Part shown: positions 1-64,000 of the stretch, one piece after another
Position numbering within the stretch: the first letter of the stretch is position 1
Layout of the letters: the number at the start of each line of letters is the position of its first letter
From: Kribbella amoyensis
Lineage (GTDB): Bacteria > Actinomycetota > Actinomycetes > Propionibacteriales > Kribbellaceae
DNA length: 64,000 bases
Assembly: GCF_007828865.1 (NCBI RefSeq)
Contig: NZ_VIVK01000001.1
Coordinates: 3,720,001 to 3,784,000, forward strand
Direction: 5' to 3'
Program-made: the position numbers and the translations under genes
Notes under the pieces: generated by a model
Seen by the model: the letters and a program-made list of their open reading frames with translations, nothing else
Databases searched by the model: none
What the model was told of the DNA's origin: nothing

Positions 1-1727
1 AGGCCACGGTCACCCTGGTGAACACCTCGCAGTACGCGCTGCGCGGTGGGACCGCCGAGGTGACGGCGGCCCGGGACGCGAGCAAGGCGGTCGACCTGGT
101 CACCGGGAAGAGCGGGTACTTCACCGCGATCTCGCACCGGGCCGAGCCGGTGATGGGGCAGGACTGGACCATCGCCGACACCACCGGGCGGGGCAAGTTC
201 GTCGGCGTGACGCAGACCATGGAGGGACTGCAGCCGGACGGCAACACCCGCGGGTACCTGGAGGGTGACGAGCGCGTGTACGTCGACGGCGAACGCACCC
301 CGGCGATCTACGGCACCGGCACCGAGGACTACTACGAGTCCGGCTGGTACTTCAACCAGGGCACGTACTCGACGCCGTTCCACGGGAACTCCGGGCACGA
401 GGTGAAGACGGGGGCGTGCAAGGTCGAGTGCGACGGCGCCTGGCGGTTGCACATCACCGACGCGATCGACTTCCAGAACCAGCTCACCTTCGGGATCGAG
501 CACGGCCAGCAGAACGACCACGCCGCGATGTACGGCTCGACCGCGTACCTCTACAGCACCGACAGGTTCGGGGCGAAGGAGACCGACCGGATCGACACGG
601 GCGACGCGGCGAGCCGGTCGGCGCACGGGTACACCGACAGCAACGCGCAGACGGCCGACCTCACCTCGGTCTACGAGGGCGACCACGACGACACCGGGCT
701 GACCGACCAGGTCCGGTCGGCGACGAGCCCGATCCGGTTCACCGTGAAGGTCGATCCGGCCAACCAGGGCGTGACGTTGCGCCGGACGAGTGACCAGAAG
801 ACCGCCTGGCAGTCCGCGAAGGTGGTTGTCAACGGCAAGGACGCGGGGACCTGGCTGCAGCCGCTCGGCAACGACAAGCAGCGCTGGCTGGACGACAACT
901 TCCAGGTCCCGGCCGCGTTGTCCGCCGGCCGGACGAAGCTCACCGTCGAACTCCGGCCGAGCGGCCCGGCCTGGACCGCCGCCGCTTACGCCGTCCAGTC
1001 GCTGGTGCGCCCATACGCCGACAACAAGGCGCCCGCGACGGTGCAGAACGTGAAGGCCGCCGGCCGGACCGACAACGCGATCGGGCTGACCTGGTCGGAG
1101 GCGTCCGACGAGAGCGGCGTGGCCAAGTACAACGTGTACGGGAGCAAGGCCGGGGCGGCCGAGAAGCTGGTCGGCAGCAGCACGGTCCCGGGGTTCCTGC
1201 ACAAGGGGCTCGGGTTGAAGGAGGCCTGGAAGTACCGGGTCACCGCGGTCGACCTGGCCGGTCGGGAGAGCACGCGGTCGGCGGCGGCCGACGGCACCTC
1301 GGGCAGCACGTTGCGGGTCGAGGCGGAGTCGCTGTTGCCGGCGGTGTCGGCGACGGTGCCGGTGGATCCGCAGGGGAGTTGCTGCGGGGTGAGCTGGTCC
1401 GGCGGTAGCCAGCTGTGGATCCACGGGTCGAAAGCCGGCGACAAGGTGGTGCTGGAGTTCGCCGTGCCGACGACAGGGACGTACAAGCTGTCCTCGGTGC
1501 TGACCAAGGCGGCCGACTACGGGATCGCCGAGCTGAGTGTCGACGGCAACAACAAGACCAGCTTCGACGGATACCTGGCGTCCGGGGTGAGTACGCAGCG
1601 GGCCGAGCTCGGTACCGCGAACCTCGCCGCCGGCAAGCACCAGCTGACGATCACCTTGACCGGCAAGAACGCGGCGGCGACCAACTACCTGGTCGGCGTC
1701 GACCTGCTGGACCTGGAGCTGACCTGA
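1..1727 (+). CDS. DUF2961 / GH172-family glycoside hydrolase, 5' end missing
   Basis: The reading frame is open at the left edge (codons begin at base 3), so the N-terminus and any signal peptide lie outside the window. The catalytic region carries the family signature [12 protein letters not shown] at about 104-120 nt x 3 from the edge. GH172 members known to date act on D-fructofuranosides and D-arabinofuranosides. After about 335 residues come a fibronectin-III-like module (PATVQNV to about 420) and a C-terminal beta-rich module beginning [10 protein letters not shown], typical of a carbohydrate-binding domain. It ends in TGATG, overlapping the next start, so the two glycosidases are translationally coupled. 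The family call is firm; the substrate is inferred only. Confidence 0.85.
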
Positions 1728-3382
1728 TGGGCTGGCGGCGAATCCTCGCCGTCCTGGTGGGTGCCGCCGTGCTGAGCACGGCGGCCCTGCCGGCCACGGC
1801 GACCGGTCCCGGTGACCGGGTCCGGAGCGTCCCCTTCGTCCAGGTCGGCAAGGTGGTTGCTGCAGGCCCCTTCGTCAAGGTGTACGACCCGAGCGTGGGC
1901 GAGACGGAGCGCTGGTACTACAACGACCACACGCTGGTCCAGGACCGCAGGACCGGCACCTGGCACGTGTACGCGATCACCCACGCAGAGCCGGCGAACC
2001 CGCTCGACGAGAAGAGTTTCGGCCACGCGACCGCGCCGACGCCGAACGGGCCGTGGACCAAGCAACCACCCGCACTGGTCGCCGATCCGGCCGCGGGGGA
2101 GAACCACATCTGGGCGCCGTACGTGCTGTACGAGGCGGGCACGTACTACATGTACTACGCGGCCGGGACGCCCGACCACACGGCGTACCGGATGCACCTG
2201 GCGACGTCGACGGACCTCGTGCACTGGACCCGGGACGGGGCGAACCCACTGTTCACCGACGGGTTCGACGGGCGGGACCCGATGGTGCGCCGGGTCGGTG
2301 ACCAGTGGGTGATGTACTACACCGCGAACTCGGCCCCGGCCGGTGGCAACCACATCGTTGCCTACCGCACCAGTACCGATCTGCGGCACTGGAGCGAGCG
2401 GCGGACCGCGTTCGAGCACCCGGCGACGGGGACGTTCGGTGGTCCGACGGAGTCGCCGTTCGTGGTGCAGCGCGGGAGTGACTGGTACCTGTTCGTCTGT
2501 TGCGACGGCGGGTACGAGGTGACGAAGGTCTACAAGAGCAAGGACCCGCTGCGGTTCACGATCGACCAGCTCGCCGGGACGATCCCCGCGCACGCTGCCG
2601 AGGTCGTGCAGGACGGCGCGGACTGGTGGGTCACGGGTGCCGGTTGGGGCAAGGGCGGGCTGTACGTCGCGCCGTTGGACTTCAGCAAGCTCCAGGTGAC
2701 GAGGGGGCGCGTCGTCAGTACGCCGTACTACCGCGCGACCGTCCAGACCACACCACGGAGCGCGCTGACCCAGCTCGACGTGGATCCGGCCGGGCGCTCG
2801 CAGTACCGGCCGGCGCTCGACTCGTCGTCCCGTGCGACGGCGCCGTACCTCGCGGTCGGTGCCTTCGGCGCAACGGACACGTCGGGTCCGGCTGCCCGGG
2901 TGGATGCGGGGCGGGAGTCGCTGGCGTTGAAGGGCATCAGCTTCAACGACGAACCGGTGACGGCGGACTGGTCGTTCGCGTTCGGTCCGCGGACGTTCGA
3001 CATGCGGCTGACGTGGACGGTTCACGGCGAGACCACGGCGTCGGTCTGGGAGGCCGCGCTCAACGTCGACTCGGCGCTGCCCGACCAGGGCGATCCCGGT
3101 GGATTCGACCGGAACGGGGACGTCGCGGGCCTGCCGACATGGTCGATGGCGAGCGGTCCAGGGCTGAGCGTCGTCACGGCGTACCGGAAGAGCTCGGCCT
3201 GGTCGGAGGACAACCACTGGTACGACCCACCCAACGGCGCCGTCGCGTGGCAACCGCTCTGGCAACCCGGCGGCCGGCCTCTCCCCGTGGGGACCTACGC
3301 CGGGGGTACGTACCGGCTCGGCTTCTCGGCCGAAGCCCGGGACACCGCCTTCGCCGACCAGTTGGCAGCGTCCCTCGGCTGA
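1727..3382 (+). CDS. Secreted GH43-like five-bladed propeller glycosidase
   Basis: 551 residues. The ATG at 1727 overlaps the stop of the preceding gene. An N-terminal signal peptide ([17 protein letters not shown], cleavage near ATA-TGP) indicates export. The body has repeated propeller-type strands (W-[HY]-[LV]-[YF]) and the clan GH-F/GH-J type motifs GRDPMV (about residue 183) and ESPFV (about 245), the expected positions of transition-state Asp and acid Glu. Coupling to a GH172 enzyme suggests a joint role in degrading furanoside-containing glycans, fructan or arabinan. The exact GH43 subfamily, and activity itself, cannot be read from sequence alone. Confidence 0.75.
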
Positions 3383-3386
3383 TCAT

Positions 3387-3419
3387 CCGGGCCGCGCCCC
3401 TTGCCGGGGCGCGGCCCGG
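3387..3419 (+). terminator. GC-rich hairpin after the glycosidase pair
   Basis: A perfect 14-bp inverted repeat, CCGGGCCGCGCCCC / GGGGCGCGGCCCGG, with loop TTGCC starts 4 nt after the stop codon at 3382. No T-tract follows, as is common in high-GC actinomycetes. Likely terminator for the glycosidase operon. Confidence 0.65.
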
Positions 3420-3437
3420 ACCAACTAGGGTCGATGA

Positions 3438-3974
3438 GTGACGACTTTGAGTTTGGAGCCGCGGCGGACGGCGCTGGTACTGATCGACCTGATGCCGCGG
3501 ATCATCGCGCTCGACACCGCCCCGCTCACCGGTCGTGAGGTGCTCGAACGCTCGGTGGCCCTGGCCAAGGCGACCCGGTCGGTGGGTGGCCTGGTCGTCC
3601 ATGTCCGGGTCGAACGCCCCGGCGTCGGCGTCCAGCCCGACGGCAGCGAACTCGCCCCGGAGCTGGACCCGCAACCCGCGGACCTGGAGATCGTCAAGCG
3701 CACCGTCGGCGCCTTCCACAACACCGGCCTCGACGACGCCCTCAGATCCCGCGACATCACCACCGTCGCCCTCGCCGGCATCGCCACCAACTTCGGCGTC
3801 GAGTCCACCGGCCGCAGCGCCGACGACCACGGCTACGCCACCCTCTACCTGGCCGACGCCATGACCGGCCTCGACGCCCCGTCCCACGACTTCGCCGTCA
3901 CCCGCATCTTCCCCCGCTTCGGCACGGTCACCACCGGCGCCGAATACATAGCCGCCCTCGGCCCGAACACGTAA
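3438..3974 (+). CDS. Isochorismatase-fold hydrolase lacking the nucleophile Cys
   Basis: 178 residues, GTG start; an ATG four bases upstream is out of frame. The fold is recognisable from LVLIDLMPR (catalytic Asp), KRTVGAF (catalytic Lys) and GIATNFGVESTGR with the cis-peptide region. In cysteine hydrolases of this superfamily the third motif holds Cys; here Gly occupies that position, as in EntB-like and YecD-like proteins, so amidase chemistry by thioester is not expected. Possible roles are hydrolysis of an enol ether such as isochorismate, or an uncharacterised reaction. It stands alone between a terminator hairpin and a P450 gene. Confidence 0.8.
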   Translation: MTTLSLEPRRTALVLIDLMPRIIALDTAPLTGREVLERSVALAKATRSVGGLVVHVRVERPGVGVQPDGSELAPELDPQPADLEIVKRTVGAFHNTGLDDALRSRDITTVALAGIATNFGVESTGRSADDHGYATLYLADAMTGLDAPSHDFAVTRIFPRFGTVTTGAEYIAALGPNT

Positions 3975-4014
3975 GGCCTGTTTGCTCGCCAGAGGCGAGG
4001 GGCACCGGGGCGGG

Positions 4015-5319
4015 ATGTCGGGGTCTTTGGCTACTGCTTCCTTGCTCGACACCGGTCGGGTGCTGCGGGATGTGCTGCTGCCCGTGGTGGCTCAGGGGGC
4101 CGTCTTGCGGCGGCCGGCGTGGAGTCGGCTGGCTGATCGGGTTCAGGCGGACGATCGGTCGTTGCGCCGGATTCGCAAGCTGCGGGCTCGGTACGGCGCG
4201 GGCCCGTTGGTGCTGCGGGTGCCGGGGCGGACGTTGGCGTTGGTGCTGGCGCCGAAGGACGTCTGGCGGTTGCTCGACGAGACGCCGGAGCCGTTCTCGG
4301 CCGCGACCACCGAGAAGGTCGCCGCACTCCGCCACTTCCAGCCGCACGCGGTACTCGTCACCGATCCGCCGTTGCGCGCACCTCGGCGCAAGCTCAACGA
4401 GGACGTCCTGGACGCCCACCGACCCGTGCACCGGTACGGGCAGCGGATGCAGGAGATCGTCACCGAGGAGCTCGGCGATCTCCGCGGAACGCTGGGCTGG
4501 GAGGACTTCCGGGCGGTGTGGTCGCGGGTGGTCCGGCGGATCGTGCTCGGTGACTCGGCTCGCGACGACACCGAACTCACCGACCTGCTCGACTCGCTCC
4601 GCGGTGGCGCGAACTGGGCCGGCTTCCGGCCGCGGAACCAGGCGTCCCGCCGACGGTTCGAGGGACGACTCACGGAGTACGTCGAGAAGGCGGAGCCGGG
4701 CTCGCTCGTCGAGGCGCTGCGGCAGGGCCCGTCCGACGGGCTCGACCCGGTCGGGCAGGTGCCGCACTGGTTGTTCGCGTTCGACGCCGCCGGGATCGCG
4801 GTGTGGCGGTTGCTCGCCGTCCTCGCGGTGAGGCCCGACGACCGCGAGCGGATCGCCGCCGAGGCACGTCATCCGGACGAGTCGCCCTTGCTCGCGCAGG
4901 CGGGTGCCGCGGTCGAGGAGTCGCTCCGGCTCTGGCCGACGACGCTGGTGATCCTGCGCGAGAGCAGGGCCGAGACGCGGTGGAGCGGCGGGACCGCGCC
5001 GGCCGGGACGCAGTTCGCGATCGTCAGTTCGGTGTTCCATCGCGACGACGAGGCCCTCGGCTACGCGAACTCGTTCGAGCCGGGGATCTGGCTGGACGGT
5101 CGCTCGGACGGCGACTGGCCGTTGATCCCGTTCAGCGCCGGACCGGCGGTCTGTCCGGGCCGCAACGTCGTCCTGCTCAGCACGAGCGCGGCGGTCAGCC
5201 ACCTGATCGCGCAGTACGACCTCGACCTCGATCCCGCCACCCGGCAGGCCTTGGCAGGTCCGATGCCGGCCACCTTCGACCACACCGGCCCACGCCTGGG
5301 CTTCTGGAGGAAACCATGA
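4015..5319 (+). CDS. Cytochrome P450
   Basis: 434 residues from the ATG at 4015 (a TTG at 3982 would add 11 residues of no P450 character). The haem-binding loop FSAGPAVCPGRN lies near residue 380 and the K-helix ExxR is EESLRLW. The I-helix reads LFAFDAAGIAVWR: the usual acid/alcohol pair (D/E-T) for proton delivery to haem-bound oxygen is missing, as in some P450s that use peroxide or substrate-assisted catalysis. No membrane anchor is seen, so it is probably soluble. The stop overlaps the start of the VOC gene (ATGA), implying a joint function. Redox partners are not encoded nearby. Confidence 0.9.
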   Translation: MSGSLATASLLDTGRVLRDVLLPVVAQGAVLRRPAWSRLADRVQADDRSLRRIRKLRARYGAGPLVLRVPGRTLALVLAPKDVWRLLDETPEPFSAATTEKVAALRHFQPHAVLVTDPPLRAPRRKLNEDVLDAHRPVHRYGQRMQEIVTEELGDLRGTLGWEDFRAVWSRVVRRIVLGDSARDDTELTDLLDSLRGGANWAGFRPRNQASRRRFEGRLTEYVEKAEPGSLVEALRQGPSDGLDPVGQVPHWLFAFDAAGIAVWRLLAVLAVRPDDRERIAAEARHPDESPLLAQAGAAVEESLRLWPTTLVILRESRAETRWSGGTAPAGTQFAIVSSVFHRDDEALGYANSFEPGIWLDGRSDGDWPLIPFSAGPAVCPGRNVVLLSTSAAVSHLIAQYDLDLDPATRQALAGPMPATFDHTGPRLGFWRKP

Positions 5320-5699
5320 CCGCTCGTCCTGCCGAGGTCGGGGATCTGCGCCTGGCCACGATCTGTGTGAACGCGACCGACATGGACCGGGCCGCCGCGT
5401 TCTGGTCCGCGGCGCTCGGGTACGACGGGCCGGGGCCGATCGGAGCCGGGGACCAGTTCGCCAAACTGAGCGACCCGGCCGGGACCGGACCCGACGTCCT
5501 GCTCCAGCGGGCCGGGCGTATCCCGGACGATCCCGCGCCGGTCCACCTCGACCTCTACACCGGCGACCGTGATCGCCACGTCGACCGCCTCGTCGCCCTC
5601 GGCGCGACCCGGCCGGACTCCTGGGACTATCCGGACGAGCACGACTTCATCGTCCTGCGGGACACCGAAGGCAACGAGTTCTGCGTGATCTCGGTCTAG
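5316..5699 (+). CDS. VOC-superfamily (glyoxalase/bleomycin-resistance) protein
   Basis: 127 residues, ATG overlapping the P450 stop; GGAGG lies 8-12 nt upstream inside the P450 gene. The sequence has the paired beta-alpha-beta-beta-beta layout of VOC proteins: ICVNATDMDRAAAFW at the start, VHLDLYTGDRD in the middle and RDTEGNEFCVI at the end, the last carrying the usual metal-ligand Glu. These proteins are dioxygenases, isomerases, lyases or drug-binding proteins. Coupling to the P450 suggests work on the same small molecule. The last four bases overlap the convergent gene on the other strand. Confidence 0.85.
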   Translation: MTARPAEVGDLRLATICVNATDMDRAAAFWSAALGYDGPGPIGAGDQFAKLSDPAGTGPDVLLQRAGRIPDDPAPVHLDLYTGDRDRHVDRLVALGATRPDSWDYPDEHDFIVLRDTEGNEFCVISV

Positions 5700-6523
5700 G
5701 AGAACAGCGCCTTGTTCTCCTGGGTCCAGGCCTCGAGGGTCCGGGGTGGGTGGCCGGTGACGCGTTGGACGTCGTCGGTGACGCTGGTTTCGTCGATGAT
5801 GCCGTCGGCGTAGAAGCTCTCGAAGGCGGACGCGTACTGCTCGGGCATCGTGGCGCGCAGCTCGGCGATCGTCTCGGCGTCCTCCATTTCGTACGCGCGC
5901 AGGGGCCGGCCGAGTGCCTCGCCGAGGATGCGGACCTGCTCGGCCGGACGAAGCGCGACCGGCCCGGTCAGGCGGTACGCCGTGCGCTCGTGGCCGTCCT
6001 CGGTCAGGGCGCGGACCGCGACTTCCGCGAGGTCGTCCGGGTGGATCGTGGCGACCGCGACGTCGGGCCACTGGACCCGGATCTCGTCGCCGGCGCGGAG
6101 CTGGTCGAGCCAGCGCAGCGTGTTCGTCATGAAGCTGTTCGGCCGGAGGAAGGTCCAGGCCATCCCCGAACTCGTCACCGCCTGCTCGGCCGCGAGGTGG
6201 TACGCCGCGATCGCGTTGTCCGTCCGCGTCCCGACCACCGAACTGCTGGACAGCAGCGCGATCCGGCGGACTCCGGCGTCGGCCGCGTTCTTCAGCAACT
6301 CCTCGGCCCGCTCGTACCCGCTGAGCAGGAACATCCCCGTCACCCCGGCGAGCCCGGACGCGAACGTGTCCGGCCGATTGAGGTCACCGATGACCGGCTC
6401 GATCCCGGTCGGCAGCTCCACTTCCTTGCGGACCAGCGCGCGACCGGGGATCCCCGCCGCCGCGAGTGCCCGGACCACCGCGCTGCCGGCGTTCCCGGTC
6501 GCGCCCGTCACCAGTACCGTCAT
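5696..6523 (-). CDS. NmrA-like NAD(P)-binding reductase
   Basis: 275 residues. The N-terminus MTVLVTGATGNAGSAVV is a Rossmann GxxGxxG site of the atypical short-chain family. LLSSSSVVG and the absence of a clear YxxxK triad fit the NmrA/QOR2-like group, which reduces quinones or other small electrophiles or senses NADP(H). Its ATG overlaps the stop of the BKACE gene at 6520-6523, so the pair forms one transcript. The substrate is not predictable. Confidence 0.8.
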   Translation of the reverse strand: MTVLVTGATGNAGSAVVRALAAAGIPGRALVRKEVELPTGIEPVIGDLNRPDTFASGLAGVTGMFLLSGYERAEELLKNAADAGVRRIALLSSSSVVGTRTDNAIAAYHLAAEQAVTSSGMAWTFLRPNSFMTNTLRWLDQLRAGDEIRVQWPDVAVATIHPDDLAEVAVRALTEDGHERTAYRLTGPVALRPAEQVRILGEALGRPLRAYEMEDAETIAELRATMPEQYASAFESFYADGIIDETSVTDDVQRVTGHPPRTLEAWTQENKALFS

Positions 6524-7242
6524 CGTTGCCCCCTCATCAGTTCGACCAGTTCGGCGTTGCCCGTGACCGTGGCTCCGCCCGGCGCCGTGAGTACGTCCTC
6601 GAGCCCCACCCGCAGCCCGTACCCCTCGGTCCGTGCCCAGTCCAGCACGTCCCAGGTCCACTCGTTCTCGCCGTGGACGACGAGCTCGTGGACGGTGTCG
6701 ACCTCGGCCAGGATGTCGCGGGCCGCGGTGACCCCGTCGGTTCCCGGTGAGATCCCGGGCAACGCCTCGACCAGGACCCGGACGACCGGCCCGGCCCACG
6801 CCCGGAACTTGCGCGCACTGGCAGGCGTGAACAGGCCGGCCTCGATACCGATTCCGCGGCCGAGCAGGGCCTCGGCGACCTGCTCGGCTCCGTCCTCGTG
6901 CCAGTTCACGCTGGCGAAGTCGGGTCCGTCGTCGTCGGGTCCACGCCAGTCGGTCAAGAGGGCGAGCCGGTCAGCCAGGGCGGACACGATCTCCTCCCGC
7001 GTCGAAACGCCGACCGGGAACCCGGGACACCGAGTACGCACCGCGGCCACGGCCGCGCGAACGTCGTCCCACCTCAGGCTCTCGCGCTCGTCAGCTCCCC
7101 GCGGATGTAGGTGGATCACCTGCGCCCCGGCAGCCACGGCGGCAAAGGCGTCGTCGGCCAGCTCCACCGGCGTGATCGGCACCGCCGCGTGGTCGGCCCG
7201 CCGGCGATCCCCGTTCAGACAAACCTTCAGCACCCGGCCCAT
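6520..7242 (-). CDS. BKACE-family (DUF849) beta-keto acid cleavage enzyme
   Basis: 240 residues. The metal-binding IHLHPRG motif near residue 45 and a TIM-barrel pattern with VHELVVHGE near the C-terminus identify the BKACE family, whose founding member cleaves 3-keto-5-aminohexanoate with acetyl-CoA in lysine fermentation. Characterised relatives act on many beta-keto acids, so lysine is not implied. It is shorter than typical 270-300-residue members. It is first in a two-gene unit with the NmrA-like reductase. Confidence 0.8.
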   Translation of the reverse strand: MGRVLKVCLNGDRRRADHAAVPITPVELADDAFAAVAAGAQVIHLHPRGADERESLRWDDVRAAVAAVRTRCPGFPVGVSTREEIVSALADRLALLTDWRGPDDDGPDFASVNWHEDGAEQVAEALLGRGIGIEAGLFTPASARKFRAWAGPVVRVLVEALPGISPGTDGVTAARDILAEVDTVHELVVHGENEWTWDVLDWARTEGYGLRVGLEDVLTAPGGATVTGNAELVELMRGQR

Positions 7243-7270
7243 ACCGCCACCCTGCCAGACCGTTGGTCAG

Positions 7271-7382
7271 CGGACCTCCAGCACTCACCAACTCCGCGGA
7301 CACCGGCTTCCGCGCACGACTGCACGCTCAGCCTGGCCGTTGATGCGGAGATCGGGGTCGGTTCGTGAGTGCTGGAGGTCCG
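7271..7382. repeat. 112-bp element with 18-bp perfect terminal inverted repeats
   Basis: CGGACCTCCAGCACTCAC at 7271-7288 is matched exactly in inverted orientation at 7365-7382. A second inner pair, CTCCGC at 7292 and GCGGAG at 7347, nests within it. It fills the gap between tyrS and the BKACE gene, ending 7 bp from the tyrS stop. It could be a tyrS terminator, but arms of this length around a 76-bp core also look like a small non-autonomous mobile element or palindromic repeat. Confidence 0.7.
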
Positions 7383-7388
7383 GGCGTT

Positions 7389-8594
7389 TCACCTCAGTCG
7401 AATGCGGTGCCAGGTGCGGCGGCCGGAGCGGAGGATGGTGTCGGGTTGCAGAGTGGGCTTCTCGTCGGGGTCGGTGGACTTGGTGCCGTCGATCGTGACG
7501 GCGCCTTGGCGGATCAGGCGACGGAGTTCGGAGTTGCTGTCGTCCGGCCGCGCCGCTTGGAGGAGTTGCAGCGTGGTCGGGGACGCCGTGCTCACCACGA
7601 CCGCCGGGATGTCCTCCGGCTCGGCGCGTTCCGAGAAGACGCGGGTGAACGCGTCCAGCTCGGCCCGGGCGGCACCGGCGCCGTGGTACCTCGTGACGAC
7701 CGCGGCCGCGAGCTGCAGCTTGGCGTCCCGGGCCGCGGGACCACCGACAGCCGCCGAACCACCAAGGGCGGCGACCGTGGACAGCGGCAGCTCGGTGTAG
7801 ACCCGCGCGTACGTCTCCACCAGGTCGTCGGGCAGGCTCATCAGCTTGCCGAACTTGTCCTTCGGCGAGTCCGTCAGCGCGATGTAGTTCCGCAGCGACT
7901 TCGACTGTTTCGGGCCACCGTCGATTCCGGGCGTGATCGTGCTGGTGACGACGACCTGCGGCGCGGCGCCCAGGCGTTGCTGGAAGTGCCGGCCGAGTTG
8001 CTCGTTGAACAGCTGGTCCGACCCGACGATGGTGAGGTCGCTCTTCATCGCGAAACTGTCGTACCCCTGCAGCACCGGGTAGGTCAGTTCGTGCAGCGCG
8101 ATCTCCCGCCCGGCCGCGATCCGGGCCCGGAACATGTCCCGCGCGACCAGCTGCGCGTGCGTCACCTGGCTGAACAGCCCGAGCAACGTGGCCACGTCCA
8201 TCCCGCCGTACCACTCGGAGTTGCGCCGGACCTCGAACACGGCCGGGTCGGTCCGCAGTACCAGCGCCACCTGGTCCAGGAACGCGGCCGCGTTCACCTC
8301 GATCTCCTCCGGCGACAGCGTCGGCCGGGTCTCGCTGCGCCCGGTCGGGTCGCCGATCCGGGTGGTCAGGTCGCCGAGCAGGAACACCACCTTGTGGCCG
8401 AGATCCTGCAGCCCGCGCATCATCCACAGGTTCACCGCGTGACCGAGGTGGAGTTCGGGCGCGGTGCAGTCCACGCCGTACTTGATCCGCAGCGGCCGGC
8501 CGGATCTCAGCCGGTCGAGCAGGTCCTCGGCCCCGATGACGGTGTCGATGGTGCGGCGTAACCGGTCGATCACGGCCTGGGCGTCTTGGATCAT
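7389..8594 (-). CDS. tyrS: Tyrosyl-tRNA synthetase
   Basis: 401 residues. It charges tRNA-Tyr in the cytoplasm. The class I signatures are HLGH (residues 49-52) and KQSKS (229-233, the KMSKS loop); YPVLQGYDS (172-180) is the tyrosine-binding stretch. The last 60 residues (ELRRLIRQGAVTIDG onward) form the S4 RNA-binding domain. Length is slightly short of the bacillary-type enzyme and fits the compact bacterial subgroup. The gene is preceded by a 180-nt leader with a short ORF, alternative hairpins and an intrinsic terminator, so expression is probably controlled by attenuation. Confidence 0.95.
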   Translation of the reverse strand: MIQDAQAVIDRLRRTIDTVIGAEDLLDRLRSGRPLRIKYGVDCTAPELHLGHAVNLWMMRGLQDLGHKVVFLLGDLTTRIGDPTGRSETRPTLSPEEIEVNAAAFLDQVALVLRTDPAVFEVRRNSEWYGGMDVATLLGLFSQVTHAQLVARDMFRARIAAGREIALHELTYPVLQGYDSFAMKSDLTIVGSDQLFNEQLGRHFQQRLGAAPQVVVTSTITPGIDGGPKQSKSLRNYIALTDSPKDKFGKLMSLPDDLVETYARVYTELPLSTVAALGGSAAVGGPAARDAKLQLAAAVVTRYHGAGAARAELDAFTRVFSERAEPEDIPAVVVSTASPTTLQLLQAARPDDSNSELRRLIRQGAVTIDGTKSTDPDEKPTLQPDTILRSGRRTWHRIRLR

Positions 8595-8648
8595 CTCTTC
8601 CTCTCGTCAACAGGGGCGAGAGGCACCCACCCACGGCAGCCTCCCGGC

Positions 8649-8685
8649 AAACAAAAGAGGCAGGAACCGGATTGGTTCCCGCCTC
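8649..8685 (-). terminator. Intrinsic terminator inside the tyrS leader
   Basis: On the minus strand GAGGCGGGAACC and GGTTCCTGCCTC form a 12-bp stem (one G-U pair) with loop AATCC, followed by TTTTGTTTG at 8656-8648. It lies 55 nt before the tyrS ATG and after the leader ORF, the position expected of an attenuator. A T-tract is rare in this GC-rich sequence, which strengthens the call. Confidence 0.8.
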
Positions 8686-8688
8686 GGA

Positions 8689-8765
8689 GGCTCTGGGTGT
8701 GCAGCGTTCGTGGGGACTACAAGACCCCGGCTCCGCCCAGAGCCGGTCGATACACCACGCAACGC
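8689..8765 (-). promoter_or_regulatory. tyrS: Mutually exclusive hairpins of the tyrS leader
   Basis: In minus-strand order the segments are A GCGTTGCGTGG (8765-8755), B GGCTCTGGG (8744-8736), C CCACGAACGC (8713-8704) and D CCCAGAGCC (8697-8689). A can pair with C (10 bp, one bulge) and B with D (9 bp, perfect). The order A-B-C-D means the two helices cross and compete. D abuts the 5' arm of the terminator. This is the layout of a translation-coupled attenuator. Pairing was worked out by eye. Confidence 0.6.
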
Positions 8766-8773
8766 TTGGTCAC
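8717..8773 (-). CDS. Putative 18-residue leader peptide of tyrS
   Basis: GTG start, TAG stop; it reads MTKRCVVYRPALGGAGVL. The eighth codon is TAT, a rare tyrosine codon in this genome type, and lies in segment A-B of the leader. A -10-like TAGCCT ends six bases before the GTG, so the message would be leaderless. A ribosome pausing at TAT, or stopping at TAG, would disturb the competing hairpins. It is too short for statistical support; the evidence is position. Confidence 0.5.
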   Translation of the reverse strand: MTKRCVVYRPALGGAGVL

Positions 8774-8779
8774 GGGATC

Positions 8780-8785
8780 AGGCTA
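8780..8785 (-). promoter_or_regulatory. -10 box of the tyrS leader
   Basis: TAGCCT on the minus strand (TANNNT pattern) lies exactly six bases before the leader-peptide GTG, the spacing of a leaderless actinobacterial transcript. No good -35 box is visible. Confidence 0.4.
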
Positions 8786-8846
8786 CCAGCACCGCGATCG
8801 GACGCCGCTCGCGCGCGGATCTGGTGCCCCGCACTAACCTTGAGCG

Positions 8847-9419
8847 ATGAACACGGAGAAGGTCGTCCTGCTCGACGAGACCGGGCAGGTGGTCGGCAGC
8901 GAGGACAAGGCGGTCGTGCACCACGCCGCCACCCCGTTGCACCTGGCCTTCTCCAGCTACGTCCTCGACCCGGGCGGCCGCGTCCTGCTGACCCAGCGCG
9001 CGCACTCGAAGTCCACCTGGCCGGGCGTCTGGACCAACAGTTGCTGTGGGCATCCACTCCCGGGCGAACCGGTCGCGGCCGCGGTCCGTCGCCGGTTGGC
9101 GGACGAGCTCGGCCTGGTCGCCGAGGAGGTCGACCTGGTGCTTCCGGAGTTCCGCTACCGCGCCGAGATGCCGGAGGGGATCGTCGAGAACGAGCTGTGC
9201 CCGGTGTACCGGGTACGCACCTCGGGCGATCCGGTCCCGGACCCGGCCGAGGTCGCCGCGTACGAGTGGGTCGACTGGGCGGACGTCGCGGGGCGGCCGG
9301 GCCTGTCGCCGTGGTGCCTCCTGCAACTGGCCGAACTGGATCGCCTCGGCCCCGACCCGCTCGACTGGCCGACAGCCGATCCCGCGCTGCTCCCGCCCGC
9401 TGCCCGAGTCGGCCTCTGA
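8847..9419 (+). CDS. idi: Isopentenyl-diphosphate delta-isomerase, type 1
   Basis: 190 residues. It interconverts IPP and DMAPP, the universal isoprenoid units, in the cytoplasm. The catalytic Cys67 sits in TNSCCGHP and catalytic Glu116 in ENELCPVY, the same numbering as the E. coli enzyme; metal-binding His residues 25, 32 and 69 are also in place, within a Nudix fold. It diverges from tyrS. No other isoprenoid gene is adjacent, although a geranylgeranyl-reductase-like gene occurs at 42953. Confidence 0.95.
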   Translation: MNTEKVVLLDETGQVVGSEDKAVVHHAATPLHLAFSSYVLDPGGRVLLTQRAHSKSTWPGVWTNSCCGHPLPGEPVAAAVRRRLADELGLVAEEVDLVLPEFRYRAEMPEGIVENELCPVYRVRTSGDPVPDPAEVAAYEWVDWADVAGRPGLSPWCLLQLAELDRLGPDPLDWPTADPALLPPAARVGL

Positions 9420-9435
9420 CCGCAGCTGATCAGAC

Positions 9436-9517
9436 GCGGCGGCCGATGCGGTCAGCTCATCAGCAGCGTCGGCAGTTGCTTTCGGTTGAGCAGCTGCGGC
9501 GGCCGTTGCGGTCGGCT
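9436..9517. repeat. Imperfect 22-bp direct repeat between idi and the panE-like gene
   Basis: GCGGCGGCCGATGCGGTCAGCT at 9436-9457 recurs at 9496-9517 with two changes. It lies between two convergent genes; no hairpin with a T-tract is seen. Confidence 0.5.
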
Positions 9518-9525
9518 GTCGGCAG

Positions 9526-10530
9526 TCAGGCGCGGCGGCCGGTCAGTTCGGCGTACAACGCGTCGCCCGTCCACGGTCTGCGGGAGCCTGATTCGGCCGC
9601 GCGGATCAGCTCGACCAGCTTCGCGTTCACCGGGGCCTCCCGCCCGACGGTCGCCGCGAGCTGGACGATCTCGCCGTTCAGATAGTCGATCTCGGTGCGG
9701 CGCCTGGCCCGCAGGTCCTCCCACAGCGAACTGCGCGCGTGCGGATCGATCGCCAGCATCTTGCTAGCCAGCCGCCGGAACAGGAAGTCCGGCAACCGCA
9801 GCACCGTCGGCAACCGCCGGGCCGGGACCGCCATCAGTTGCGCGGGCTCGATCCCGGCCGCGGCGAGCACGTCGATCGCCTCCGCCTGCGCCGCCGCGAC
9901 GCACCGCCGGTACGCCCGCTGGGACAACTCGTCGCGCAACGGCAGGTCCGACAACGCGTTGATCGGGTTGTTCAGATTGAGCAGCAGCTTCGCCCACTGC
10001 ACGGCCACCATGTCCGCGTGCCGGGTGAGCGGCAGCCCAGCACGGCGAAACGCGTCCTCGTACTCGTCCAGCGCGGGGTGATCCTCGACGTCGAGCCCAC
10101 CCTGCGTGCCCTGGTGGAACACGCCGCCGCCCCGATTCAGCACGTTGAACGGCACCATCCCGGTGATCACCACCTGCTCCGGCAACCGCTCCCGGAGTAC
10201 CTCCGCGTTGCGAACCCCGTTCTGAAAGCTCACCACGACCACCCCGGGCCGCAGTACGCCGGCCAGCTCCTCCGCCGCACTCGCGGTCGCCGCCGACTTC
10301 ACCGTGACGAGCACCAGCTCCGCCGAAGCAGCCGCATCCGGCGTCGTCGCGTACCGCACGTCGTCCACGCGCCACTCGGTACCGAGGTAGTCGGTCAGCG
10401 TCAGCCCGTACTCCGCAACCTCACCAGCCAGCCGCGGCCGCCCGACGAACCCAACCTCCATGCCGGAAGCAACCAGCCGCCCCCCGACATAACACCCGAT
10501 CCCCCCGGCCCCATAAACCACCACCGCCAC
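9526..10530 (-). CDS. panE: Ketopantoate reductase-like protein (PanE/ApbA family)
   Basis: 334 residues from the GTG at 10530, which is preceded by GGAGGTGGGTC; longer in-frame starts would run into the 13-bp repeats and are rejected. YGAGGIGCYVG (residues 6-16) is the NADPH site. VTVKSAAT, SFQNGV and AKLLLNLNNPINAL are the family signatures, the last two carrying the Asn and Lys that bind ketopantoate. Bona fide PanE reduces 2-dehydropantoate to pantoate in CoA synthesis, but the family is broad and no pantothenate gene is near, so the symbol is tentative. Confidence 0.8.
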   Translation of the reverse strand: MAVVVYGAGGIGCYVGGRLVASGMEVGFVGRPRLAGEVAEYGLTLTDYLGTEWRVDDVRYATTPDAAASAELVLVTVKSAATASAAEELAGVLRPGVVVVSFQNGVRNAEVLRERLPEQVVITGMVPFNVLNRGGGVFHQGTQGGLDVEDHPALDEYEDAFRRAGLPLTRHADMVAVQWAKLLLNLNNPINALSDLPLRDELSQRAYRRCVAAAQAEAIDVLAAAGIEPAQLMAVPARRLPTVLRLPDFLFRRLASKMLAIDPHARSSLWEDLRARRRTEIDYLNGEIVQLAATVGREAPVNAKLVELIRAAESGSRRPWTGDALYAELTGRRA

Positions 10531-10575
10531 GACCCACCTCCCAACCACCCGTACCCTACGCGCGCCCCCAGCCCA

Positions 10576-10626
10576 CCCCAGCACATCCCGCACCCCAGCA
10601 CATCCCGCACCCCAGCACATCCCGCA
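10576..10626. repeat. Three tandem copies of a 17-bp unit
   Basis: CCCCAGCACATCCCGCA is repeated exactly three times, beginning 46 bp upstream of the panE-like start. No function is evident. It opens the 840-bp non-coding block 10531-11371, which otherwise holds the palindromic units and 13-bp repeats listed below and a GT-rich stretch at 11330-11370. Confidence 0.9.
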
Positions 10627-10636
10627 CCCCACCCCA

Positions 10637-10795
10637 GCCGACTTTGGGCACGCACCAGCCGTGTCGCCGTGTCGGAGCTGGCTGGTCGGCGCCCAAAGTC
10701 GGCCGATCTCGGGGCCGCTGGCGGGTTGTTTGATGAGTAGCGCGTTGTAACGCGTCATCGATGAAGAAACCCCGTCAGCGATGAACCCGCCAGCG
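10637..10795. repeat. Palindromic intergenic repeat, unit 1
   Basis: The unit consists of two hairpins. The first has arms GCCGACTTTGGGC (10637-10649) and GCCCAAAGTCGGC (10691-10703), with a further 7-bp pair ACCAGCC/GGCTGGT inside. The second has arms CGCTGGCGGGTT (10716-10727) and AACCCGCCAGCG (10784-10795) and an inner CGCGTT-GT-AACGCG. Units 2 and 3 keep the structure while the sequence drifts. Confidence 0.85.
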
Positions 10796-10810
10796 ACGGC
10801 GCGCCCCCCG

Positions 10811-10979
10811 CGCTCGCCCTCCGCGCCCGCCCTCCGCGCCCGCCCTCCGCGCTCGCCCTCCGCGCTCGCCCTCCGCGCTCGCCCTCCGCGCTCGCCCTCC
10901 GCGCTCGCCCTCCGCGCTCGCCCTCCGCGCTCGCCCTCCGCGCTCGCCCTCCGCGCTCGCCCACCGTGCTCGCCCACCG
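10811..10979. repeat. Thirteen tandem copies of a 13-bp unit
   Basis: The unit CGCTCGCCCTCCG is repeated head to tail 13 times without gaps; units 2-3 and the last two carry single changes. Period 13 makes it non-coding in character: it reads as open frame on the minus strand only because it is GC-rich. It separates palindromic units 1 and 2. Confidence 0.95.
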
Positions 10980-10992
10980 CGCCTGCTTGGCC

Positions 10993-11156
10993 GGCTGACT
11001 TTGTGCACGTACCAGTCAGTTGCCCGCGCTGGAGCAGGCTGGCTGGTGCTCAAAGTCGCCTCGTCCCTGGGGTCGCTGGCGGGTTGTTCGATGAATGGCG
11101 TGTTGCAGCGCGTCATCGGTGAAAGAACCCGTCAGCGACGAAACAACCCGCCAGCG
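10993..11156. repeat. Palindromic intergenic repeat, unit 2
   Basis: Same architecture as unit 1: GACTTTG/CAAAGTC with ACCAG/CTGGT inside, then CGCTGGCGGGTTGTT (11074-11088) and its exact inverse at 11142-11156. The inner stem changes from CGCGTT/AACGCG to CGTGTT/AGCGCG, which still pairs through G-U and one A-U. This is structure-conserving change. Confidence 0.85.
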
Positions 11157-11197
11157 ACGGCGTATCGCCACCTCGCCCACTGCCCCTGCCTCGGCCA

Positions 11198-11270
11198 GGC
11201 TGACCTTGTGCCTGTACCGGTCAGGTGCCCGCGCCATAGATGGCTGGTTGGTGCTCAAAGTCGGTCGGCC
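11198..11270. repeat. Palindromic intergenic repeat, unit 3 (first half only)
   Basis: It begins GGCTGACCTTGTGC and ends GTGCTCAAAGTCGG, matching the first hairpin of units 1 and 2; the second hairpin is absent. 32 bp separate it from unit 2. Confidence 0.75.
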
Positions 11271-11371
11271 ACGATGCGGCAGCGGGTGCGGCCGACAGCG
11301 GGTCCGGCCGGCAGCGGCTGCGGTTGGCCGTGGAGGTGGGGTGGTGGTTGTGGGTGGTGGGGTGGTTGGGG

Positions 11372-12331
11372 TCAGTGGAGGCGGACTCGGGGGTCTAGGA
11401 CGGCGTAGACGATGTCGACGGCGATGTTGGCGACGACTACCGCGGCCGAGGCGAAGAGGACGATGCCGATGATGACCGGGAGGTCCTGCTGGTTGATCGC
11501 GGTGACCGCGGTCTGGCCCAGACCCGGCAGGCTGAAGACCGTTTCGGTCACCACCACCCCACCGATCAGCTGGCCCAGATCGATCCCGAACTGCGTCACC
11601 ACCGGCGTCAACGCACTCCGCAGACCGTGTCGCACGATCACCCGGCTCTCCCGCAGCCCCTTGGAACGCGCCGTCCTGATGTAGTCCTCCCCGAGAACGT
11701 CCAGCATCGACCCCCGCGTCAACCGCGTATACGTTGCCGCAAGCAACAACGCGAGCGCGATCCACGGCAACACCAAGTGCTGGAACCACGGCCCGAACCC
11801 TTGCGCGAGCGGCGAGTACCCACCGGCCGGGAACCACTGGTACCCCGCCAGAGTCAGCCGGAAGTACAAGAAGTACAGCAGCAACAAGCCGAGCAGGAAC
11901 GACGGGAACGAGTAGAAGAACAACGAGAACAGCGTCAGCCCGCGATCCGCCAGCGAGCGCGGCCGGATCGCCGAGACCACGCCGTTGAACACGCCGAGCA
12001 GCAACCACAGGACCGCGGCACCGAGAGCGAGCGAGAGCGTGATCGGCAGGGCCTGGCCGATGATCGTCGTGACCGGCACCTGGTGGTAGTAGTCGTAGCC
12101 GAGGTTGCCGTGCAGGGCGTTCTCGACGAACTTCAGGTACTGCTTCCAGACCGGCAGGTCGAGGCCGAGCCGGTGTTCGATCAGCGCGATGGTCTCCGGG
12201 GTCGCCTGCCGGCCGGCCAGCGTCTGCGCGACGTTGCGGGGCGCGACGAAGAACAGGGCGAACACCGCCATCGTGATCAGCCAGAGCACCAGCAGCCCGT
12301 GGCCGAGCCGGCGGAGCAGGAAGACAAGCAT
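11372..12331 (-). CDS. Peptide-type ABC transporter permease (DppB/OppB family)
   Basis: 319 residues with six predicted membrane segments, the first in the signal-anchor FLLRRLGHGLLVLWLI. The EAA loop EDYIRTARSKGLRESRV, which docks the ATPase, is intact. It forms half of the inner-membrane channel of a peptide, nickel or similar importer. It is last in the five-gene minus-strand operon (binding protein, ATPase, ATPase, permease, permease); 12 bp separate it from the upstream permease. Confidence 0.93.
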   Translation of the reverse strand: MLVFLLRRLGHGLLVLWLITMAVFALFFVAPRNVAQTLAGRQATPETIALIEHRLGLDLPVWKQYLKFVENALHGNLGYDYYHQVPVTTIIGQALPITLSLALGAAVLWLLLGVFNGVVSAIRPRSLADRGLTLFSLFFYSFPSFLLGLLLLYFLYFRLTLAGYQWFPAGGYSPLAQGFGPWFQHLVLPWIALALLLAATYTRLTRGSMLDVLGEDYIRTARSKGLRESRVIVRHGLRSALTPVVTQFGIDLGQLIGGVVVTETVFSLPGLGQTAVTAINQQDLPVIIGIVLFASAAVVVANIAVDIVYAVLDPRVRLH

Positions 12332-12343
12332 CGGTCACCCTCC

Positions 12344-13264
12344 TCAGAGCCGGTCGGCGCGCGGGTCGAAGGCGTCCCGGACCCCGTCGCCGAAGAGGTT
12401 GAACGCGAGCGTGGTCACCAGCAGCGCCAGCCCGGGGAAGAAGATGAACCACCAGGCGGTGGTGTAGTAGTTCTGCGACGCGCTGATCATGCCGCCCCAG
12501 TCCGCGGTCGGCGGCGGCAGCCCGAGACCGAGGAACGACAGCGTCGCCTGGGTCACGATCACCACCGGGACCAGCAGCGTGGTGTAGACGATCACCGGCG
12601 CCAGCACGTTCGGCAGGATGTCGACGAACATGATCCGGGTGTCGCTCGACCCCAGCGACCGGGCCGCCTCGACGAACTCGCGTTCGCGCAGCGACAGCAC
12701 CTGGCCGCGGACGATCCGGGCCACCGAGGCCCAGCTGAAGAACCCGATCACCAGCACCGTGATGCTCAGGCTCGGCCCGGTCACCGACACCAGCGCGATC
12801 GCGACCAGCAGGAACGGCACCGACAGCACCACGTCGACCAACCGGGCCAGCACGGTGTCCACCAGACCCCCGAGGAAGCCGGCCGCCAGCCCGAGGACGA
12901 CGCCGATGGCCACCGTGATCGCGGTCGCCACCACCCCGACGAGCAGCGAGATCCTGGCGCCGTAGGCGATCCGGACCAGGATGTCCCGGCCGAGGTCGTC
13001 GGTGCCCAGCCAGAACGTACTGTTCGGGCCCTTCGGCAACCCGTCGGCGGTGAGGCCGATGTCGCGGTACTGCTCGTTCGGCGGGTGCCCGGTGATGTGC
13101 GCGAAGACCGGCGCGAACACCGCCATCAACACGATCAGCAGGATCACCCCGAGCGATACCATCGCGACCTTGTCCCGACGCAACCGGCGCAGCGCCAGCA
13201 TCAACGGGCTGCGGCCCTGGATCGCCGGGGAGGCCGGTTCCACCGCTTCGGCGACCGCGGTCAT
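12344..13264 (-). CDS. Peptide-type ABC transporter permease (DppC/OppC family)
   Basis: 306 residues; ATG at 13264 overlapping the stop of the upstream ATPase gene. The N-terminal cytoplasmic segment with an OppC-type motif (ALRRLRRDKVAMVSL) is followed by TM1, a periplasmic loop with FWLGTDDLGRD (a hallmark of DppC proteins), and the EAA loop REFVEAARSLGSSD. Partner of the DppB-type permease. Confidence 0.93.
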   Translation of the reverse strand: MTAVAEAVEPASPAIQGRSPLMLALRRLRRDKVAMVSLGVILLIVLMAVFAPVFAHITGHPPNEQYRDIGLTADGLPKGPNSTFWLGTDDLGRDILVRIAYGARISLLVGVVATAITVAIGVVLGLAAGFLGGLVDTVLARLVDVVLSVPFLLVAIALVSVTGPSLSITVLVIGFFSWASVARIVRGQVLSLREREFVEAARSLGSSDTRIMFVDILPNVLAPVIVYTTLLVPVVIVTQATLSFLGLGLPPPTADWGGMISASQNYYTTAWWFIFFPGLALLVTTLAFNLFGDGVRDAFDPRADRL

Positions 13265-14271
13265 GACGCCGGCTCCGGTACGGCGGACGCGAGGTCCTCG
13301 CCGACGGTCAATGGGAAGAAGCACGCGGTCCGATGCTCCGGCCCGTCGGCCAGGACCGGTTCGAGCGGCGGCTCCTCGGCGGCGCAGTCGGGCCGCGCCT
13401 TCGGGCACCGGGTGTGGAACCGGCATCCCGACGGCGGCGCCGTGGCCGAGGGGATGTCGCCCGCCAGGATGATCTGCTCGCGGCTGTCGGCGGTGTCCGG
13501 ATCGGCCACCGGCAAGGCGGACAGCAGCGCTCGCGTGTACGGGTGCCGGGTCTCGCCGAACAGGTCCGCGGTCGGAGCGAGCTCGACGATCTTGCCCAGG
13601 TACATCACCGCGATCCGGTCGCTGACGTGCCGAACGACGGACAGGTCGTGGGTGATGAACACGTACGTCAGGTCGAACTCGCGTTGCAGGTCGGCGAGCA
13701 GGTTGATGATCTGGGCCTGGATCGACACGTCCAGCGCGGACACCGGCTCGTCGCAGATCACCAGCTTCGGCCGGAGCGCGAGCGCCCGGGCCACGCCGAT
13801 CCGTTGCCGCTGTCCGCCGGAGAACTCGGCCGGGAACCGGTTGTAGTGCTCGGGATTCAGCCCGACCAGCTCCATCAGCTCCTGGACCTTCTGCTTCCGC
13901 TCGGACCCGCCGGCGATGCCGTGGATCGCGAACGGGTCCCCGATGATCGACCCGACCCGGCGGCGTGGGTTCAGCGAGCTGTACGGGTCCTGGAAGATCA
14001 CCTGGATCTCCCGGCGGACCGGCCGCAGCTCCCGCCGCGACAAGCCGGTGATGTCCCGGCCGTCGAACCAGACCGAGCCCGACGTCACGTCGTACAACCG
14101 GGCGACGCAACGGGCCAGCGTGGACTTGCCGCAGCCGGTCTCGCCGACCAGGCCGAGCGTCTCGCCGCGGCCGACCTCCAGCGACACCCCGTCGACCGCG
14201 TGGATCACCTCGCGGCGCTGGGTCGGGAACTCCTTGCGGACGTTCTCGATCCGGAGCAACGGTTCGGTCAT
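13261..14271 (-). CDS. Peptide-type ABC transporter ATP-binding protein (DppF/OppF family)
   Basis: 336 residues from the ATG at 14271. Walker A GETGCGKST, signature FSGGQRQRIGVARAL, Walker B LVICDEPVSALD and switch His in THDLS are all present. The C-terminal oligopeptide-ABC extension has the cysteine-bearing GCRFHTRCPKARPDC, which in DppF/OppF homologues can hold an iron-sulfur cluster. Overlaps both neighbours by four bases. Confidence 0.93.
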   Translation of the reverse strand: MTEPLLRIENVRKEFPTQRREVIHAVDGVSLEVGRGETLGLVGETGCGKSTLARCVARLYDVTSGSVWFDGRDITGLSRRELRPVRREIQVIFQDPYSSLNPRRRVGSIIGDPFAIHGIAGGSERKQKVQELMELVGLNPEHYNRFPAEFSGGQRQRIGVARALALRPKLVICDEPVSALDVSIQAQIINLLADLQREFDLTYVFITHDLSVVRHVSDRIAVMYLGKIVELAPTADLFGETRHPYTRALLSALPVADPDTADSREQIILAGDIPSATAPPSGCRFHTRCPKARPDCAAEEPPLEPVLADGPEHRTACFFPLTVGEDLASAVPEPAS

Positions 14272-15248
14272 GACGCCACCGCCTCTCGTCCGCTGTGGTC
14301 CAGCCAGCACGCCGACTGGTGCCGAAGATCGCCGTACACGTCGGTCAGCGGCGGTGTCTCCGCGCGGCACCGGTCGAAGACGTGCGGGCACCGGGCCGCG
14401 AACGGACAGCCGGCCGGCGGGTCGATCAGGCTCGGCGGACTGCCCGGGATCGGGGTCAGCCGGTGCCCGCTCTGGGCCGGCAGCGAGGCCAGCAACCCGC
14501 GCGTGTACGGGTGGTGGTTGCGGTAGAAGACCTCTCGGCGCGGGGCGCGTTCCATCACCGCGCCCGCGTACATCACGATCACCTCGTCGGACATCTCCGC
14601 GACCACGCCGAGGTCGTGCGTGATCAGGATGATCGCGGTCCCGAACTCCTCCTGGAGCCGCCGCATCACCGCCAGTACCTGCGCCTGCACGGTGACGTCG
14701 AGCGCGGTGGTCGGCTCGTCCGCGATCAGCAACGCGGGGTCGAGCGCCATCGCCATCGCGATCATCACGCGTTGCCGCATCCCGCCGGAGAACTGGTGCG
14801 GGTAGTCGTCGATGCGCTCGGCCGGCCGCGGGATCCCGACCAGCCCGAGCAGGTCGGCGGCCCGCCGCCGCGCCGCCGATCGGGTGACGTCCTGGTCGTG
14901 CGCCTGGATCATCTCGGTGATCTGCCAGCCGACCCGGTACAGCGGATGCAGGCTGGACAGCGGGTCCTGGAAGATCATCCCGATCTGCGCACCGCGGATC
15001 CGGCGCAGCGTGGCCGGGTCCGCGGTGATCAGGTCGGTTCCGTCGAAGAACGCCGTCCCGGACACCTCGGCGCCCCGGGTCAGCCCGGTGATGGTCTGGG
15101 TGGACACGCTCTTGCCGGACCCCGACTCGCCGACCACGGCCAGGGTGCGGCCGCGGTCGACCGTGAACGACAGGCCCCGGACGGCGCGGACGGTGCCGTC
15201 CGGGGTGTCGAAGGAGACCCGCAGGTCGCTGACCTCCAGCAGCGCCAT
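14268..15248 (-). CDS. Peptide-type ABC transporter ATP-binding protein (DppD/OppD family)
   Basis: 326 residues. Walker A GESGSGKSV, signature FSGGMRQRVMIAMAM, Walker B LLIADEPTTALD and THDLG are intact, with the C-terminal GCPFAARCPHVFDRC cysteine motif of the oligopeptide subfamily. It forms the ATPase heterodimer with the following gene. Four bases separate it from the binding-protein gene. Confidence 0.93.
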   Translation of the reverse strand: MALLEVSDLRVSFDTPDGTVRAVRGLSFTVDRGRTLAVVGESGSGKSVSTQTITGLTRGAEVSGTAFFDGTDLITADPATLRRIRGAQIGMIFQDPLSSLHPLYRVGWQITEMIQAHDQDVTRSAARRRAADLLGLVGIPRPAERIDDYPHQFSGGMRQRVMIAMAMALDPALLIADEPTTALDVTVQAQVLAVMRRLQEEFGTAIILITHDLGVVAEMSDEVIVMYAGAVMERAPRREVFYRNHHPYTRGLLASLPAQSGHRLTPIPGSPPSLIDPPAGCPFAARCPHVFDRCRAETPPLTDVYGDLRHQSACWLDHSGREAVAS

Positions 15249-15252
15249 CGGA

Positions 15253-17043
15253 TCAGCCCTGCTTGCCCGCGCTGAGCCAGACGTTGGTCGGGTCGAACAT
15301 CTGCAGCGACGGCACGAAGGCCGCGTTGTTCACCTGCTCGGCGTGGTAGTTCGCGTTCTTCGGGTTGGTGAGCGGGTAGAACGGCGCGTCGGCCATCACC
15401 TGGGCGTCCGCCTTGGCCCACAACTGCGCGGCCTGGTCGGTGTCCGGTGCCGCGATCGCCTGCTTGATCAGCGCGTTCGTCGCCGGGTTCACGTACAGCC
15501 CGAAGTTGCTGCCGACCGGCGGGAACGACGGCTCACCGGAGAACAGCGGGTTGAAGAACGACAGCGCCGCGTTCCCGTACCAGTCGGCGCCCCAGCCGGC
15601 CAGCGACAGGTCCCACACCCCGCGCTGCGCGACGGTCGGCACCTGCAGGTACTTCACGTAGAAGTCCGCGTTCGGCGACGGGACCCCGACCACCGTGATC
15701 CCGATCTTGGACAGGTCCTGCTGGATCGTCTGGAAGGCCTTGCTGCTGCCCTCGGAGGCGTTCCGGTACAGGAACTTCAGGGTCAGGTTCGGGTGCCCGG
15801 CCTCGGCGAGCAGTTGCTTGGCCTTGTCCGGGTCGTAGGGGTACGGGTCGATCTGCTGGGAGCCGAGGATGTTGCCCGGGAGCACGTGGGTCAGCGGTGG
15901 GTTCACCGTCGGTCCGCCGTACACCTGGATGACGTGGTCACGGTTCAGCGCGTAGCTGATCGCCTGCCGGACCTTCACGTTCGCCAGCGCCTTGTTGTTG
16001 TTCGGCGAGGCGGTGTTGTAGACCACGTACGGGTTGCTGGACGCGGTCTCGCCGAGGTTGAGGTTCTTGTCCTTCTTGCTGATCAGGGCCGGCAGCTGCG
16101 ACGGCGGTGGGCCGACGTCGAACTCCAGGTCCGCGGTCGGCGTCCCGGTCTGCAGCTGCTGCTGGATCGAGTCCTGGCTGACCGTCTCGTTGACCTCGAT
16201 CTTGTCCACGTAGGCCTTCCGGACCGGGTCGGTGGCGGCGTTCCAGGCCGGGTTGCGCGAGTAGCTGATCGACTTCGTCGGCACCCACTTGTCCACCTTG
16301 TACGGACCGTCGGACGGCCACGCGTTGCCCGACTCGGTGCTGGCCGGCAGGTACTTCAGCACCTCGGCCGGAGCCGGCGAGAACGCCGTCAGGGTGAGCA
16401 TGTCGACGAAGTACGTGGCCGGCTGGGTGAGCTTGAAGACGACCGTGGTGTCGTCCTTCGCGACCACGCCCGGCAACGGCGTGTCGTTGATGTACGCCGC
16501 GATCGCGGCCGGCGTCTTGGCCACCTTGGCGAAGCCGTCGGCGAACGACTTGTAGCCGACGATCAGGTCGGCGAAGTCGGGGATCCCGCCGAACGGCTGG
16601 ACCGGGTTCGCGGTCCGCTTGACGCCGCGGACCAGGTCGGCCGCGGTCACCTGCCGGGCCGGCGAGGTGTTCCACTGCGCGCCCGGGCGGATCTTGATCG
16701 TGTACGTCTTCCCGTCCGCGCTGACCCCGCCGTTCGCGGCCGTCGGCAGCTCGGTGGCCAGGTCGGCGACCGGCGTGGTGTTCTTGCCGCCCACCTCACC
16801 CGGGTAGGTGAACAGCTGCCGGCTCCACATCCGCAGGTTCAGGTAGCCGACCGAGTAGTAGCTGAGGTTGGGGTCCATGTAGTCCACGTCGCCCGACCCG
16901 AGCATGTTCAGCGTGCCGCCCTTGACCGGTTCGGCGGCCGGTGAGCCGCCCGCGGTCGAGGCCCCGTTGCCGGAGCTGCAGGCCGCCAGGGTGAGGGTGA
17001 GAGCCGCGACCACGGTCGCGGTCACGTACCGTCTGCTGGCCAT
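15253..17043 (-). CDS. Extracellular solute-binding lipoprotein, family 5
   Basis: 596 residues. The signal peptide ends in the lipobox LAAC (Cys22), so the protein is lipid-anchored outside the membrane. The SBP_bac_5 fold shows in GGTLNML, VKFKLTQP-like VVFKLTQPA and KVRQAISYALNRDHV. It captures the substrate, probably a peptide, for the importer encoded downstream. It is first in the operon; its 5' region faces the two-component system and carries GTCAT direct repeats. Confidence 0.93.
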   Translation of the reverse strand: MASRRYVTATVVAALTLTLAACSSGNGASTAGGSPAAEPVKGGTLNMLGSGDVDYMDPNLSYYSVGYLNLRMWSRQLFTYPGEVGGKNTTPVADLATELPTAANGGVSADGKTYTIKIRPGAQWNTSPARQVTAADLVRGVKRTANPVQPFGGIPDFADLIVGYKSFADGFAKVAKTPAAIAAYINDTPLPGVVAKDDTTVVFKLTQPATYFVDMLTLTAFSPAPAEVLKYLPASTESGNAWPSDGPYKVDKWVPTKSISYSRNPAWNAATDPVRKAYVDKIEVNETVSQDSIQQQLQTGTPTADLEFDVGPPPSQLPALISKKDKNLNLGETASSNPYVVYNTASPNNNKALANVKVRQAISYALNRDHVIQVYGGPTVNPPLTHVLPGNILGSQQIDPYPYDPDKAKQLLAEAGHPNLTLKFLYRNASEGSSKAFQTIQQDLSKIGITVVGVPSPNADFYVKYLQVPTVAQRGVWDLSLAGWGADWYGNAALSFFNPLFSGEPSFPPVGSNFGLYVNPATNALIKQAIAAPDTDQAAQLWAKADAQVMADAPFYPLTNPKNANYHAEQVNNAAFVPSLQMFDPTNVWLSAGKQG

Positions 17044-17116
17044 TCGTCCTCCTCCGAGACTCGATACCGGTGAAGGTAGGAGCGTTCGGGCCGGCCGGAC
17101 CCGGAGTCACCGAAGC

Positions 17117-17174
17117 GTCATGGCCTTGTCATCGAGCCGGCGCGGGCGGATGACGAAGTCATGACAGACGTCAT
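17117..17174. promoter_or_regulatory. GTCAT direct-repeat array between transporter and two-component genes
   Basis: GTCAT occurs at 17117 and 17128 (11 bp apart) on the plus strand, and as ATGAC at 17150 and 17161 (again 11 bp apart); further GTCAT copies are at 17158 and 17170. Direct repeats one helical turn apart are how OmpR/PhoB-type regulators bind as tandem dimers. The adjacent response regulator at 17210 is of this class. Confidence 0.6.
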
Positions 17175-17209
17175 CGGGCCGCGAACGCTTCGGGGGTGAC
17201 ACTGATCGG

Positions 17210-17893
17210 GTGGCGCACAGCTTGCTGTTGGTGGACGACGAGCCCCGGATCCGCCGGGTACTGCGACTCGCGCTCGAGGACGAGGGCTACCAGATCTCCG
17301 AAGCGGGCAACGGACTGGAGGCGCTGGTCGCGTTGCGCCGCGAACCGCCGGACGTGGTGCTGCTCGACCTGATGCTGCCGGACCGGGACGGGTTCGCCGT
17401 CTGCCGGGAGATCCGGCGCAGCAGCGACGTCCCGGTGATCATGGTGACCGCGCGGACCGACAGCCACGACGTGGTCGCCGGGCTGGAGGCGGGCGCGGAC
17501 GACTACGTGACCAAACCACTGGTGGCCAAGGAGCTCTCGGCCCGGATCCGCGCCCTGCTCCGCCGGGTCGAACCGGCCACCACCCCGCAGGCCGACCTGC
17601 TCGCGATCGGCGACCTGGAGATCGACGTCCCGGCCGCCGAGGTGCTCCGCGACGGCGAACTGCTGGCGCTGACCCGGACGGAGTTCAAGCTGCTGGTCGA
17701 GCTGGCGGTGGCCGAGGGCAAGGTCTGTAGCCGCGAGCACCTGCTGTCCCGGGTCTGGGGGTACGGGTACTTCGGCGACAGCCGGATCGTCGACGTGCAC
17801 GTCCGCCGGCTGCGGCTGAAGATCGAACGCGACCCGGCCAGTCCGCGGCACCTCGTCACCGCCCGCGGTCTCGGGTACCGACTGGTGAGCTGA
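17210..17893 (+). CDS. OmpR/PhoB-family response regulator
   Basis: 227 residues, GTG start. The receiver domain (about 1-115) has the acidic pair DD at 9-10, phospho-acceptor Asp53 in LLDLMLP and the Lys in TKPLVAKEL. The DNA-binding winged helix (about 130-227) has the recognition-helix region SRIVDVHVRRLRLKIE and a terminal RGLGYRL. It probably controls the divergent peptide importer and itself through the GTCAT repeats. The kinase gene starts 2 bp after its stop. Confidence 0.92.
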   Translation: MAHSLLLVDDEPRIRRVLRLALEDEGYQISEAGNGLEALVALRREPPDVVLLDLMLPDRDGFAVCREIRRSSDVPVIMVTARTDSHDVVAGLEAGADDYVTKPLVAKELSARIRALLRRVEPATTPQADLLAIGDLEIDVPAAEVLRDGELLALTRTEFKLLVELAVAEGKVCSREHLLSRVWGYGYFGDSRIVDVHVRRLRLKIERDPASPRHLVTARGLGYRLVS

Positions 17894-17895
17894 CG

Positions 17896-19299
17896 GTGCG
17901 CGGCCGGGTCAGCCTGCGGGGGCGGGTGATGCTCGCCTACGGCCTGCTCGCGCTCGGATTCGCGGTCGTGCTCGCGGTGGTCAGCTGGAACGTGGTGTCG
18001 AGCCACCTGATCGACCAGCGGATCTCGTCGGCCGAGGTCGAGACCGCCGACAACGCGGCCGCCCTGCACTACGGCATCTTCGGCCCGAGCCGGCCCTGCC
18101 GCCCGGTCCGCGAGACCCCGGAGTGCTCCGGTCCGGCCCCGGCCCGGGACGTCGACATCGCCGGGCTGCTCAGCACCCTGCCGTCGACGGACTCGGCCGC
18201 GTCGATGGTCTTCTACGACGGCACCTGGTACTCCGCGACCGGCCGGCCGGCCGATCTGCCCGCGGACCTGGTGGCGGCGGTCCGCGCCGACCGGCCGGCG
18301 TCCCGGCGGATGGAGGTCAGCGGCCAGCAGGTGCTGGCCGTCGGTGTCCCGCTGTCGCCGCCGGGTGCGGCGTACTTCGAGTGGCACCCGATGACCGCGC
18401 TCGACGACACCCTGCGGACGGTGAAGCTCACCCTCGTCGTGGCCGCGATCATGACCGCGCTGCTCGGGCTCGCGGTCGGACGGCTCGCGAGTACGGTCGC
18501 GTTGCGGCCGCTGGCGAAGCTGACCGACGTGGCGTCGGAGGTCGCCCGGGGCCAGCTGGACGCGCGGTTGCAGGCCGAGGACGACCGGGACCTCGGCGGG
18601 CTGGCACGGTCGTTCAACCAGACGGCGGCGAACCTGCAACGCCGGGTCGCGGCCGACGCCCGGTTCGCCGGGGACGTGAGTCACGAGCTGCGGACGCCGT
18701 TGATGACGATGCTGAACTCGATGCAGCTGATCCAGAACCACCGCGACGAACTACCGGCCGTGGTCCGCGAACCGGTCGACCTGCTCGGCGACGACCTGGA
18801 CCGGTTCCGCCGGCTGGTTGTCGACCTGCTGGAGATCTCTCGCGACGACGGCGGTGACCAGGGCAGCCGCGAGATCGTCCGGATCGCCGACCTGGTCCGC
18901 GCCGCCGCCGACGCGACCGCGGGCCGCCAGGTCACCACGGTGGAGCCCGAGGCCGAGCAGCTCACCCTGCAGGCCGACAAGCGCCGCCTGGAACGCGTCG
19001 TGGCCAACCTGGTGGAGAACGCCGAGGACCACGCGGGCGGCTGCAAAGGCGTCACGGTCACGGCCGGCGGCCTCGGCGTCGTCATCACCGTCGACGACTC
19101 CGGTCCCGGCATCCCGGACGAACACCTGGACCGCATCTTCGAACGGTTCGGCCGCGCCGATCCGACCGGCGGGGGCCGCGGGGTCGGACTCGGGCTCGCG
19201 ATCGTGGCCCGGCACGTCCAGTGGCATCAGGGCACGATCCAGGCCGGGAAACGCCCCGAAGGCGGCGCCCGGTTCACCGTCGAACTGCCGGCCACCTGA
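17896..19299 (+). CDS. Sensor histidine kinase
   Basis: 467 residues, GTG start. TM1 (13-32) and TM2 (about 178-198) flank an extracellular sensor of about 145 residues containing two Cys in PCRPVRETPEC that may form a disulfide. A HAMP domain follows (about 199-250), then the H-box FAGDVSHELRTPL (His263), N-box NLVENAEDH, G1 DDSGPGIP and G2 GVGLGLAI. Partner of the preceding regulator; the signal may relate to the transported peptide. Confidence 0.93.
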   Translation: MRGRVSLRGRVMLAYGLLALGFAVVLAVVSWNVVSSHLIDQRISSAEVETADNAAALHYGIFGPSRPCRPVRETPECSGPAPARDVDIAGLLSTLPSTDSAASMVFYDGTWYSATGRPADLPADLVAAVRADRPASRRMEVSGQQVLAVGVPLSPPGAAYFEWHPMTALDDTLRTVKLTLVVAAIMTALLGLAVGRLASTVALRPLAKLTDVASEVARGQLDARLQAEDDRDLGGLARSFNQTAANLQRRVAADARFAGDVSHELRTPLMTMLNSMQLIQNHRDELPAVVREPVDLLGDDLDRFRRLVVDLLEISRDDGGDQGSREIVRIADLVRAAADATAGRQVTTVEPEAEQLTLQADKRRLERVVANLVENAEDHAGGCKGVTVTAGGLGVVITVDDSGPGIPDEHLDRIFERFGRADPTGGGRGVGLGLAIVARHVQWHQGTIQAGKRPEGGARFTVELPAT

Positions 19300-19330
19300 A
19301 TATTCACGTGCGCCACCGAGCGTCACCTCG

Positions 19331-19336
19331 TACCGT
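19331..19336 (+). promoter_or_regulatory. -10 box of the ABC-F leader
   Basis: TACCGT ends six bases before the ATG of the seven-codon ORF at 19343, the same leaderless spacing seen at the tyrS leader. No convincing -35 box. Confidence 0.4.
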
Positions 19337-19342
19337 GGGCGC

Positions 19343-19366
19343 ATGGCTACTTGCCTCTGTGTCTAG
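19343..19366 (+). CDS. Seven-residue upstream ORF (MATCLCV) before the ABC-F gene
   Basis: ATG to TAG with no room for an untranslated leader if the -10 box is correct. Two of seven codons are cysteine (TGC, TGT). Immediately after its stop, TGACCGA (19368-19374) can pair with TTGGTCA (19421-19427), which covers the region just before and at the ABC-F start; a ribosome at the mini-ORF stop would block that pairing. This resembles translation-coupled control. Confidence 0.45.
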   Translation: MATCLCV

Positions 19367-19426
19367 CTGACCGACCCGCTTTCGCAGGTGGAGTCCGTCT
19401 TCTAGTCATCACGGAGTGTGTTGGTC

Positions 19427-21025
19427 ATGATCACCGTACGCGGTGTCGAACTGCGTTTTGGCGCCCGGCTGTTGCTGGGCGAGGTTACCTTTCACGTCGG
19501 TCCCGGCGACCGGGTCGGTCTGGTCGGGCGCAACGGCGCCGGCAAGACCACCCTGTTGCGCACGCTCGCCGGGCAGGAGCGGCCGGCCGCGGGCACGATC
19601 CAGGCGACCGGCTCGGTCGGGTATCTGCCGCAGGACCCGAAGGCCGCCGATCCCGCGATCACCGTGACCGCGCGGATCCTGTCCGCCCGCGGCCTCGATG
19701 TCGCGGTGGCGCGGTTGCGGAAGGCGGAGGCCGCGATGGCCACCGCGACCGGGGCCGCGCAGGAGCGGGCGATGGCGGCGTACGTCCGGGCCGAGACCGC
19801 GTTCCTCGCCGCCGGTGGGTACGCCGCGGAGGCCGAGGCGGCGCGGCTGGCCGCCGGAGTGGGGTTGCCGATGCGGGCGATGGAGCAACCGGTCGGCGAG
19901 TTGTCGGGCGGTCAGCGCCGGCGGGTCGAGCTGGCCCGGATCCTGTTCGCCGAGCACGACACGTTGCTGCTGGACGAGCCGACGAACCACCTGGACGCGG
20001 ACTCCGTGCTCTGGTTGCGGTCCTTCCTGCTCGGCTACCCGGGCGGTCTGATCGTGATCAGCCACGACCGTGAGTTGCTGGCGGCAACGGTCAACCGGGT
20101 GTTCCACCTGGACCCGCAGCGGGCCGCGATCGACGTGCACAACACCGGCTGGGCGAAGTACCTCGAGCAGCTGGCAGTGGACGAGCGGCGGCGCGCGCGG
20201 GAACGTAGTACGGCGGAACGCAAGGCGGCCGTGCTGCATTCGCAGGCAGCGAAGATGCAGGCCGGCGCCAGCACGGCCGTTGCCGCGCGCAACATGGCGC
20301 GCCGGGCCGACAAGCTGCTCGCCGACCTCGAGCCGGTACGCCGCGCCGCCCGCGTCGCGCGGATCCGGCTGCCCGATCCGGTCCCGTCCGGCCGGACCCC
20401 ACTGAGCGCGACGGGCCTGACGAAGGCGTACGGCGGGCTCCGGGTCCTCACCGGCGTCGACCTGGCCGTGGACCGGGGCAGCCGGGTGGTGATCCTCGGG
20501 CTCAACGGTGCCGGGAAGACCACGTTGCTCCGCGTCCTCGCCGGGCAGGAACAGCCTGACGACGGCCGGGTGATCCACGGGCACGGGCTCCGGCTCGGGT
20601 ACTTCGCGCAGGAGCACGACACGCTCGACCTGGCCGGTACGGTCCGGCAGAACCTCGCCTCGGTGGCCCCCGGGTTGACCGACGGTGAGGTGCGGACCGT
20701 CCTCGGGTCGTTCCTCTTCAGCGGGGACGACGCGGACAAACCCGCGCGGGTGCTGTCCGGTGGTGAGAAGACCCGGCTCGCGCTGGCCGGCCTGGTCCAC
20801 TCGGGCGCGAACGTGCTGCTGCTGGACGAGCCGACGAACAACCTCGACCCGGCCTCCCGCGACGAGGTGCTCGGCGCGGTCGGCTCGTACCCGGGCGCGA
20901 TCGTCATGGTCACCCACGACGAGGGCGCCATCGAGGCCCTCCGGCCGGACCGGGTGCTGCTGCTCCCGGACGCGACCGAGGACCTGTGGTCCGACGAGTA
21001 CCTCGAACTGGTCTCGCTGGCCTGA
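19427..21025 (+). CDS. ABC-F family ATPase (ribosome-associated)
   Basis: 532 residues from the ATG at 19427 with GGAG 10 nt upstream; the in-frame GTG at 19418 sits too close to that site. Two ABC domains without membrane segments: Walker A GRNGAGKTT (34-42) and GLNGAGKTT (about 355), signatures LSGGQRRRVELA and LSGGEKTRLALA, Walker B DEPTNHLD and DEPTNNLD. The linker (about residues 240-315) is Arg/Ala-rich as in ABC-F proteins that enter the ribosomal E site. Such proteins rescue ribosomes or protect against antibiotics; which of these applies is unknown. Confidence 0.9.
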   Translation: MITVRGVELRFGARLLLGEVTFHVGPGDRVGLVGRNGAGKTTLLRTLAGQERPAAGTIQATGSVGYLPQDPKAADPAITVTARILSARGLDVAVARLRKAEAAMATATGAAQERAMAAYVRAETAFLAAGGYAAEAEAARLAAGVGLPMRAMEQPVGELSGGQRRRVELARILFAEHDTLLLDEPTNHLDADSVLWLRSFLLGYPGGLIVISHDRELLAATVNRVFHLDPQRAAIDVHNTGWAKYLEQLAVDERRRARERSTAERKAAVLHSQAAKMQAGASTAVAARNMARRADKLLADLEPVRRAARVARIRLPDPVPSGRTPLSATGLTKAYGGLRVLTGVDLAVDRGSRVVILGLNGAGKTTLLRVLAGQEQPDDGRVIHGHGLRLGYFAQEHDTLDLAGTVRQNLASVAPGLTDGEVRTVLGSFLFSGDDADKPARVLSGGEKTRLALAGLVHSGANVLLLDEPTNNLDPASRDEVLGAVGSYPGAIVMVTHDEGAIEALRPDRVLLLPDATEDLWSDEYLELVSLA

Positions 21026-21028
21026 GGG

Positions 21029-21613
21029 TCAGGGCGCCGGCGGGGCGAGGGCGCGGACGACGACAGCGGTGAGCTCGTCCGCGTACGCCTCGTCGAACGG
21101 GTGGGTGCGCAGGATCCAGCGGTGGTAGATCGGCCCGAAGATCACCTCGACGGCGACGTCCAGGTCGAGTCCGGCGGCGACCTGCCCCGCCTCCTGCGCG
21201 GCCACCAGCCGGCGTCGGGTGGCGGCGAGCTGGGGGCGGAGCATCCGGGTCAGCACCGACTCGCTGAGGGCCGGGTCGTGCTGCATGTCGATCATCAGTG
21301 CCCGCAGCGTCGCCGACGTGTCCTCGTCGGCGAACGCGGCGATCGTTGCCCGCAGCACCAGGCGCAGGTCGGCCGTGAGATCGCCGGTGTCGGGCCACTC
21401 GACGTCCGGTTGCTCGGCGATCAGGGCGTCGAGCACGACCGCGCCCTTCGACGGCCACCAGCGGTAGATCGTCTGCTTGCCGACCCCGGCCCGTGCCGCG
21501 ATGCCCTCGATGGTGGTCCTCGCGTAGCCGAGCTCGGCGACCGCAGCGGCGGCCGCGGTAAGGATCGCGCTGTGGGCCCGGTCGCTGCGCCGGCGCTGGT
21601 CTGGACTTTTCAT
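21029..21613 (-). CDS. TetR-family transcriptional regulator
   Basis: 194 residues from the ATG at 21613; an upstream in-frame ATG at 21649 would place the operator inside the gene. The N-terminal HTH is TIEGIAARAGVGKQTIYRWW (residues about 35-55), the 'YRWWPSK' type, with a ligand-binding C-terminal domain. It ends 3 bp from the ABC-F stop (convergent) and diverges from the SDR gene at 21667, its likely target. Confidence 0.9.
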   Translation of the reverse strand: MKSPDQRRRSDRAHSAILTAAAAAVAELGYARTTIEGIAARAGVGKQTIYRWWPSKGAVVLDALIAEQPDVEWPDTGDLTADLRLVLRATIAAFADEDTSATLRALMIDMQHDPALSESVLTRMLRPQLAATRRRLVAAQEAGQVAAGLDLDVAVEVIFGPIYHRWILRTHPFDEAYADELTAVVVRALAPPAP

Positions 21614-21617
21614 AGGC

Positions 21618-21637
21618 GAGACGATACGGTCCGTCTC
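21618..21637. promoter_or_regulatory. TetR operator candidate with leaderless promoter
   Basis: GAGACG-N8-CGTCTC lies between the divergent tetR and SDR genes. On the minus strand the -10-like TATCGT (21626-21621) overlaps it and ends seven bases before the tetR ATG at 21613. Position and symmetry fit autorepression. Confidence 0.5.
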
Positions 21638-21666
21638 GTTGAAGTTCAAGCGGAGAGGTCGAGCAG

Positions 21667-22530
21667 ATGAGACTGTGGTTGATCACCGGGGCCGGCCGGG
21701 GGTTGGGGCGCGCGTTCGCCGAGGCGGCGCTGGAGCGGGGTGACCGGGTGGTCGCGACGATCCGCCGGGACGGGGTGCTCGACGACCTGGTCAAGGAGTA
21801 CGGCGACCGGGTGGTGCCACGCCGGCTCGACGTCGGGTCCCGCGCCGACGTGGCGGCGGTGGTGGCCGACGTGGTCGCCACTGTGGGCACGCCGGACGTG
21901 GTCGTGAACAACGCCGGGTACGGGCTGGTCGGTGCGGTCGAGGAGTTGTCCGAGGCGGAGCTGCGGGCCCAGTTCGACGTGAACCTGTACGGCGCGGTCT
22001 GGGTGAGCCAGGCCGTGCTGCCGGCGATGCGGGCGCGCGGATCCGGGCGGATCGTGCAGGTGTCCAGCGTGGGCGCGGTCGGGCATCTGCCGTTGTTCGG
22101 TGCGTACAACGCGACCAAGTGGGCGCTGGAGGGACTGAGCGCGGCGCTCGCGGACGAGGTCCGGCCGTTCGGGATCGGGGTCCACCTGCTCCAGCTCGGT
22201 GGATTCGCGACCGACTGGGCCGGCTCGAGCATGCGCTTCACCACCGCCGACCCGGCGTACGACGGCACCCGCGAGGCGATCCTCGGCCTGCCGTCCTACC
22301 CGACCGCCGAGCAGATCGCAGCTGCCGCCGAGTCGGCCCCGGCGGAGTCCGCGGAAGCGGCCGAGGAGTCGCCGGCGGTGGCGGCACAGGCGCTGCTGGC
22401 GTTCCTGGACGAGCCGGAACCGGCGCTGCGCAAGGTGATCGGCACCGGCGCACACGCGATGGTGAGTGCCGCGCTGGAGTGGCGCCGCGACGACTACGCC
22501 CGCGACCCCGCCTTCACCTGGCCCACCTGA
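21667..22530 (+). CDS. Short-chain dehydrogenase/reductase
   Basis: 287 residues. Cofactor site TGAGRGLGR (residues 7-15), NNAGYG, catalytic Ser in VQVSSVGAV and YNATK place it in the classical SDR family (NADP-preferring, judging from basic residues after the first turn). An Ala/Glu-rich insert (AAAAESAPAESAEAAEESP) near residue 220-240 is unusual. A RBS (GGAGAGG) lies 10 nt before the ATG. Probably controlled by the divergent TetR; the substrate is unknown. Confidence 0.88.
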   Translation: MRLWLITGAGRGLGRAFAEAALERGDRVVATIRRDGVLDDLVKEYGDRVVPRRLDVGSRADVAAVVADVVATVGTPDVVVNNAGYGLVGAVEELSEAELRAQFDVNLYGAVWVSQAVLPAMRARGSGRIVQVSSVGAVGHLPLFGAYNATKWALEGLSAALADEVRPFGIGVHLLQLGGFATDWAGSSMRFTTADPAYDGTREAILGLPSYPTAEQIAAAAESAPAESAEAAEESPAVAAQALLAFLDEPEPALRKVIGTGAHAMVSAALEWRRDDYARDPAFTWPT

Positions 22531-22545
22531 GCCAGGCCCGGCGGC

Positions 22546-22576
22546 GACCCGGGCCGGCGGTTGCCGGCCCCGGGTC
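22546..22576. terminator. Bidirectional hairpin between SDR and DUF1905 genes
   Basis: GACCCGGGCCGGC and GCCGGCCCCGGGTC (one bulged C) with loop GGTT. It sits between convergent genes and overlaps the DUF1905 stop, so it could stop transcription from both sides. Confidence 0.6.
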
Positions 22577-22859
22577 AGAGGCGTTCGTTCAGGTGCACGG
22601 TGATCTCGTCGCCGGGATTCTTGCCGAGCCGGTCGCGGAGCTCGCCCTTGACCGGGAGTTTGTGGGTACCGTCGCCGAGCGCCATGAACGAGCTCTCGAA
22701 CGGCTCCCCGTCCATCGTGCCGCGGACTTTCACCAGCCCGCGGGTCCCGAAGTACTCGGCCGACCCGGGCATCACCAGGTACGTCCAGCCGCCCTTCGCG
22801 TCGCTCTTCAGCAGCGGTGCGGTGAACTGCTTGTCCAGCTTGCCGGCCTGCTTGCTCAT
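22575..22859 (-). CDS. DUF1905-domain protein
   Basis: 94 residues. The DUF1905 fold (small beta-barrel) is recognised from [36 protein letters not shown] and [10 protein letters not shown]. Function of the family is not established. It faces away from the GNAT gene across a perfect 19-bp palindrome at 22929, so the two may share regulation. Confidence 0.85.
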
Positions 22860-22928
22860 CTCGGTCTCCTTGTCCGTCGCGGTGCCTTCACCTCACAGGT
22901 AGAAGCCGCGCCACCCGTTTCGACATCC

Positions 22929-22947
22929 TGCACCGAACTTCGGTGCA
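22929..22947. promoter_or_regulatory. Perfect 19-bp palindrome, operator candidate
   Basis: TGCACCGAACTTCGGTGCA (two 9-bp arms around one C) lies between the divergent DUF1905 and GNAT genes. An outer pair CATCCTG (22925-22931) and CAGGATG (22960-22966) flanks it. No regulator gene adjoins it, so the binder would act from elsewhere. Confidence 0.6.
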
Positions 22948-22972
22948 AATCGTGGATGGCAGGATGAGAAGC

Positions 22973-23482
22973 GTGGAGATCAGAGCCGGGGGAGCGGCCG
23001 ACGTGGCCGGCGTGCTGGAGCTGCTGGACGGGGCGACCGAGTGGCTGGTGGCGCAGGGGCGGACCGATCAGTGGGGCACCGAACGGCACTCGGCCAACCC
23101 GCGCCGGGTCGAGCAGGTCACCGGATTCGCGGCGGACGGTGGGCTGTGGATCGCCGAACGCGACGGCCGGGCCGTCGGCGCGCTGGCGGTCGGCGCGGCC
23201 CTCCCGTACGTCCCGCCCGCCACCGAGCCCGAGCTGTACGTCCGCCTGCTCGTGACGGACCGGGCGGCCAAGGGCACCGGGATCGGCACGGCCCTGCTCG
23301 ACCACGCCCGCTCCCTCGCGAAGGAGCTGGGCGTCGGGATGCTCCGGGTGGACTGTTTCGCGGGCGGCGACGGTGCCCTGGTCCGGTACTACGAAGGCCA
23401 GGGCTTCACCCGCGCGGAAGCGTTCGAGGTACCGGTCAACGACTCCGCGTGGCCGGGTCAGCTGCTGATCCAGCGGCTGTGA
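22973..23482 (+). CDS. GNAT-family N-acetyltransferase
   Basis: 169 residues from the GTG at 22973, chosen because AGGA lies 8 nt upstream and the protein then begins MEIRAGGAADV as GNATs do; ATG 22964 is an alternative. The acetyl-CoA loop is RAAKGTGIGTALL, preceded by the beta4 strand LYVRLLVTD; the late YYEGQGF motif is typical. The substrate is unknown. Its 3' end overlaps the convergent CDF gene by 47 bp. Confidence 0.85.
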   Translation: MEIRAGGAADVAGVLELLDGATEWLVAQGRTDQWGTERHSANPRRVEQVTGFAADGGLWIAERDGRAVGALAVGAALPYVPPATEPELYVRLLVTDRAAKGTGIGTALLDHARSLAKELGVGMLRVDCFAGGDGALVRYYEGQGFTRAEAFEVPVNDSAWPGQLLIQRL

Positions 23483-24428
23483 CCGACTCTGGTACCGGCC
23501 GGTGGACGGCGCCGTGCGAGTCGCTGCAGTGAGCCTCGAGGACATCGCCGGTGGCGTGGTCGACCTGCAACGTCGAATGGGTCAGGTGATGCCGGTCGGC
23601 GAGGACCGCCTCGATCCGGCCGCGGATCTGGTGGCAGTCCAGGCCCTCGCGGACCAGGATGTGCGCGGACGCGGCCGGTTCGCCCGAGGTGATCTCCCAG
23701 ACGTGCAGGTCGTGCACCTCGACGACTCCGTCGACGGCGCACAGCTCGGCGCCGAGCGCGGCCGGGTCGAGTCCGGCCGGCGCGGCCTCGAGGAAGATCC
23801 GGCCCGAGGCGCGGACCAGATCGATCCCCGCCTTGAGCATCAGCGCGGCGACCACCAGCGCGGCGATCGCGTCGGCCCGGCTGAACCCGGTGAGCAGGAC
23901 GACCAGCCCGGCCACCGCCGTCGCGATGAAGGCGAACAAATCGTTGAGGATGTGCTGGAACGCGCCTTCGACGTTCAGGCTGGACCGGTTCGCCTTGCTG
24001 ATCAGCCAGGTCGCCGCGAGGTTCACCACGATCCCGGCCACCCCGGTGATCAGGACCAGCGCGCCCTTCACCTCGGGCGGGTGGATCATCCGCTGCACCG
24101 ACTCGTACACGAAGAACGCGGCGAGCAGCAGCAGGGTGATCCCGTTCGCCTGGGCGGACAGGATCTCCACCCGCTTGAAGCCGAAGGTGAAACCACCGGC
24201 CGGCGGCTTCGCGGAGAGCCGGATCGCCAGCAGCGCGAGCATGATCGCGATCGCGTCGGTCAGCATGTGCGCGGCGTCGGTGATCAGCGCCAGCGACCCG
24301 GCCGCCAGCCCGACGACCACCTCGGCGGCCATGAAGCCGAGGATCAGCGCCAGCGCACCGCTCAGCAGCCGCCGGTCCGCACTCGGGTTCGCCGCGTGCC
24401 CGTGCCCGTGACCATGACCGGCGCTCAC
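23436..24428 (-). CDS. Cation diffusion facilitator (Zn2+/Cd2+/Co2+ efflux)
   Basis: 330 residues; GTG start overlapping the stop of the ArsR gene. A His-rich N-terminus (GHGHGHGHA) precedes six membrane segments. The zinc sites HML-TDAIA (DAAHMLTDA, TM2) and HILND (TM5) carry the His/Asp ligands of a zinc-type CDF. The C-terminal cytoplasmic domain contains HDLHVWEI. It exports divalent metal in exchange for protons. The operon with an ArsR sensor makes zinc the likeliest ion. Confidence 0.92.
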   Translation of the reverse strand: MSAGHGHGHGHAANPSADRRLLSGALALILGFMAAEVVVGLAAGSLALITDAAHMLTDAIAIMLALLAIRLSAKPPAGGFTFGFKRVEILSAQANGITLLLLAAFFVYESVQRMIHPPEVKGALVLITGVAGIVVNLAATWLISKANRSSLNVEGAFQHILNDLFAFIATAVAGLVVLLTGFSRADAIAALVVAALMLKAGIDLVRASGRIFLEAAPAGLDPAALGAELCAVDGVVEVHDLHVWEITSGEPAASAHILVREGLDCHQIRGRIEAVLADRHHLTHSTLQVDHATGDVLEAHCSDSHGAVHRPVPESVTAAGSAADPATRSR

Positions 24429-24826
24429 TGGTCCCGCTCCGGGTGGATGGCGTCGGTGTGCTCGGTGTGGGCGACGGCCAGGTCGACGAGCATCCGGACG
24501 TGCGCGTCGTCGAGCCGGTAGAACGCCATCCGGCCGTCCCGGCGGACCGAGACGACCCGGTGCGCCCGCAGCAGCCGGAGCGCGTGCGACGTCGCCGACT
24601 CGCTCATCCCGGTCACCGCGGCGAGATCGCAGACGCACAGCTCCCCGTCGAGCAGCGCGACGAGCAGCTTCAGCCGGCGCGGGTCGCCGAGCAGCCCGAA
24701 CACGTCGGCCGTGTCGACGACGTCGTCCTCGGCGGGCATCCTGGCCAGGACGGTCTGCACCCGCTCCGGATCGACCAGCCGGACCGCGCACCCGTCGACG
24801 GACTGCACATCTGCAGAACTCTTCAT
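24425..24826 (-). CDS. ArsR/SmtB-family metal-sensing repressor
   Basis: 133 residues from the ATG at 24826, the first after a leaderless-type -10 box. The winged-helix HTH is AAVTGMSESATSHALRLL. Two possible metal sites are visible: ELCVCDLA (alpha3, cadC-type Cys pair) and the C-terminal DDAHVRMLVDLAVAHTEH (alpha5, SmtB/CzrA-type His/Asp). It should repress its own transcript, including the CDF exporter, until zinc or a similar ion binds. Confidence 0.9.
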   Translation of the reverse strand: MKSSADVQSVDGCAVRLVDPERVQTVLARMPAEDDVVDTADVFGLLGDPRRLKLLVALLDGELCVCDLAAVTGMSESATSHALRLLRAHRVVSVRRDGRMAFYRLDDAHVRMLVDLAVAHTEHTDAIHPERDQ

Positions 24827-24832
24827 ATATCC

Positions 24833-24838
24833 AAGGTA
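24833..24838 (-). promoter_or_regulatory. -10 box of the arsR-CDF operon
   Basis: TACCTT ends six bases before ATG 24826, consistent with a leaderless transcript. The AT-rich GGATAT between them is part of any operator. Confidence 0.4.
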
Positions 24839-24871
24839 GGGCACGCCCGCGCCCGCTGTCACGCCGGGTGG

Positions 24872-25279
24872 TCAGCTGGTGAGTTGGCGCAACAGGCCCA
24901 GCATGTCCGGGGCCACCCACTCCTCGGCGACCTGGCCGTCTTCGACCCGGTACAGCTCGAGGCTGGCGAACTCGACCTGCCGCTGGGTCGGCGGGATCTC
25001 GAGGAACGGGCCCTGGTGGGTGCCGGCGAAGTGCAGCCGGACCACGACCTGGTCACCGGCGCCGAAGATGTCGTCGATCGTGATCCGCAGGTCGGGGAAG
25101 GCGTCCAGCATGTGCTGGGCGCCGGCCCGCCAGGTGTCCCGGCCGAGGCTGGGCTCGGGCCGGCCGGGCTGATGGGCGACGAAGTCCTCGGTCAGGTGCG
25201 CGGCGGCCCGGTCCAGGTCGCCACTCGCGAGCAACTTGTACAGTCCCTGCAGCAATTCGACGTTGTCCTGGGTCCTCAT
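24872..25279 (-). CDS. SnoaL-like / ester cyclase family protein
   Basis: 135 residues from the ATG at 25279 (GAAGGA 8 nt upstream). NVELLQGLYKLLASGDLD, FVAHQPG, AFPDLRITIDD and FAGTHQGPF are the family marks of the NTF2-like cone fold; the ester-cyclase branch often acts on polyketide-type or aromatic substrates or has no known activity. Divergent from a MarR gene, which probably controls it. Confidence 0.8.
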   Translation of the reverse strand: MRTQDNVELLQGLYKLLASGDLDRAAAHLTEDFVAHQPGRPEPSLGRDTWRAGAQHMLDAFPDLRITIDDIFGAGDQVVVRLHFAGTHQGPFLEIPPTQRQVEFASLELYRVEDGQVAEEWVAPDMLGLLRQLTS

Positions 25280-25313
25280 CGGCGTCCTTCGATCGGGGTA
25301 CGATTTAGTGAAC

Positions 25314-25760
25314 ATGGTACATGATGAGTCTAGTACACCATCTGGCCGGGAGGTGCTGAACCGGCTGTTCGCGGTGTCGATCCTGATGGCCGACGACATG
25401 GCCCGCGGGCTGGCCGCCCGCGGCCTGACCCGGGCCCGGGCCACGGCGCTCTGGGAGATCGCGCGGCACGGTCCGTTGAACCAGCGGCAGCTGGCCGACC
25501 GGCTCCAGGTCACTCCGCGGAACGTGACCACGCTGGTCGACGCACTGGAGCAGTCCGGGTTCGTCGTCCGGACCGCGCACGCCGACGACCGCCGCGCCTT
25601 GCTGGTGAAGCCGACCCGGAAGGGGTCCGCGGCGGCCCGGCGGATGGACGCCGAGTCCGATCGCCTGGCCGAGGACCTGTTCGGCGATCTGCCGGCCGCG
25701 GACGTCGCCACCGTCGACCGTGTCCTCGCCCAGCTGGAGCAACGGCTCAGTACTTCGTAG
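25314..25760 (+). CDS. MarR-family transcriptional regulator
   Basis: 148 residues from the ATG at 25314; -10-like TACGAT (25299-25304) is nine bases upstream, so the longer frame is unlikely. Winged HTH: NQRQLADRLQVTPRNVTTLVDALE, wing HADDRRALLV. The start region holds CATG-GTA-CATG (25313-25323), a possible operator half. It faces the SnoaL-like gene. Confidence 0.88.
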   Translation: MVHDESSTPSGREVLNRLFAVSILMADDMARGLAARGLTRARATALWEIARHGPLNQRQLADRLQVTPRNVTTLVDALEQSGFVVRTAHADDRRALLVKPTRKGSAAARRMDAESDRLAEDLFGDLPAADVATVDRVLAQLEQRLSTS

Positions 25761-25826
25761 CCGGTGGCCGGATCACTGGCTGTAACGTCGTGAGGACAGG
25801 GGCGATATAGCCAGTGGGGGTCTGTG

Positions 25827-28800
25827 ATGAGCGGATCGACACAGAACGGCGCGCCCGGTCCGGTGGAGTTCGGACGGGTCGGTGGGTACCTCGCGGCCAT
25901 CGCGGTCCTGTGGCTCGCGCTGAACGAGATCAGCCTGCTCTCCGGCGGTTTCCTCGCGGCCGACGACTCCTCCTGGATGTTCAACACCATGGCCGGCCCG
26001 GGCAGCTGGGGTCAGGCCGACGGGTGGCACGCCGTGCTCGACGCCGATCAGTTGCAGCACTGGGGCCGCCTGCTCGCGGCGTACCTCGTGCTCGACTTCG
26101 TCTTCATCGTCGTCTACACCAGCGCGCTGTGGCAGCTGGCGCGTTCGTGGGTGCGCTGGCTGGTCGTCGCGCTGGCCGCGTTCGACGTGCTGGAGAACGT
26201 CGGCACCATCTGGCTCGGGATCGAGCGGTGCGCCGGCGCCGACTGTGTACCGTCCGCCGGGCCGACGGTCGTCGCGGTGATCACCACGCTCAAGTGGCTG
26301 GCCGTGATCGGGTTGCTGATGGCCGGGATCGCGAGGCTGCGGGCGGGCCCGTTGCGGCGGATCTGGCGGGCCGTCTGGATCCAGCGGTTCAGCCTGCTGG
26401 CGTTCCTGCCGCTGGCCGCGCTCGCGATCGTGCCGGGCAGCAACGTCTTCGACCAGCTGCCCGACGTCCAGCGCCGCTGGCTCGACGCCCCGATCGGCCT
26501 GTGGCACGCGGCCGCGGCCGGACTCGTGTACGCCGTGGTGCTGCTGCCGGCGATCTTCGTGCTCGGCAGGATCCGCGCGGACTGGGCCCAACGCCGCGTC
26601 GTCGGCGACGGGTACTGGCCGTTCTGGGACGACCTGGCGCACCAGCGTCCCCGTCGGCAGGACCTGCGGTTGTGGGCCCTCGGACCGGTGCTGTTGTTCG
26701 CGGTGGCGTTGGTGATCGCCTTCGCCGAAGGCGGCACCGTTTTCTGGCCACGGCTGGTCGTCTTCTGCGCGATCCCGGTCCTGGTGATGATCGTCTCGGC
26801 CCTCGTGTACCGCCACGGCGAGCACAGTCCGCGTCCACTTCGCCCGGTCACCGCGACGTTCCCGCGCGACGTGATGGCGGCCGGAGACGCGATCGCGATC
26901 GCCGCCCTCTCGCTGGCCGGGCTCGGCATGGTGCGCGCCTTCACCGGCCTCGCCGCCCTCGAACTCGCCGGCCTCCTCGACGCCTCGTACGTCGTGCCGC
27001 CGTGGCTCGCGTTGCTGGTCGGTGCCGCGTTGGCGATCGTGCCGTGGCTGGTGGCGCGTCCGGTGCTGGCCGCGATCGCGACCTGGTCCGGCCGGCCGAC
27101 ACCGGTCCGTCAGTACGTCGGTCGGCTCGCCGAACCGGGTACGGACGTCAACGGCAGTACGGCCGTCCTCGGTGCCCCGCGGAAGGCCTTGCGGATCAGC
27201 CTCCTGGTCACGTCGATCGTGCTCTTCCTCTTCCTCGCGGCGTGGCCCCGGCTGGTCGCGGACGGGCTCGGTGTGCTGGCTGCCACGATGCTCGCGCTGA
27301 CCACGCTGGTGACGATGGTCGGCGTGATCGTGGTCTACGCGCAGGAGCGGCAGCCGCCGGAGATCTTCCAGATCGGGCCGCGGGTGTTCCGGCGCCGGGC
27401 GACCCCGATCATCGCGTTGCTGGTGGTCGCGCTGATCCTGACCGGACTGGCCGGTGGCAAGACCGACATCCACCCGGTCACCGCGGCCGGGACGGTCCCG
27501 GCCCGGCCGACGATGCGGCAGGCCTTCGACGCCTGGCTCGCGCAGTCCGGCGGGTGCGCGTATCCCGTGGACGCCGGGCTGTCGATCCGGCCGATGCTGA
27601 TGGTCGCGGCCGAGGGCGGCGGCATCCGGGCGACGTACTGGACCGCGTCCGCCCTGGCGAAGATAGGGGCCACCGGCAACGGATGCGGCCGGCGGGTGGC
27701 CTTGTTCTCGGCCGGGGCCAGCGGTGGCGCGCTCGGTGTGACGATCGCGCGGTTCAGCGGCCGCCCGGTGCCCGCGGTCGAGGCGATCGCCGGACACGAG
27801 GCCCTCGGCGCCGCTTCGGTCTCCCTGTTGTCGGGTGACCTGCTGGCGAGCGCCGCCGGGCTGCGATTCGACGCGGCCTCGCCGTACCGCACCCCGACCG
27901 CGCAACCGCTGGACCGGGCCGAGCTGATGGAGACGACCTGGGAGCATCGACTGGCAGACCTGCGGACCCACTTCCTGCCCGATCAGGTGGACCAGGCGAC
28001 GTCCGGCGAAGGTGCGGTGACGGGGCAACTGGTACTCACCTCGACCGCGGTCCGGGACGGCTGCAACGCCTTGCTGAGTCAGCTCGATCTGAGTGCGGGC
28101 GGCCGGTCGTCCGGCGGCGCGCCCGTCTGCGGCGCGGGGGCCGCGGGCGCGCACAACTACGACCTGCTGGGCCTCTACGGCCGAACGGGGAACCGGTCCG
28201 CGAAAGAGTGCCTGGGCAACATTCAGGCGTTGACGGCGGGCTTGCTGGCCAGCCGTTTCCCGTACGTCACGCCGTCCGGGGTGGTCGAGGAGTGCGGCGA
28301 CCTGCAAGCGGCGCAACTCGTCGACGGCGGGTACACCGACAACACCGGGCTGAGCACGATCGTCGATCTCGCCCCGCTCTGGCTGCCGCTGGTCCGCGCG
28401 CACAACGACCAGGTGATTGCCGAGGGCAAGGGTGAGTTCGTGGTCCCGCTGGTCGTGTACGTGGAGAACGGCACCGGCCCGGACTTCAGTACCGCGACCC
28501 ACGACAACGCGCCGCCGGACTCCCGGGTGATCCCGGGGACGCCGGGGGACCAGGCGATCGGCTGGACCCAGATCCCGGAGAGCCTGGTCCCACCGGTGAC
28601 CAAGCTGTACACGGCCAAGGGCAACGCGACCGCGAGCCGGCCGATGCTCGCCCGCGCGGCCGAGGTGGTGTCGCCCGGCGGGTTGTGCACGGACGCGCCG
28701 CAGTGCCGGCAGCTGCGGACCGACCCGCGCGTAGCCGGCCGGGTGTTCGTGGTCCACCAGAGCACCCAGCCGTCGCTGTCCGCACCGCTCGGCTGGACCC

Positions 28801-28931
28801 TGTCGAAGGCCAGCCAGCAGGACCTCACCGACGACCTCCGTGCCGCCCTCGTCCCGTGCGGTCCTGGCTGCGCCGGCTTCGCCACCTTGGGCGACCTGAT
28901 CGCCACGCTCACCCCGGCCGGCCCCAACTGA
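25827..28931 (+). CDS. Polytopic membrane protein with C-terminal patatin-like lipase domain
   Basis: 1034 residues; ATG 25827 is six nt after GGGGG (GTG 25824 also possible). The first 550 residues hold about ten hydrophobic membrane segments in two blocks. The C-terminal 450 residues carry the patatin hallmarks in order: oxyanion loop EGGGIR (596-601), nucleophile elbow GASGG (Ser632) and DGGYTDN (Asp833), giving a Ser/Asp dyad. Patatins hydrolyse acyl esters of phospholipids or glycolipids. Several Cys pairs (ECLGN, EECGDL, GLCTDAPQC, PCGPGC) suggest the domain may be extracytoplasmic. No immediate operon partner. Confidence 0.75.
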   Translation: MSGSTQNGAPGPVEFGRVGGYLAAIAVLWLALNEISLLSGGFLAADDSSWMFNTMAGPGSWGQADGWHAVLDADQLQHWGRLLAAYLVLDFVFIVVYTSALWQLARSWVRWLVVALAAFDVLENVGTIWLGIERCAGADCVPSAGPTVVAVITTLKWLAVIGLLMAGIARLRAGPLRRIWRAVWIQRFSLLAFLPLAALAIVPGSNVFDQLPDVQRRWLDAPIGLWHAAAAGLVYAVVLLPAIFVLGRIRADWAQRRVVGDGYWPFWDDLAHQRPRRQDLRLWALGPVLLFAVALVIAFAEGGTVFWPRLVVFCAIPVLVMIVSALVYRHGEHSPRPLRPVTATFPRDVMAAGDAIAIAALSLAGLGMVRAFTGLAALELAGLLDASYVVPPWLALLVGAALAIVPWLVARPVLAAIATWSGRPTPVRQYVGRLAEPGTDVNGSTAVLGAPRKALRISLLVTSIVLFLFLAAWPRLVADGLGVLAATMLALTTLVTMVGVIVVYAQERQPPEIFQIGPRVFRRRATPIIALLVVALILTGLAGGKTDIHPVTAAGTVPARPTMRQAFDAWLAQSGGCAYPVDAGLSIRPMLMVAAEGGGIRATYWTASALAKIGATGNGCGRRVALFSAGASGGALGVTIARFSGRPVPAVEAIAGHEALGAASVSLLSGDLLASAAGLRFDAASPYRTPTAQPLDRAELMETTWEHRLADLRTHFLPDQVDQATSGEGAVTGQLVLTSTAVRDGCNALLSQLDLSAGGRSSGGAPVCGAGAAGAHNYDLLGLYGRTGNRSAKECLGNIQALTAGLLASRFPYVTPSGVVEECGDLQAAQLVDGGYTDNTGLSTIVDLAPLWLPLVRAHNDQVIAEGKGEFVVPLVVYVENGTGPDFSTATHDNAPPDSRVIPGTPGDQAIGWTQIPESLVPPVTKLYTAKGNATASRPMLARAAEVVSPGGLCTDAPQCRQLRTDPRVAGRVFVVHQSTQPSLSAPLGWTLSKASQQDLTDDLRAALVPCGPGCAGFATLGDLIATLTPAGPN

Positions 28932-28984
28932 CCGGGACGTCGCGAGGCCGGTTCCTGACGCGGGAGACACTTACGCGAAGTGAT

Positions 28985-29020
28985 CGGCCGGTGGCACTGG
29001 TGAGTCGGTGTCACCGGCCG
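28985..29020 (+). terminator. Hairpin downstream of the patatin-domain gene
   Basis: CGGCCGGTG / CACCGGCCG, 9 bp perfect, 18-nt loop, 54 nt after the stop. No T-tract. The rest of the 299-bp gap 28932-29230 shows only short weak dyads (GTCC-N9-GGAC near 29056) and no gene. Confidence 0.4.
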
Positions 29021-29230
29021 TATCGTGCTCTGAGACCATCGTCACGGGGAGGTTTGTCCTGAGTAAGGACTGTGTGAAGAATCGCTGCTGACGGCTTCCG
29101 GGTTGTGGATCCACGGTCGGTGGACCGTAAGTTCGGAGAGGTGTCAGTCGAGGTCAGGAGTGAACGTAGTGCAACGGGGCAGTCGGACCTTGCCGTCGGC
29201 AGGTCCGCGGATTTAGGTGTCGGCACAGGC

Positions 29231-29497
29231 ATGACGACACTGAACAAGATTCTCGGCATCGCCGGAGTGGTTCTGCTGCTCGGCGGGCTCGGGCTCGGCT
29301 TCCGCTCGATCGCGGTGGGCGAGACGACTTGCGGTTCGGTCTTCGTACCGGCCGGTGGCATCACGCCGATGGCCTGCGACGGCCGCCTGGACAACTCGGC
29401 CACGCTGGTCACCATCGTTCTCGTCGTCGGCGGGCTCAGCCTGATCGCGGCGCTCGTCCTGAAGGTCCTGAACGACCGCCGCTCCGTCTCGGTCTGA
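29231..29497 (+). CDS. Small two-TM membrane protein of unknown function
   Basis: 88 residues from the ATG at 29231. Two hydrophobic helices (about 8-28 and 58-80) flank a loop of about 30 residues with two Cys (TTCGSVF, PMACDG) that could form an extracellular disulfide. The longer open frame upstream to 29105 lacks coding character. I do not recognise the family. It precedes the epoxide-hydrolase-like gene by 54 bp. Confidence 0.65.
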   Translation: MTTLNKILGIAGVVLLLGGLGLGFRSIAVGETTCGSVFVPAGGITPMACDGRLDNSATLVTIVLVVGGLSLIAALVLKVLNDRRSVSV

Positions 29498-29551
29498 CCG
29501 CGCACCGGAAATCCGGTGCGCGGTGTCCCCGGACGGGTGGACAGTGACGCC

Positions 29552-30685
29552 ATGACGATCGAACCTTTCCGGCTGGCCGTCCCGGAGCAGCAGCTGGACG
29601 ACCTCCGCCGGCGGCTGGACCTGGTCCGCTGGCCCGACGAACTCCCCGGCGTCGGCTGGGAGTACGGCGTCCCGCGGGACCGCCTGCGGGAGCTCGTGGC
29701 GTACTGGCGGGACGAGTACGACTGGCGCGAGGCCGAGGCCAGGCTGAACGAGTGGCCGCAGTTCGTCACCGAGATCGACGGCACCCGGATCCACTTCGCC
29801 CACCTGATCTCACCCGATCCGGACGCGTTGCCGTTGATGATCACGCACGGCTGGCCCGGATCGATCGTGGAGTTCACCGAGATCGCCGGCCCCTTGCTGC
29901 ACGGGGATCCCGCCTTCCACCTGATCCTGCCGACCATCCCCGGCTTCACCCTGTCCGGACCGACCCCGGAGCCCGGCTGGGAGGTGAACCGGGTCGCCCG
30001 CGCGTTCGCCGTCCTGCTGGAGCGCCTCGGGTACGGCCGGTACGGCGTCCAGGGTGGCGACTGGGGCGCCGCGATCTCCCGGGAACTCGGCCGGATCCAC
30101 CCGGACCGGGTCGTCGGCGTCCACCTCAACCTGCTCCCCGGTGCCGGCGCGACCACCGAACCGACGGCCGGCGAACTGGCCGCGCTCGACCCGGCCGAGC
30201 GGGACCGCACCCTCGCGTCCTGGGAGCGGATGCGCGCGTGGATCCGGGGGAAGCGGGGGTACGCCGATCTGCAGATGACGCGCCCGCAGACGCTGGCGTA
30301 CGCGCTGACCGATTCGCCGGTCGGCCAGCTGGCCTGGATCGCGGAGAAGTTCCACGAGTGGTCCGACCCGGCGAGCGTCATCGGCACCGACCACCTGCTC
30401 ACCAACGTGATGCTGTACTGGCTGACCGGGACCGCGGGCTCGTCCGGGCGGATCTACTACGAACGCGCTCACCACGGCCGGCCGATGGAGCCGTCCGGGA
30501 CACCGACCGCGCTGGCCGACTTCGCGCACGACAACTTCGTCCCGTTGCGGCACCGCGCCGACCGGACCGACAACATCGTCCGCTGGACCACATATCCGGA
30601 CGGCGGCCACTTCGCCGCGCTCGAACAACCGGACGTCCTGGTCGCCGACATCCGCGCCTTCTTCGCCGGGCTCCCGCCCAGATAG
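29552..30685 (+). CDS. Epoxide hydrolase-family alpha/beta-hydrolase
   Basis: 377 residues. The N-terminal EHN domain (FRLAVPEQQLDDLRRRLD...W) is typical of microsomal-type epoxide hydrolases. HGWPGS is the oxyanion motif, QGGDWGA the nucleophile (Asp), and GGHFAALEQP the catalytic His. Such enzymes open epoxides through an Asp ester; the natural substrate is not predictable. A non-membrane relative of mammalian mEH. Confidence 0.88.
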   Translation: MTIEPFRLAVPEQQLDDLRRRLDLVRWPDELPGVGWEYGVPRDRLRELVAYWRDEYDWREAEARLNEWPQFVTEIDGTRIHFAHLISPDPDALPLMITHGWPGSIVEFTEIAGPLLHGDPAFHLILPTIPGFTLSGPTPEPGWEVNRVARAFAVLLERLGYGRYGVQGGDWGAAISRELGRIHPDRVVGVHLNLLPGAGATTEPTAGELAALDPAERDRTLASWERMRAWIRGKRGYADLQMTRPQTLAYALTDSPVGQLAWIAEKFHEWSDPASVIGTDHLLTNVMLYWLTGTAGSSGRIYYERAHHGRPMEPSGTPTALADFAHDNFVPLRHRADRTDNIVRWTTYPDGGHFAALEQPDVLVADIRAFFAGLPPR

Positions 30686-30832
30686 GTGCTGACGGCAACC
30701 ACCTGGCCGCCGGCCGCCGCCGGCCGGGCCGCCGGTGAGCGGAAACCTGCCGCGCCGACGGCCGCCTCGGACCGGTGCAAACCGGCCGCGATCGGGGATC
30801 ATGGAAGGACCACATCCGAGAGGAGGACAGCA

Positions 30833-31522
30833 GTGACCGACCAGCTCGACCCGACCGGTACGGCCGACAGGTTCGCGGAGCTCGCGATGGAGCTGCACGC
30901 TTCCGAAGGGGTCGAGGAGACGATCGAGACAGTACTGTCCTTCGCCCTCGACGCGATCGGATGCACCCACGCCGGCTGCGTCCTCCAGGAGCGCGGCCGG
31001 CTCGAGGTCGCCGCGGTCACCGACCCGGTGATCGAGCGGATCTACACGGCCCAGCTCGAGCGGGGCGAGGGACCGTTGATCACGGCCCAGGACGAACGCC
31101 GCACGCTCTGGATCCGCGACACCGCACTGGAGACCCGCTGGCCGGAGTGGAGTGCGCAGATCTCGGCCGAGGGCCTGCGGACCGTGATGCAACTGCCCCT
31201 GATGATCGCGGGGCGGGCGGTCGGCGTGCTCACTCTGTACAGCACCGAGGTCGACGCCTTCGACGACGACGACGAGGCGGTCGCGCAGATCCTCGCCCGG
31301 CACGCCGCGGTGGCGACGGCGACCGCGCGGCAGGAGCAGACCCTGGTCGAGGCGGTCGACGCGCGGAAGCTGATCGGTCAGGCGATGGGGATCCTGATGG
31401 AGCGGTTCGCGGTCGACGGCGACCAGGCGTTCGCGATCCTGCGCCGCTACTCCCAGGACAACAACGTCAAGCTCCGCGTGGTCGCCGACGACCTGGTCCG
31501 GACCCGGCGGCTGCCGGTGTGA
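30833..31522 (+). CDS. GAF-ANTAR regulatory protein
   Basis: 229 residues; GTG at 30833 after AGGAGGA (30820-30826), which decides the start. The GAF domain spans about 20-155 (ligand or redox sensing; Cys in GCTHAGCVLQ). The ANTAR RNA-binding domain spans about 165-225 (ARKLIGQAMGILMERF...QAFAILRRYSQ). ANTAR proteins bind paired hairpins in nascent RNA and prevent termination. Targets are unknown; several hairpins occur in this window. Confidence 0.9.
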   Translation: MTDQLDPTGTADRFAELAMELHASEGVEETIETVLSFALDAIGCTHAGCVLQERGRLEVAAVTDPVIERIYTAQLERGEGPLITAQDERRTLWIRDTALETRWPEWSAQISAEGLRTVMQLPLMIAGRAVGVLTLYSTEVDAFDDDDEAVAQILARHAAVATATARQEQTLVEAVDARKLIGQAMGILMERFAVDGDQAFAILRRYSQDNNVKLRVVADDLVRTRRLPV

Positions 31523-31535
31523 CTATCGTGGCGGC

Positions 31536-32162
31536 ATGAGCTTCACCGGGTTCCCGACCGCCGCGCTGGACTTCTACGACGACCTGGAGATGGACAACAC
31601 CAAGACGTACTGGACCGCGCACAAGCACGTCTACGAGGAGTCGGTGCGGGCACCGATGACGGCCCTGCTCGCCGCGCTCGAGCCCGAGTTCGGCGCGGCG
31701 AAGATCTTCCGGCCGTACCGCGACGTCCGGTTCGCCAAGGACAAGACGCCGTACAAGACCCACCAGGGCGCGTTCATCGCCTGTGGCCCGTCGACCGGCT
31801 GGTACGTCCAGCTCGGCGCGCCCGGAGTCCGGGTCGGGGCCGGGTTCTACGAGGCACCGGCCGATCGGCTGGCCCGGATCCGGGCCGCGATCGACGAGGA
31901 ACGGCGCGGCACCGAACTGGAGAAGGTGCTGGCCGGCCTGACCGCCGACGGCTGGACGGTCGGCGGCGAGAAGCTGAAGACCTCGCCCCGCGGGTACGAC
32001 ACCGGTCATCCGCGGATCGAGCTGCTCCGGCACAAGTCGATCACGCTGTCGAAGTCGTACGGATTCGAGCCGGTGATCCACTCCGCCGACCTGCTCGACC
32101 AGATCCGGACCGACTGGCGCGCCACCACCCCGTTCCTGGAGTGGATCACCGCCAACGCCTGA
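31536..32162 (+). CDS. DUF2461-family protein
   Basis: 208 residues. Family marks are FLDFYDDLEMDNTKTYW-like opening, RDVRFAKDKTPYKTHQGAF and the C-terminal WRATTPFLEWI. The family is widespread and uncharacterised. It starts 13 bp after the ANTAR gene and may be cotranscribed. Confidence 0.88.
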   Translation: MSFTGFPTAALDFYDDLEMDNTKTYWTAHKHVYEESVRAPMTALLAALEPEFGAAKIFRPYRDVRFAKDKTPYKTHQGAFIACGPSTGWYVQLGAPGVRVGAGFYEAPADRLARIRAAIDEERRGTELEKVLAGLTADGWTVGGEKLKTSPRGYDTGHPRIELLRHKSITLSKSYGFEPVIHSADLLDQIRTDWRATTPFLEWITANA

Positions 32163-32171
32163 GGCCATGCC

Positions 32172-33046
32172 CTAGTCGTCGAAGTCCTTGAGGATCCGGG
32201 CGATGTGGTCGCGGGTCTTGTTCGGCGGTGGGGCCGCGACGCAGAGGCCTCCATCGTCGCGGTGTACTGGTCCAGGTCCTCGAGCTTGTCCAGGTAGAGC
32301 GCACTGGTCAGGTGCTCGATGTAGACGATGTCCGGCAGGTCCTGCTCGGGGAACCGCAGGATGCTGTACGCACCGCCGGTGGCCGCGTGGCCACCGGACG
32401 AGAACGGCATCACCTGGAGCGTGACGTTCGGCGCGTGGGTCGCCTCGATCAGGTGCTCGAGCTGCAGCCGCATCGCCTTCGTGCCGCCGATCGGCCGGCG
32501 CAGCACCGACTCGTCCACGACCGCCCAGAGCCGGACCGGGTCGATCGCCCGGGTGAGCACCTCCTGCCGCTCGACCCGCAGGGTGACCCGCCGCTCGACC
32601 TCCTCGGCCGGGATCAGGCCGCGGCCGAGCTGGACGACGGCGCGGACGTACTCCGGGGTCTGCAGCAGGCCGGGGATGAACTGGAGCTCGTAGGTACGGA
32701 TCAGCTGAGCAGCGGCCTCGAGTCCGAGGTAGGAGTGGAACCAGCTCGGCAGCACGTCGCCGAAGCGGTGCCACCAGCCGGGGTTGTTCGCGTCCCGGGC
32801 GAGGGCGAGCAGGCGCTGCCGCTCCTCCTCGTCGTCCAGCCCGTACAACCGGAGCAGGTCGGCGACGTCGCGCTCCTTGAAGCCGACGCGGCCCAGCTCC
32901 ATCCGGCTGACCTTGGACTCCGAGGAGCGGATCTCCCAGCCCGCGTCCGCGCGGGTGATGCCGGCGGCCTCCCGCATCCGGCGAAGATGCGCTCCGAGGA
33001 TGATGCGAAGCGCTGTCGGCCCGCTTTGCGCGCCCGACTCCGTCAC
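32172..33046 (-). pseudogene. Scr1-type HTH regulator (XRE HTH + DUF5753) with frameshift near 32247
   Basis: GTG 33046 follows GGAGG by 5 nt. The N-terminal HTH is HLRRMREAAGITRADAGWEI...SKVSRMELG; the C-terminal DUF5753-like region includes SYLGLEAAAQLIRTYE, FIPGLLQTPEY and FSSGGHAA. Near 32246-32251 the frame breaks: as written the protein runs on nonsensically to 32006, inside the convergent DUF2461 gene. One extra G would restore the normal ending LCVAAPPPNKTRDHIARI...KDFDD at 32172. It is either a sequencing error or a recent inactivation. These regulators pair with DUF397 proteins in actinomycete development. Confidence 0.75.
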
Positions 33047-33600
33047 ACTCACCTCCGACGCCCCAGCTTCCGTCTCGATGACAGGTCTCCCCGTGCCCGA
33101 CAAATCATCGCACGCCGGCGACCCGATCTGCCGAACTTCTTACATTAGCCGCGCCCGGTCCACCACTCCTACTCCGCGCGCCCGCGCACGTGTACGCGCA
33201 AGACGTCGGTGTGACCCCGATGCCCGCGCGTGCCCGGACCGCCACAGGCGGTGGGTTCGAGCAGGTTCACGGACAGTGATGCTCCGGCCCCGCACACCCT
33301 AGCCCGTGAGCATCTTTGTCAGGACATATCAACCGCTTGAATCGCCCGGAATCGCGGGGATCGGCCGCTCCGGAGCCCGGATCTGAGGCGGCGGAGGCCC
33401 GTTCGGAGGTCACAACTGAAAAACGTGCGGATGCACGTGCATCGGGCGCTTGCATTCGCAGCGTGCCGACGCCATGATTGATTCATGCACAGAAGGTGAG
33501 CTGGATCTCGCGAAAAGTGACACCTGCGAGGTCCGGTAGGCCGGTTCTACAGACCGTCGGCAGTTCGCTGCCGACATGACTGGTTGGGGAACCCGAGTCG
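33047..33600. other. 554-bp intergenic region
   Basis: No gene is supported. It holds the promoter of the Scr1-type gene on one side, a lower-GC stretch near 33310-33350, and the 30-bp motif at 33431-33460 that also precedes the DUF397 gene. Confidence 0.6.
33431..33460. promoter_or_regulatory. ATGCACGTGCAT motif, copy 1
   Basis: The 12-bp perfect palindrome ATGCACGTGCAT (33431-33442), seven bases, then TTGCATTCGCA (33450-33460). Copy 2 at 34691 has the same parts with six bases between. About 140 bp upstream of the small-gene pair at 33601. Confidence 0.65.
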
Positions 33601-33795
33601 ATGAGCAACTACGACATCGAGCACGTCGAGGACAACAGCCTGAGCGCAAGCGGCCGGGCGCCCGACGAGCTGAGTGAGCGGGAGATCCAGGAACTGGTGG
33701 CGCGCTGCCCCGAGGAGCAGCGCTGGGCCTTCGAGGGCTGGCTGCGCGGCGTCCGCCAGCTCGATGGTGACCCCATCGTGAGCCTGACGCCATGA
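33601..33795 (+). CDS. Small acidic protein of unknown function
   Basis: 64 residues, strongly acidic, with helical stretch DELSEREIQELVARCPEEQRWAFEGWLRG. No family recognised; there is no signal peptide or membrane segment. Its stop overlaps the next start (ATGA), so the two are translationally coupled. The upstream region carries the ATGCACGTGCAT motif, linking it to the Scr1/DUF397 island. Confidence 0.65.
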   Translation: MSNYDIEHVEDNSLSASGRAPDELSEREIQELVARCPEEQRWAFEGWLRGVRQLDGDPIVSLTP

Positions 33796-34010
33796 CCACA
33801 GACCGAGCAGGAGGCCGAAAGATGGTGCGGATCTGGTTGGGGGACCACCTGATCGCCGAGTACGTCGCTGAGCCGGATCGGGCTTCGAAGTACCAGCGGG
33901 TGATGACCCCGAAGTTCACCGGGCTGCGCATCACCGTCGACAACGCGGCCGGTGGCTCGGCGTCCGAGCTCCCGCGCAGTGAGCAGCTCTGGCCGCTCAC
34001 GGTGCAGTGA
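33792..34010 (+). CDS. Small protein of unknown function coupled to the preceding gene
   Basis: 72 residues, neutral to slightly basic; VRIWLGDHLIAEYVAEP and FTGLRITVDN suggest a small beta-rich fold. I recognise no family. Coupled to the acidic 64-residue protein, it could be a partner that binds it. The stop is followed at 34066 by a hairpin and at 34114 by the tandem hairpin array that ends in an intrinsic terminator. Confidence 0.6.
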   Translation: MTTDRAGGRKMVRIWLGDHLIAEYVAEPDRASKYQRVMTPKFTGLRITVDNAAGGSASELPRSEQLWPLTVQ

Positions 34011-34065
34011 AGCCCTTGTTTTCTTACTGATCGACCGTTGGCCGGCCCAGTGATCGGGACCGGTC

Positions 34066-34083
34066 GACGGTGGCACCACCGTC
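34066..34083 (+). other. Short hairpin before the array
   Basis: GACGGTGG-CA-CCACCGTC, 8 bp perfect. It lacks the TCCTCA loop of the array and may be a separate element. Confidence 0.5.
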
Positions 34084-34113
34084 CCGCATGCCCGCGGGGC
34101 GTCCACCGAGAAG

Positions 34114-34282
34114 CCGTCCCCCTCCTCAGGGACGGTGAACCTCGAGCCGCTCTCCATCCTCAGGGAGTGGCAGTGCAGCAAGCCGACCCTCTCCTCAGGG
34201 GCCGGTGCGTCCGAAGGGCCGTCCCTGTCCTCAGGGGACGGCACAGCAAAAGGCCGTCTCCCTCCTCAAGGGGCGGCCTTTT
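34114..34282 (+). repeat. Five tandem hairpins with a conserved TCCTCA loop
   Basis: Hairpins at 34114-34135, 34147-34170, 34183-34205, 34218-34242 and 34248-34282 each have a CC-rich left arm, a loop containing TCCTCA and a GG-rich right arm. Stems differ (CCGTCCC/GGGACGG; CCGCTC-CC/GGGAGTGG; GCCGTCCC/GGGACGGC) but still pair, while the loop is constant. Spacing is 32-36 bp. The last hairpin is an intrinsic terminator. The region 34011-34427 holds no gene; it contains this array, the hairpin at 34066 and the terminator at 34376. It may be an untranslated RNA tail, a small RNA or a run of terminators. Confidence 0.8.
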
Positions 34283-34286
34283 GTTA
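34248..34286 (+). terminator. Intrinsic terminator ending the hairpin array
   Basis: AAAAGGCCG (34248-34256) pairs with CGGCCTTTT (34274-34282), followed by GTTA. It keeps the TCCTCA loop of the array. The T-rich arm marks it as the plus-strand stop for the small-gene pair. Confidence 0.75.
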
Positions 34287-34375
34287 TGCCCGCTGCCGAC
34301 AGCGGTCCGCCGGCCCGGTCAGGTCGTTCCGGGCGCCCTCGGCCCGGACCTGGCCCGCACTCGTCCGTAGACGCG

Positions 34376-34413
34376 AAGAGGCCCCCTCCCGCTCGCCCGG
34401 GAGGGGGCCTCTT
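34376..34413. terminator. Bidirectional terminator between array and DUF397 gene
   Basis: AAGAGGCCCCCTCCC (34376-34390) and its exact inverse (34399-34413), 8-nt loop. A perfect 15-bp stem bounded by AA/TT lets it act on both strands. It ends 14 bp from the DUF397 stop. Confidence 0.8.
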
Positions 34414-34427
34414 GCTTCGTTGATCGC

Positions 34428-34661
34428 TCAGGCGAGGTCGTCGAACTCGCCGTCGTGAACGCCGCCGAGGAAAGCCTCGATCTCGGCCTGGGTGAAGACC
34501 AGGGCCGGTCCGTCGGTGTGACGCGAGTTCCGCATCGCCACGCCGCCGCCCGGCAGCTTCGCTACCTCTACGCAGTTGCCGTTGGGGCCACTCCGCTGAC
34601 TCTTCCGCCAGTTCAGCTCGCTCATCGCGTCGCCGGGCATGCCGTTGTAGACAGCAGTCAT
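34428..34661 (-). CDS. DUF397-domain protein
   Basis: 77 residues from ATG 34661 (GGAAGG 8 nt upstream); ATG at MSELNW, 15 residues in, is the usual family start and an alternative. The domain is complete: LNWRKSQRSGPNGNCVEVA, VAMRNSRHTDGPALVFTQAEIEAFL. DUF397 proteins are small partners of Scr1-type HTH regulators and occur in many copies in actinomycetes, usually next to one. Here the likely partner, at 32172-33046, appears broken. Confidence 0.88.
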   Translation of the reverse strand: MTAVYNGMPGDAMSELNWRKSQRSGPNGNCVEVAKLPGGGVAMRNSRHTDGPALVFTQAEIEAFLGGVHDGEFDDLA

Positions 34662-35152
34662 CAGCTGCACCTTCCGTACGTCTTTGGCATATGCACGTGC
34701 ATTTGGGCTTGCATTTGCATCGTACACGGTTGTGGGCCGTGTGTCTGATCCAATACGCAGCGTCGCCGGGTCCCCGCCGGTCCTCGGCGTGGCGATCGCG
34801 GTGGGTGATGGAAATCGGCTCCGGCGCGCCGAAAACCGCGACTCGTCCGGCGTGCGGTTGAGAACGGAGCCGCCGGGGAATGACTGCACCTGGCGGTCTC
34901 GGGAGTCCTCGGGCAGCCGGCGCTGTACCGGCCGTCTGCAACGGTTCGCGCGGGGCCGTCCACGGCCGGCGGATCGGCCGACGAGGGCAGGAGTGGTGGC
35001 TTGCCGGATCGCCTTGATTTGTTGAGAAATCAGGCTTTTCGGATGGGCTCGTGCGGACACTCCGGGCCCCGCCGATCCGGGCGCCCGGCGGTTCGTGGAT
35101 GCACTACGATGACGAGCACCTTTTTCTTCCCTACGACACGAAGGCTGCGCCG
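34662..35152. other. 491-bp intergenic region
   Basis: No gene supported. It contains motif copy 2 with a -10-like TACGAT (34719-34724, minus strand) for DUF397, an AT-rich dyad GCCT-T-GATTT/AAATCAGGC plus TTTTC at 35011-35040, and TACGAT at 35105-35110 as the probable -10 of the DUF574 gene. Confidence 0.55.
34691..34720. promoter_or_regulatory. ATGCACGTGCAT motif, copy 2, at the DUF397 promoter
   Basis: ATGCACGTGCAT (34691-34702), six bases, TTGCATTTGCAT (34709-34720). It overlaps the -10-like TACGAT and lies 30 bp before the DUF397 ATG, where a bound protein would block transcription. Confidence 0.65.
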
Positions 35153-35980
35153 ATGGCGACTCCCGACGGCCCGGAAGCACCTCCGGAGTTCGACACCTCC
35201 CAACCGACCATCGCGCGCGTCTACGACGCGTTGCTCGGTGGCAAGGACAACTTCGCCGCCGACCGCGAGGGTGCGGCGACCTATCTGAAGTACGTGCCGG
35301 ACGCGGGTCGCTGTGCGATCGACAACCGGGACGCCCTGGTCAAGGGCGTGCAGTACCTGGTCCGCGAGGCGGAGATCGACCAGTTCCTCGACATCGGCAG
35401 CGGTCTGCCGACGCAGAAGAACACGCACCAGGCGGCGCAGGAGCTGAACCCGGGGGTGAAGGTCGCCTACGTCGACAACGACCCGATCGTGCTCGCGCAC
35501 GGCCGCGCGCTGCTGGCGACGAACCAGAGCACCATCGTGGTGACCGCGGACCTGCGCGAGCCGCAGGCCATCCTGGACAACCAGGAGATCAAGGACCACC
35601 TGGACTTCAGCCGCCCGATCGCGCTGATGATCGTCGGCATCCACATGCACTTCCACGACGACGAGAAGCCGGACGAGTGGGTCCGCACGCTGATGAACGC
35701 GCTGGCCCCGGGCAGCTACCTGTTCATCACCGACTTCGTCGACACCGGTGAGCCGCTGCAGAAGGCGATGGAGCAGGCCGGCCTGGAGAGCCTGGGCAAC
35801 GGCTGGATCCGAACCCCGGAGCGGATCGAGCAGCACTTCCTCGGGCTGCCGATCATCCCGCCGGGCGTGGACTTCCTGGCGCGCTGGTTCCCCGAGGACC
35901 CGGACGCCGACATCCCCGACGTCGACGAGCTGCAGCCGTACCAGCGCATCCTGATGGCCGGGATCGCCAAGAAGGGCTGA
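35153..35980 (+). CDS. DUF574-family SAM-dependent methyltransferase
   Basis: 275 residues from ATG 35153 with AAGG 9 nt upstream; earlier in-frame ATG (35099) is less typical. The family block PTIARVYDALLGGKDNFAADRE is immediately followed by the SAM site FLDIGSGLPTQKNTHQ and YVDNDPIVLAH. DUF574 proteins are actinomycete-specific and numerous, with unknown substrates. It is followed by a strong terminator. Confidence 0.92.
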   Translation: MATPDGPEAPPEFDTSQPTIARVYDALLGGKDNFAADREGAATYLKYVPDAGRCAIDNRDALVKGVQYLVREAEIDQFLDIGSGLPTQKNTHQAAQELNPGVKVAYVDNDPIVLAHGRALLATNQSTIVVTADLREPQAILDNQEIKDHLDFSRPIALMIVGIHMHFHDDEKPDEWVRTLMNALAPGSYLFITDFVDTGEPLQKAMEQAGLESLGNGWIRTPERIEQHFLGLPIIPPGVDFLARWFPEDPDADIPDVDELQPYQRILMAGIAKKG

Positions 35981-36000
35981 CCGGCCCGAGCAGGTCCAGG

Positions 36001-36031
36001 CAAGGCGCGCGTCCTGGTGACGCGCGCCTTG
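36001..36031. terminator. Terminator between DUF574 and Rieske-FAD genes
   Basis: CAAGGCGCGCGTC / GACGCGCGCCTTG, 13 bp perfect, loop CTGGT, 20 nt after the DUF574 stop and 4 nt before the convergent stop. Followed by TCATTT. Confidence 0.8.
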
Positions 36032-36035
36032 TCAT

Positions 36036-37442
36036 TTAGTCGTCGATCGGGAGCGGCTTGGTCGCGGGGCCGTCGAGGACCTCACCTGTCGCGCCGAAGC
36101 GCGATCCGTGGCAGTTGCAGTCCCAGGTGCGGTCGGCTTCGTTCCAGTGCAGCGGGCAGCCGAGATGAGTACACACCGGCTTGACCTTCCCGTGCAGCGC
36201 GTGGCCGAGGTGCCCGGCGGTGAACTCCTTGCCGACCTTGAGATTGTCCTTGACCAGCTTGGCGACCGAGTGGGCGTCGCCGATCCGGTCGGCGCCGTAC
36301 AGGGCGGCGAACGGGTTGGCGCGATCGATGACCAGGTCGCGGAGGATGCCGGCGGCAACGGTCCCGTTGGTCAGGCCCCACTTGTGCATACCGGTCGCGA
36401 CGGAGGTCGCCTTGCTGCCGGGAGAGCGGCCGACGTACGGGAGCAGGTCGGGAGTGCCGTAGTCCTGGGCCGACCAGCGGTAGGCCGGTCGCGCGGCGAA
36501 GTTCCACAGTGAGCCGGCCCAGTCGGCCAGGCCGCGGTACGCCGCTTCGGTGTCGGTACCGTCCCCGGTCTCGTGATCGCCGCCGACGACGATGAGGCCG
36601 TTGGGACCGCCGCCGGGCCAGGGCCTGGTCGAGCGGGTCGGGGCGTCGACGGAGATCGCCATCCCGGCCGGCGCCGCCACCGGCAGGGTGAGCGCGATCC
36701 CGTGGGACTGGCTGGGCCGGGTCCGAGCGAAGAACGCGCCGGTGACGTTGATGGGGAGCAGCGTCGCGACGACCGCGTGCTGGGCCTTGACCGTGTGACC
36801 GTCCTCGGTGCTGACCTGGACGCCGTCCGCGTGGTCGTCGACTGTGAGCACGCGGCTGTGTTCGTAGATGCGCCCGCCCGCCGTGGTCAGCGAGCGGGCC
36901 AGGCCGGCCAGGTACCGCACCGGGTGCAGCTGGACCTGGTCGGTGAACCGGACCGCCGACCGGGCCGGGACGCCGACCTCGGCCGGATCGACGAAGGTGG
37001 CCGGGAGACCGAGGGACGCCGCCACGTCGGCCTCGCGGCGCAGGGTGTTCTCCGGCCGGGTGGAGTAGACGTACGACGGGGTCCGGGTCAGCTCGCACTC
37101 GATCCCGAGCCGGTCGACCAGCGCCGCCACCTCGTCGACGGCGACCTGGTTCGCGTTTGCGTAGGTGCGGGTCTTCTCCTCGCCGTGCCGGTCGAGGAGG
37201 TCCGCGTAGATCGCGCCGTGCTGCGACGTCACCTTGCCGGTGGTGTTGCCGCTCGTCCGGCCGGCCAGGCGGCGGGCCTCGAGCAGGACCACCGACGCGC
37301 CGTCCTGGGCCAGGTAGAGCGCCGTGGTCAGGCCGATCAGGCCGCCGCCGATCACGACCACCTCCGCCTGGTCGTCGGATCGCAGGGCGGGGTACTCCGG
37401 GAGCGCGGCGGTCGCCAGCCATACCGATCCGTGGTCAGTCAT
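36036..37442 (-). CDS. FAD-dependent oxidoreductase with C-terminal Rieske domain
   Basis: 468 residues. The N-terminal DAO-type FAD domain starts at VVVIGGGLIGLTTALYL (about 28-44) and has LLEARRLAGRTSGNTTGK. The C-terminal Rieske [2Fe-2S] domain carries CTHLGCPLHW and CNCHGSRF with all four ligands (2 Cys, 2 His). Such fusions oxidise amines or amino acids and pass electrons to the cluster. Divergent from an SDR gene over a region with two SigB-type promoter matches, which suggests stress control. Confidence 0.9.
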   Translation of the reverse strand: MTDHGSVWLATAALPEYPALRSDDQAEVVVIGGGLIGLTTALYLAQDGASVVLLEARRLAGRTSGNTTGKVTSQHGAIYADLLDRHGEEKTRTYANANQVAVDEVAALVDRLGIECELTRTPSYVYSTRPENTLRREADVAASLGLPATFVDPAEVGVPARSAVRFTDQVQLHPVRYLAGLARSLTTAGGRIYEHSRVLTVDDHADGVQVSTEDGHTVKAQHAVVATLLPINVTGAFFARTRPSQSHGIALTLPVAAPAGMAISVDAPTRSTRPWPGGGPNGLIVVGGDHETGDGTDTEAAYRGLADWAGSLWNFAARPAYRWSAQDYGTPDLLPYVGRSPGSKATSVATGMHKWGLTNGTVAAGILRDLVIDRANPFAALYGADRIGDAHSVAKLVKDNLKVGKEFTAGHLGHALHGKVKPVCTHLGCPLHWNEADRTWDCNCHGSRFGATGEVLDGPATKPLPIDD

Positions 37443-37452
37443 GGCGGCCCCG

Positions 37453-37477
37453 GTACCCGAATGGGCCGGCGAGATGC
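37453..37477 (-). promoter_or_regulatory. SigB-type promoter candidate for the Rieske-FAD gene
   Basis: GCAT-N15-GGGTAC on the minus strand (GNNT-N14-16-GGGTAC pattern of Streptomyces SigB-type sigma factors), 11 bp before the ATG. Confidence 0.5.
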
Positions 37478-37483
37478 GGGTAC
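37459..37483 (+). promoter_or_regulatory. SigB-type promoter candidate for the SDR gene
   Basis: GAAT-N15-GGGTAC, 31 bp before ATG 37515. With the opposing copy it forms the inverted repeat CGGTACCCG/CGGGTACCG, so an ordinary repressor site is the alternative reading. Confidence 0.5.
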
Positions 37484-37514
37484 CGCAGAGGATCGCCGAG
37501 TCAAGGAGTACGCC

Positions 37515-38354
37515 ATGCCGAGCGTGGTCATCACGGGTGCGGGGAGCGGGATCGGAGCTGCGGCCGTGGTCCGGCTGGACCGGGCCGGGTGGCGGGTGTT
37601 CGCCGGGGTCCATCAGCGGCATGACGCGGAGATCCTCGATCGGCAGACGTCGGAGCGGGTCACGGTGGAACTGCTCGACGTCACCGACGGCGGATCGATC
37701 GAGGAGCTGGCGGCGAAGGTCGGCGACGGGCTCGGCCCGGACGGGCTGACGGCCTTGGTGAACAACGCGGGCGAGGGGGTCGCGGGGCCGTTGGAGACCC
37801 TGCCGATCGAGCAACTCCGGCATCAGCTGGAGGTGAACGTGGTCGGGCAGGTCGCGGTGACGCAGCAGTTCCTTCCGCTGTTGCGGCGGGATCGGTCGGA
37901 GAACGGGAGCCGGGTGGTGTTCGTCGGGTCGATGGGCGGGCTGGTCGCGGTGCAGTTCGCGGGTCCGTACCACGCGTCGAAGTACGCGATCGAGGCGATC
38001 GGCGACGCCTGGCGGCAGGAGCTCGCGCCGGACCGGATCCAGGTGGCGATCGTCGAGCCGGGGCCGATCGCCACGCCGATCTGGTCGAAGGCGGCGCATC
38101 GGCTCGACTCGCTGCCGGTGAACGAGCGGTACGAGCGCCGGGTGGCCGCGCTGCGGGAACAGTTGCTGCGGATGGGGAAGGAGAGCAGCGGGGCGGCCGA
38201 GGCGGTTGATCTGATCGAGCACGCGGTGAGTGCGCGGCGCCCGCACACGCGGTACACGGCCGGGCTGGCCGCGACCTTCGTGCCCAAGGTCCGGCGGTTG
38301 TTGCCGGATCGCCTGTTCGACGTCCTCGCCCGGCACGCGACCACGAAGAACTAG
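37515..38354 (+). CDS. Short-chain dehydrogenase/reductase
   Basis: 279 residues; ATG after AAGGAG (spacing 6). TGAGSGIGAA cofactor site, NNAGEG, VGSMGG and YHASK catalytic residues are intact. An extended C-terminal region (KESSGAAEAVDLIEHAV...RYTAGLAATFVPKVRRLLPDRLFD) resembles retinol-dehydrogenase-like SDRs. The substrate is unknown. Confidence 0.88.
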   Translation: MPSVVITGAGSGIGAAAVVRLDRAGWRVFAGVHQRHDAEILDRQTSERVTVELLDVTDGGSIEELAAKVGDGLGPDGLTALVNNAGEGVAGPLETLPIEQLRHQLEVNVVGQVAVTQQFLPLLRRDRSENGSRVVFVGSMGGLVAVQFAGPYHASKYAIEAIGDAWRQELAPDRIQVAIVEPGPIATPIWSKAAHRLDSLPVNERYERRVAALREQLLRMGKESSGAAEAVDLIEHAVSARRPHTRYTAGLAATFVPKVRRLLPDRLFDVLARHATTKN

Positions 38355-38375
38355 GTGTACCGGGTCGACAAGGCC

Positions 38376-39206
38376 CTAGCGTCGCGGCTCGAAGACGTTG
38401 CCCGGGGTCGGGCCGACCGGGGTGCGGGTCAGGCCGAGACGCTTCATCATCGGCGTGACCAGGGCGTCGTAGACCGCGGGGAGGAAGCGGAAGCCGAGTT
38501 CCATCACTGTGTTGGCGAGGCCGATGTTCACCTCACGACGTGGCCGGTCCGCCAGGCGTACGACGGCGGCGGCGACCTTGTCCGCGGAGGCCACCGGGGG
38601 TGGTGGCTGGGCCGCCCGGCCGGCGTAGTTGCCGGCGTGCTCGTAGACCGGGGTGTCGACGGCGCCGGGGACGACCAGACTGACGTGGATCGCGGGCCGG
38701 TCGCGGTACTCGGTCTGCAGGGCGCGGGCCAGACCGTGGACAGCCCACTTGCTCGTCACGTACGCGCTCATGAACGGTGGCGCGATCTTGCCGAGGACCG
38801 AGCCGAACAGGACGAGCTGGCCGGATCCTTGGTCCTCGAACCGCCGCAGTGCCGCGCGGGCGACCTGGACGGTGCCGTCGACGTCGACCCGGAGTACGCG
38901 TTCGTAGACGTCGGCCGGTACCTCGTCGAACCGGCCGTACGCGACGACCGCCGCGCAGTGGACGACGAGGTCGACCTTTCCGCTGCCGGTGGTCGCGAAG
39001 TCGAGCAGCGAGTCGACCTGCCGCGGGTCGGACACGTCGGTGGGCGCCACCGTGGCCGGGGCGCCGAGATCCCGGCACTCCCGGGCGACGTGATCGAGGC
39101 TGGTCCGGGAGCGGCCGGCCAGAACGACCTGGTCGCCACGACGAGCGAAAGCGAGCGCCGTCGCCCGGCCGATGCCGCTGGAGGCGCCGGTGATGACGAC
39201 GGTCAT
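38376..39206 (-). CDS. Short-chain dehydrogenase/reductase
   Basis: 276 residues. TGASSGIGRATA, VHCAAVV in place of the usual NNAG, FGSVLG and YVTSK active site. C-terminal FRFLPAVYDALVTPMMKRLG suggests a peripheral membrane or hydrophobic association. Its start overlaps the stop of the SRPBCC gene, so the pair works on one transcript. Confidence 0.88.
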   Translation of the reverse strand: MTVVITGASSGIGRATALAFARRGDQVVLAGRSRTSLDHVARECRDLGAPATVAPTDVSDPRQVDSLLDFATTGSGKVDLVVHCAAVVAYGRFDEVPADVYERVLRVDVDGTVQVARAALRRFEDQGSGQLVLFGSVLGKIAPPFMSAYVTSKWAVHGLARALQTEYRDRPAIHVSLVVPGAVDTPVYEHAGNYAGRAAQPPPPVASADKVAAAVVRLADRPRREVNIGLANTVMELGFRFLPAVYDALVTPMMKRLGLTRTPVGPTPGNVFEPRR

Positions 39207-39640
39207 CGGACCTGCTTCTCCGCCAGCAGTTTGAGTCGTCGCAAGGTCTCGTTGTTGCGCGCGCGGAGAATCGGGTCGAGGACGGCGGCGGGGATCAGCG
39301 TGACCGGCCCTTTGACCGCGGTCTCCCGCATGGTCAGGTGACAGCCACCGTCCTGCTCGGTCGCGACGAACTCGACCTGGCCCTCACCGGTCGGCCAGGC
39401 GCGGACGTTGAGCTGCAGGAACCGGTTCGGCTCGTACTGCTCGGACGAGGTGCTGTCGTCGATCACCAACGGCCAGACCCCGACCGAGTGGTGGATGCTG
39501 TGCCCCGGCTGCGGGAACCCGGCCTCCACGTCGCGCACCCGCGAAGCGCCGACCACCCACCCGGCGTACGTCCAGCCGTCCGTGAGGATCGCGAAGACAG
39601 CCTCCACCGGCGCATGAATCAGACACTCGTTCTCACTCAT
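39203..39640 (-). CDS. SRPBCC-family (START/polyketide cyclase fold) protein
   Basis: 145 residues from ATG 39640. ENECLIHAPVEAVFAILTDG and the central VEFVATEQDGGCHLTM pattern define the helix-grip fold that binds hydrophobic ligands. First gene of a two-gene operon with the SDR. A GGGTAC at 39656-39651 (minus) lies upstream, but its -35 spacing (13) is off. Confidence 0.82.
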   Translation of the reverse strand: MSENECLIHAPVEAVFAILTDGWTYAGWVVGASRVRDVEAGFPQPGHSIHHSVGVWPLVIDDSTSSEQYEPNRFLQLNVRAWPTGEGQVEFVATEQDGGCHLTMRETAVKGPVTLIPAAVLDPILRARNNETLRRLKLLAEKQVR

Positions 39641-39725
39641 ACCCACGCCGGTACCCACTCCCGACGCTCATCCGCACGCTGACCGCGGCTGTTGGTCCTG
39701 GTGGTGGTCGTGGTGTGCTTCGGGG

Positions 39726-40952
39726 GTGCAGAATCTTCGGCGGGCGCTTGGGGTTCGGGATGCTGTTGTGGTGGGGCTCGGCGCCATGGTGGGAGCCGGG
39801 GTTTTCGCGGCTTTCGGGCCGGCGGCCGGGGCTGCTGGCTCGGGGTTGTTGGTGGGGCTCGGGGTTGCCGCTGTTGTTGCCTTTTGCAACGCGACGTCCT
39901 CCGCGCGGTTGGCTGCCGTTTACCCACAATCCGGCGGGACCTACGTGTACGGGCGCGAGCGGCTCGGGCCGTTCTGGGGGTACCTGGCCGGGTGGGCGTT
40001 CGTCGTGGGGAAGAGCGCGTCGTGTGCGGCGATGGCGCTCACCGTCGGGTCGTACCTGTGGCCCGAGTACAAGAACGTGGTCGCCGTGGTGGCCGTCGTC
40101 GCGTTGACCGGGCTCAACTACTGCGGGATCCAGAAGGCCGCCTGGTTGACGCGGGTCGTCGTGGCGTTCGTGCTGGTGCTGCTCGCGATCGTGGTGGCCG
40201 TTTCGCTCGCGTCCGGGTCGGCTGAGTTCGCGCGGCTCGGGATCGGTGCGGACGCGGGGCCGGGTGGGATCCTGCGGGCGGCGGGGTTGTTGTTCTTCGC
40301 GTTCGCCGGGTACGCGCGGATCGCCACCCTCGGCGAAGAGGTGAAGGATCCCCGCCGGACCATCCCACGGGCGGTCCCGATCGCGTTGACGATCACGCTG
40401 ATCACGTACGCCGCGGTCGCGGTCGCCCTGCTCGCCCTGCTCGGTCCCACCCGGCTCGCCGCCTCGCCGGACCCGCTCGCCGAGGCGGTACGGGTGGCCG
40501 GCGTACCTGGGCTGGCTCCGGTGGTCCGGGTCGGTGCGGCGATCGCGGCGCTCGGGTCGTTGCTCGCGTTGATCCTCGGGGTCTCGCGGACCACGTTCGC
40601 GATGGCGCGGGACCGGCATCTGCCGACGGCCCTCGCCGCGATCCACCCGCGGTACCAGGTGCCGCATCACGCCGAGCTCGCGGTCGGCGCCGTGGTCGCG
40701 GTGGTTGCGGCGACCACCGATCTGCGCGGGGCGATCGGGTTCTCGTCCTTCGGTGTACTTCTCTACTACGCGATCGCGAACGCGTCCGCCTGGACCCTGC
40801 GCCCCGACGAGGGCCGCCCGCCTCGGATGGTCCCGGTGGTGGGGCTCGTCGGGTGCGTCGTGCTCGCCTTCGCGCTGCCGTGGACCGCGGTGGTGGCCGG
40901 CTCGGTGGTCCTCGCGGTCGGTGCGCTCGTCTATCGGCTCCGGACGGGGTGA
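39726..40952 (+). CDS. APC-family amino acid permease
   Basis: 408 residues, GTG start, about 12 membrane helices. VVVGLGAMVGAGVFAAFGPA is the APC consensus loop in TM1; YPQSGGTYVYGRERLGPFWGYLAGW and FFAFAGYARIATLGEEVKDPRRTIPRA are family signatures. Likely imports or exchanges amino acids by proton coupling. It is slightly short at the C-terminus. Confidence 0.9.
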   Translation: MQNLRRALGVRDAVVVGLGAMVGAGVFAAFGPAAGAAGSGLLVGLGVAAVVAFCNATSSARLAAVYPQSGGTYVYGRERLGPFWGYLAGWAFVVGKSASCAAMALTVGSYLWPEYKNVVAVVAVVALTGLNYCGIQKAAWLTRVVVAFVLVLLAIVVAVSLASGSAEFARLGIGADAGPGGILRAAGLLFFAFAGYARIATLGEEVKDPRRTIPRAVPIALTITLITYAAVAVALLALLGPTRLAASPDPLAEAVRVAGVPGLAPVVRVGAAIAALGSLLALILGVSRTTFAMARDRHLPTALAAIHPRYQVPHHAELAVGAVVAVVAATTDLRGAIGFSSFGVLLYYAIANASAWTLRPDEGRPPRMVPVVGLVGCVVLAFALPWTAVVAGSVVLAVGALVYRLRTG

Positions 40953-40954
40953 AT

Positions 40955-40979
40955 GCATGGGGTCCGGGGGAATGGGTAC
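40955..40979 (+). promoter_or_regulatory. SigB-type promoter candidate of the sigma-factor gene
   Basis: GCAT-N15-GGGTAC, 70 bp upstream of ATG 41050. Autoregulation is typical of this sigma class. Confidence 0.5.
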
Positions 40980-41049
40980 GAGTGAGTTCAGGTAGTGACT
41001 GTGGTCCAGAGATGTGCCACGCCGTGACTGATAGTCGCGAGGTCATCCC

Positions 41050-41868
41050 ATGTTCACCCCTTGTAACCCCGTGCCTGTGCAGTGCACGACGGCGGCCGAT
41101 CGGGCCGCACGCGAAGCGGCCACCAGAAGTCTTCTCGAACGCAGGGCCGCGTGCTCGGACGAAACGGAGCGGCAACAGCTGCTCGAAGAAGCCGTCGAAC
41201 TCAACCTCGAAATGGCCAAGGGCATCGCCCGCCGGTTCCGCGGTCGCGGAGCCGAGGCCGACGACCTCGAACAGGTCGCGTACCTCGGCCTGGTGAAGGC
41301 CGCGCACCACTACCGGCTGGACGCGGACACCCCGTTCATCGGTTTCGCCATCCCGACCATCCGCGGTGAGGTCAAGCGATACTTCCGCGACTGCGCCTGG
41401 ACCGTGCGGATCCCGCGCCGGTTGCAGGAGATGCAGGGCAGTATCGCCACCAAGGTGCCCGAACTCGAACAGTTGCTCAACCGCGAACCGACACCGGTCG
41501 AGATCGCCGATCACCTCGGCGTCGAGCTCGCCGAGGTGGAGCAGGCGATGGCGGCGAAGGGCTGCTTCAACGTGCTCTCGCTGGACAAGCCGTCCGACGT
41601 TGACGCCGACCTCACCCTGGCCGACGTGGTCGCCGGGGACGAGGACACCTCGATCGATCTGCTGGAGGCCGTCGACATGCTCCAGCCGGTGCTCGAGGAT
41701 CTCGGCCCGCGGGAACGGCGGATCCTGCAGCTGCGGTTCGTCGAGGGCTGGACCCAGTCCGAGATCGGCAAGGACATCGGCGTCAGCCAGATGCAGGTGT
41801 CCAGGGTGCTGCGCCGCATTCTCGACGACCTGCGCGCCAAGCTGTCGCCGCTCCCGGCCGCGGCCTGA
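41050..41868 (+). CDS. RNA polymerase sigma factor, SigB/SigF/SigG family
   Basis: 272 residues. Region 2 (EELNLEMAKGIARRFRGRG...YLGLVKAAHHY...FAIPTIRGEVKRYFRD), region 3 (IPRRLQEM...REPTPVEIADHLGV) and region 4 (LGPRERRILQLRFVEGWTQSEIGKDIGVSQMQVSRVLRRIL) are complete. This group lacks region 1.1 and directs stress or development genes. No anti-sigma gene is adjacent. A Cys-containing N-terminal tail (MFTPCNPVPVQC) is a distinctive feature. Confidence 0.93.
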   Translation: MFTPCNPVPVQCTTAADRAAREAATRSLLERRAACSDETERQQLLEEAVELNLEMAKGIARRFRGRGAEADDLEQVAYLGLVKAAHHYRLDADTPFIGFAIPTIRGEVKRYFRDCAWTVRIPRRLQEMQGSIATKVPELEQLLNREPTPVEIADHLGVELAEVEQAMAAKGCFNVLSLDKPSDVDADLTLADVVAGDEDTSIDLLEAVDMLQPVLEDLGPRERRILQLRFVEGWTQSEIGKDIGVSQMQVSRVLRRILDDLRAKLSPLPAAA

Positions 41869-42014
41869 GCCGGATGCACGACGCCGGCGGCTGATCCTGA
41901 CCAGTCGCCGGCGGTGGTCAGTCCGTCGTCGGAGTGCGGAGTTCTGAAGCGATCGCTTGTCGCCCATCCTCGTCCATTCGGCCGAGCCTCAAGGGCCAGA
42001 GCCGGGAGCGCGCG

Positions 42015-42866
42015 GTGGTTTCCGCTGCCGACTCGCCCGCCGAGGTGGTGACCGACGGTGCCGGGGACCGGCAGAATGAGCTGTCGGGTTCTACGGACGG
42101 GGAAGGCGTTTTGCCGGAGCGGTTGTATCGGAGTCTGCCGGCGGATGCGAAGGCCATTGTGCGGGCGTATCCGCCGATGATCGTGTGGTTCGCGGCCGCG
42201 CTCGCGGGCCTCGCGGTGGTGTTCGACGTCTTCTACCTGGTCGCGAGCCCGGGTCCCGCACTGGCCGCCGTGTACGCGGTCCCGGTCCTGGCCGGGGTGG
42301 TGGCCGGCCTGGTCGCGGCGGCCGAGGATCTCGAGCTGGACCGGCGGGTGCTGGTCCGGACCATCGTCGCGGCGGTTGCCCTCGGCATCACCAACCTCGT
42401 CGTGGTGGCGATGATCTCGGCGATCCGCCGGACCGATCCGTCGAACTGGGCGGCCGGTGGCCAGGCGGTCCTGCTGGCCGCGTTGCTGGTGCTCTCGCTC
42501 GGGTTCACCTCGGTTGTCCTGAGCAACCTCATCGGTGCCCTGGGCATTGAACTGCGGACCCACCGGCGGCACCGCAAGCCGGTACCGGCGCCGGTCGCCG
42601 CACCTGCCGCCGCCCCGAAGCCGCGGGCGAGCAAGGAGGCGGCCGCTCGCGCGAAGCCGGTCCAGGTGGTGGAGGAGAGGTACGAACCGGATCCGGAGCC
42701 GTTCGTACCGCCGCCACCGCGCGTGGTCGACCTGGAGGAGCCGCGCGAGGTGGTCACGGCCGACCCGACGGCGCATGCGGATCGGCGCCTGACCCGCGGG
42801 ACCCGGGCCCCGGTCGTCCCGCCGTCCCGTCGCCCGCACCGTCCTGGTCGTCGCCCCGGCCGCTGA
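42015..42866 (+). CDS. Membrane protein with proline-rich cytoplasmic tail, unknown function
   Basis: 283 residues from GTG 42015 (GGGAG 8 nt upstream); the start is uncertain. About four membrane helices (70-185) are followed by a charged, Ala/Pro-rich tail (about 190-283) with PEPFVPPPPRVVDLEEP. Not a family I can name. It lies between the sigma-factor gene and the flavoprotein. Confidence 0.65.
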   Translation: MVSAADSPAEVVTDGAGDRQNELSGSTDGEGVLPERLYRSLPADAKAIVRAYPPMIVWFAAALAGLAVVFDVFYLVASPGPALAAVYAVPVLAGVVAGLVAAAEDLELDRRVLVRTIVAAVALGITNLVVVAMISAIRRTDPSNWAAGGQAVLLAALLVLSLGFTSVVLSNLIGALGIELRTHRRHRKPVPAPVAAPAAAPKPRASKEAAARAKPVQVVEERYEPDPEPFVPPPPRVVDLEEPREVVTADPTAHADRRLTRGTRAPVVPPSRRPHRPGRRPGR

Positions 42867-42952
42867 TCGCGGGGACCCCTTCGCGCGAGCCGGGATGACC
42901 GGAGCCCGACGTGGGCACACTAGGGAGGTCGCCTGGTGTACGGGGAGGGGTT

Positions 42953-44077
42953 GTGAAGCCGGTTTGGGACGTGGTCGTGGTCGGCGCCGGACCCGCCGGA
43001 GCCTCGGCCGCCTTGGGCGCGCTCGCCGTGGATCCGCGGTTGTCGGTGCTGCTGCTGGACCGGGAGGACTTCCCGAGGGACAAGGCTTGTGGGGACGGAA
43101 TCGCGCCGCACGTGCTCGACCTGCTGGCCGACGTCGGGGTGACGGGGGTGCTGGACGACTGGACGCCCGTGCGGCGATTCTGCCTCGAACGGGGTTCGCT
43201 GGCGGTTGACCGTGAACTCGCGCGTCCGACCTGGGTGGTGCCGCGGACGGTGTTCGACGAGCGCCTGGTTGCGGCGGCTCGATCGGCGGGTGCCCAGCTC
43301 GTACGGCATCGCGTGCGCGACCTGCGGGTGGACGGCGACACGGTGCTGTTGGACGGGTCGCTCACGGGGCGCATCGTGATCGGAGCCGACGGTGCGCACT
43401 CCGTCGTACGCCGGGTCGCCGGTGGTCGCCGTGGTCCGACTGCGCTCGCGTTGCGGGGGTATGCGCCGACGCCGCCGAACCGGTCCGCGCAGCAGGCGAT
43501 CGTGTACGGTCCAGGGCCGCAACCGTCGTACGCGTGGTCCTTCGACCGGGGTGACGGTCTGTCCAACGTCGGGTACGGCGAAGCGCTCACCGGACGACGC
43601 CAGCACCCGACCCGGACCGAGTTGCTGAACCGGCTGGAGGACCTGCTGCCGGGTGCGACGGACGGCGGTACGGACTGGCGGGCGCACCACCTGCCGCTGA
43701 CGAGCTGGAGCTGGCGCCCGGGGAAGGGCCGAGTCCTGCTCACCGGCGACGCGGCCGGCCTGGTGAATCCGATGACGGGTGAGGGCATCTACTACGCCGT
43801 GGCCACCGGTCTGTCGGCGGGACGAGCGGCTGCCGGGTCCCTCCGTGACGGTGACGGGCGCGGCGCGGGCACGGCTTACCGGCAGCTGAGTTCGCCGTTG
43901 AACCGGCACTTCCGCCACACCGCGTTGGCCGCGCTGCTGACCCAGTCCGGCCGGGTCCTCGACGCGGGGATCCGGGCGGCGGCCGCGGACCAGCAGGTGT
44001 TCGACGACCTGGTCGAGCTGGGCCTCGCCGACGGCGGCCTGACCCGCCCCCTCGTCCGCGGTTTGTTCGGCCGCTGA
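42953..44077 (+). CDS. Geranylgeranyl reductase-like FAD flavoprotein
   Basis: 374 residues; GTG after GGGGAGGGG. The FAD site is VVVVGAGPAGASAA; DKACGDGI is the characteristic motif of geranylgeranyl reductases, and GDAAGLVNPMTGEGIYYA the second FAD motif. Members saturate isoprenoid chains (menaquinone, lipid or chlorophyll side chains). In an actinomycete, menaquinone side-chain reduction (MenJ-like) is a reasonable guess. Confidence 0.85.
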   Translation: MKPVWDVVVVGAGPAGASAALGALAVDPRLSVLLLDREDFPRDKACGDGIAPHVLDLLADVGVTGVLDDWTPVRRFCLERGSLAVDRELARPTWVVPRTVFDERLVAAARSAGAQLVRHRVRDLRVDGDTVLLDGSLTGRIVIGADGAHSVVRRVAGGRRGPTALALRGYAPTPPNRSAQQAIVYGPGPQPSYAWSFDRGDGLSNVGYGEALTGRRQHPTRTELLNRLEDLLPGATDGGTDWRAHHLPLTSWSWRPGKGRVLLTGDAAGLVNPMTGEGIYYAVATGLSAGRAAAGSLRDGDGRGAGTAYRQLSSPLNRHFRHTALAALLTQSGRVLDAGIRAAAADQQVFDDLVELGLADGGLTRPLVRGLFGR

Positions 44078-44102
44078 GTTTCCCGGCAGGTCCGTCGGGT
44101 AC
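44078..44102 (+). promoter_or_regulatory. SigB-type promoter candidate for the release-factor-like gene
   Basis: GTTT-N15-GGGTAC, the best match in the window to the SigB-type consensus, ending nine bases before ATG 44112; the message would be nearly leaderless. Confidence 0.55.
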
Positions 44103-44111
44103 CCGGGCGGC

Positions 44112-45197
44112 ATGGACATCTCGCGCCTGACTCCTGTGTACGAAGCCGGTGGTCCGTTCGCCACGGTCACGCTCGACGTCAGCCACGACAGCGAGACGGC
44201 GGCACGCGAGCACGAACTCAGGGTCCGGGACGCCGGTTCGGACCTGGATCGGCAAGGTGCGCCGGAAGCGGTGATCCGGGCGGTGACCGATCCGCTGGCC
44301 GAGAACCCGGCCGAGCCCGCCCCCCAGGCCCGGACCGTGGTCGGGAACCGGGACGGCGTCCGGTTCGACGAGCTCGTGCACCGGCAGGTGGACCAGGCAG
44401 CGGTGAGCTGGTCCGCGCTGCCCGACCTGGCCGGCTGGGTGCGACTTGCCCAGGGCAACATCCGGTTCGTGCTGGCGCTGGTCGACCACGTCGGCGGTGA
44501 CGTCGCGGTGTACCGGTCGGAGGTGCCCGAGCCCGAGTTCGCGACCACGGCGGGCGGGGAGACGTACCACGTGCACAAGGTCCCGGTCGGCGGCTGGTCG
44601 GCACTGCGGTACCAGCACGAGACCGAGAACGTCTGGCGCCGGAACGCCGACGCGGTCGGCGACGAGGTGGAGAGCCGGGTACGCGAGGGCGTCAAGCTGG
44701 TCCTGGTCGCCGGCGACGCGCGCTCCGTGAGCCATCTGCTGAACCGGCTGGAGAAGGTTCAGGCGACCGTGGTCCGGCTGGACAGTGGTGGCCGCGCGGA
44801 CGACGGTGGTGGCGAGGCGATGCGGCAGGCGATCCGCGAAGCGCTGCAGGAGTACGCGGTCGCGCGTCAGCTCGAACTGGTGCACCGGCTGAAGGACCGG
44901 CTCGGTCAGGGGTTCGCGGTCGCGACCGGGGTCCGGGACGTGGCCGACGCGTTCGTCCAAGGCCAGGTGGAAACGCTGCTGCTCGACCCGGACGGCGCCG
45001 CGGACCACGAGCTGCTCCCGAAGGACCACCCCGGCCTCGTCCTCGGCGACGTACCGGAAGACGAAGCGGTGCGCGCCGACCAAGCACTGCTCGCGGCGGC
45101 GGCTCTGACGAGCGCGGAGGTGACGGCGCTACCGCTGGTCGCCATCGCGGGGACGCCGGCGGCTGCCCTGCTGCGGTGGGACAACCACGAGAGCTGA
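44112..45197 (+). CDS. Rv2629-like bacterial release-factor-family protein (baeRF/Vms1 type)
   Basis: 361 residues. The layout (central VLVAGDARSVSHLLNRL block, then AIREALQEYAVARQLELVHRLKDRLGQG, C-terminal domain ending LPLVAIAGTPAAALLRW) matches the eRF1-like/Vms1 family proposed to act on peptidyl-tRNA or hibernating ribosomes in mycobacteria under hypoxia. Cotranscription with a small hydrophilic gene is likely. The SigB-type promoter suggests stress expression. Confidence 0.8.
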   Translation: MDISRLTPVYEAGGPFATVTLDVSHDSETAAREHELRVRDAGSDLDRQGAPEAVIRAVTDPLAENPAEPAPQARTVVGNRDGVRFDELVHRQVDQAAVSWSALPDLAGWVRLAQGNIRFVLALVDHVGGDVAVYRSEVPEPEFATTAGGETYHVHKVPVGGWSALRYQHETENVWRRNADAVGDEVESRVREGVKLVLVAGDARSVSHLLNRLEKVQATVVRLDSGGRADDGGGEAMRQAIREALQEYAVARQLELVHRLKDRLGQGFAVATGVRDVADAFVQGQVETLLLDPDGAADHELLPKDHPGLVLGDVPEDEAVRADQALLAAAALTSAEVTALPLVAIAGTPAAALLRWDNHES

Positions 45198-45232
45198 CCG
45201 CGGCCGCGCCGCGCTGAGATCGGAGGACGAGG

Positions 45233-45481
45233 ATGGCTTGGTTGGCCAAGCTGAAGGAGCGCTGGTTCGCTCACCGCATCAACGAGGGCGACGCCCCGGC
45301 CGACACCGGAGTCGCCGCCAGCCGGGAAACCGGCGGAATCGCCGGCCACGACCCGACCGGCGACGCCCAGTCGACCACCGGCACCGGAAAGAACCAAACG
45401 TTCGTAGGCCGCCCAGCCGGCGACGACGACGGCTACACAGGCCGAACCGGAGCCGAAGCCCGAGCCGAGGAGAAGGAGTAG
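45233..45481 (+). CDS. Small hydrophilic protein of unknown function
   Basis: 82 residues. A basic N-terminal helix (MAWLAKLKERWFAHRIN) precedes a Gly/Asp/Thr-rich, probably disordered tail ending AEEKE. RBS GGAGGA 7-12 nt upstream. It follows the release-factor-like gene by 35 bp and probably shares its transcript. No family recognised. Confidence 0.65.
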   Translation: MAWLAKLKERWFAHRINEGDAPADTGVAASRETGGIAGHDPTGDAQSTTGTGKNQTFVGRPAGDDDGYTGRTGAEARAEEKE

Positions 45482-45518
45482 TACGCGTCGTGGGCTCGCT
45501 GGGCGGTAACTTCTCGGG

Positions 45519-46151
45519 GTGGACTCCACTGATCCCAAGGACTTGGTTCGCCGTGGGTACGACGCTGTTTCCGCGCGGTACGACGAGGTTTACGGTGCGG
45601 AGACGAAGTACGAGGCTCTGCTGAGTGAGATCTGCGAGCTGGTACCGGTGGGTGGGGCGGTGCTGGATGTCGGTTGCGGGAGTGGAGTGCCTGTCGCGCG
45701 GACGCTGGCGACCGCCGGGTACCGGGTTGTCGGGATCGATCTCAGCGAGGTGCAGGTCCGTCGGGCGCGGGAGCAGGTGCCTGCGGCGGAGTTCATCCAC
45801 GCCGATGTGATGACGGCTTCCTTCGATCCAGCGTCGTTCGATGCCGTGGTCTCGTTGTTCGCGCTGATCCACCTTCCGCTGGCCGAGCAGCAGGATCTGC
45901 TCGGCCGGATCGCTGGCTGGCCTCGGCCGGGAGGTCACTTCGTGGCGACCACCGGGCACGGCGAATGGACCGGTACCGAAGAGAACCGGCTCGGCGGTGG
46001 AGCCCCGATGTGGTGGAGCCACGGGGACGCCGCCACCAACCGGAGCTGGATCCGGCAAGCAGGTCTGGAGATCGACCGAGAAGACTTCCTCCCCGAAGGC
46101 ACCGGCGGCCACGCCCTCTTCTGGGCCCACCGCCCGGGAAACCCCACCTGA
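45519..46151 (+). CDS. Class I SAM-dependent methyltransferase
   Basis: 210 residues, GTG start. SAM motif I VLDVGCGSGVPVAR, then GIDLSEVQVRRAR (acidic ribose ligand), and FDAVVSLFALIHLP. Substrate unknown. It overlaps nothing and ends 170 bp before the convergent HxlR stop; that gap shows no gene. Confidence 0.88.
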   Translation: MDSTDPKDLVRRGYDAVSARYDEVYGAETKYEALLSEICELVPVGGAVLDVGCGSGVPVARTLATAGYRVVGIDLSEVQVRRAREQVPAAEFIHADVMTASFDPASFDAVVSLFALIHLPLAEQQDLLGRIAGWPRPGGHFVATTGHGEWTGTEENRLGGGAPMWWSHGDAATNRSWIRQAGLEIDREDFLPEGTGGHALFWAHRPGNPT

Positions 46152-46320
46152 CAACCAACCTCCACCCGCTCACGTCCAGCACCGCAGATCGCCCGCCGGG
46201 TCCACCCGCCTCAACCAAGCTGCGAGCTCGCTCGCGGACCCGGCCGCGGGTGACGTCGGCGGACCTGCGCACGTCAACTTTCGCTGGGTTCTCTCAGAAA
46301 TCTCTTGTGTTCAAGGGGTT

Positions 46321-46803
46321 TCAGGCTTCTTGGGCGGTCGGGCCTGGGCGGAAGGCTGTTTCGCGCGGGGTCGGTTCGTGGCCTGCTTGGCAGCGGAGGA
46401 CTACCTGGACTTCTGCTTCGCAGCCGCGGTGGTGGGCTACCAGAGGCGGACCGCCGGGGATCGGGAGGTGCTGGTCGCCCCACTGGACCAGGGCGACCAG
46501 GACCGGGTACAGGTCGAGGCCGGCTTCGGTGAGGCGGTACTCGGAGCGTTCCCGCTGGCCCGGGACGCGGTACGGGACACGGTGGAGGAGGCCTCGGTCG
46601 ATCAGGCGGGTGAGGCGGTCGGTGAGGACCTGGCGGGGGATGTCGGTGCGGGCGCGGATGTCCTCGAAGCGGCGGACGCCGAGGAAGACCTCGCGGAGCA
46701 CGTGGAACGTCCACTTCTCGCCGAGGATCTCCATCGTGCGGGAGATGGTGCAGTTGGCGGTGGACCAGCGCATCGCCTCGGGCAGGGTCTGCTCGGCTGT
46801 CAT
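46321..46803 (-). CDS. HxlR-family transcriptional regulator
   Basis: 160 residues from ATG 46803. The winged HTH with CTISRTMEILGEKWTFHVLREVFLGVRRFEDI is a textbook HxlR domain (Cys near the N-terminus in position to sense electrophiles or oxidants). The C-terminal extension of about 40 residues is GC-rich coding. The operator candidate at 46849-46873 sits just upstream. Confidence 0.88.
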   Translation of the reverse strand: MTAEQTLPEAMRWSTANCTISRTMEILGEKWTFHVLREVFLGVRRFEDIRARTDIPRQVLTDRLTRLIDRGLLHRVPYRVPGQRERSEYRLTEAGLDLYPVLVALVQWGDQHLPIPGGPPLVAHHRGCEAEVQVVLRCQAGHEPTPRETAFRPGPTAQEA

Positions 46804-46848
46804 GGTTCGAGGATAGGTCTGCTTGACAGACTCAGCCAGTGCGGCGAA

Positions 46849-46873
46849 CCTGACTCTGTGAATCAGACTCAGG
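46849..46873. promoter_or_regulatory. HxlR operator candidate
   Basis: CCTGACTCTG-N5-CAGACTCAGG, one mismatch between arms; a third CAGACTCAG lies at 46826-46834. It overlaps the start of the disrupted GNAT gene, the divergent neighbour. Confidence 0.5.
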
Positions 46874-47376
46874 TAGGCCGTGACGGTGTAGTCGTCCGGC
46901 CCGCGGTGGAGGCGGACCGGGACGCGCTCGCGAACATGCTGGCCGGGTTGTCCGAGCTGACCTTGTACTTCCGCTTCCAGACCGCGGTCGGGCGTCCGCC
47001 TCGGCCGTCGGTGGTGGAGCCCTTGCTCCGGCCGACGGGGGCCGCCTGGGTCGCCGAGCACGAGTGCCGGTTGATCGGTCACGTGATGTGGGCGTAGGCG
47101 CACGGCGACCTGGATTCGACGGCCGAGCTCGCCGTCGTCGTGAGCGAACCGCACCAGGGGAACGGGCTCGGGCTGCACCTGGTGTCGACCGCGGCCGCAC
47201 ACGCCCGGGCTGCCGGGGCGACCAGGTTCCTGCTCGTCGTGAGCGCCGCCAACGACAAGATGCTGCGGCTCGTCCGGCGGTACTGGCCGAGCCCGCGGAC
47301 CGAGCGTGACGGGGCGCTCCTCACCTTCCTCGTCCCCGCGGTACTCCCCGCCCGGACCGCGCTGGTCTCGGCCTGA
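46858..47376 (+). pseudogene. GNAT acetyltransferase interrupted by an in-frame amber codon
   Basis: GTG 46858 opens a frame coding VVVRPAVEADRDALANML...LTLYFRFQ, ending after GHVMWA at TAG 47095-47097. The same frame continues at once with AHGDLDSTAELAVVV and the acetyl-CoA motif HQGNGLGLHL up to the stop at 47376. Without the second half the cofactor site is lost, so it is a pseudogene unless the stop is read through or is a sequencing error. Codon usage does not change across the stop. Confidence 0.75.
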
Positions 47377-47386
47377 GGCCTGAGGG

Positions 47387-47962
47387 TCAGGCGCTGGCGA
47401 CCGCCGGCCCGGCTTCGGTGCCGCCGCTGTTGTTGAGTGCGCGCCGGACCACCAGGCCGATCGCGATGAAGACGGCGCCCCAGATCAGTGCCATCACGCC
47501 GAGCAGGACGGCGATCCCGACCACGGCCGCGCCCGGGTTGGCAGTGAACAGGATGCCGAGCACGATCGAGAGCACGGCGCTGAGGACGAGCAGCCAGCGT
47601 GGGGTCAGCAGGTCGCTGCGGAAGGCGGCGAAGAGTTCGAACAGGCCGCGGACGATCAGCCAGATGCCGAGGATCCAGGTCAGCGCGACCGCCGTCGTCG
47701 AGGGGTGGAAGATCGCGAAGAACGCCACCACCAGCGAGACCACGCCGAGCCCGGCCAGCCACCACCGGTTCCCGCCGGACCGTTGCTGGAACGCCTGCAC
47801 CAGTGCGCCGACCCCTTCCACCAGCGCCCAGAATCCCCACAGCAACGCCAGCGCGATCGCCGTCTCCAGCGGCCAGACGATGGCCAGGATGCCGAACACC
47901 ACCGCGAGCGCGCCCCGGACCACGAGTATCTTCCAGCCGAGCGTCAACCACTCCCGATCCAT
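47387..47962 (-). CDS. HdeD-family membrane protein
   Basis: 191 residues from ATG 47962; six membrane helices in three repeated pairs with WPLETAIALALLWGFWALVEG, HPSTTAVALTWILGIWLIVRG and NPGAAVVGIAVLLGVMALIWG. The repeated pattern defines HdeD/DUF308, linked to acid resistance in enterics; the role here is unknown. Confidence 0.9.
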   Translation of the reverse strand: MDREWLTLGWKILVVRGALAVVFGILAIVWPLETAIALALLWGFWALVEGVGALVQAFQQRSGGNRWWLAGLGVVSLVVAFFAIFHPSTTAVALTWILGIWLIVRGLFELFAAFRSDLLTPRWLLVLSAVLSIVLGILFTANPGAAVVGIAVLLGVMALIWGAVFIAIGLVVRRALNNSGGTEAGPAVASA

Positions 47963-48093
47963 CCCCGTCCCCTTCTCCGCCGGCTCCCGGACCCCTCCAT
48001 CGTTCGCCGGTTTCGCGTCGTTGACAACCACCGGTCACGGATCGTGATCGTTGCGGCCGGCATCGGTGTGCGCGGTGCCCGCGAGCCGGCGGA

Positions 48094-48639
48094 TCAGCGC
48101 GAGTACAACCCGGTCAGCCGGCCCTGGGCGAGGGCGAGGGAGACGGCCTCGCGGGCCTGGTCGAGCGAGGCGCCGTGGTTCAGCCCGGTCGGGGCCGGCA
48201 GGGCGTACACGGTGAAGCGGTAGTGGTGCGTACCGCTGGGCGGGCACGGTCCGAAGTACGACGGGTTGCCGGCCGAGTTCTTGCCCTGGACGACCGAGGT
48301 TCCCGAGTACGACTCCGGCAGCTCGGTCGTGTCGGGCGGGAGATCGAGGACGACCCAGTGGACGAACGTGCCCCGCGGCGCGTCCGGGTCGTCGAGGATC
48401 AGCGCGAGCGCCTGCGTCTCCGGCGGGACGTCCTGCCAGGCGAGCGGCGGTGAGACGTCGGCGCCGTCGCAGGTGTACCTGGCCGGGATCCGGTCGAAGT
48501 CCCCGAAGGCCGGGCTGGTCACGGTGATGAGGTTCGGTGCGGACATGGTCACCTCCGGTGCCGGCTGCGGGCGGGTGTCGCTGCACCCGCCCAGGATCGC
48601 CAGGGCAGCGAGCACCGCCGGAGCCAGGTGCGGTCGCAC
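48094..48639 (-). CDS. YbhB/YbcL-type PEBP lipoprotein
   Basis: 181 residues. The lipobox ILGGC (Cys19) anchors it to the outer face of the membrane. Phosphatidylethanolamine-binding-protein motifs: YTCDGADVSPPLAW, DDPDAPRGTFVHWVV and GPCPPSGTHHYRFTVYAL (anion-binding pocket). Ligand unknown. Confidence 0.9.
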   Translation of the reverse strand: MRPHLAPAVLAALAILGGCSDTRPQPAPEVTMSAPNLITVTSPAFGDFDRIPARYTCDGADVSPPLAWQDVPPETQALALILDDPDAPRGTFVHWVVLDLPPDTTELPESYSGTSVVQGKNSAGNPSYFGPCPPSGTHHYRFTVYALPAPTGLNHGASLDQAREAVSLALAQGRLTGLYSR

Positions 48640-48772
48640 CCTGCCAGCGTCTCACCGTGCTCCCGAACCGGCCAGGGCCCTCGTCCCGGCATCCGGGACT
48701 CGCGGGAAAGCGGTTGCTGACTCTCTCTAGGATGACCCGGTGACACCGAACTCCGAGCGCCGCTGACCGCGG

Positions 48773-49702
48773 GTGTCGTCCGTCGTCGGTGCGTTCGCCG
48801 CGCTGGTCGCCGTCGCCGTCCTGGGCTACCTGGTCGGCGTCTTCCGCGTGCTCCGGGCCGAGGACGAGCTGGTGCTGTCCCGGCTGGCGTTCTTCGTCGC
48901 GACCCCGGCGCTGATGTTCACCACGGTGGCGCGGGCCGACCTCGGGTCGATCTTCTCGCCGGTCCTGCTGACCAACTTGGCCAGCCTCTTCGTGGTCCAG
49001 GTGTTGTACCTGGGGATCGCGGTGCTGCTCTGGCGGCGGGACCGGAGCCGGGCCACGATCGGCGTGCTCGCGGCGTCGTACGTGAACGCGGGCAATCTCG
49101 GTGTCCCGGTCGCCGTGTACGTGCTCGGTGACGGGGCCCTGGTCGCGCCGGTCGTGCTGTTCCAGTTGCTCGTGATGGTGCCGGTCGCGTTCGCTGTGCT
49201 GGACGGCGATCGGCTGGGTTCGGGGCGCCGCGTCTCGCTGCGGGCCGTGCTCACGAGGCCACTGCGCAACCCGGTGACCGTTGCCACCCTGCTCGGTCTG
49301 CTCGTCGCCACGATCGGCGTCGAACTCCCCGAGGTCCTGCTCCGGCCGGTCGACCTGGTGGCCGCGGCCGCGGTCCCGGTCTCGTTGGTGGCGTACGGAC
49401 TCAGCCTGAGCGGGGCGCGTCAGTCGATCCGGCTCGGGCCGGGACCGGATCTCGCGCTCGCGGTCGCACTGAAGGCGTTCGTCCAGCCGGCGATCGCGTA
49501 CGCGTTCGGGCGCTGGGTCCTCGGACTGCACGGTGGCGAGCTGCTCGGTCCGACGCTGCTCGCGGCCTTGCCGACGGCGCAGAACGTGTACGTCTATGCC
49601 GTGCACTACCGAACCGGCCGGCGGCTGGCCCGGAGTGCCGTGCTCACCAGTACGTTGCTCGCGATCCCCGTGATGATGGCGATCAGCGGACTCCTCGGCT
49701 GA
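48773..49702 (+). CDS. AEC-family transporter (auxin efflux carrier type)
   Basis: 309 residues, GTG start, ten membrane helices; YVNAGNLGVPVAVYVLG and the terminal helices match AEC permeases. Bacterial members carry malate, malonate or other organic acids. No metabolic gene adjoins it to name the substrate. Confidence 0.88.
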   Translation: MSSVVGAFAALVAVAVLGYLVGVFRVLRAEDELVLSRLAFFVATPALMFTTVARADLGSIFSPVLLTNLASLFVVQVLYLGIAVLLWRRDRSRATIGVLAASYVNAGNLGVPVAVYVLGDGALVAPVVLFQLLVMVPVAFAVLDGDRLGSGRRVSLRAVLTRPLRNPVTVATLLGLLVATIGVELPEVLLRPVDLVAAAAVPVSLVAYGLSLSGARQSIRLGPGPDLALAVALKAFVQPAIAYAFGRWVLGLHGGELLGPTLLAALPTAQNVYVYAVHYRTGRRLARSAVLTSTLLAIPVMMAISGLLG

Positions 49703-49706
49703 TCGG

Positions 49707-50282
49707 TCAGGCGCTCGGACGCCAGCCAGGCGGCGGGTCCTCGCCGACGTGCCCGTCGACGGCCTCGCGGAGGAGATCGGCGTGACCGGTGTGCCGGCCG
49801 TACTCCTCGATCAGGTCGCAGACCAGTCGGCGCAGGCTCGCGTGGACGCCGTCCGGTGAGCTGACGTGGGCCTCCTGGTCGAGGCCGCCGTTCTCGATCG
49901 CGGCGTCCAGGGTCGCCCGCGAGCGTTCGACGGCGCCGTCCCAGTACGCGTACAGCTGCGCCGGGGTGTCCTTGGCGGCGGACTCGAACTCCCAGTCGTT
50001 GCTGCCGTTCCAGCCGAGCTCGGTCCAGGGTCCGGCGATCGGTTCGCCGCGCAGCTTGGCGGTGAACGTGTAGTCCTCCTGCGCCGCGAGGTGCTTGAGC
50101 AGTCCGCCGAGGGTGATGCTGGAGGCGCCGATCCGGGTACTCAGGCCGGCGGCGTCCAGGCCGTCCGCCTTCCAGCGGAAGGTGGCCCGCAACCGGTCGA
50201 GGGCGCCGAGCAGGTGCTCGACCTCGGTCCCGGCGAGCGGCGGCTCCCAAGGAGTCAGGGAGGTCTCGTCATGCGTGGTCAT
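49707..50282 (-). CDS. DinB-family (DUF664) protein
   Basis: 191 residues. The four-helix DinB fold shows in LLGALDRLRATFRWKADGL, SITLGGLLKHLAAQEDYTF and VCDLIEEYGRHTGHADLLREAVDG, which carry the three metal-ligand His. The family includes thiol-dependent transferases (mycothiol or bacillithiol), which fits an actinomycete. Convergent with the AEC gene by 4 bp. Confidence 0.88.
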   Translation of the reverse strand: MTTHDETSLTPWEPPLAGTEVEHLLGALDRLRATFRWKADGLDAAGLSTRIGASSITLGGLLKHLAAQEDYTFTAKLRGEPIAGPWTELGWNGSNDWEFESAAKDTPAQLYAYWDGAVERSRATLDAAIENGGLDQEAHVSSPDGVHASLRRLVCDLIEEYGRHTGHADLLREAVDGHVGEDPPPGWRPSA

Positions 50283-50328
50283 GGTGACCACCGTAGAACT
50301 GTTTCCGGACGATCGGCTTCCGGAAGGG

Positions 50329-50913
50329 TCAGTCTTCGTCCGGACGCGGTGGCAGCGTCGGGTACCCGGTCATCGGGTACAGCCCGATCGCGAACCCGTA
50401 CGAGGTGTCGCCCGAGCGCGGCAGCTTGTCGAACTCGTGGATGATCCCCTCGACCCGGTCCCAGAACTCGGCCGCGCGTTCCTCGGGGATGCGGGCGTGC
50501 CGGAGGAACGCGCGCAGCTGGCCCGCCTCGTACGCGCCGCTGGACTCCTGGGCCGCGACCTCGAAGTCGTTGAAGTCACCGGGCAGGCTCGAGCCGTCGG
50601 CCTGTTTGCGGCCCAGCCCGACGAAGAACATCCGCGCCGTCCGGCCGTAGTACCGCTCGTCGATGGCCCGCACCCGCCTGGTCCGGACGACGCGCAGCAG
50701 ACCGGCGTCGGCGAGGACGTTGACGTGGTGCGCGACCGTGCTCTTCGGGCGCCTGACCGCGGTCGCCAGCTCGGTCACCGTGGCGGCGCGTTCGTGCAGC
50801 AGGCCGAGGATCGTTGTCCGCAGCGGGTCGCCGATCGCGCGGACCTGCTCGGCGGTGGTGAGCTCGATCGTCTCCTCGAGCTCGTAGTCCGGGACCGCGG
50901 GATGGCTGGCCAT
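50329..50913 (-). CDS. ArsR-like HTH transcriptional regulator
   Basis: 194 residues from ATG 50913; ATG 50961 would place the palindromes inside the gene. Winged HTH: AIGDPLRTTILGLLHERAATVTELATAVRRPKSTVAHHVNVLADAGL. The C-terminal 90 residues are a helical effector domain. The target is unknown. Confidence 0.85.
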   Translation of the reverse strand: MASHPAVPDYELEETIELTTAEQVRAIGDPLRTTILGLLHERAATVTELATAVRRPKSTVAHHVNVLADAGLLRVVRTRRVRAIDERYYGRTARMFFVGLGRKQADGSSLPGDFNDFEVAAQESSGAYEAGQLRAFLRHARIPEERAAEFWDRVEGIIHEFDKLPRSGDTSYGFAIGLYPMTGYPTLPPRPDED

Positions 50914-50936
50914 GATCGGCTCAGCGTAGCAATCGG

Positions 50937-50958
50937 TCGAAAGATCTCGAACGTTCGA
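50937..50958. promoter_or_regulatory. Overlapping palindromes before the ArsR-like gene
   Basis: TCGA-N6-TCGA (50937-50950) overlaps the perfect palindrome TCGAACGTTCGA (50947-50958), 24 bp upstream of ATG 50913. Autoregulatory operator candidate. Confidence 0.5.
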
Positions 50959-50980
50959 CATCGCCGCCGATCCGGGCCGG

Positions 50981-51595
50981 TCAGCCGGCCGGATCCGGTG
51001 GGCTGAGCAGGCCGCGGGTGATCAGCCGCTGGTTGGCGGCGCTGCGTTCGGCCAGTGGCCCGGGGTCGAAGACCGGGGCGTCCAGGGTCGGGCCGATGAC
51101 CGGTTCGAGCAGCATCGGACCGAGGATCAGGAAGAGGGCCTGGTACGGCGCCCAGCGGGTGTCGGCCGCGTCGGCGGAGTCGTGGCCGGCCGCCTCACGG
51201 AGGGTGCGGAGCTGCTCGTCGGCGCCGGTCAGCAGCCGCTGGAACAGGGCGGTACCGGCAGGCCCGCCTTCGAGGAGGACACGGCGCAGGTAGTTGCGCC
51301 GCAGGCTGTCCGAGCCGAAGAGCTGGGCCGTGACGGAGCCGAGCGCCGCCAGTCCGCCGGCCGGTTCGAACTTGGCCAGCTCCTGGTCGAACGTGTCCAG
51401 TACGTCCTCGTCGACGGCCGCGCGCAGCCCGTCCTTGGAGCCGAAGTGGTGCCGCAGCAGAGCGTGCGAAACCCCTGCCTCGGTGGCGATCGCGCGCGTC
51501 GACGTCGCCTCGAACCCGTGCTCGGCGAACAGGTGCAGGGCCGCCAGCCGCAGCCGGGCCCGCGCGGTCAGGTCGGTCGGACGCGGCTCACTCAT
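50981..51595 (-). CDS. TetR-family transcriptional regulator
   Basis: 204 residues. HTH: STRAIATEAGVSHALLRHHFGSKDGL, a standard TetR DNA-binding domain; C-terminal ligand domain. Located 10 bp after the acyltransferase gene, so cotranscribed; the palindrome at that operon's start is its likely binding site. Confidence 0.9.
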   Translation of the reverse strand: MSEPRPTDLTARARLRLAALHLFAEHGFEATSTRAIATEAGVSHALLRHHFGSKDGLRAAVDEDVLDTFDQELAKFEPAGGLAALGSVTAQLFGSDSLRRNYLRRVLLEGGPAGTALFQRLLTGADEQLRTLREAAGHDSADAADTRWAPYQALFLILGPMLLEPVIGPTLDAPVFDPGPLAERSAANQRLITRGLLSPPDPAG

Positions 51596-51605
51596 CGCGC
51601 CGAGT

Positions 51606-52790
51606 CTAGATCCAGGCCCGCAGATAGCGGACTCGGCGGAGACCCGTGGCGAGCGTGAAGCTCAGCGGGACTGCGATGAAGCCGACCAGGAGGAACTTCA
51701 GCAGTGGGGGCGCGCTGAGCTCGCGGGTGGCGAGTTGAAGGGCGACGACGACCGGGACGTGGAGGACGTAGACCGTGAACGATGCCGCGGCCAGACGTTG
51801 CAGGAAGCGGTTCGGTTGGTTGAGGCGTTCGCGGAAGAGGGTGAGCAGGCCGAGGCTCAGCGCGGTACACATCGTCGTCTCGACCACCGACCACACAAGC
51901 GAACGGATCCCGGTGCCACCCGGCGCGTAGTACCGCGCTAGCTGGGGCAGGGCGGCGTAGTGGGCGATCGCGAGCGTGACGCCGACGGCGAGCCAGGTGT
52001 ACCCCGCGCGACTGCTCAGGCCCGTGAACCAGCCGCGGCGGTACGCGAGCAGCCCGGCGAGGAAGAAGCCGCCGTACTGGACCAGGTCGGCGGGTTCGGC
52101 CTGGAGGAAGTCGAGGATGCCGACCCAGGTGTCGACGGGCCAGGTGATCCGGATCGCGTACGTGCCGAGGCCGAGCACCGCGGTGAATCCGATGATCGCG
52201 GCCGTCCGGGGACTCTCGACCGTGCTCGGCCGGGGACGCCGGCGGACGACGGCGCGCCACACGGCGTACAGGATCGCGTAGACGAGCAGGTGCTCGATGA
52301 ACCAGAGGTGCCCGAACTGCAGATCGGGCCAGCTCGGTCCGGTCCAGCCGGCCGGCTCGGGGGCGAGACCGAGGTAGACGTCGGTGTAGTAGCGGCCGAA
52401 GGAGATCGACGGGTAGTCGCGGAAGACGCGGTAGTGGGCGTACATCAGCGCCGGGATGATCACCGCGACCCCGAAGAGCAGCGGCGCGCCGAGCCGGCGG
52501 AACCGGTCGAGGAGGTACCGCGGGCCGCCCTTGCGGTCGAAGGACGCGGGCAGCAAGTACGCCGAGATCGCGAAGAACAGGCTCATGAAGAAGGCGCCGT
52601 TGACCACCGTGAACCGGCCCAGCGGTTCCCAGCGGTCCGTGCCGGTGACGTACCACCAGTCCGGCGGCCCGAACGGCTGGGCGGCGTGGTGCAGCACCAC
52701 GAGCACGACCAGCGCGACCTTCAGGTGATCGAGGAAATGCAGGCGTCCGCGCGCCGGTCGCTGTCCGACTGGATTATTTACTGTCCACAT
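51606..52790 (-). CDS. Acyltransferase family 3 membrane protein
   Basis: 394 residues from ATG 52790. Ten to eleven membrane helices; LHFLDHLKVALVVLVVLHHAAQ (His-containing TM1 motif), ISAYLLPASFDRKG and HLWFIEHLLVYAILYAVWR are typical of acyltransferase-3 proteins, which transfer acyl groups to glycans or lipids. Start overlaps the palindrome ACTGTCCA-CA-TGGACAGT. Followed by tetR on the same transcript. Confidence 0.87.
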   Translation of the reverse strand: MWTVNNPVGQRPARGRLHFLDHLKVALVVLVVLHHAAQPFGPPDWWYVTGTDRWEPLGRFTVVNGAFFMSLFFAISAYLLPASFDRKGGPRYLLDRFRRLGAPLLFGVAVIIPALMYAHYRVFRDYPSISFGRYYTDVYLGLAPEPAGWTGPSWPDLQFGHLWFIEHLLVYAILYAVWRAVVRRRPRPSTVESPRTAAIIGFTAVLGLGTYAIRITWPVDTWVGILDFLQAEPADLVQYGGFFLAGLLAYRRGWFTGLSSRAGYTWLAVGVTLAIAHYAALPQLARYYAPGGTGIRSLVWSVVETTMCTALSLGLLTLFRERLNQPNRFLQRLAAASFTVYVLHVPVVVALQLATRELSAPPLLKFLLVGFIAVPLSFTLATGLRRVRYLRAWI

Positions 52791-52797
52791 GGACAGT
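52780..52797. promoter_or_regulatory. Perfect palindrome over the acyltransferase start
   Basis: ACTGTCCA-CA-TGGACAGT, two 8-bp arms. The ATG is at its centre. The minus-strand -10-like TACGAT (52803-52798) ends seven bases before the ATG, so a repressor bound here would block a leaderless transcript. Confidence 0.65.
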
Positions 52798-52975
52798 ATC
52801 GTACGATGCGCCGTCGTGACCGGGCGACCGGAAGCGCCCCGAGCGGTACCCGCAGCCGACCCTGACTGCTGGTCAGGGCAGCGACCGGCTGCGACCATGA
52901 AGGCGAGACCCGGTCTCGCCTGTGCCCCAAGGTGTCGCTGCGCCGATGGCTGGGTCATGGGGGAGGGGATGCCTC

Positions 52976-54574
52976 GTGGCCGGGGACGCGGTACCGGGTG
53001 TGCACAAGGAGTCGGCGGGTCAGCGACGATTGGCGCTGTTGCTCGCGATGGCGATGTTCGTGCTGGTCGTGGACACGTCACTGATGAACGTCTCGATCTC
53101 GTCGGTGGTGCGCGATCTCGACACCACCGTGAGCGGGGTGCAGTCCGCGATCGCGCTGGAGGCGCTGGTCTCGGCCGCGTTCATCCTGATCGGCAGCAAG
53201 ATCGGCGACCTGTTCGGGCGGAAGCGCGCGTACGTGCTCGGCCTGCTCGGGTACGCCGTGGGCGCGATCGCGATGACGCTGGCCCAAGGGCTGACCGCGA
53301 TCATCGTGTTCTGGGCCGTGATCGGCGGGATCGGCGCGGCGTTGCTGCTGCCGGCGATGCAGTCGCTGATCCACGGGAACTTCGAGGGCGACGCGCAACG
53401 GCAGACGTACGCGCTGGTCGGGGCGTCGGCCGCGATCGCCGCCGCCGTCGGGCCGTTGCTCGGCGGGTTCATCACCACGTACCTGTCCTGGCGCGTCGGG
53501 TTCCTGCTCGAGGCGGTCATCATCGCGGTCGTCCTGTCCGGGATCCGGCTGGTCAAGGATGCGCCCTACACCGGTGAGCGGTCGATCGACCTGGTCGGGG
53601 CGCTGCTGTCGGTGGTCGGGATGGGCGGCGTCGTGCTCGGCATCCTGGTCTGGCAGGAGGGCGGCGAGTACGTCGGGCTGCTGATCGGGATCGGCGTCGT
53701 CGGGCTGGCCGCGCTGGCGTACTGGCTGGTCCGCAGGCACCGGGCCGGGAAGGCGACGTTGCTCGACCCGGAGCTGTTCAGGGTGCGCACGTTCCGGTTC
53801 GGCATCTCCGGCCAGTTGCTCCAGCAGGTCGCGCTCGGTGGCGCCATGATCGCGCTGCCGATCTACCTGCAGATGGTGCTGGAGTACAACGCGATGCAGG
53901 CCGGGCTCTCGCTCGCGCCGTTGTCGCTGAGCATGTTCGCGATCGCGCTGCTGGCCGGGAAGAAGGCCGGGAAACGCCGGCCGAGCGGCATCATCCGCTG
54001 GGGGTTCACGTTGCTCGCCATCGGTGTGGCCGGGCTGTTGCCGCTCGTCCCGCGGGTCGACTCCGGCTGGTACCTCGTCGTCCCGTTGCTGGTGGCCGGG
54101 TCGGGGCTCGGGCTGCTCGTCTCCCAGCTGAACAACTACACGCTCAGCCCGATCTCCGAGGAGCGGGTCAGTGAGGCGGCCGGGGTGAACTCGGCGGGCG
54201 GGTCGTTCGGGCTGTCGTTCGGGCTGGCCTTCACCGGCGCGATCATGCTGGCGATGCTGTCGTTCACGTTCACTTCGCTGTCCGACGACAGCACCGTGCT
54301 GCCGCCGTCCGACAAGGAGCGGGTCGCGCAGGCGCTGAACGACGACGCCGAGCTGATGAGCAACACCCAGCTCAAGGAACTGCTCGCCGACGAGCCGCCG
54401 GCGATCCAGGAGGAGATTCTCCGGATCAACACCGACGCCCGGCCGATCGCGCTCCAGGTGGCCCTGCTCATCCCGCTCGGCGCCGCGCTGCTCGGCCTGG
54501 GGAACTCGTTCCGGATGGTCCGGATCCCCGACCCGGTGCCGTCCAGCCCGGACGGCCCGGTGCCGTTGGGCTGA
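52976..54574 (+). CDS. MFS exporter, DHA2 (EmrB/QacA) type
   Basis: 532 residues from GTG 52976 (GGGAGGGG 8 nt upstream). Fourteen helices. LVVDTSLMNVSISSVVRDL (TM1, with the Asp typical of DHA2), DLFGRKRAYVLGLLGYAVGA (loop 2-3 motif A) and VGPLLGGFITTYLSWRVGF (motif C, antiporter) are present. The loop 13-14 is long and polar. Exports drugs or hydrophobic metabolites with protons. Next gene is a second DHA2 exporter. Confidence 0.92.
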   Translation: MAGDAVPGVHKESAGQRRLALLLAMAMFVLVVDTSLMNVSISSVVRDLDTTVSGVQSAIALEALVSAAFILIGSKIGDLFGRKRAYVLGLLGYAVGAIAMTLAQGLTAIIVFWAVIGGIGAALLLPAMQSLIHGNFEGDAQRQTYALVGASAAIAAAVGPLLGGFITTYLSWRVGFLLEAVIIAVVLSGIRLVKDAPYTGERSIDLVGALLSVVGMGGVVLGILVWQEGGEYVGLLIGIGVVGLAALAYWLVRRHRAGKATLLDPELFRVRTFRFGISGQLLQQVALGGAMIALPIYLQMVLEYNAMQAGLSLAPLSLSMFAIALLAGKKAGKRRPSGIIRWGFTLLAIGVAGLLPLVPRVDSGWYLVVPLLVAGSGLGLLVSQLNNYTLSPISEERVSEAAGVNSAGGSFGLSFGLAFTGAIMLAMLSFTFTSLSDDSTVLPPSDKERVAQALNDDAELMSNTQLKELLADEPPAIQEEILRINTDARPIALQVALLIPLGAALLGLGNSFRMVRIPDPVPSSPDGPVPLG

Positions 54575-54678
54575 CCCGGACCCGGGTGGCCGCCGCGGAC
54601 CTCATCCGAGCTGGGTGATCCGGGCGGGCACCGGCCCCGGTACTGGTGGAGGCATCCAGGACCGAGGGGGTGGGCGGA

Positions 54679-56286
54679 ATGGCCGACGTGCCGCGCAGTA
54701 CCGAGACCGCCACCAGGCCGGCCGACGTGCAGCCGAAACGGGCCGGGCTGGTCCTGTTCGCGCTGATCCTGGTCGCCGCGGTCGCGAACCTGAACCTGTC
54801 CGCGGCCAACGTGGCGCTGCCCGCGATCGGCCGGGCGTTCGACTCCTCGCAGACGACGCTGGACCTGGTCGCGGTCGCGTACTCGCTCGGCCTGGCCGCC
54901 TCGGTCCTCTACCTCGGCGCGCTCGGCGACCGTTACGGGCGGAAGCTGATGCTCGTACTCGGCATGGTGCTCTCGGTCCCGGCCTGCCTGCTCGCGGCGT
55001 ACGCGCCGAGCGACACCGTCCTGTTCCTCGCCCGCGTCCTCGGCGGGATCTCGGCCGGGCTCGCGTACCCGACGACGCTGGCCCTGATCGCGGCGCTGTG
55101 GTCGGGGCCGGGCCGGACCAAGGCGATCGCGTTGTGGTCCGCGATCGGTGGCGGCATCGCCTCGCTGGGTCCGCTCGTCGCGGGCGCGCTGCTGGAGTCG
55201 TTCTGGTGGGGTTCGGTCTTCCTGATCACCTTGCCGCTGGTGGTGGTGGCGCTGGTGATGGCGGTCTGGCTGGTGCCGGGCCACGTCAACGAGACGACCG
55301 AGCCGGTCGACAACCTCGGCGGCATCCTGTCCGTGGTCCTGGTCGGCGCGCTGATCCTCGCGATCAACTTCGCGCCGGTACCGAACAAGGGCACGCAGGT
55401 GCTCGTCCTGTCCGTGATCGCCGTCGTGGCCCTGGTGGCGTTCCTGCTCCGGCAGCGCCGGGCCGCGAACCCGCTGTACGACCTGCGCGTCGCCCGGCGG
55501 CGGATCTTCTGGGTCGCCGCGTGCGCGGGCATCATCGTGTTCGGGGCGCTGATGGGCTCGGCGTTCATCAGCCAGCAGTACCTGCAGAACGTGCTCGCCT
55601 ACTCGACGCTCGAAGCGGGTGCCGCCTTCCTGCCGGCGATCGTGTTCATGATCCTGGTCGCGCGGCTGTCGGCGAAGCTGGTCGACGACCGGGGCGCACG
55701 CTTCACCCTGCTGGCCGGGTACGTGTTCCTGCTGCTCGCGTTCGGCGGGATGCTGCTGCTCTGGTCCGACAACAGCCCGTACTGGCAGGTCGCGATCGTG
55801 TACGCCTTCATCGGCATCGGGGTCGGGTTCGCCGGGACGCCCGCGTCGCACTCGCTGACCGGGTCCGTGCCGGTCCAGCGGGCCGGGATGGCGTCGGGCA
55901 CGGCCGACCTGCAACGCGATCTCGGCGGCGCGTTCATGCAGTCGATCTTCGGTGCCCTGCTCGCCTCCGGGTACACGTCCGCCTTCGCCGCGACGATCGC
56001 GTCCGCGCCGAACGGGCAGCAGGTCAGCGACACCGTGGAGAACCAGCTGACCAAGTCCTTCGCCGGCGCGGCCGAGACCGCCGAGCAGTACCCGCAGTAC
56101 GCCCAGCAGATCGTCGACGCGGCGAAGTCGTCGTTCCTGGACGGCGCCGACTGGGCCTACACCGCGGGTATCACCGCGATCGTCATCGGTGCGCTGCTCG
56201 TGTTCTTCCTGTTCCCGCACCGGGACCGCGAGCAGGAGCTGCTCGCGCAGTACGAGGCCGAGGACACCGGCAGCCCGCCGAAGTGA
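54679..56286 (+). CDS. MFS exporter, DHA2 type
   Basis: 535 residues from ATG 54679. Fourteen helices; NLNLSAANVALPAIGRAFD (TM1), GALGDRYGRKLMLVLGMVL (motif A), and LGPLVAGALLESFWWGSVFLI (motif C). Only distantly similar to the preceding exporter, so unlikely to be a recent duplicate. The 105-bp gap between them and the common direction suggest one unit. Confidence 0.92.
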   Translation: MADVPRSTETATRPADVQPKRAGLVLFALILVAAVANLNLSAANVALPAIGRAFDSSQTTLDLVAVAYSLGLAASVLYLGALGDRYGRKLMLVLGMVLSVPACLLAAYAPSDTVLFLARVLGGISAGLAYPTTLALIAALWSGPGRTKAIALWSAIGGGIASLGPLVAGALLESFWWGSVFLITLPLVVVALVMAVWLVPGHVNETTEPVDNLGGILSVVLVGALILAINFAPVPNKGTQVLVLSVIAVVALVAFLLRQRRAANPLYDLRVARRRIFWVAACAGIIVFGALMGSAFISQQYLQNVLAYSTLEAGAAFLPAIVFMILVARLSAKLVDDRGARFTLLAGYVFLLLAFGGMLLLWSDNSPYWQVAIVYAFIGIGVGFAGTPASHSLTGSVPVQRAGMASGTADLQRDLGGAFMQSIFGALLASGYTSAFAATIASAPNGQQVSDTVENQLTKSFAGAAETAEQYPQYAQQIVDAAKSSFLDGADWAYTAGITAIVIGALLVFFLFPHRDREQELLAQYEAEDTGSPPK

Positions 56287-56294
56287 GGGTGACC

Positions 56295-56369
56295 GCGGTC
56301 CCCGGGTTTCACCCCATCGGGGCGATGCCGGGCTGTGCCCCGGAAACCATAGTCGGAGCCGGGGACCGC
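56295..56369 (+). other. Structured 5' region of the LuxR gene
   Basis: Outer arms GCGGTCCCCGG (56295-56305) and CCGGGGACCGC (56359-56369); then GGTTTC (56305-56310) with GAAACC (56343-56348); inside, CCCC-ATC-GGGG and CCGGG-CTGTGC-CCCGG as two small hairpins. This is a three-way-junction-like fold by eye. It may be a terminator of the exporter gene or a leader element of the next. Confidence 0.45.
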
Positions 56370-56415
56370 CCTCGCGGGCGAAGGGTAGTTGCCGCAGTAC
56401 TGAGGGGGCCGGGGG

Positions 56416-58944
56416 ATGACGGTGCAGCGAGCCACGGGCCGATCCGACGGGGAACCGGGACCGCACGTCCTGAGACCGTTCGACGAGCTCCGGCCGAAGG
56501 TGCGCCGGCGGAGGACGGGCCGGCCGGGCAGCCGGATCCGGCCACCGGCGCAGTCGTTCCGGGTGGTCGAACGGCAACGCCTGCTGGACCGGGTGTCCCA
56601 GGCGGTCGAGCGGCACCCGTTCACCTTGGTCAGCGCACCGGCCGGATCCGGCAAGACGGTGCTCACCTCGACCTGGTCGAAGCGGCAGGCGGAGTCGAGT
56701 CCGGTCGCGTGGTTGTCGCTCGCCGACACCGACGACGACGCCGGCCGGTTCTGGGCGGACCTGCGGTACGCGCTGGCCGACGTCTCGGTCGATGCCGGCC
56801 GCACCCCGTACGCGGTCCGGGCGGGCGCCGGTGACGTCGACGTGCTGTCCGAGCAGTTGCTGCGGTTGGACGAACCCGTGGTCCTCGTCCTCGACGCCGC
56901 CGAACACGTCCGCGGGGCCGCCGTCTTCGACCAGCTCGATCGCTTGATCGACACGGCCGGCGAGCGGTTGCGGGTCCTGATGACGACCCGCGCCGATCCG
57001 CCGATGCCGTTGCACCGGTACCGGCTGGAGGGAACGCTGGCCGAGATCCGGCACGACGAGCTGGCCTTCACCGGCCCGGAGGTCGAGGCGATGCTGGACC
57101 CGGGCAAGAAGGTGCCTGAGGCCACGACAAGGCAGGTGCTCGACCGGACCGAGGGCTGGGCCGCCGGGGTCCGGCTGGCCGCGCTCGCGCTGCGGTCGGG
57201 GGAGCACCGCGCTCCGCTGGACGGGCTGGCGGACGACTACCTGCTGGCCGAGGTCTTCGACGGACTCAGCGGGCCGGATCGGGACTTCCTGCTCAAGGTC
57301 AGCCTGGCCGAGGAACTCACCGCCGACCTCGGGACCGCGCTCACCGGCCGGACCGACGCCGGTGAGCTGCTCCGGCGGATGGCGGCCGGGAACACGTTCG
57401 TCCAGCCGATCCGCGGCCGGCCGCAGTGGTACCGGATCCACCCGCTCTTCCGCGATCTGCTCCGCGCCGAGGCCGCCCGGACGATGCCCGCCGCGATCGA
57501 CGCACTGCACGGCCGGGCCGCCGATTGGCTGGCCGGCCAAGGGGAACTGGTACCTGCCGTCCGGCGCGCCTGCGAGCAGGAGGACTGGGTGCGCGCGGCC
57601 GGTTTCGTGGTGAGTGCCCGTGGAGTAGGGGAGCTGCTGCTCGCACCGCCCACGAGCTCCGTGCTCGGCGGATGTCTGGCGGCGATGCCGGACCTGGACT
57701 CCGCCGATGTACGGCTGGTCCGCGCCGCACTGGCCGTCGGGCGGGACGACCTGGTGTCGGCGCGGACCAGTCTTGCGAGCTGTGCCGCACCCGACGAAGC
57801 AGGCGACGACTGGTCGTTGTCGGCCGCGGTCGTGACCACGCGCCTGTCCGACATGGCCGGCCGGACGGACGACACGTTGGCGGCCGCCCGGATCGCGCGG
57901 GAGCACCTCTCGCGTCACCCGGTCGCCCGGGACCGCAGACTTCAGCAGCTCAACGCGTTGGTGCTGAACGCCGAAGGAACGGCGTACCTGCGGTCGGGTG
58001 ACCTCGACGGCGCGTGCGCGGTCCTCGGGGACGCGGTCCGCTCGGCGGCGGCCGTGGACTGTGCGGAACTGCGGCTCAGATCCGTTGCCACGTTGGCGCT
58101 GGCCGAGGTTTGCCGTGGCCGGCTGTCTAGAGGCCAGGGGCTGGCGGACACGGCCGAGCGACTAGCGAGCGAGTGTGTCGCCGAACGCCGTCCGGCGGCC
58201 ACCCATCTCGCGCACGCCTGGGTCGCGCTGGAACGCCAGGACCTGAGCCGGGCGCAGCGTTCGCTCGACCGGGCCCGCCGGCTGCACGAGACCCGCGACG
58301 ACGCGTTGCTGAGCTCCGTGTCCGCGCTGCTCCGGGCTCGCCTGATGCGCGATCGTGGCGACCGGGTCGGCGCTCGGTGCGTGCTGAGATCCCCGGTCGC
58401 TTCGACCCAGTGGTTACAGAGCTTTGTCGACATCGAGGCAGCCGGTGTCGGCCTGCCGAGAGCGGTCGGCGACGCCTACCCCGCGGTGTCCGTTTCCCAG
58501 CAGGTGCAGGAGTTGCTGGAGAACGCGCAGACGCAATGGGGCGACGGGGACACCCGAGGTGGCCGGGCCGACGTCGCGAAGGCGCTGTCGCTGGCGCGGG
58601 GCGAACGGATCCGCCGGCCGTTCGCGCACACCTCGGCCCGGATCCGCGCGATGATCCGGACCGACCACGCGCTGCGGTCGCTCGCGGGCTGGCTGCGGCC
58701 GGAGCAGACCGCCGGCGTGCTGCGGCCGGGGGACGATCCCGCCCCGATCATCGAGGACCTGTCGGAGCGCGAGCTCGAGGTGCTGCGGCACCTCGCGGCG
58801 TTGCTGACCACCGAGGAGATCGCGGCCGAGCTGTTCATCTCCGTGAACACGGTGAAGACGCACGTCCGCAAGATCCTGCGCAAGCTGTCGGTCGCCAATC
58901 GCAACGAGGCGGTCCGGCGGGCCTGGGACCTGCATCTGGTCTGA
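56416..58944 (+). CDS. MalT/LAL-type LuxR transcriptional regulator
   Basis: 842 residues. An NTPase (STAND) domain with Walker A SAPAGSGKT (73-81) and Walker B VLVLDAAEHV (about 156-165), a long alpha-helical middle (about 330-760, TPR-like) and a C-terminal LuxR HTH (LSERELEVLRHLAALLTTEEIAAELFISVNTVKTHVRKIL). ATP-dependent activators of this kind respond to a small ligand or partner protein. Its target may be the adjacent exporters or cydAB. Confidence 0.9.
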   Translation: MTVQRATGRSDGEPGPHVLRPFDELRPKVRRRRTGRPGSRIRPPAQSFRVVERQRLLDRVSQAVERHPFTLVSAPAGSGKTVLTSTWSKRQAESSPVAWLSLADTDDDAGRFWADLRYALADVSVDAGRTPYAVRAGAGDVDVLSEQLLRLDEPVVLVLDAAEHVRGAAVFDQLDRLIDTAGERLRVLMTTRADPPMPLHRYRLEGTLAEIRHDELAFTGPEVEAMLDPGKKVPEATTRQVLDRTEGWAAGVRLAALALRSGEHRAPLDGLADDYLLAEVFDGLSGPDRDFLLKVSLAEELTADLGTALTGRTDAGELLRRMAAGNTFVQPIRGRPQWYRIHPLFRDLLRAEAARTMPAAIDALHGRAADWLAGQGELVPAVRRACEQEDWVRAAGFVVSARGVGELLLAPPTSSVLGGCLAAMPDLDSADVRLVRAALAVGRDDLVSARTSLASCAAPDEAGDDWSLSAAVVTTRLSDMAGRTDDTLAAARIAREHLSRHPVARDRRLQQLNALVLNAEGTAYLRSGDLDGACAVLGDAVRSAAAVDCAELRLRSVATLALAEVCRGRLSRGQGLADTAERLASECVAERRPAATHLAHAWVALERQDLSRAQRSLDRARRLHETRDDALLSSVSALLRARLMRDRGDRVGARCVLRSPVASTQWLQSFVDIEAAGVGLPRAVGDAYPAVSVSQQVQELLENAQTQWGDGDTRGGRADVAKALSLARGERIRRPFAHTSARIRAMIRTDHALRSLAGWLRPEQTAGVLRPGDDPAPIIEDLSERELEVLRHLAALLTTEEIAAELFISVNTVKTHVRKILRKLSVANRNEAVRRAWDLHLV

Positions 58945-59047
58945 CCCGAGTCACCCGCGCCGGGTGATGCCGCCGCTTCGCGGGCCCGGACAGACTCGGC
59001 ACACGGAGGCACCCGGGGGCCGCCCCACGGTGCGCGGGGAGGCTCGG

Positions 59048-60487
59048 ATGCTCGATGGCGTTGCCAGTCTGACGATCGCGGCCGCCGTCGATCCGGTGCC
59101 GTGGGCCCGGGCGCAGATGGCGTTCACGCTGGCCTGTCACATCATCCTGGTTCCGCTCGGGGTGTCGTGGGCGTTCATGACCCTGGTGGCGAACTACCGG
59201 GCGTTGCGCCACGACGACCGGGACGCGTTGGTGCTGGCCCAGCGCTGGTCGAAGTACATGGCGGTGACGTTCGCCGTCGGCGCGGTGACGGGGACCGTGC
59301 TGAGCTTCGAGTTCGGGCTGCTCTGGCCGAACTTCATGGGCACCTGGGGCGAGGCGTTCGGGGTCCCGTTCGCGTTCGAGGGCCTGTTCTTCTTCACCGA
59401 GGCGATCTTCGTCGCGATCTACATCTTCGGCTGGCGCCGGCTGAAGCCGTGGACGCACTTCTGGACCGGCGTACCGATCGTCATCGCGGGCATCTTCGGC
59501 GCGGTCTCGGTGGTCGCCGCGAACGCCTGGATGAACGCGCCGGCCGGGTTCACCCTGAACAGCAACGGCGAGGTGGTGAAGGTCGATCCGCTCGGCGTGA
59601 TCTTCAACGACGCGATGCCGTTGCAGTCCGCGCACATGCTGGTCGCCGCGTACCTGGTCGGCGGGTTCCTGGTCTCGTCGGTCTACGCGGCCGGGATGTT
59701 GCGCGGCCGCACCGACCGGTACCACCGGACCGGCTTCCTGATCGCGTTCACGGTCGCCGCCGTGATGACGCCGGTGCAGATGGGCGTCGGCGACGCGCTG
59801 GCCCGCTGGGTGTACAACAACCAGCCGGTGAAGTTCGCCGCGATCGAGCTGGTCCCGACCACGAGCTCAGACGTACCGGAAACCCTGCTGGGCAAGCTGA
59901 ACGACGACGGCACCGTGACCGGCGGCATCGCGATCCCGGGGCTGGCGTCCTGGTTGTCCGACCCGGGGACCGGCAAGTCGACCGTGGTCCAAGGGCTCGA
60001 CACCGTCCCGGCGAACGAGCGGCCGTCGACCCGGCAGGTGAACACCGTCCACCTGTCCTGGGACATCATGGTCGGCCTCGGGACGGCGCTGTTCCTGCTC
60101 TCGGTCTGGTACGGGCTCAGCTGGGCGATCAAGCGCCGGATGCCGCAGAGCAAGTGGTTCCTCCGGGCCGCGGCCTGCTCGGGCGTGCTCGCCGTGATCA
60201 CGATGGAGGCCGGCTGGGTGGTCGCCGAGGTCGGCCGGCAACCGTGGATCGTCTACCGCTACATGAAGGTCGAGGACGCCGCCACCGAGAACTCCGGGGT
60301 CTGGATCACCTTCATCGTCGTCGCGGTGCTGTACGTCGCCCTCGGCATCACCACGATCGCCGTCCTGCGTGCGATGAGCAAACGGTTCCGCCGGGCCGGT
60401 GGGTTCGTCGACCACGACACCCCGTACGGGCCGCCCGAGCAGGTCACCGCCGGCACCGGCGGGCAGACCGAGGAGAAGGCGCCGTGA
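59048..60487 (+). CDS. cydA: Cytochrome bd quinol oxidase subunit I
   Basis: 479 residues from ATG 59048 (GGGAGG 6 nt upstream). ARAQMAFTLACHIILVPLGVSW holds the haem b595/d His; SAHMLVAAYLVGGF and the VAEVGRQPWIVYRY block are invariant in CydA. The quinol loop is short, as in the CIO-type branch. With CydB it reduces O2 to water at high affinity from menaquinol in the plasma membrane. Preceded by a LuxR regulator. Confidence 0.95.
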   Translation: MLDGVASLTIAAAVDPVPWARAQMAFTLACHIILVPLGVSWAFMTLVANYRALRHDDRDALVLAQRWSKYMAVTFAVGAVTGTVLSFEFGLLWPNFMGTWGEAFGVPFAFEGLFFFTEAIFVAIYIFGWRRLKPWTHFWTGVPIVIAGIFGAVSVVAANAWMNAPAGFTLNSNGEVVKVDPLGVIFNDAMPLQSAHMLVAAYLVGGFLVSSVYAAGMLRGRTDRYHRTGFLIAFTVAAVMTPVQMGVGDALARWVYNNQPVKFAAIELVPTTSSDVPETLLGKLNDDGTVTGGIAIPGLASWLSDPGTGKSTVVQGLDTVPANERPSTRQVNTVHLSWDIMVGLGTALFLLSVWYGLSWAIKRRMPQSKWFLRAAACSGVLAVITMEAGWVVAEVGRQPWIVYRYMKVEDAATENSGVWITFIVVAVLYVALGITTIAVLRAMSKRFRRAGGFVDHDTPYGPPEQVTAGTGGQTEEKAP

Positions 60488-61521
60488 GTACGACGATCGC
60501 GGTCGTCCTGCTGCTCGCGCTGGCCGCGTACGCGGTGTTCGGCGGGGCCGACTTCGGGGCCGGGTTCTGGGACCTGACCGCCGGCGGACCCGAGCAGGGC
60601 GCGGCGCCACGCGCCGTCATCGACCGGTCGATCGGTGCCGTCTGGGAGGCGAACCACGTCTGGCTGATCTTCATCTTCGTGGTCACCTGGTCCGCGTTCA
60701 GCCCGGCGTACGCGGCGATCATGCTGACCATGTACGTCCCGCTCACGCTCGCCGCGCTCGGGATCGTGCTGCGTGGATCGAGCTTCGCCTTCCGCAAGTC
60801 GGTGGCGACGTTGCGGTACCGGCGGATCTTCGGTGGCGGGTTCGCGTTGTCGTCCGTGCTGGTGCCGTTCTGCATGGGCGCGATCGCGGGCGGCATCGCC
60901 TCGGGACAGGTGCCCGCGGGTGGCAAGGCGGGCGACCCGGTCGACAGCTGGCTGAACCTGGCGTCGATCGTCACCGGGGTTTTCGCGGTCGTCGTCGCGG
61001 CGTACCTGGCGTCGGTCTACCTGGTCCGGGACGCCCGCTCGGCCGGCGACACCGCGATGGTGGAGTACTTCCGGCGCCGGGCCGTGGTGACCGCGGTGGT
61101 GGCCGCCGTGGTCGCGGGCGTCGACCTGATCGTGCTGAATTCCAAGGCCTCGTACGTCTTCGACGGGCTGATGTCGCGGGGTCTGGCGCTGGTGATCCTC
61201 AGTGTGCTCTGCGGATTCGGCGCACTCGTGCTGCTGGTCCGGAACGCGGCCCGGGGTGCCCGCGTCCTCGCGATCCTCGCGGTCGCCTCGATCATCGGCA
61301 GCTGGGGTGCCGCGCAATGGCCGTACCTGTTGCCCGAGAGCCTGAAGGTGTCCGAGGCGGCCGCACCGGACGGGACGCTGACCGCGTTGCTCGTCGCCGT
61401 CGGTGTGGCGCTCGTCCTCGTCGTGCCGGGGTTCGTCCTGCTCTACCTGCTGCACGAGCGGCAGTTGCTGCCGGAGGAGGGCGCCGAGGACGTCAGCGAC
61501 CGGTCGCCCGCAGCGCGCTGA
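60484..61521 (+). CDS. cydB: Cytochrome bd quinol oxidase subunit II
   Basis: 345 residues; GTG start overlapping the cydA stop by four bases. Eight helices; VFGGADFGAGFWDL at the N-terminus and WEANHVWLIFIFVVTWSAF are CydB signatures. Partner of CydA in the heterodimer. CydDC assembly genes are not seen in the window. Confidence 0.95.
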   Translation: MSTTIAVVLLLALAAYAVFGGADFGAGFWDLTAGGPEQGAAPRAVIDRSIGAVWEANHVWLIFIFVVTWSAFSPAYAAIMLTMYVPLTLAALGIVLRGSSFAFRKSVATLRYRRIFGGGFALSSVLVPFCMGAIAGGIASGQVPAGGKAGDPVDSWLNLASIVTGVFAVVVAAYLASVYLVRDARSAGDTAMVEYFRRRAVVTAVVAAVVAGVDLIVLNSKASYVFDGLMSRGLALVILSVLCGFGALVLLVRNAARGARVLAILAVASIIGSWGAAQWPYLLPESLKVSEAAAPDGTLTALLVAVGVALVLVVPGFVLLYLLHERQLLPEEGAEDVSDRSPAAR

Positions 61522-61616
61522 TCCGTGCGGGTCAATCATCTGCCGCGGGTGATTCGGCCGGCCGCTCCGGCCGCCAGCCTGGAATCGGACTCGCGACCGC
61601 AGAGGGAGGATCCGCG

Positions 61617-62981
61617 ATGACTGCCTCGACTCCAGCGCCGGGCGCCGACCGGGACGACACCGGGCGCGTCGTCGTCCTCGGCGGCGGGCTGGCCGGTGTC
61701 GCCTGCGCCCACAAGCTCGGTGACGAGGGCATCGCCGTGACCTTGGTGGATCGCAACAACTACCACCAGTTCCAGCCGCTGCTCTACCAGGTCGCGACGG
61801 CGCAGCTGCCCGCCGAGGACATCGCCCGGCCGCACCGGACGATCTTCCGCGAGCTCCCGGCGGTCGAGATCCGCACCACCCAGGCGACCGGGATCGACCT
61901 CGAGCACCGGACCGTGACGCTGGCCGGCGGCGAGCAGGTCAGCGGGGCCGACCTGGTCATCGCCGCGGGCGCGCGACCGGAGTACTTCGGGGTGCCGGGC
62001 GCCGCCGAGCACGCGTTCCCGCTGTACTCGGTGGCCGACGCCGAACGGCTCCGGCTGCATCTGCAGGACATGGTCCGGGCCGGGTCCGAAGCAGGGGCCG
62101 ACGCCGGCCTGCTGGACATCGTCGTGGTGGGCGGCGGACCCACCGGCGTGGAGATCTCGGGCGCGATCACCGAGCTGATGGCCGCCCTGGTGGCGACCGG
62201 CCGGATCTCGACGCCGGGGCGCATCGTCCTGATCGACCGCGGCAAGACGTTGCTCGGTGGGTTCTCCGACAAGTCGCACGAGTACGCGCACGAGAAGCTC
62301 AGCAGCGACGGCGCCGATCCGCGGCTGACCACCGGGGTCACGGCCGTACACGCCGACCGGGTCGAGCTCGACGACGGGACCTCGATCCGGACCCGGACCG
62401 TGATCTGGGGCGGCGGCGAGTCGGCCGCCTCGGTGATCGGGACCGCCACCGGGCTGAAGACCGGCCGGGGCGGGCGGATCGACGTCCTGCCCGACCTGAG
62501 CGTCGAGGGACACAGCCACGTCTACGCGGTCGGCGACGCGGCCAACATCCCGGCGAAGGACGGCGCGATCCTGCCTCAGCTGGGCTCGGTCGCGCAGCAG
62601 GCGGGGCTGTGGGCTGCCGAGAACATCCTGCGCGAGCGCCGCGGCGACAAGCGCGAACCCTTCCGCTACAAGGACAAGGGCATCATGGCGATGATCGGCC
62701 GCAACGCCGCCGTCGCCGAGGTCGGCCGGCACCGGCACCAGGTCGAGGGCCCGGTCGCCTTCGCCGCCTGGCTCGGGGTGCACGCGATGCTGCTCAGCGG
62801 CGCGCACAGCAAGGCCGACGCGTTCCTGTCCTGGGCCTGGGACTACTTCGACCGCGACCACGCCGCGATCGTCGAGTGGTCCGACACCCCGCAGCGCATC
62901 GTCTGGGGCGACGACTCCGCGGACGTCCCACACATCACCGTCGACCGGCCCGGCCCGGACACCACGGCGGGTCGTTCCTGA
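61617..62981 (+). CDS. NDH-2-like NAD(P)H dehydrogenase
   Basis: 454 residues; ATG after GGGAGGA. FAD site VVVLGGGLAGVACAHKL, DRNNYHQFQPLLYQVATAQLP (the NDH-2 motif), NADH site VVVGGGPTGVEISGAI, and AVGDAANIP. The C-terminal region keeps hydrophobic helices for membrane contact. It would pass electrons from NAD(P)H to menaquinone, feeding the bd oxidase next to it without proton pumping. Confidence 0.9.
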   Translation: MTASTPAPGADRDDTGRVVVLGGGLAGVACAHKLGDEGIAVTLVDRNNYHQFQPLLYQVATAQLPAEDIARPHRTIFRELPAVEIRTTQATGIDLEHRTVTLAGGEQVSGADLVIAAGARPEYFGVPGAAEHAFPLYSVADAERLRLHLQDMVRAGSEAGADAGLLDIVVVGGGPTGVEISGAITELMAALVATGRISTPGRIVLIDRGKTLLGGFSDKSHEYAHEKLSSDGADPRLTTGVTAVHADRVELDDGTSIRTRTVIWGGGESAASVIGTATGLKTGRGGRIDVLPDLSVEGHSHVYAVGDAANIPAKDGAILPQLGSVAQQAGLWAAENILRERRGDKREPFRYKDKGIMAMIGRNAAVAEVGRHRHQVEGPVAFAAWLGVHAMLLSGAHSKADAFLSWAWDYFDRDHAAIVEWSDTPQRIVWGDDSADVPHITVDRPGPDTTAGRS

Positions 62982-62991
62982 GGAGGACAGC

Positions 62992-64000
62992 ATGCCCGAG
63001 CAGTACGACGTCATCATCGTGGGATCGGGAGCCGGTGGTGGCACGCTCGCGCACCGGCTCGCCCCGTCGGGGAAGCGGGTCCTGATCCTGGAACGCGGCG
63101 ACTGGCTGCCGCGGGAGGCGGAGAACTGGGACGCCGCCGCCGTCTTCGTCGCCAACCGGTACATCTCGGCGGACCAGTGGTTCGACGGCAACGGCAAGGC
63201 GTTCCAGCCGCAGGTGCACTACTTCGTGGGCGGCGCGACCAAGTTCTACGGCGCGGCCCTGTACCGGTTGCGCGAGCGGGACTTCGGCGAGCTCAAGCAC
63301 CACGGCGGGATCTCGCCGGCCTGGCCGATCGGGTACGACGTGATGGAGCCGTACTACACGCTGGCCGAGCAGCTGTACCAGGTGCACGGGGCCCGCGGTG
63401 AGGATCCGACCGACCCGCCCGCCTCGGCGCCGTACCCGTATCCGCCGGTGTCGCACGAACCGCGGATCCAGCAGCTGTTCGACGACATGGCCGCCGTCGG
63501 GCTGCACCCGTTCCACTCGCCGTCGGGGGTGATGCTGGACGAGGCGAACCCGGCGTTCAGCAAGTGCATCCGGTGCGCGACCTGCGACGGATTCCCTTGC
63601 CTGGTGCACGCGAAGTCCGACGCGGACGTCATCGCGGTCCGGCCGGCCATCGAGAACGACACCGTGACCCTCCTCCGCAACACGCACGTCCGCCGGCTCG
63701 AGACCGACGCGTCCGGGCGGACCGTGACGTCCGTGGTCGCCGAGGTCGACGGTACGGAGCAGCGCTTCACCGCCGACGTGGTCGTGCTGTCGGCGGGCGC
63801 GGTCAACTCGGCCAAGATCTTGCTCGCCAGTGCCGGGGACAAGCACCCGAACGGTCTCGCGAACTCCTCCGACCAGGTCGGGCGGAACTACGTGTTCCAC
63901 AACAGCCGGGCGTTCCTGGCGGTGTCGACCGAGAAGAACGACACCCGGTTCCAGAAGACGCTCGGGCTGAACGACTACTACTTCGGCGACGCCGACTTCG
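62992..64000 (+). CDS. GMC-family oxidoreductase, 3' end missing
   Basis: 336 residues lie in the window; the frame is open at the right edge. GGAGGA 6-11 nt before ATG. FAD site VIIVGSGAGGGTLAHRL, HYFVGGATKFYGAALYRLRERDF (GMC signature 1) and VVLSAGAVNSAKILLAS (signature 2). A Cys cluster CIRCATCDGFPC in the middle is unusual and may bind metal or form disulfides. Substrate: an alcohol or sugar, unknown. 10 bp after the NDH-2-like gene. Confidence 0.88.
   Translation, partial: MPEQYDVIIVGSGAGGGTLAHRLAPSGKRVLILERGDWLPREAENWDAAAVFVANRYISADQWFDGNGKAFQPQVHYFVGGATKFYGAALYRLRERDFGELKHHGGISPAWPIGYDVMEPYYTLAEQLYQVHGARGEDPTDPPASAPYPYPPVSHEPRIQQLFDDMAAVGLHPFHSPSGVMLDEANPAFSKCIRCATCDGFPCLVHAKSDADVIAVRPAIENDTVTLLRNTHVRRLETDASGRTVTSVVAEVDGTEQRFTADVVVLSAGAVNSAKILLASAGDKHPNGLANSSDQVGRNYVFHNSRAFLAVSTEKNDTRFQKTLGLNDYYFGDADF

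Follow-up and report, generated by a model that had tools for sequence, protein, structure and literature searches.

A probable tyrosine-responsive, ribosome-mediated attenuator in the leader of an accessory tyrosyl-tRNA synthetase gene of Kribbella

Upstream of a tyrosyl-tRNA synthetase (TyrRS) gene, tyrS, in Kribbella amoyensis (genome 8.1 Mb), on the minus strand of the window (the whole stretch of 64,000 nucleotides analysed here), lies a leader, 8785–8595, in which a −10 box, a start codon, a short ORF, complementary strands and a terminator precede the gene in that order. The question raised by this locus is whether a ribosome on the short ORF senses tyrosine and, if so, how its position could be passed on to tyrS. 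The leader begins with an extended −10 element, TGG TAGCCT (8780–8788; box TAGCCT, 8785–8780), the presumed promoter of a leaderless transcript. A consensus scan of 8550–8900 yielded no sigma-70 −35/−10 pair, so that the promoter call depends on the conserved −10 element only. Six bases separate TAGCCT from a GTG (8773–8771) that opens an ORF of 18 codons (MTKRCVVYRPALGGAGVL; 8717–8773, with a TAG stop), the eighth codon of which, the sole TAT of the ORF (8750–8752), is the presumed tyrosine sensor. Downstream of the TAT codon are strand A (CCGGCTCTGGG; 8736–8746), which can pair with either of two partners; strand B (GGAGCCGG; 8727–8734), which forms with A a local hairpin, A:B; and strand C (CCCAGAGCC; 8689–8697), which lies 47 bases downstream of the core of strand A and is a partner of A or of a further strand, E. 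There follow an intrinsic terminator with its T tail (TTTTGTTT; 8653–8685; hairpin 8685–8657, 12 pairs, loop of 5), strand E (GCCGGGAGGC; 8639–8648), a partner of C or F, strand F (GTGCCTCTCG; 8617–8626), able to pair with E or with the Shine-Dalgarno region, and strand G, the tyrS Shine-Dalgarno region CGAGAGG (8600–8606), which pairs with F. The terminator is the sole terminator-like site within 8550–8900 (mean in shuffles, 0.1), and of 200 dinucleotide shuffles of the 141-nt leader, 199 fold less stably than the leader itself (z −3.2). From 8847 a gene for isopentenyl-diphosphate isomerase points in the opposite direction, and the terminator therefore serves no neighbouring co-oriented gene upstream. 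A sequence-only reading of this DNA had claimed a −10 box, an 18-codon ORF with one rare TAT and a terminator before tyrS, all of which we find in place. Elsewhere in the window, positions 10802–10982 hold a tandem array of about 14 copies of a 13-bp unit (96% matches).

The gene itself (7389–8594, minus strand; ATG at 8594) encodes a protein that matches TIGR00234 with 270 bits and has 1h3e and 6bqy as its closest solved structures. The genome contains another TyrRS gene (G000:C3:225464-226645), whose product also belongs to TIGR00234 and is 29% identical to the product of the window tyrS. A weaker TyrRS-like match of the kind of this other enzyme is present in all 38 Kribbella genomes, and a standard TyrRS, 52–66% identical to it, is present in each of the 16 genomes searched from outside Kribbella, of which 14 have the full leader and two are of Actinopolymorpha. 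Relatives of the window TyrRS, at E up to 1e-60, occur in 26 of 394 genomes of the class. We conclude that the window tyrS product is, as judged from its sequence, an accessory TyrRS, a point missed in the sequence-only reading. Just 3′ of tyrS, at 7271–7382, lies an inverted repeat of 22 nt, its arms 95% complementary and 68 nt apart, possibly a terminator or the remnant of a mobile element.

Reading of tyrS upstream regions identified the same layout in 50 leaders, 34 from Kribbella and 16 from other Actinobacteria (Microbacterium, Herbiconiux, Aeromicrobium, Occultella, Brachybacterium, Isoptericola, Microlunatus and two Propionibacteriaceae-like MAGs). The TAT codon, the leaderless start, A:B and A:C are present in all 16 non-Kribbella leaders, and the terminator in nearly all of them. 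In all 50 leaders a start codon in frame with TAT lies 12–13 nt after the −10 box begins (GTG at a spacing of 12 in 31), and in 40 of the 50 a TG stands one base 5′ of the box. Three further Kribbella leaders (L167–L169) read the same way, with an in-frame TAT. Left out of the count were a chance match (L080) and two Actinopolymorpha leaders (L054, L065), which have a leaderless short ORF with a stop soon after TAT and which do not have strand A. Beyond this group, the tyrS locus of a member of the Nitriliruptorales (L070) has no such leader, and a leaderless Tyr ORF was found at none of 25 loci of more distant TyrRS genes, the leader-bearing G397 locus apart. The conservation of ORF and pairing in relatives, the lack of which was to refute the sequence-only reading, is thus observed, in 50 leaders.

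Five of the 50 leaders (L020, L045, L046, L064 and L099) gave no usable terminator call and were excluded from model building and from terminator tests; from the remaining 45, 30 leaders, 18 of them from Kribbella, were aligned (alignment A2) and used to build a covariance model. The model matches all 37 Kribbella genomes, out of 38, in which this tyrS is present, a figure to be read with the 18 Kribbella sequences among the 30 used for training; the remaining genome (G031) has neither this gene nor the leader. Some other matches in Kribbella (L170, L172, L173) have no leader and consist of a plain terminator or adjoin a tRNA-like stretch. In Kribbella jiaozuonensis (L097; G011:C1:1560017-1561193) the leader is intact and tyrS appears as two overlapping matches in different frames, which is a frameshift or an assembly error.

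The tyrosine codon is the most constant feature of the leader ORF. An in-frame TAT is present in all 50 leaders and TAC in none; the tyrS coding regions, by comparison, use TAC 346 times and TAT five times. No codon but TAT is invariant across 37 distinct contexts, neighbouring positions having three to 20 different codons. The codon lies outside every helix described here, and the core of strand A begins 8 or 9 nt past its first base in 50 of 50 leaders. In 41 leaders (group I) the core is 8 bases from the T of TAT and strand A is translated as Pro-Ala-Leu; in nine leaders (group II: L055, L057–L062, L064 and L098) the core is at 9 bases and strand A is translated as Gly-Ser-Gly or similar. 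Strand A is thus fixed in place and its reading frame differs between the two groups, which indicates that the RNA, and not the peptide, is conserved.

To determine whether the strands pair specifically with one another, we compared duplex energies of cognate segments with those of segments permuted among 14 representatives, four of them from Kribbella, in a test that ignores relatedness. The results indicate that A:B (p 0.0002), A:C (p 0.0014), C:E (p 0.0004), E:F (p 0.0004) and F:G (p 0.0002) are cognate-specific. Control pairs gave p values of 0.85 (C:D), 0.82 (A:T5), 0.29 (B:C), 0.27 (A:D) and 0.097 (C:T5), and downstream control pairs 0.46 (C:F), 0.63 (C:G) and 0.32 (E:G). The sequence-only reading had proposed two mutually exclusive helices, A:C and B:D, leaving B:D undefined. 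With D taken as the terminator loop and 3′ arm, the complementarity of B:D is weak and is nonetheless cognate-specific (−11.3 for cognate vs. −9.8 for permuted segments, p 0.0020); A:C and the B:D complementarity therefore stand, but antitermination by B:D is not borne out by the folding described below. In alignment A2, 11 of the 20 pairs of A:B and the terminator are changed on both sides (58 such cells), a number that none of 500 shuffles equalled and that slid versions of the helices, with only 1–6 such pairs, did not approach. No helix of the 30 aligned leaders is better conserved than the terminator, 97.5% of cells being paired and both partners being altered in nine of its 12 pairs. Compensatory changes in A:C are seen in L055, where GGCTCCGG pairs with CCGGAGCC, and in L061, where GGCTCTGAA pairs with TTCAGAGCC. 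Partners alternate along the chain B-A-C-E-F-G, and the chain thus has two alternating states; the pairing relay predicted from the sequences links the Tyr codon with the Shine-Dalgarno sequence, an extension of the chain that had escaped the earlier reading.

Folding with masks that represent a ribosome was used to follow the chain in its different states. With a mask ending 5 nt past UAU, the probability of A:B decreased from 0.71 to 0.07 in group I and 0.09 in group II, with A:C up to 0.89 in group I and 0.86 in group II. The predicted stalled state varies with the footprint assumed, being mostly A:C with masks of up to 7 nt and mostly C:E with masks of 9–12 nt. The competing helices A:B and A:C, one of the marks of an attenuator, are thus shifted by a mask placed on UAU or on the stop codon; a ribosome at the stop codon gives A:C at 0.96, and since this ribosome also favours A:C, the starved and the fed states are not cleanly separated. 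On the output side, an attenuator is represented by the terminator, with its compensatory changes, and by F, which pairs with the Shine-Dalgarno region. At equilibrium the terminator is fully formed in every ribosome state, and B:D as an equilibrium antiterminator was not reproduced, the terminator always winning; B:D appears transiently, in the stalled state only, with a mean of 0.61 pairs at +4 and 0 at +16 (45 leaders). Accessibility of the Shine-Dalgarno sequence over the masks is nearly flat on average (0.17–0.22; 50 leaders), and a simple Shine-Dalgarno switch by folding was likewise not obtained. In three Kribbella leaders the Shine-Dalgarno sequence opens with A:C, accessibility rising between the UAU and the stop masks from 0.34 to 0.64 (L008), from 0.00–0.01 to 0.36 (L018) and from 0.08–0.09 to 0.32 (L023). 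The mask and folding results together support the sensing half of the system well and leave the output half tentative.

We consider it probable that the leader is a ribosome-mediated, tyrosine-responsive attenuator of the accessory TyrRS gene, and the earlier suggestion of a tyrosine-sensing attenuator gains support from the recurrence of ORF, TAT and pairing in relatives. Comparison of sequences documents the parts: an ORF with an invariant UAU, a strand A at a fixed spacing from this codon, helices that compete, a terminator and an enzyme that is accessory. According to this proposal, transcription would start on or close to the GTG, and the 18-codon ORF would be read by a ribosome. In a shortage of Tyr-tRNA the ribosome would stall with the rare UAU in its A site, five or six bases 5′ of the core of strand A, where it would block A:B and re-partition A. 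Strands C, E and F and the Shine-Dalgarno strand would follow, giving A:B + C:E + F:G in one state and A:C + E:F in the other, with C and E separated by the intrinsic terminator. We infer the stalling, the direction of the response and the route by which the terminator is read through and, from analogy with known synthetase attenuators, that tyrosine starvation would raise tyrS. Most leaders contain a single Tyr codon, which counts against an attenuator.

How the ribosome position could reach tyrS admits two accounts. In one, control is translational: the relay A-C-E-F-G would free or hide the Shine-Dalgarno sequence, and the terminator would be unregulated or a secondary brake. The cognate specificity of C:E, E:F and F:G argues for this account, as do the opening of the Shine-Dalgarno sequence upon A:C formation in L008, L018 and L023, the lack of a convincing antiterminator in folding, and leaders that have lost the terminator: in Kribbella L045 and L046 nearly the whole stem is gone and the ORF, TAT, A, B and C are retained, and in L099 no terminator was found. 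Set against it are a mean accessibility that moves only from 0.18 to 0.20 over the 50 leaders and the standing of the terminator as the best conserved helix in the 30 aligned leaders; we regard it as a real but minority possibility. In the other account, classical antitermination, a ribosome at UAU would free B, and B:D would prevent termination. The cognate preference of B:D is in its favour, B resembles, by sequence, the loop-proximal part of the terminator 5′ arm in many lineages, and B:D has a noticeable probability in the stalled state only, when the first 4–6 nt of D are out. However, terminator hairpins of −17 to −24 kcal/mol compete with B:D at −8 to −21 kcal/mol, B:D is no better than non-cognate pairing in L018, L048, L052 and L053, and its probability is zero in every state once 16 nt are out, so that we judge this account rather unlikely.

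Two further explanations would dispense with a stall at a hungry UAU. Arrest by the nascent peptide YRPALGGAG in response to a ligand would accord with the near-constancy of the post-Tyr peptide within Kribbella, but the nine group II leaders keep strands A, B and C and translate them in another frame (for example, YPNGSGVSR, YLDGSGVSR); since one RNA is translated in two different frames, and since RNA pairing explains the constancy, we reject peptide arrest as very improbable. A T-box, or another RNA that binds tRNA or a ligand with no need of translation, has a precedent in Firmicutes, where T-boxes, RNAs that bind tRNA themselves and act independently of translation, often control tyrS, as in B. 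subtilis, whose tyrS T-box is mentioned in PMC2494555. Control of tyrS by charging of tRNA-Tyr would be common to those systems and to the Kribbella leader, but the latter has no T-box match: no Rfam family reached its gathering score in the window or at 17 related loci, and a permissive Rfam scan of the leader returned two weak snoRNA matches and nothing else, so that no T-box is recognised, in agreement with what the sequence-only reading had claimed. Moreover, every leader has its UAU in frame with a start codon where the transcript is presumed to begin, and we give an RNA of this type hardly any credence.

The putative tyrosine-responsive attenuator may have relatives. The leader model matches 52 of the 394 genomes of the class; among the best loci, which were read, one besides that of the window (L106) is tyrS, and many precede DAHP synthase genes. 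Matches of this model (R1) to DAHP synthase leaders have E values down to 1.7e-14, with A, B, C and the terminator in the same order, a likeness that may reflect common descent or convergence, and these leaders read, for example, Tyr-Trp-Arg-Phe. Some weaker matches adjoin DAHPS/chorismate-mutase-like fusions, and part of the weakest cover the terminator only. In the K. amoyensis genome itself a second match (L135; G000:C1:4557680-4557807; E 1.1e-5), not noticed in the sequence-only reading, lies before an aroFGH-type DAHP synthase gene and contains the leader VKRSYWRFFEWPALVPGDSADR, which has one Tyr, two Trp and two Phe codons and looks like one sensor for three aromatic amino acids. Similar DAHP synthase leaders are present in other Kribbella (L171, L174–L176) and in other families. 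Outside Actinobacteria, an ORF with at least two adjacent Tyr codons (YY to YYYY) together with a terminator was found at nine of the 29 tyrS loci with enough upstream DNA, as compared with seven of 1332 control windows: three in Chloroflexota (L069, L077, L083; YYY, YYYY), five in Spirochaetes (L092, L094, L095, L096, L102) and one doubtful case in Fibrobacteres. In the Chloroflexota leaders a strand complementary to A overlaps, as judged by eye, the 5′ arm of the terminator, and A:C could there be a true antiterminator.

Tentatively, and as a picture that we put not quite at an even chance, the six-strand relay B-A-C-E-F-G would report where a single ribosome stands, at one rare UAU codon, to the Shine-Dalgarno sequence of the spare TyrRS gene about 150 bases away, with the nested terminator as a second output; the leader would be one of an actinobacterial set of aromatic leaders, whose DAHP synthase sister reads Tyr, Trp and Phe together; and tyrosine attenuators of TyrRS genes of the same family would have arisen or persisted in Chloroflexota and Spirochaetes.

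The nearest parallel is trpRS1 of Streptomyces coelicolor, reportedly described by Vecchione and Sello in 2010 as the gene of an auxiliary, indolmycin-resistant TrpRS under ribosome-mediated attenuation. Both systems have an auxiliary aminoacyl-tRNA synthetase gene, leader-peptide attenuation and an actinobacterial host; the Kribbella leader differs in its tyrosine, its one rare UAU and its relay to the Shine-Dalgarno sequence, and the antibiotic link belongs to trpRS1. Attenuators of actinobacterial trpS, leuS, alaS and thrS genes are described in the available parts of Seliverstov 2005 (PMC1262725) and, for S. lividans, of PMC8079986; these resemble the Kribbella leader in having leaderless leader peptides, hairpins and sometimes a terminator, and the trpS attenuator MMTRTCTQLWRAA likewise has a single cognate codon. 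In the portions accessible, tyrS is absent from Table 4 of PMC8079986, and conserved structures for tyrosine operons are reported absent in Seliverstov 2005 (PMC1262725). The aroR leader of aroF in Corynebacterium glutamicum (Neshat 2014, as cited in the accessible text of PMC11802643) has Phe-Tyr-Phe upstream of a DAHP synthase gene, the operon being, according to the same partial source, unaffected by Tyr availability. The aroR leader, compared here by its description, shares aromatic codons with the tyrS leader, whose model also matches DAHP synthase leaders, but the target gene in Kribbella is tyrS. No leader-peptide attenuator of a tyrS gene was found in the literature searched, which was that accessible without subscription.

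The Kribbella leader thus appears to be the tyrosine version of a ribosome-mediated attenuation that is known for other synthetase genes. If this is correct, tyrosine would join the amino acids sensed by ribosome-mediated attenuation ahead of synthetase genes, and the leader would be a compact example, in which a pairing relay may couple one codon to two outputs. It would also explain how a spare TyrRS gene stays silent until the main enzyme fails, through starvation or a TyrRS inhibitor, as is reported for a spare TrpRS.

Follow-up and report, generated by a model that had tools for sequence, protein, structure and literature searches.

The window, a 64-kb stretch (64,000 nucleotides) of the Kribbella amoyensis genome, contains an operon of two small plus-strand genes, neither of which has a Pfam or NCBIfam family above cut-off. 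Gene 1 (33601..33795, +), an open reading frame of 64 aa, is the first gene of the operon and is conserved in Kribbella; its stop codon is overlapped by the start of gene 2 (33792..34010, +; 72 aa), which is 86-97% identical across the genus. Gene 2 belongs to a paralogous small-protein family with distant paralogues in its own genome (five further matches at 33-48% identity) and nine matches in genome G029. An XRE regulator (HTH_31 and DUF5753; 32160-33103) is adjacent to the operon, and a DUF397 gene (34428..34664, -; Pfam PF04149, E 6.8e-22) converges on it from the other side. A palindrome-containing sequence, TGCACGTGCAT-N(4-5)-GCTTGCATT, has exactly two copies in the 8.1-Mb genome, at 33432-33456 before gene 1 and at 34692-34715 before the DUF397 gene; the gene 1 site recurs in nearly all Kribbella loci, the DUF397 site in part of them. 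The XRE/DUF5753 regulator next to the operon probably uses this sequence as its operator, and since the sequence stands only before these two genes, both units are probably co-controlled by that regulator.

Between the two convergent transcription units, seven hairpins lie 3′ of the operon, followed by the terminator of the DUF397 gene (34376..34413, -), which is single-copy and served as a matched control. Folding and a five-species alignment delimit hairpin A (34034..34071, +; loop AGTGATC), 24 nt past the stop codon of gene 2, and hairpin B (34080..34101, +), 70 nt past it, whose stem is conserved and whose loop varies across the five species that carry the array. The array itself begins 103 nt past the stop codon and consists of H1 (34113..34136, +), H2 (34146..34171, +), H3 (34182..34206, +), H4 (34218..34242, +) and H5 (34253..34277, +; 34245..34285 with its A-tract and U-tract). 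As the original prediction had it, these are five tandem hairpins behind two coupled small genes, and all five loops share the core TCCTCA. They cover 34113-34277, with starts 33-36 nt apart (33, 36, 36, and 35 nt) and spacers of 9-11 nt. The longer loop CCTCCTCA, which had been attributed to most copies, is present in only two of the five (H1 and H5); H2 has CCATCCTCA, H3 CTCTCCTCA, and H4 CTGTCCTCA. The sequence TCCTCAGGG occurs four times in the window, each time inside the array. In addition, a 49-nt stretch that takes in a single spacer and portions of two hairpins repeats at a distance of 71 nt, which suggests that a two-hairpin unit was duplicated.

Both the hairpins and the TCCTCA copies are well in excess of shuffled sequence. 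Region 34108-34286 holds four hairpins with at least seven perfect pairs, against a mean of 0.57 and a maximum of three in dinucleotide shuffles (none of 1000 had as many), and five copies of TCCTCA, against a mean of 0.22 and a maximum of three. Folded alone, H1, H2, H4, and H5 are each more stable than their shuffles, with a folding z of -5.95 for the H5 region (34240-34290); H3, which has an A.C mismatch at pair 5, is not (z -0.63). In a survey of 864 kb of the same genome for adjacent similar hairpins, a weak search given its strict loop centring, 40 pairs or families were found, mostly GC-rich or repetitive in look, and because of that centring the array was recovered only as H1-H2.

H5 is the operon's intrinsic terminator, in agreement with the original prediction. 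It combines a GC-rich stem of 16 pairs, AGCAAAAGGCCG...CGGCCTTTTGTT, with a U-tract, and it is alone in this among the five TCCTCA hairpins: H1 to H4 are followed by GAACC, AGTGC, GCGTC, and ACAGC, respectively, and so lack the U-tract of an intrinsic terminator. A strict terminator scan listed none of the array hairpins, H5 included, since the U-tract of H5 pairs with its A-tract and was therefore counted as stem. With both tracts, H5 is predicted to be symmetric enough to act from both sides.

Comparison within the genus places this arrangement in a narrow lineage. The operon is present in 37 of the 38 Kribbella genomes compared, and in 32 of these 37 a single ordinary terminator follows gene 2 at the same place (mostly 15-45 nt past the stop codon in the larger half of the genus). 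The remaining five species have the TCCTCA type: five hairpins in K. amoyensis and two in each of four relatives, where a penultimate hairpin without a U-tract, orthologous to H1, precedes an H5-type terminator at the equivalent place, with a period of about 35 nt as here. H2, H3, and H4 are thus extra copies in K. amoyensis. The five species, which also have hairpins A and B in common, form one clade nested among the single-terminator species (support 90/89). A covariance model of the TCCTCA unit, the check that the original prediction had proposed for conservation, matched only this locus in these five species within Kribbella (matches elsewhere in the genus, at E 0.03 or worse, were treated as chance) and again only the same five over 148 genomes of the order. 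A search for three TCCTCARGG units at the array spacing, run across a sample of 396 Actinomycetota genomes, revealed no further hairpin array; only two other genomes matched the pattern, one through a low-complexity CCTCCTCCTC repeat and the other through an AT-rich tandem repeat.

Other repeats are found at the same site in the genus. The corresponding intergenic region of K. monticola (L055) has an unrelated GCTCGACTCTGCTGTCT-type tandem repeat past the gene 2 terminator, and in L051 a GTAGCAGCA repeat lies ahead of the operon terminator; the intergenic region after gene 2 thus seems prone to repeat expansion. The L051 record is named Streptomyces sp. SID13031, a name that looks wrong, as the record falls inside Kribbella by its operon.

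That the drifting stems keep their pairing, as originally proposed, is supported across the clade. Among nine distinct hairpins, pairing is kept in 97.2% of cells and four stem pairs show compensatory changes, a number reached in one of 500 shuffles, in a stem-register alignment that was made manually by pairing from the stem base and leans towards structure. No covariation signal was obtained when the pairing partners were slid by one column. A MAFFT alignment gave just one compensated pair, as gap placement broke the register of H2. The K. amoyensis array taken alone offers less: its only fully compensated pairs are two in H2, alongside several G-U changes and the one mismatch in H3; the two further compensated pairs emerge only once the relatives are added. 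On these alignments, pairing in the array is under selection.

The loop requires more care. Its TCCTCA core is unchanged in ten distinct hairpins, and the six loop columns named beforehand are invariant across the five K. amoyensis copies (p 0.012). However, six invariant columns in a row somewhere in the hairpin are nothing unusual by permutation (p 0.17), since GCCG in the 5′ arm matches the loop core in constancy. The spacers between copies have no detectable similarity and could not be aligned; diverged spacers beside an unchanged core are what selection on the loop could also produce. Instructive here is the ordinary terminator of the DUF397 gene, one hairpin lying 100 nt beyond the array. 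Its loop is CTCGCC in 37 of 37 Kribbella species and 10 of its 15 stem pairs are compensated, so that a constant loop on a drifting stem is more pronounced in this terminator than in the array; these terminators were located by a pattern that included the loop, and all 37 loci matched and have arms that pair. Hairpin A behaves similarly, its AGTGATC loop, with a GATC core, being constant in five species while the stem changes. As far as these comparisons go, a constant loop with drifting stems is the usual behavior of single hairpins at this locus, and the pattern by itself does not indicate a loop-binding partner or a loop-binding RNA. The view of the array as a selected structured element therefore stands as regards its co-varying stems and their conservation in relatives, but loses the constant loop as a mark of such selection.

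Several accounts of the array can be set against these data. One holds that the hairpins are neutral tandem repeats, extra terminator copies that replication slippage on GC-rich palindromes created and that are still in decay, with compensation arising through template switching inside the palindromes and H1 to H4 idle. The unrelated repeats of L055 and L051 in the same intergenic region are in line with this, as are the change in copy number from two in four species to five here and the loss of one pair in H3. It is harder to reconcile with the penultimate hairpin, which lacks a U-tract in all five species and has changed in sequence while keeping its pairing, save for one pair in L009, or with spacers that have diverged past alignment where the hairpins have not, and we regard neutrality as unlikely, though it deserves serious thought. 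Coding is a far poorer proposal: an open frame of 110 codons on the plus strand does span the array and might encode a repetitive peptide, but it has no Pfam match, the relatives have just two units, and the spacings of 33, 36, 36, and 35 nt do not keep the frame, as one of them is not a multiple of three. We give this almost no credence. Nor does the minus strand, which the original prediction had considered for its ribosome-binding-like loops, offer a convincing alternative. Its TGAGGA-loop hairpins, with AGGA in each loop, could in principle sequester a GGA-binding protein as a sponge of the CsrB/RsmZ kind. However, CsrA (PF02599) was not found in the genome by a search that detected it in three control genomes, and the strong DUF397 terminator separates the sole minus-strand gene from the array, which makes a sponge very improbable.

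The likeness of the plus-strand loop to the anti-Shine-Dalgarno sequence raises the main rival possibility, namely a multi-hairpin RNA derived from the 3′ UTR, with pyrimidine loops for pairing to Shine-Dalgarno sequences, which would be the actinobacterial equivalent of the ar14/CcsR ("cuckoo") RNAs of alphaproteobacteria. In ar14, three hairpins carry the same CCUCCUCCC loop on stems that vary (PMC10746234, PMC3927594), and CcsR1-4 arise by processing of the 3′ UTR of a gene for a 71-aa protein (PMC8625941, PMC10253847). The array shares with ar14/NfeR1 and CcsR1-4 (RF02344, RF02791) its tandem hairpins with a constant pyrimidine loop and variable paired stems and a terminator at the end, and with CcsR its place behind a small-protein gene. 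No Rfam family matched in the window at gathering scores; the best sub-threshold match over H3-H5 was ar14 (RF02344; 27.4 bits, E 0.0027), which in the same search also matched all four array-bearing relatives, at 30.7-35.0 bits, but did not match any of 12 other Kribbella loci, and the CcsR1 model matched one relative at 19 bits. Structure prediction leaves the loop cores of H1 and H2 unpaired, and TGAGGA shows a mild enrichment ahead of start codons (8 of 529, against 1). These scores lie far below the gathering cut-offs of 58.8 for ar14 and 65.3 for CcsR1, however, and the alignments shown for the relatives draw part of their score from hairpins without TCCTCA (in L008 and L009, from the DUF397 terminator). 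The loop core is UCCUCA rather than CCUCCUCCC, and the anti-Shine-Dalgarno likeness, which holds for H1 and H5 with their CCUCC, is weakened by the loss of CCUCC in H2, H3, and H4, where pairing with AGGAGG falls to between -5.2 and -6.9 from -9.0 kcal/mol. Unlike the CcsR locus (CIN1), the operon has no cotranscribed DUF1127 small protein, and neither of its small genes has a family match; the array has no copies elsewhere in the genome, being confined to one locus in one Kribbella clade; and the constant loop recurs in the DUF397 control terminator. An RNA of this kind is accordingly doubtful, and we take the resemblance as a likeness of form, not membership. More speculative still is the idea that the Kribbella clade independently evolved a cuckoo-type RNA, in which a 3′ UTR of duplicated terminators with loops pairing to Shine-Dalgarno sequences would be cut out as a translational regulator. 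The actinobacterial 6C RNA (RF01066), a pair of hairpins whose loops are C-rich and which occurs in high-GC Gram-positives, is similar in form, but its model scored 20.5 bits where the gathering cut-off is 47, and the array has no C6 loops.

The terminator ladder, one of the options originally listed, fits the comparative data best: the array is predicted to be a hairpin-cluster terminator or 3′-end barrier that arose by tandem duplication of the operon's intrinsic terminator, a reading to which we assign a probability of about one half (0.52). Tandem duplication is the likeliest history. Comparison across the genus shows that the ancestral state was one terminator after gene 2; a dimer with the TCCTCA loop was present in the ancestor of the five species and grew to five hairpins in K. 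amoyensis, in a step order that we infer. The shared loop would then be mostly an inheritance from the duplicated ancestor, with pairing, not loop sequence, being maintained. H5, via its A- and U-tracts, would release RNA polymerase arriving from either side, while H1 to H4 may slow polymerase as hairpins without a U-tract or block 3′-5′ exonucleases, and so may protect the 3′ end and insulate the two convergent genes that share the operator-like sequence. Two co-expressed convergent genes need firm two-sided termination, which a symmetric terminator together with several strong hairpins fits.

Precedents exist for terminators of this type. Gupta and Pal (2021, PMC8355165) proposed that clusters of hairpins less than 15 nt apart after the stop codon serve as termination units, in which a U-tract is dispensable and which are frequent in GC-rich genomes, and structured 3′ ends without U-tracts were reported for Streptomyces clavuligerus (PMC8269248). 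The array resembles the former in its short hairpins 9-11 nt apart, and differs in that its members are paralogues, all copied from one terminator and with a loop in common. The I-shaped terminators of S. clavuligerus, transcript ends lacking the U-tract, are similar as GC-rich actinomycete hairpins, whereas H1 to H4 stand in tandem and lead up to a normal terminator with a U-tract. Several observations count against the terminator reading: H1 to H4 have no U-tract, the strict scan listed none of the array hairpins, the spacers have diverged while the loop core has not, and H1, unlike hairpins A and B, lies beyond the approximately 80 nt from the stop codon typical of the published clusters.

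Overall, the array is a real feature of one lineage, a terminator duplicated in tandem whose pairing has been kept, and is most probably a reinforced 3′ end; it gives no grounds for proposing a new type of RNA. It also advises caution, as a constant loop on a co-varying stem is by itself no sign of a functional loop when an ordinary terminator evolves alike. If its loops did pair with Shine-Dalgarno sequences, the locus would mark a way in which duplicating a terminator can lead to a regulatory RNA of several hairpins, and the cuckoo-type reading, if true, would show how such RNA families arise. What makes the array interesting is the copy-number series that nature provides, rather than any new RNA class: one, two, and five terminator hairpins stand at one orthologous site within one genus, a clean series that suits measurement of the effect of tandem hairpins on termination and 3′-end protection in a GC-rich actinomycete.
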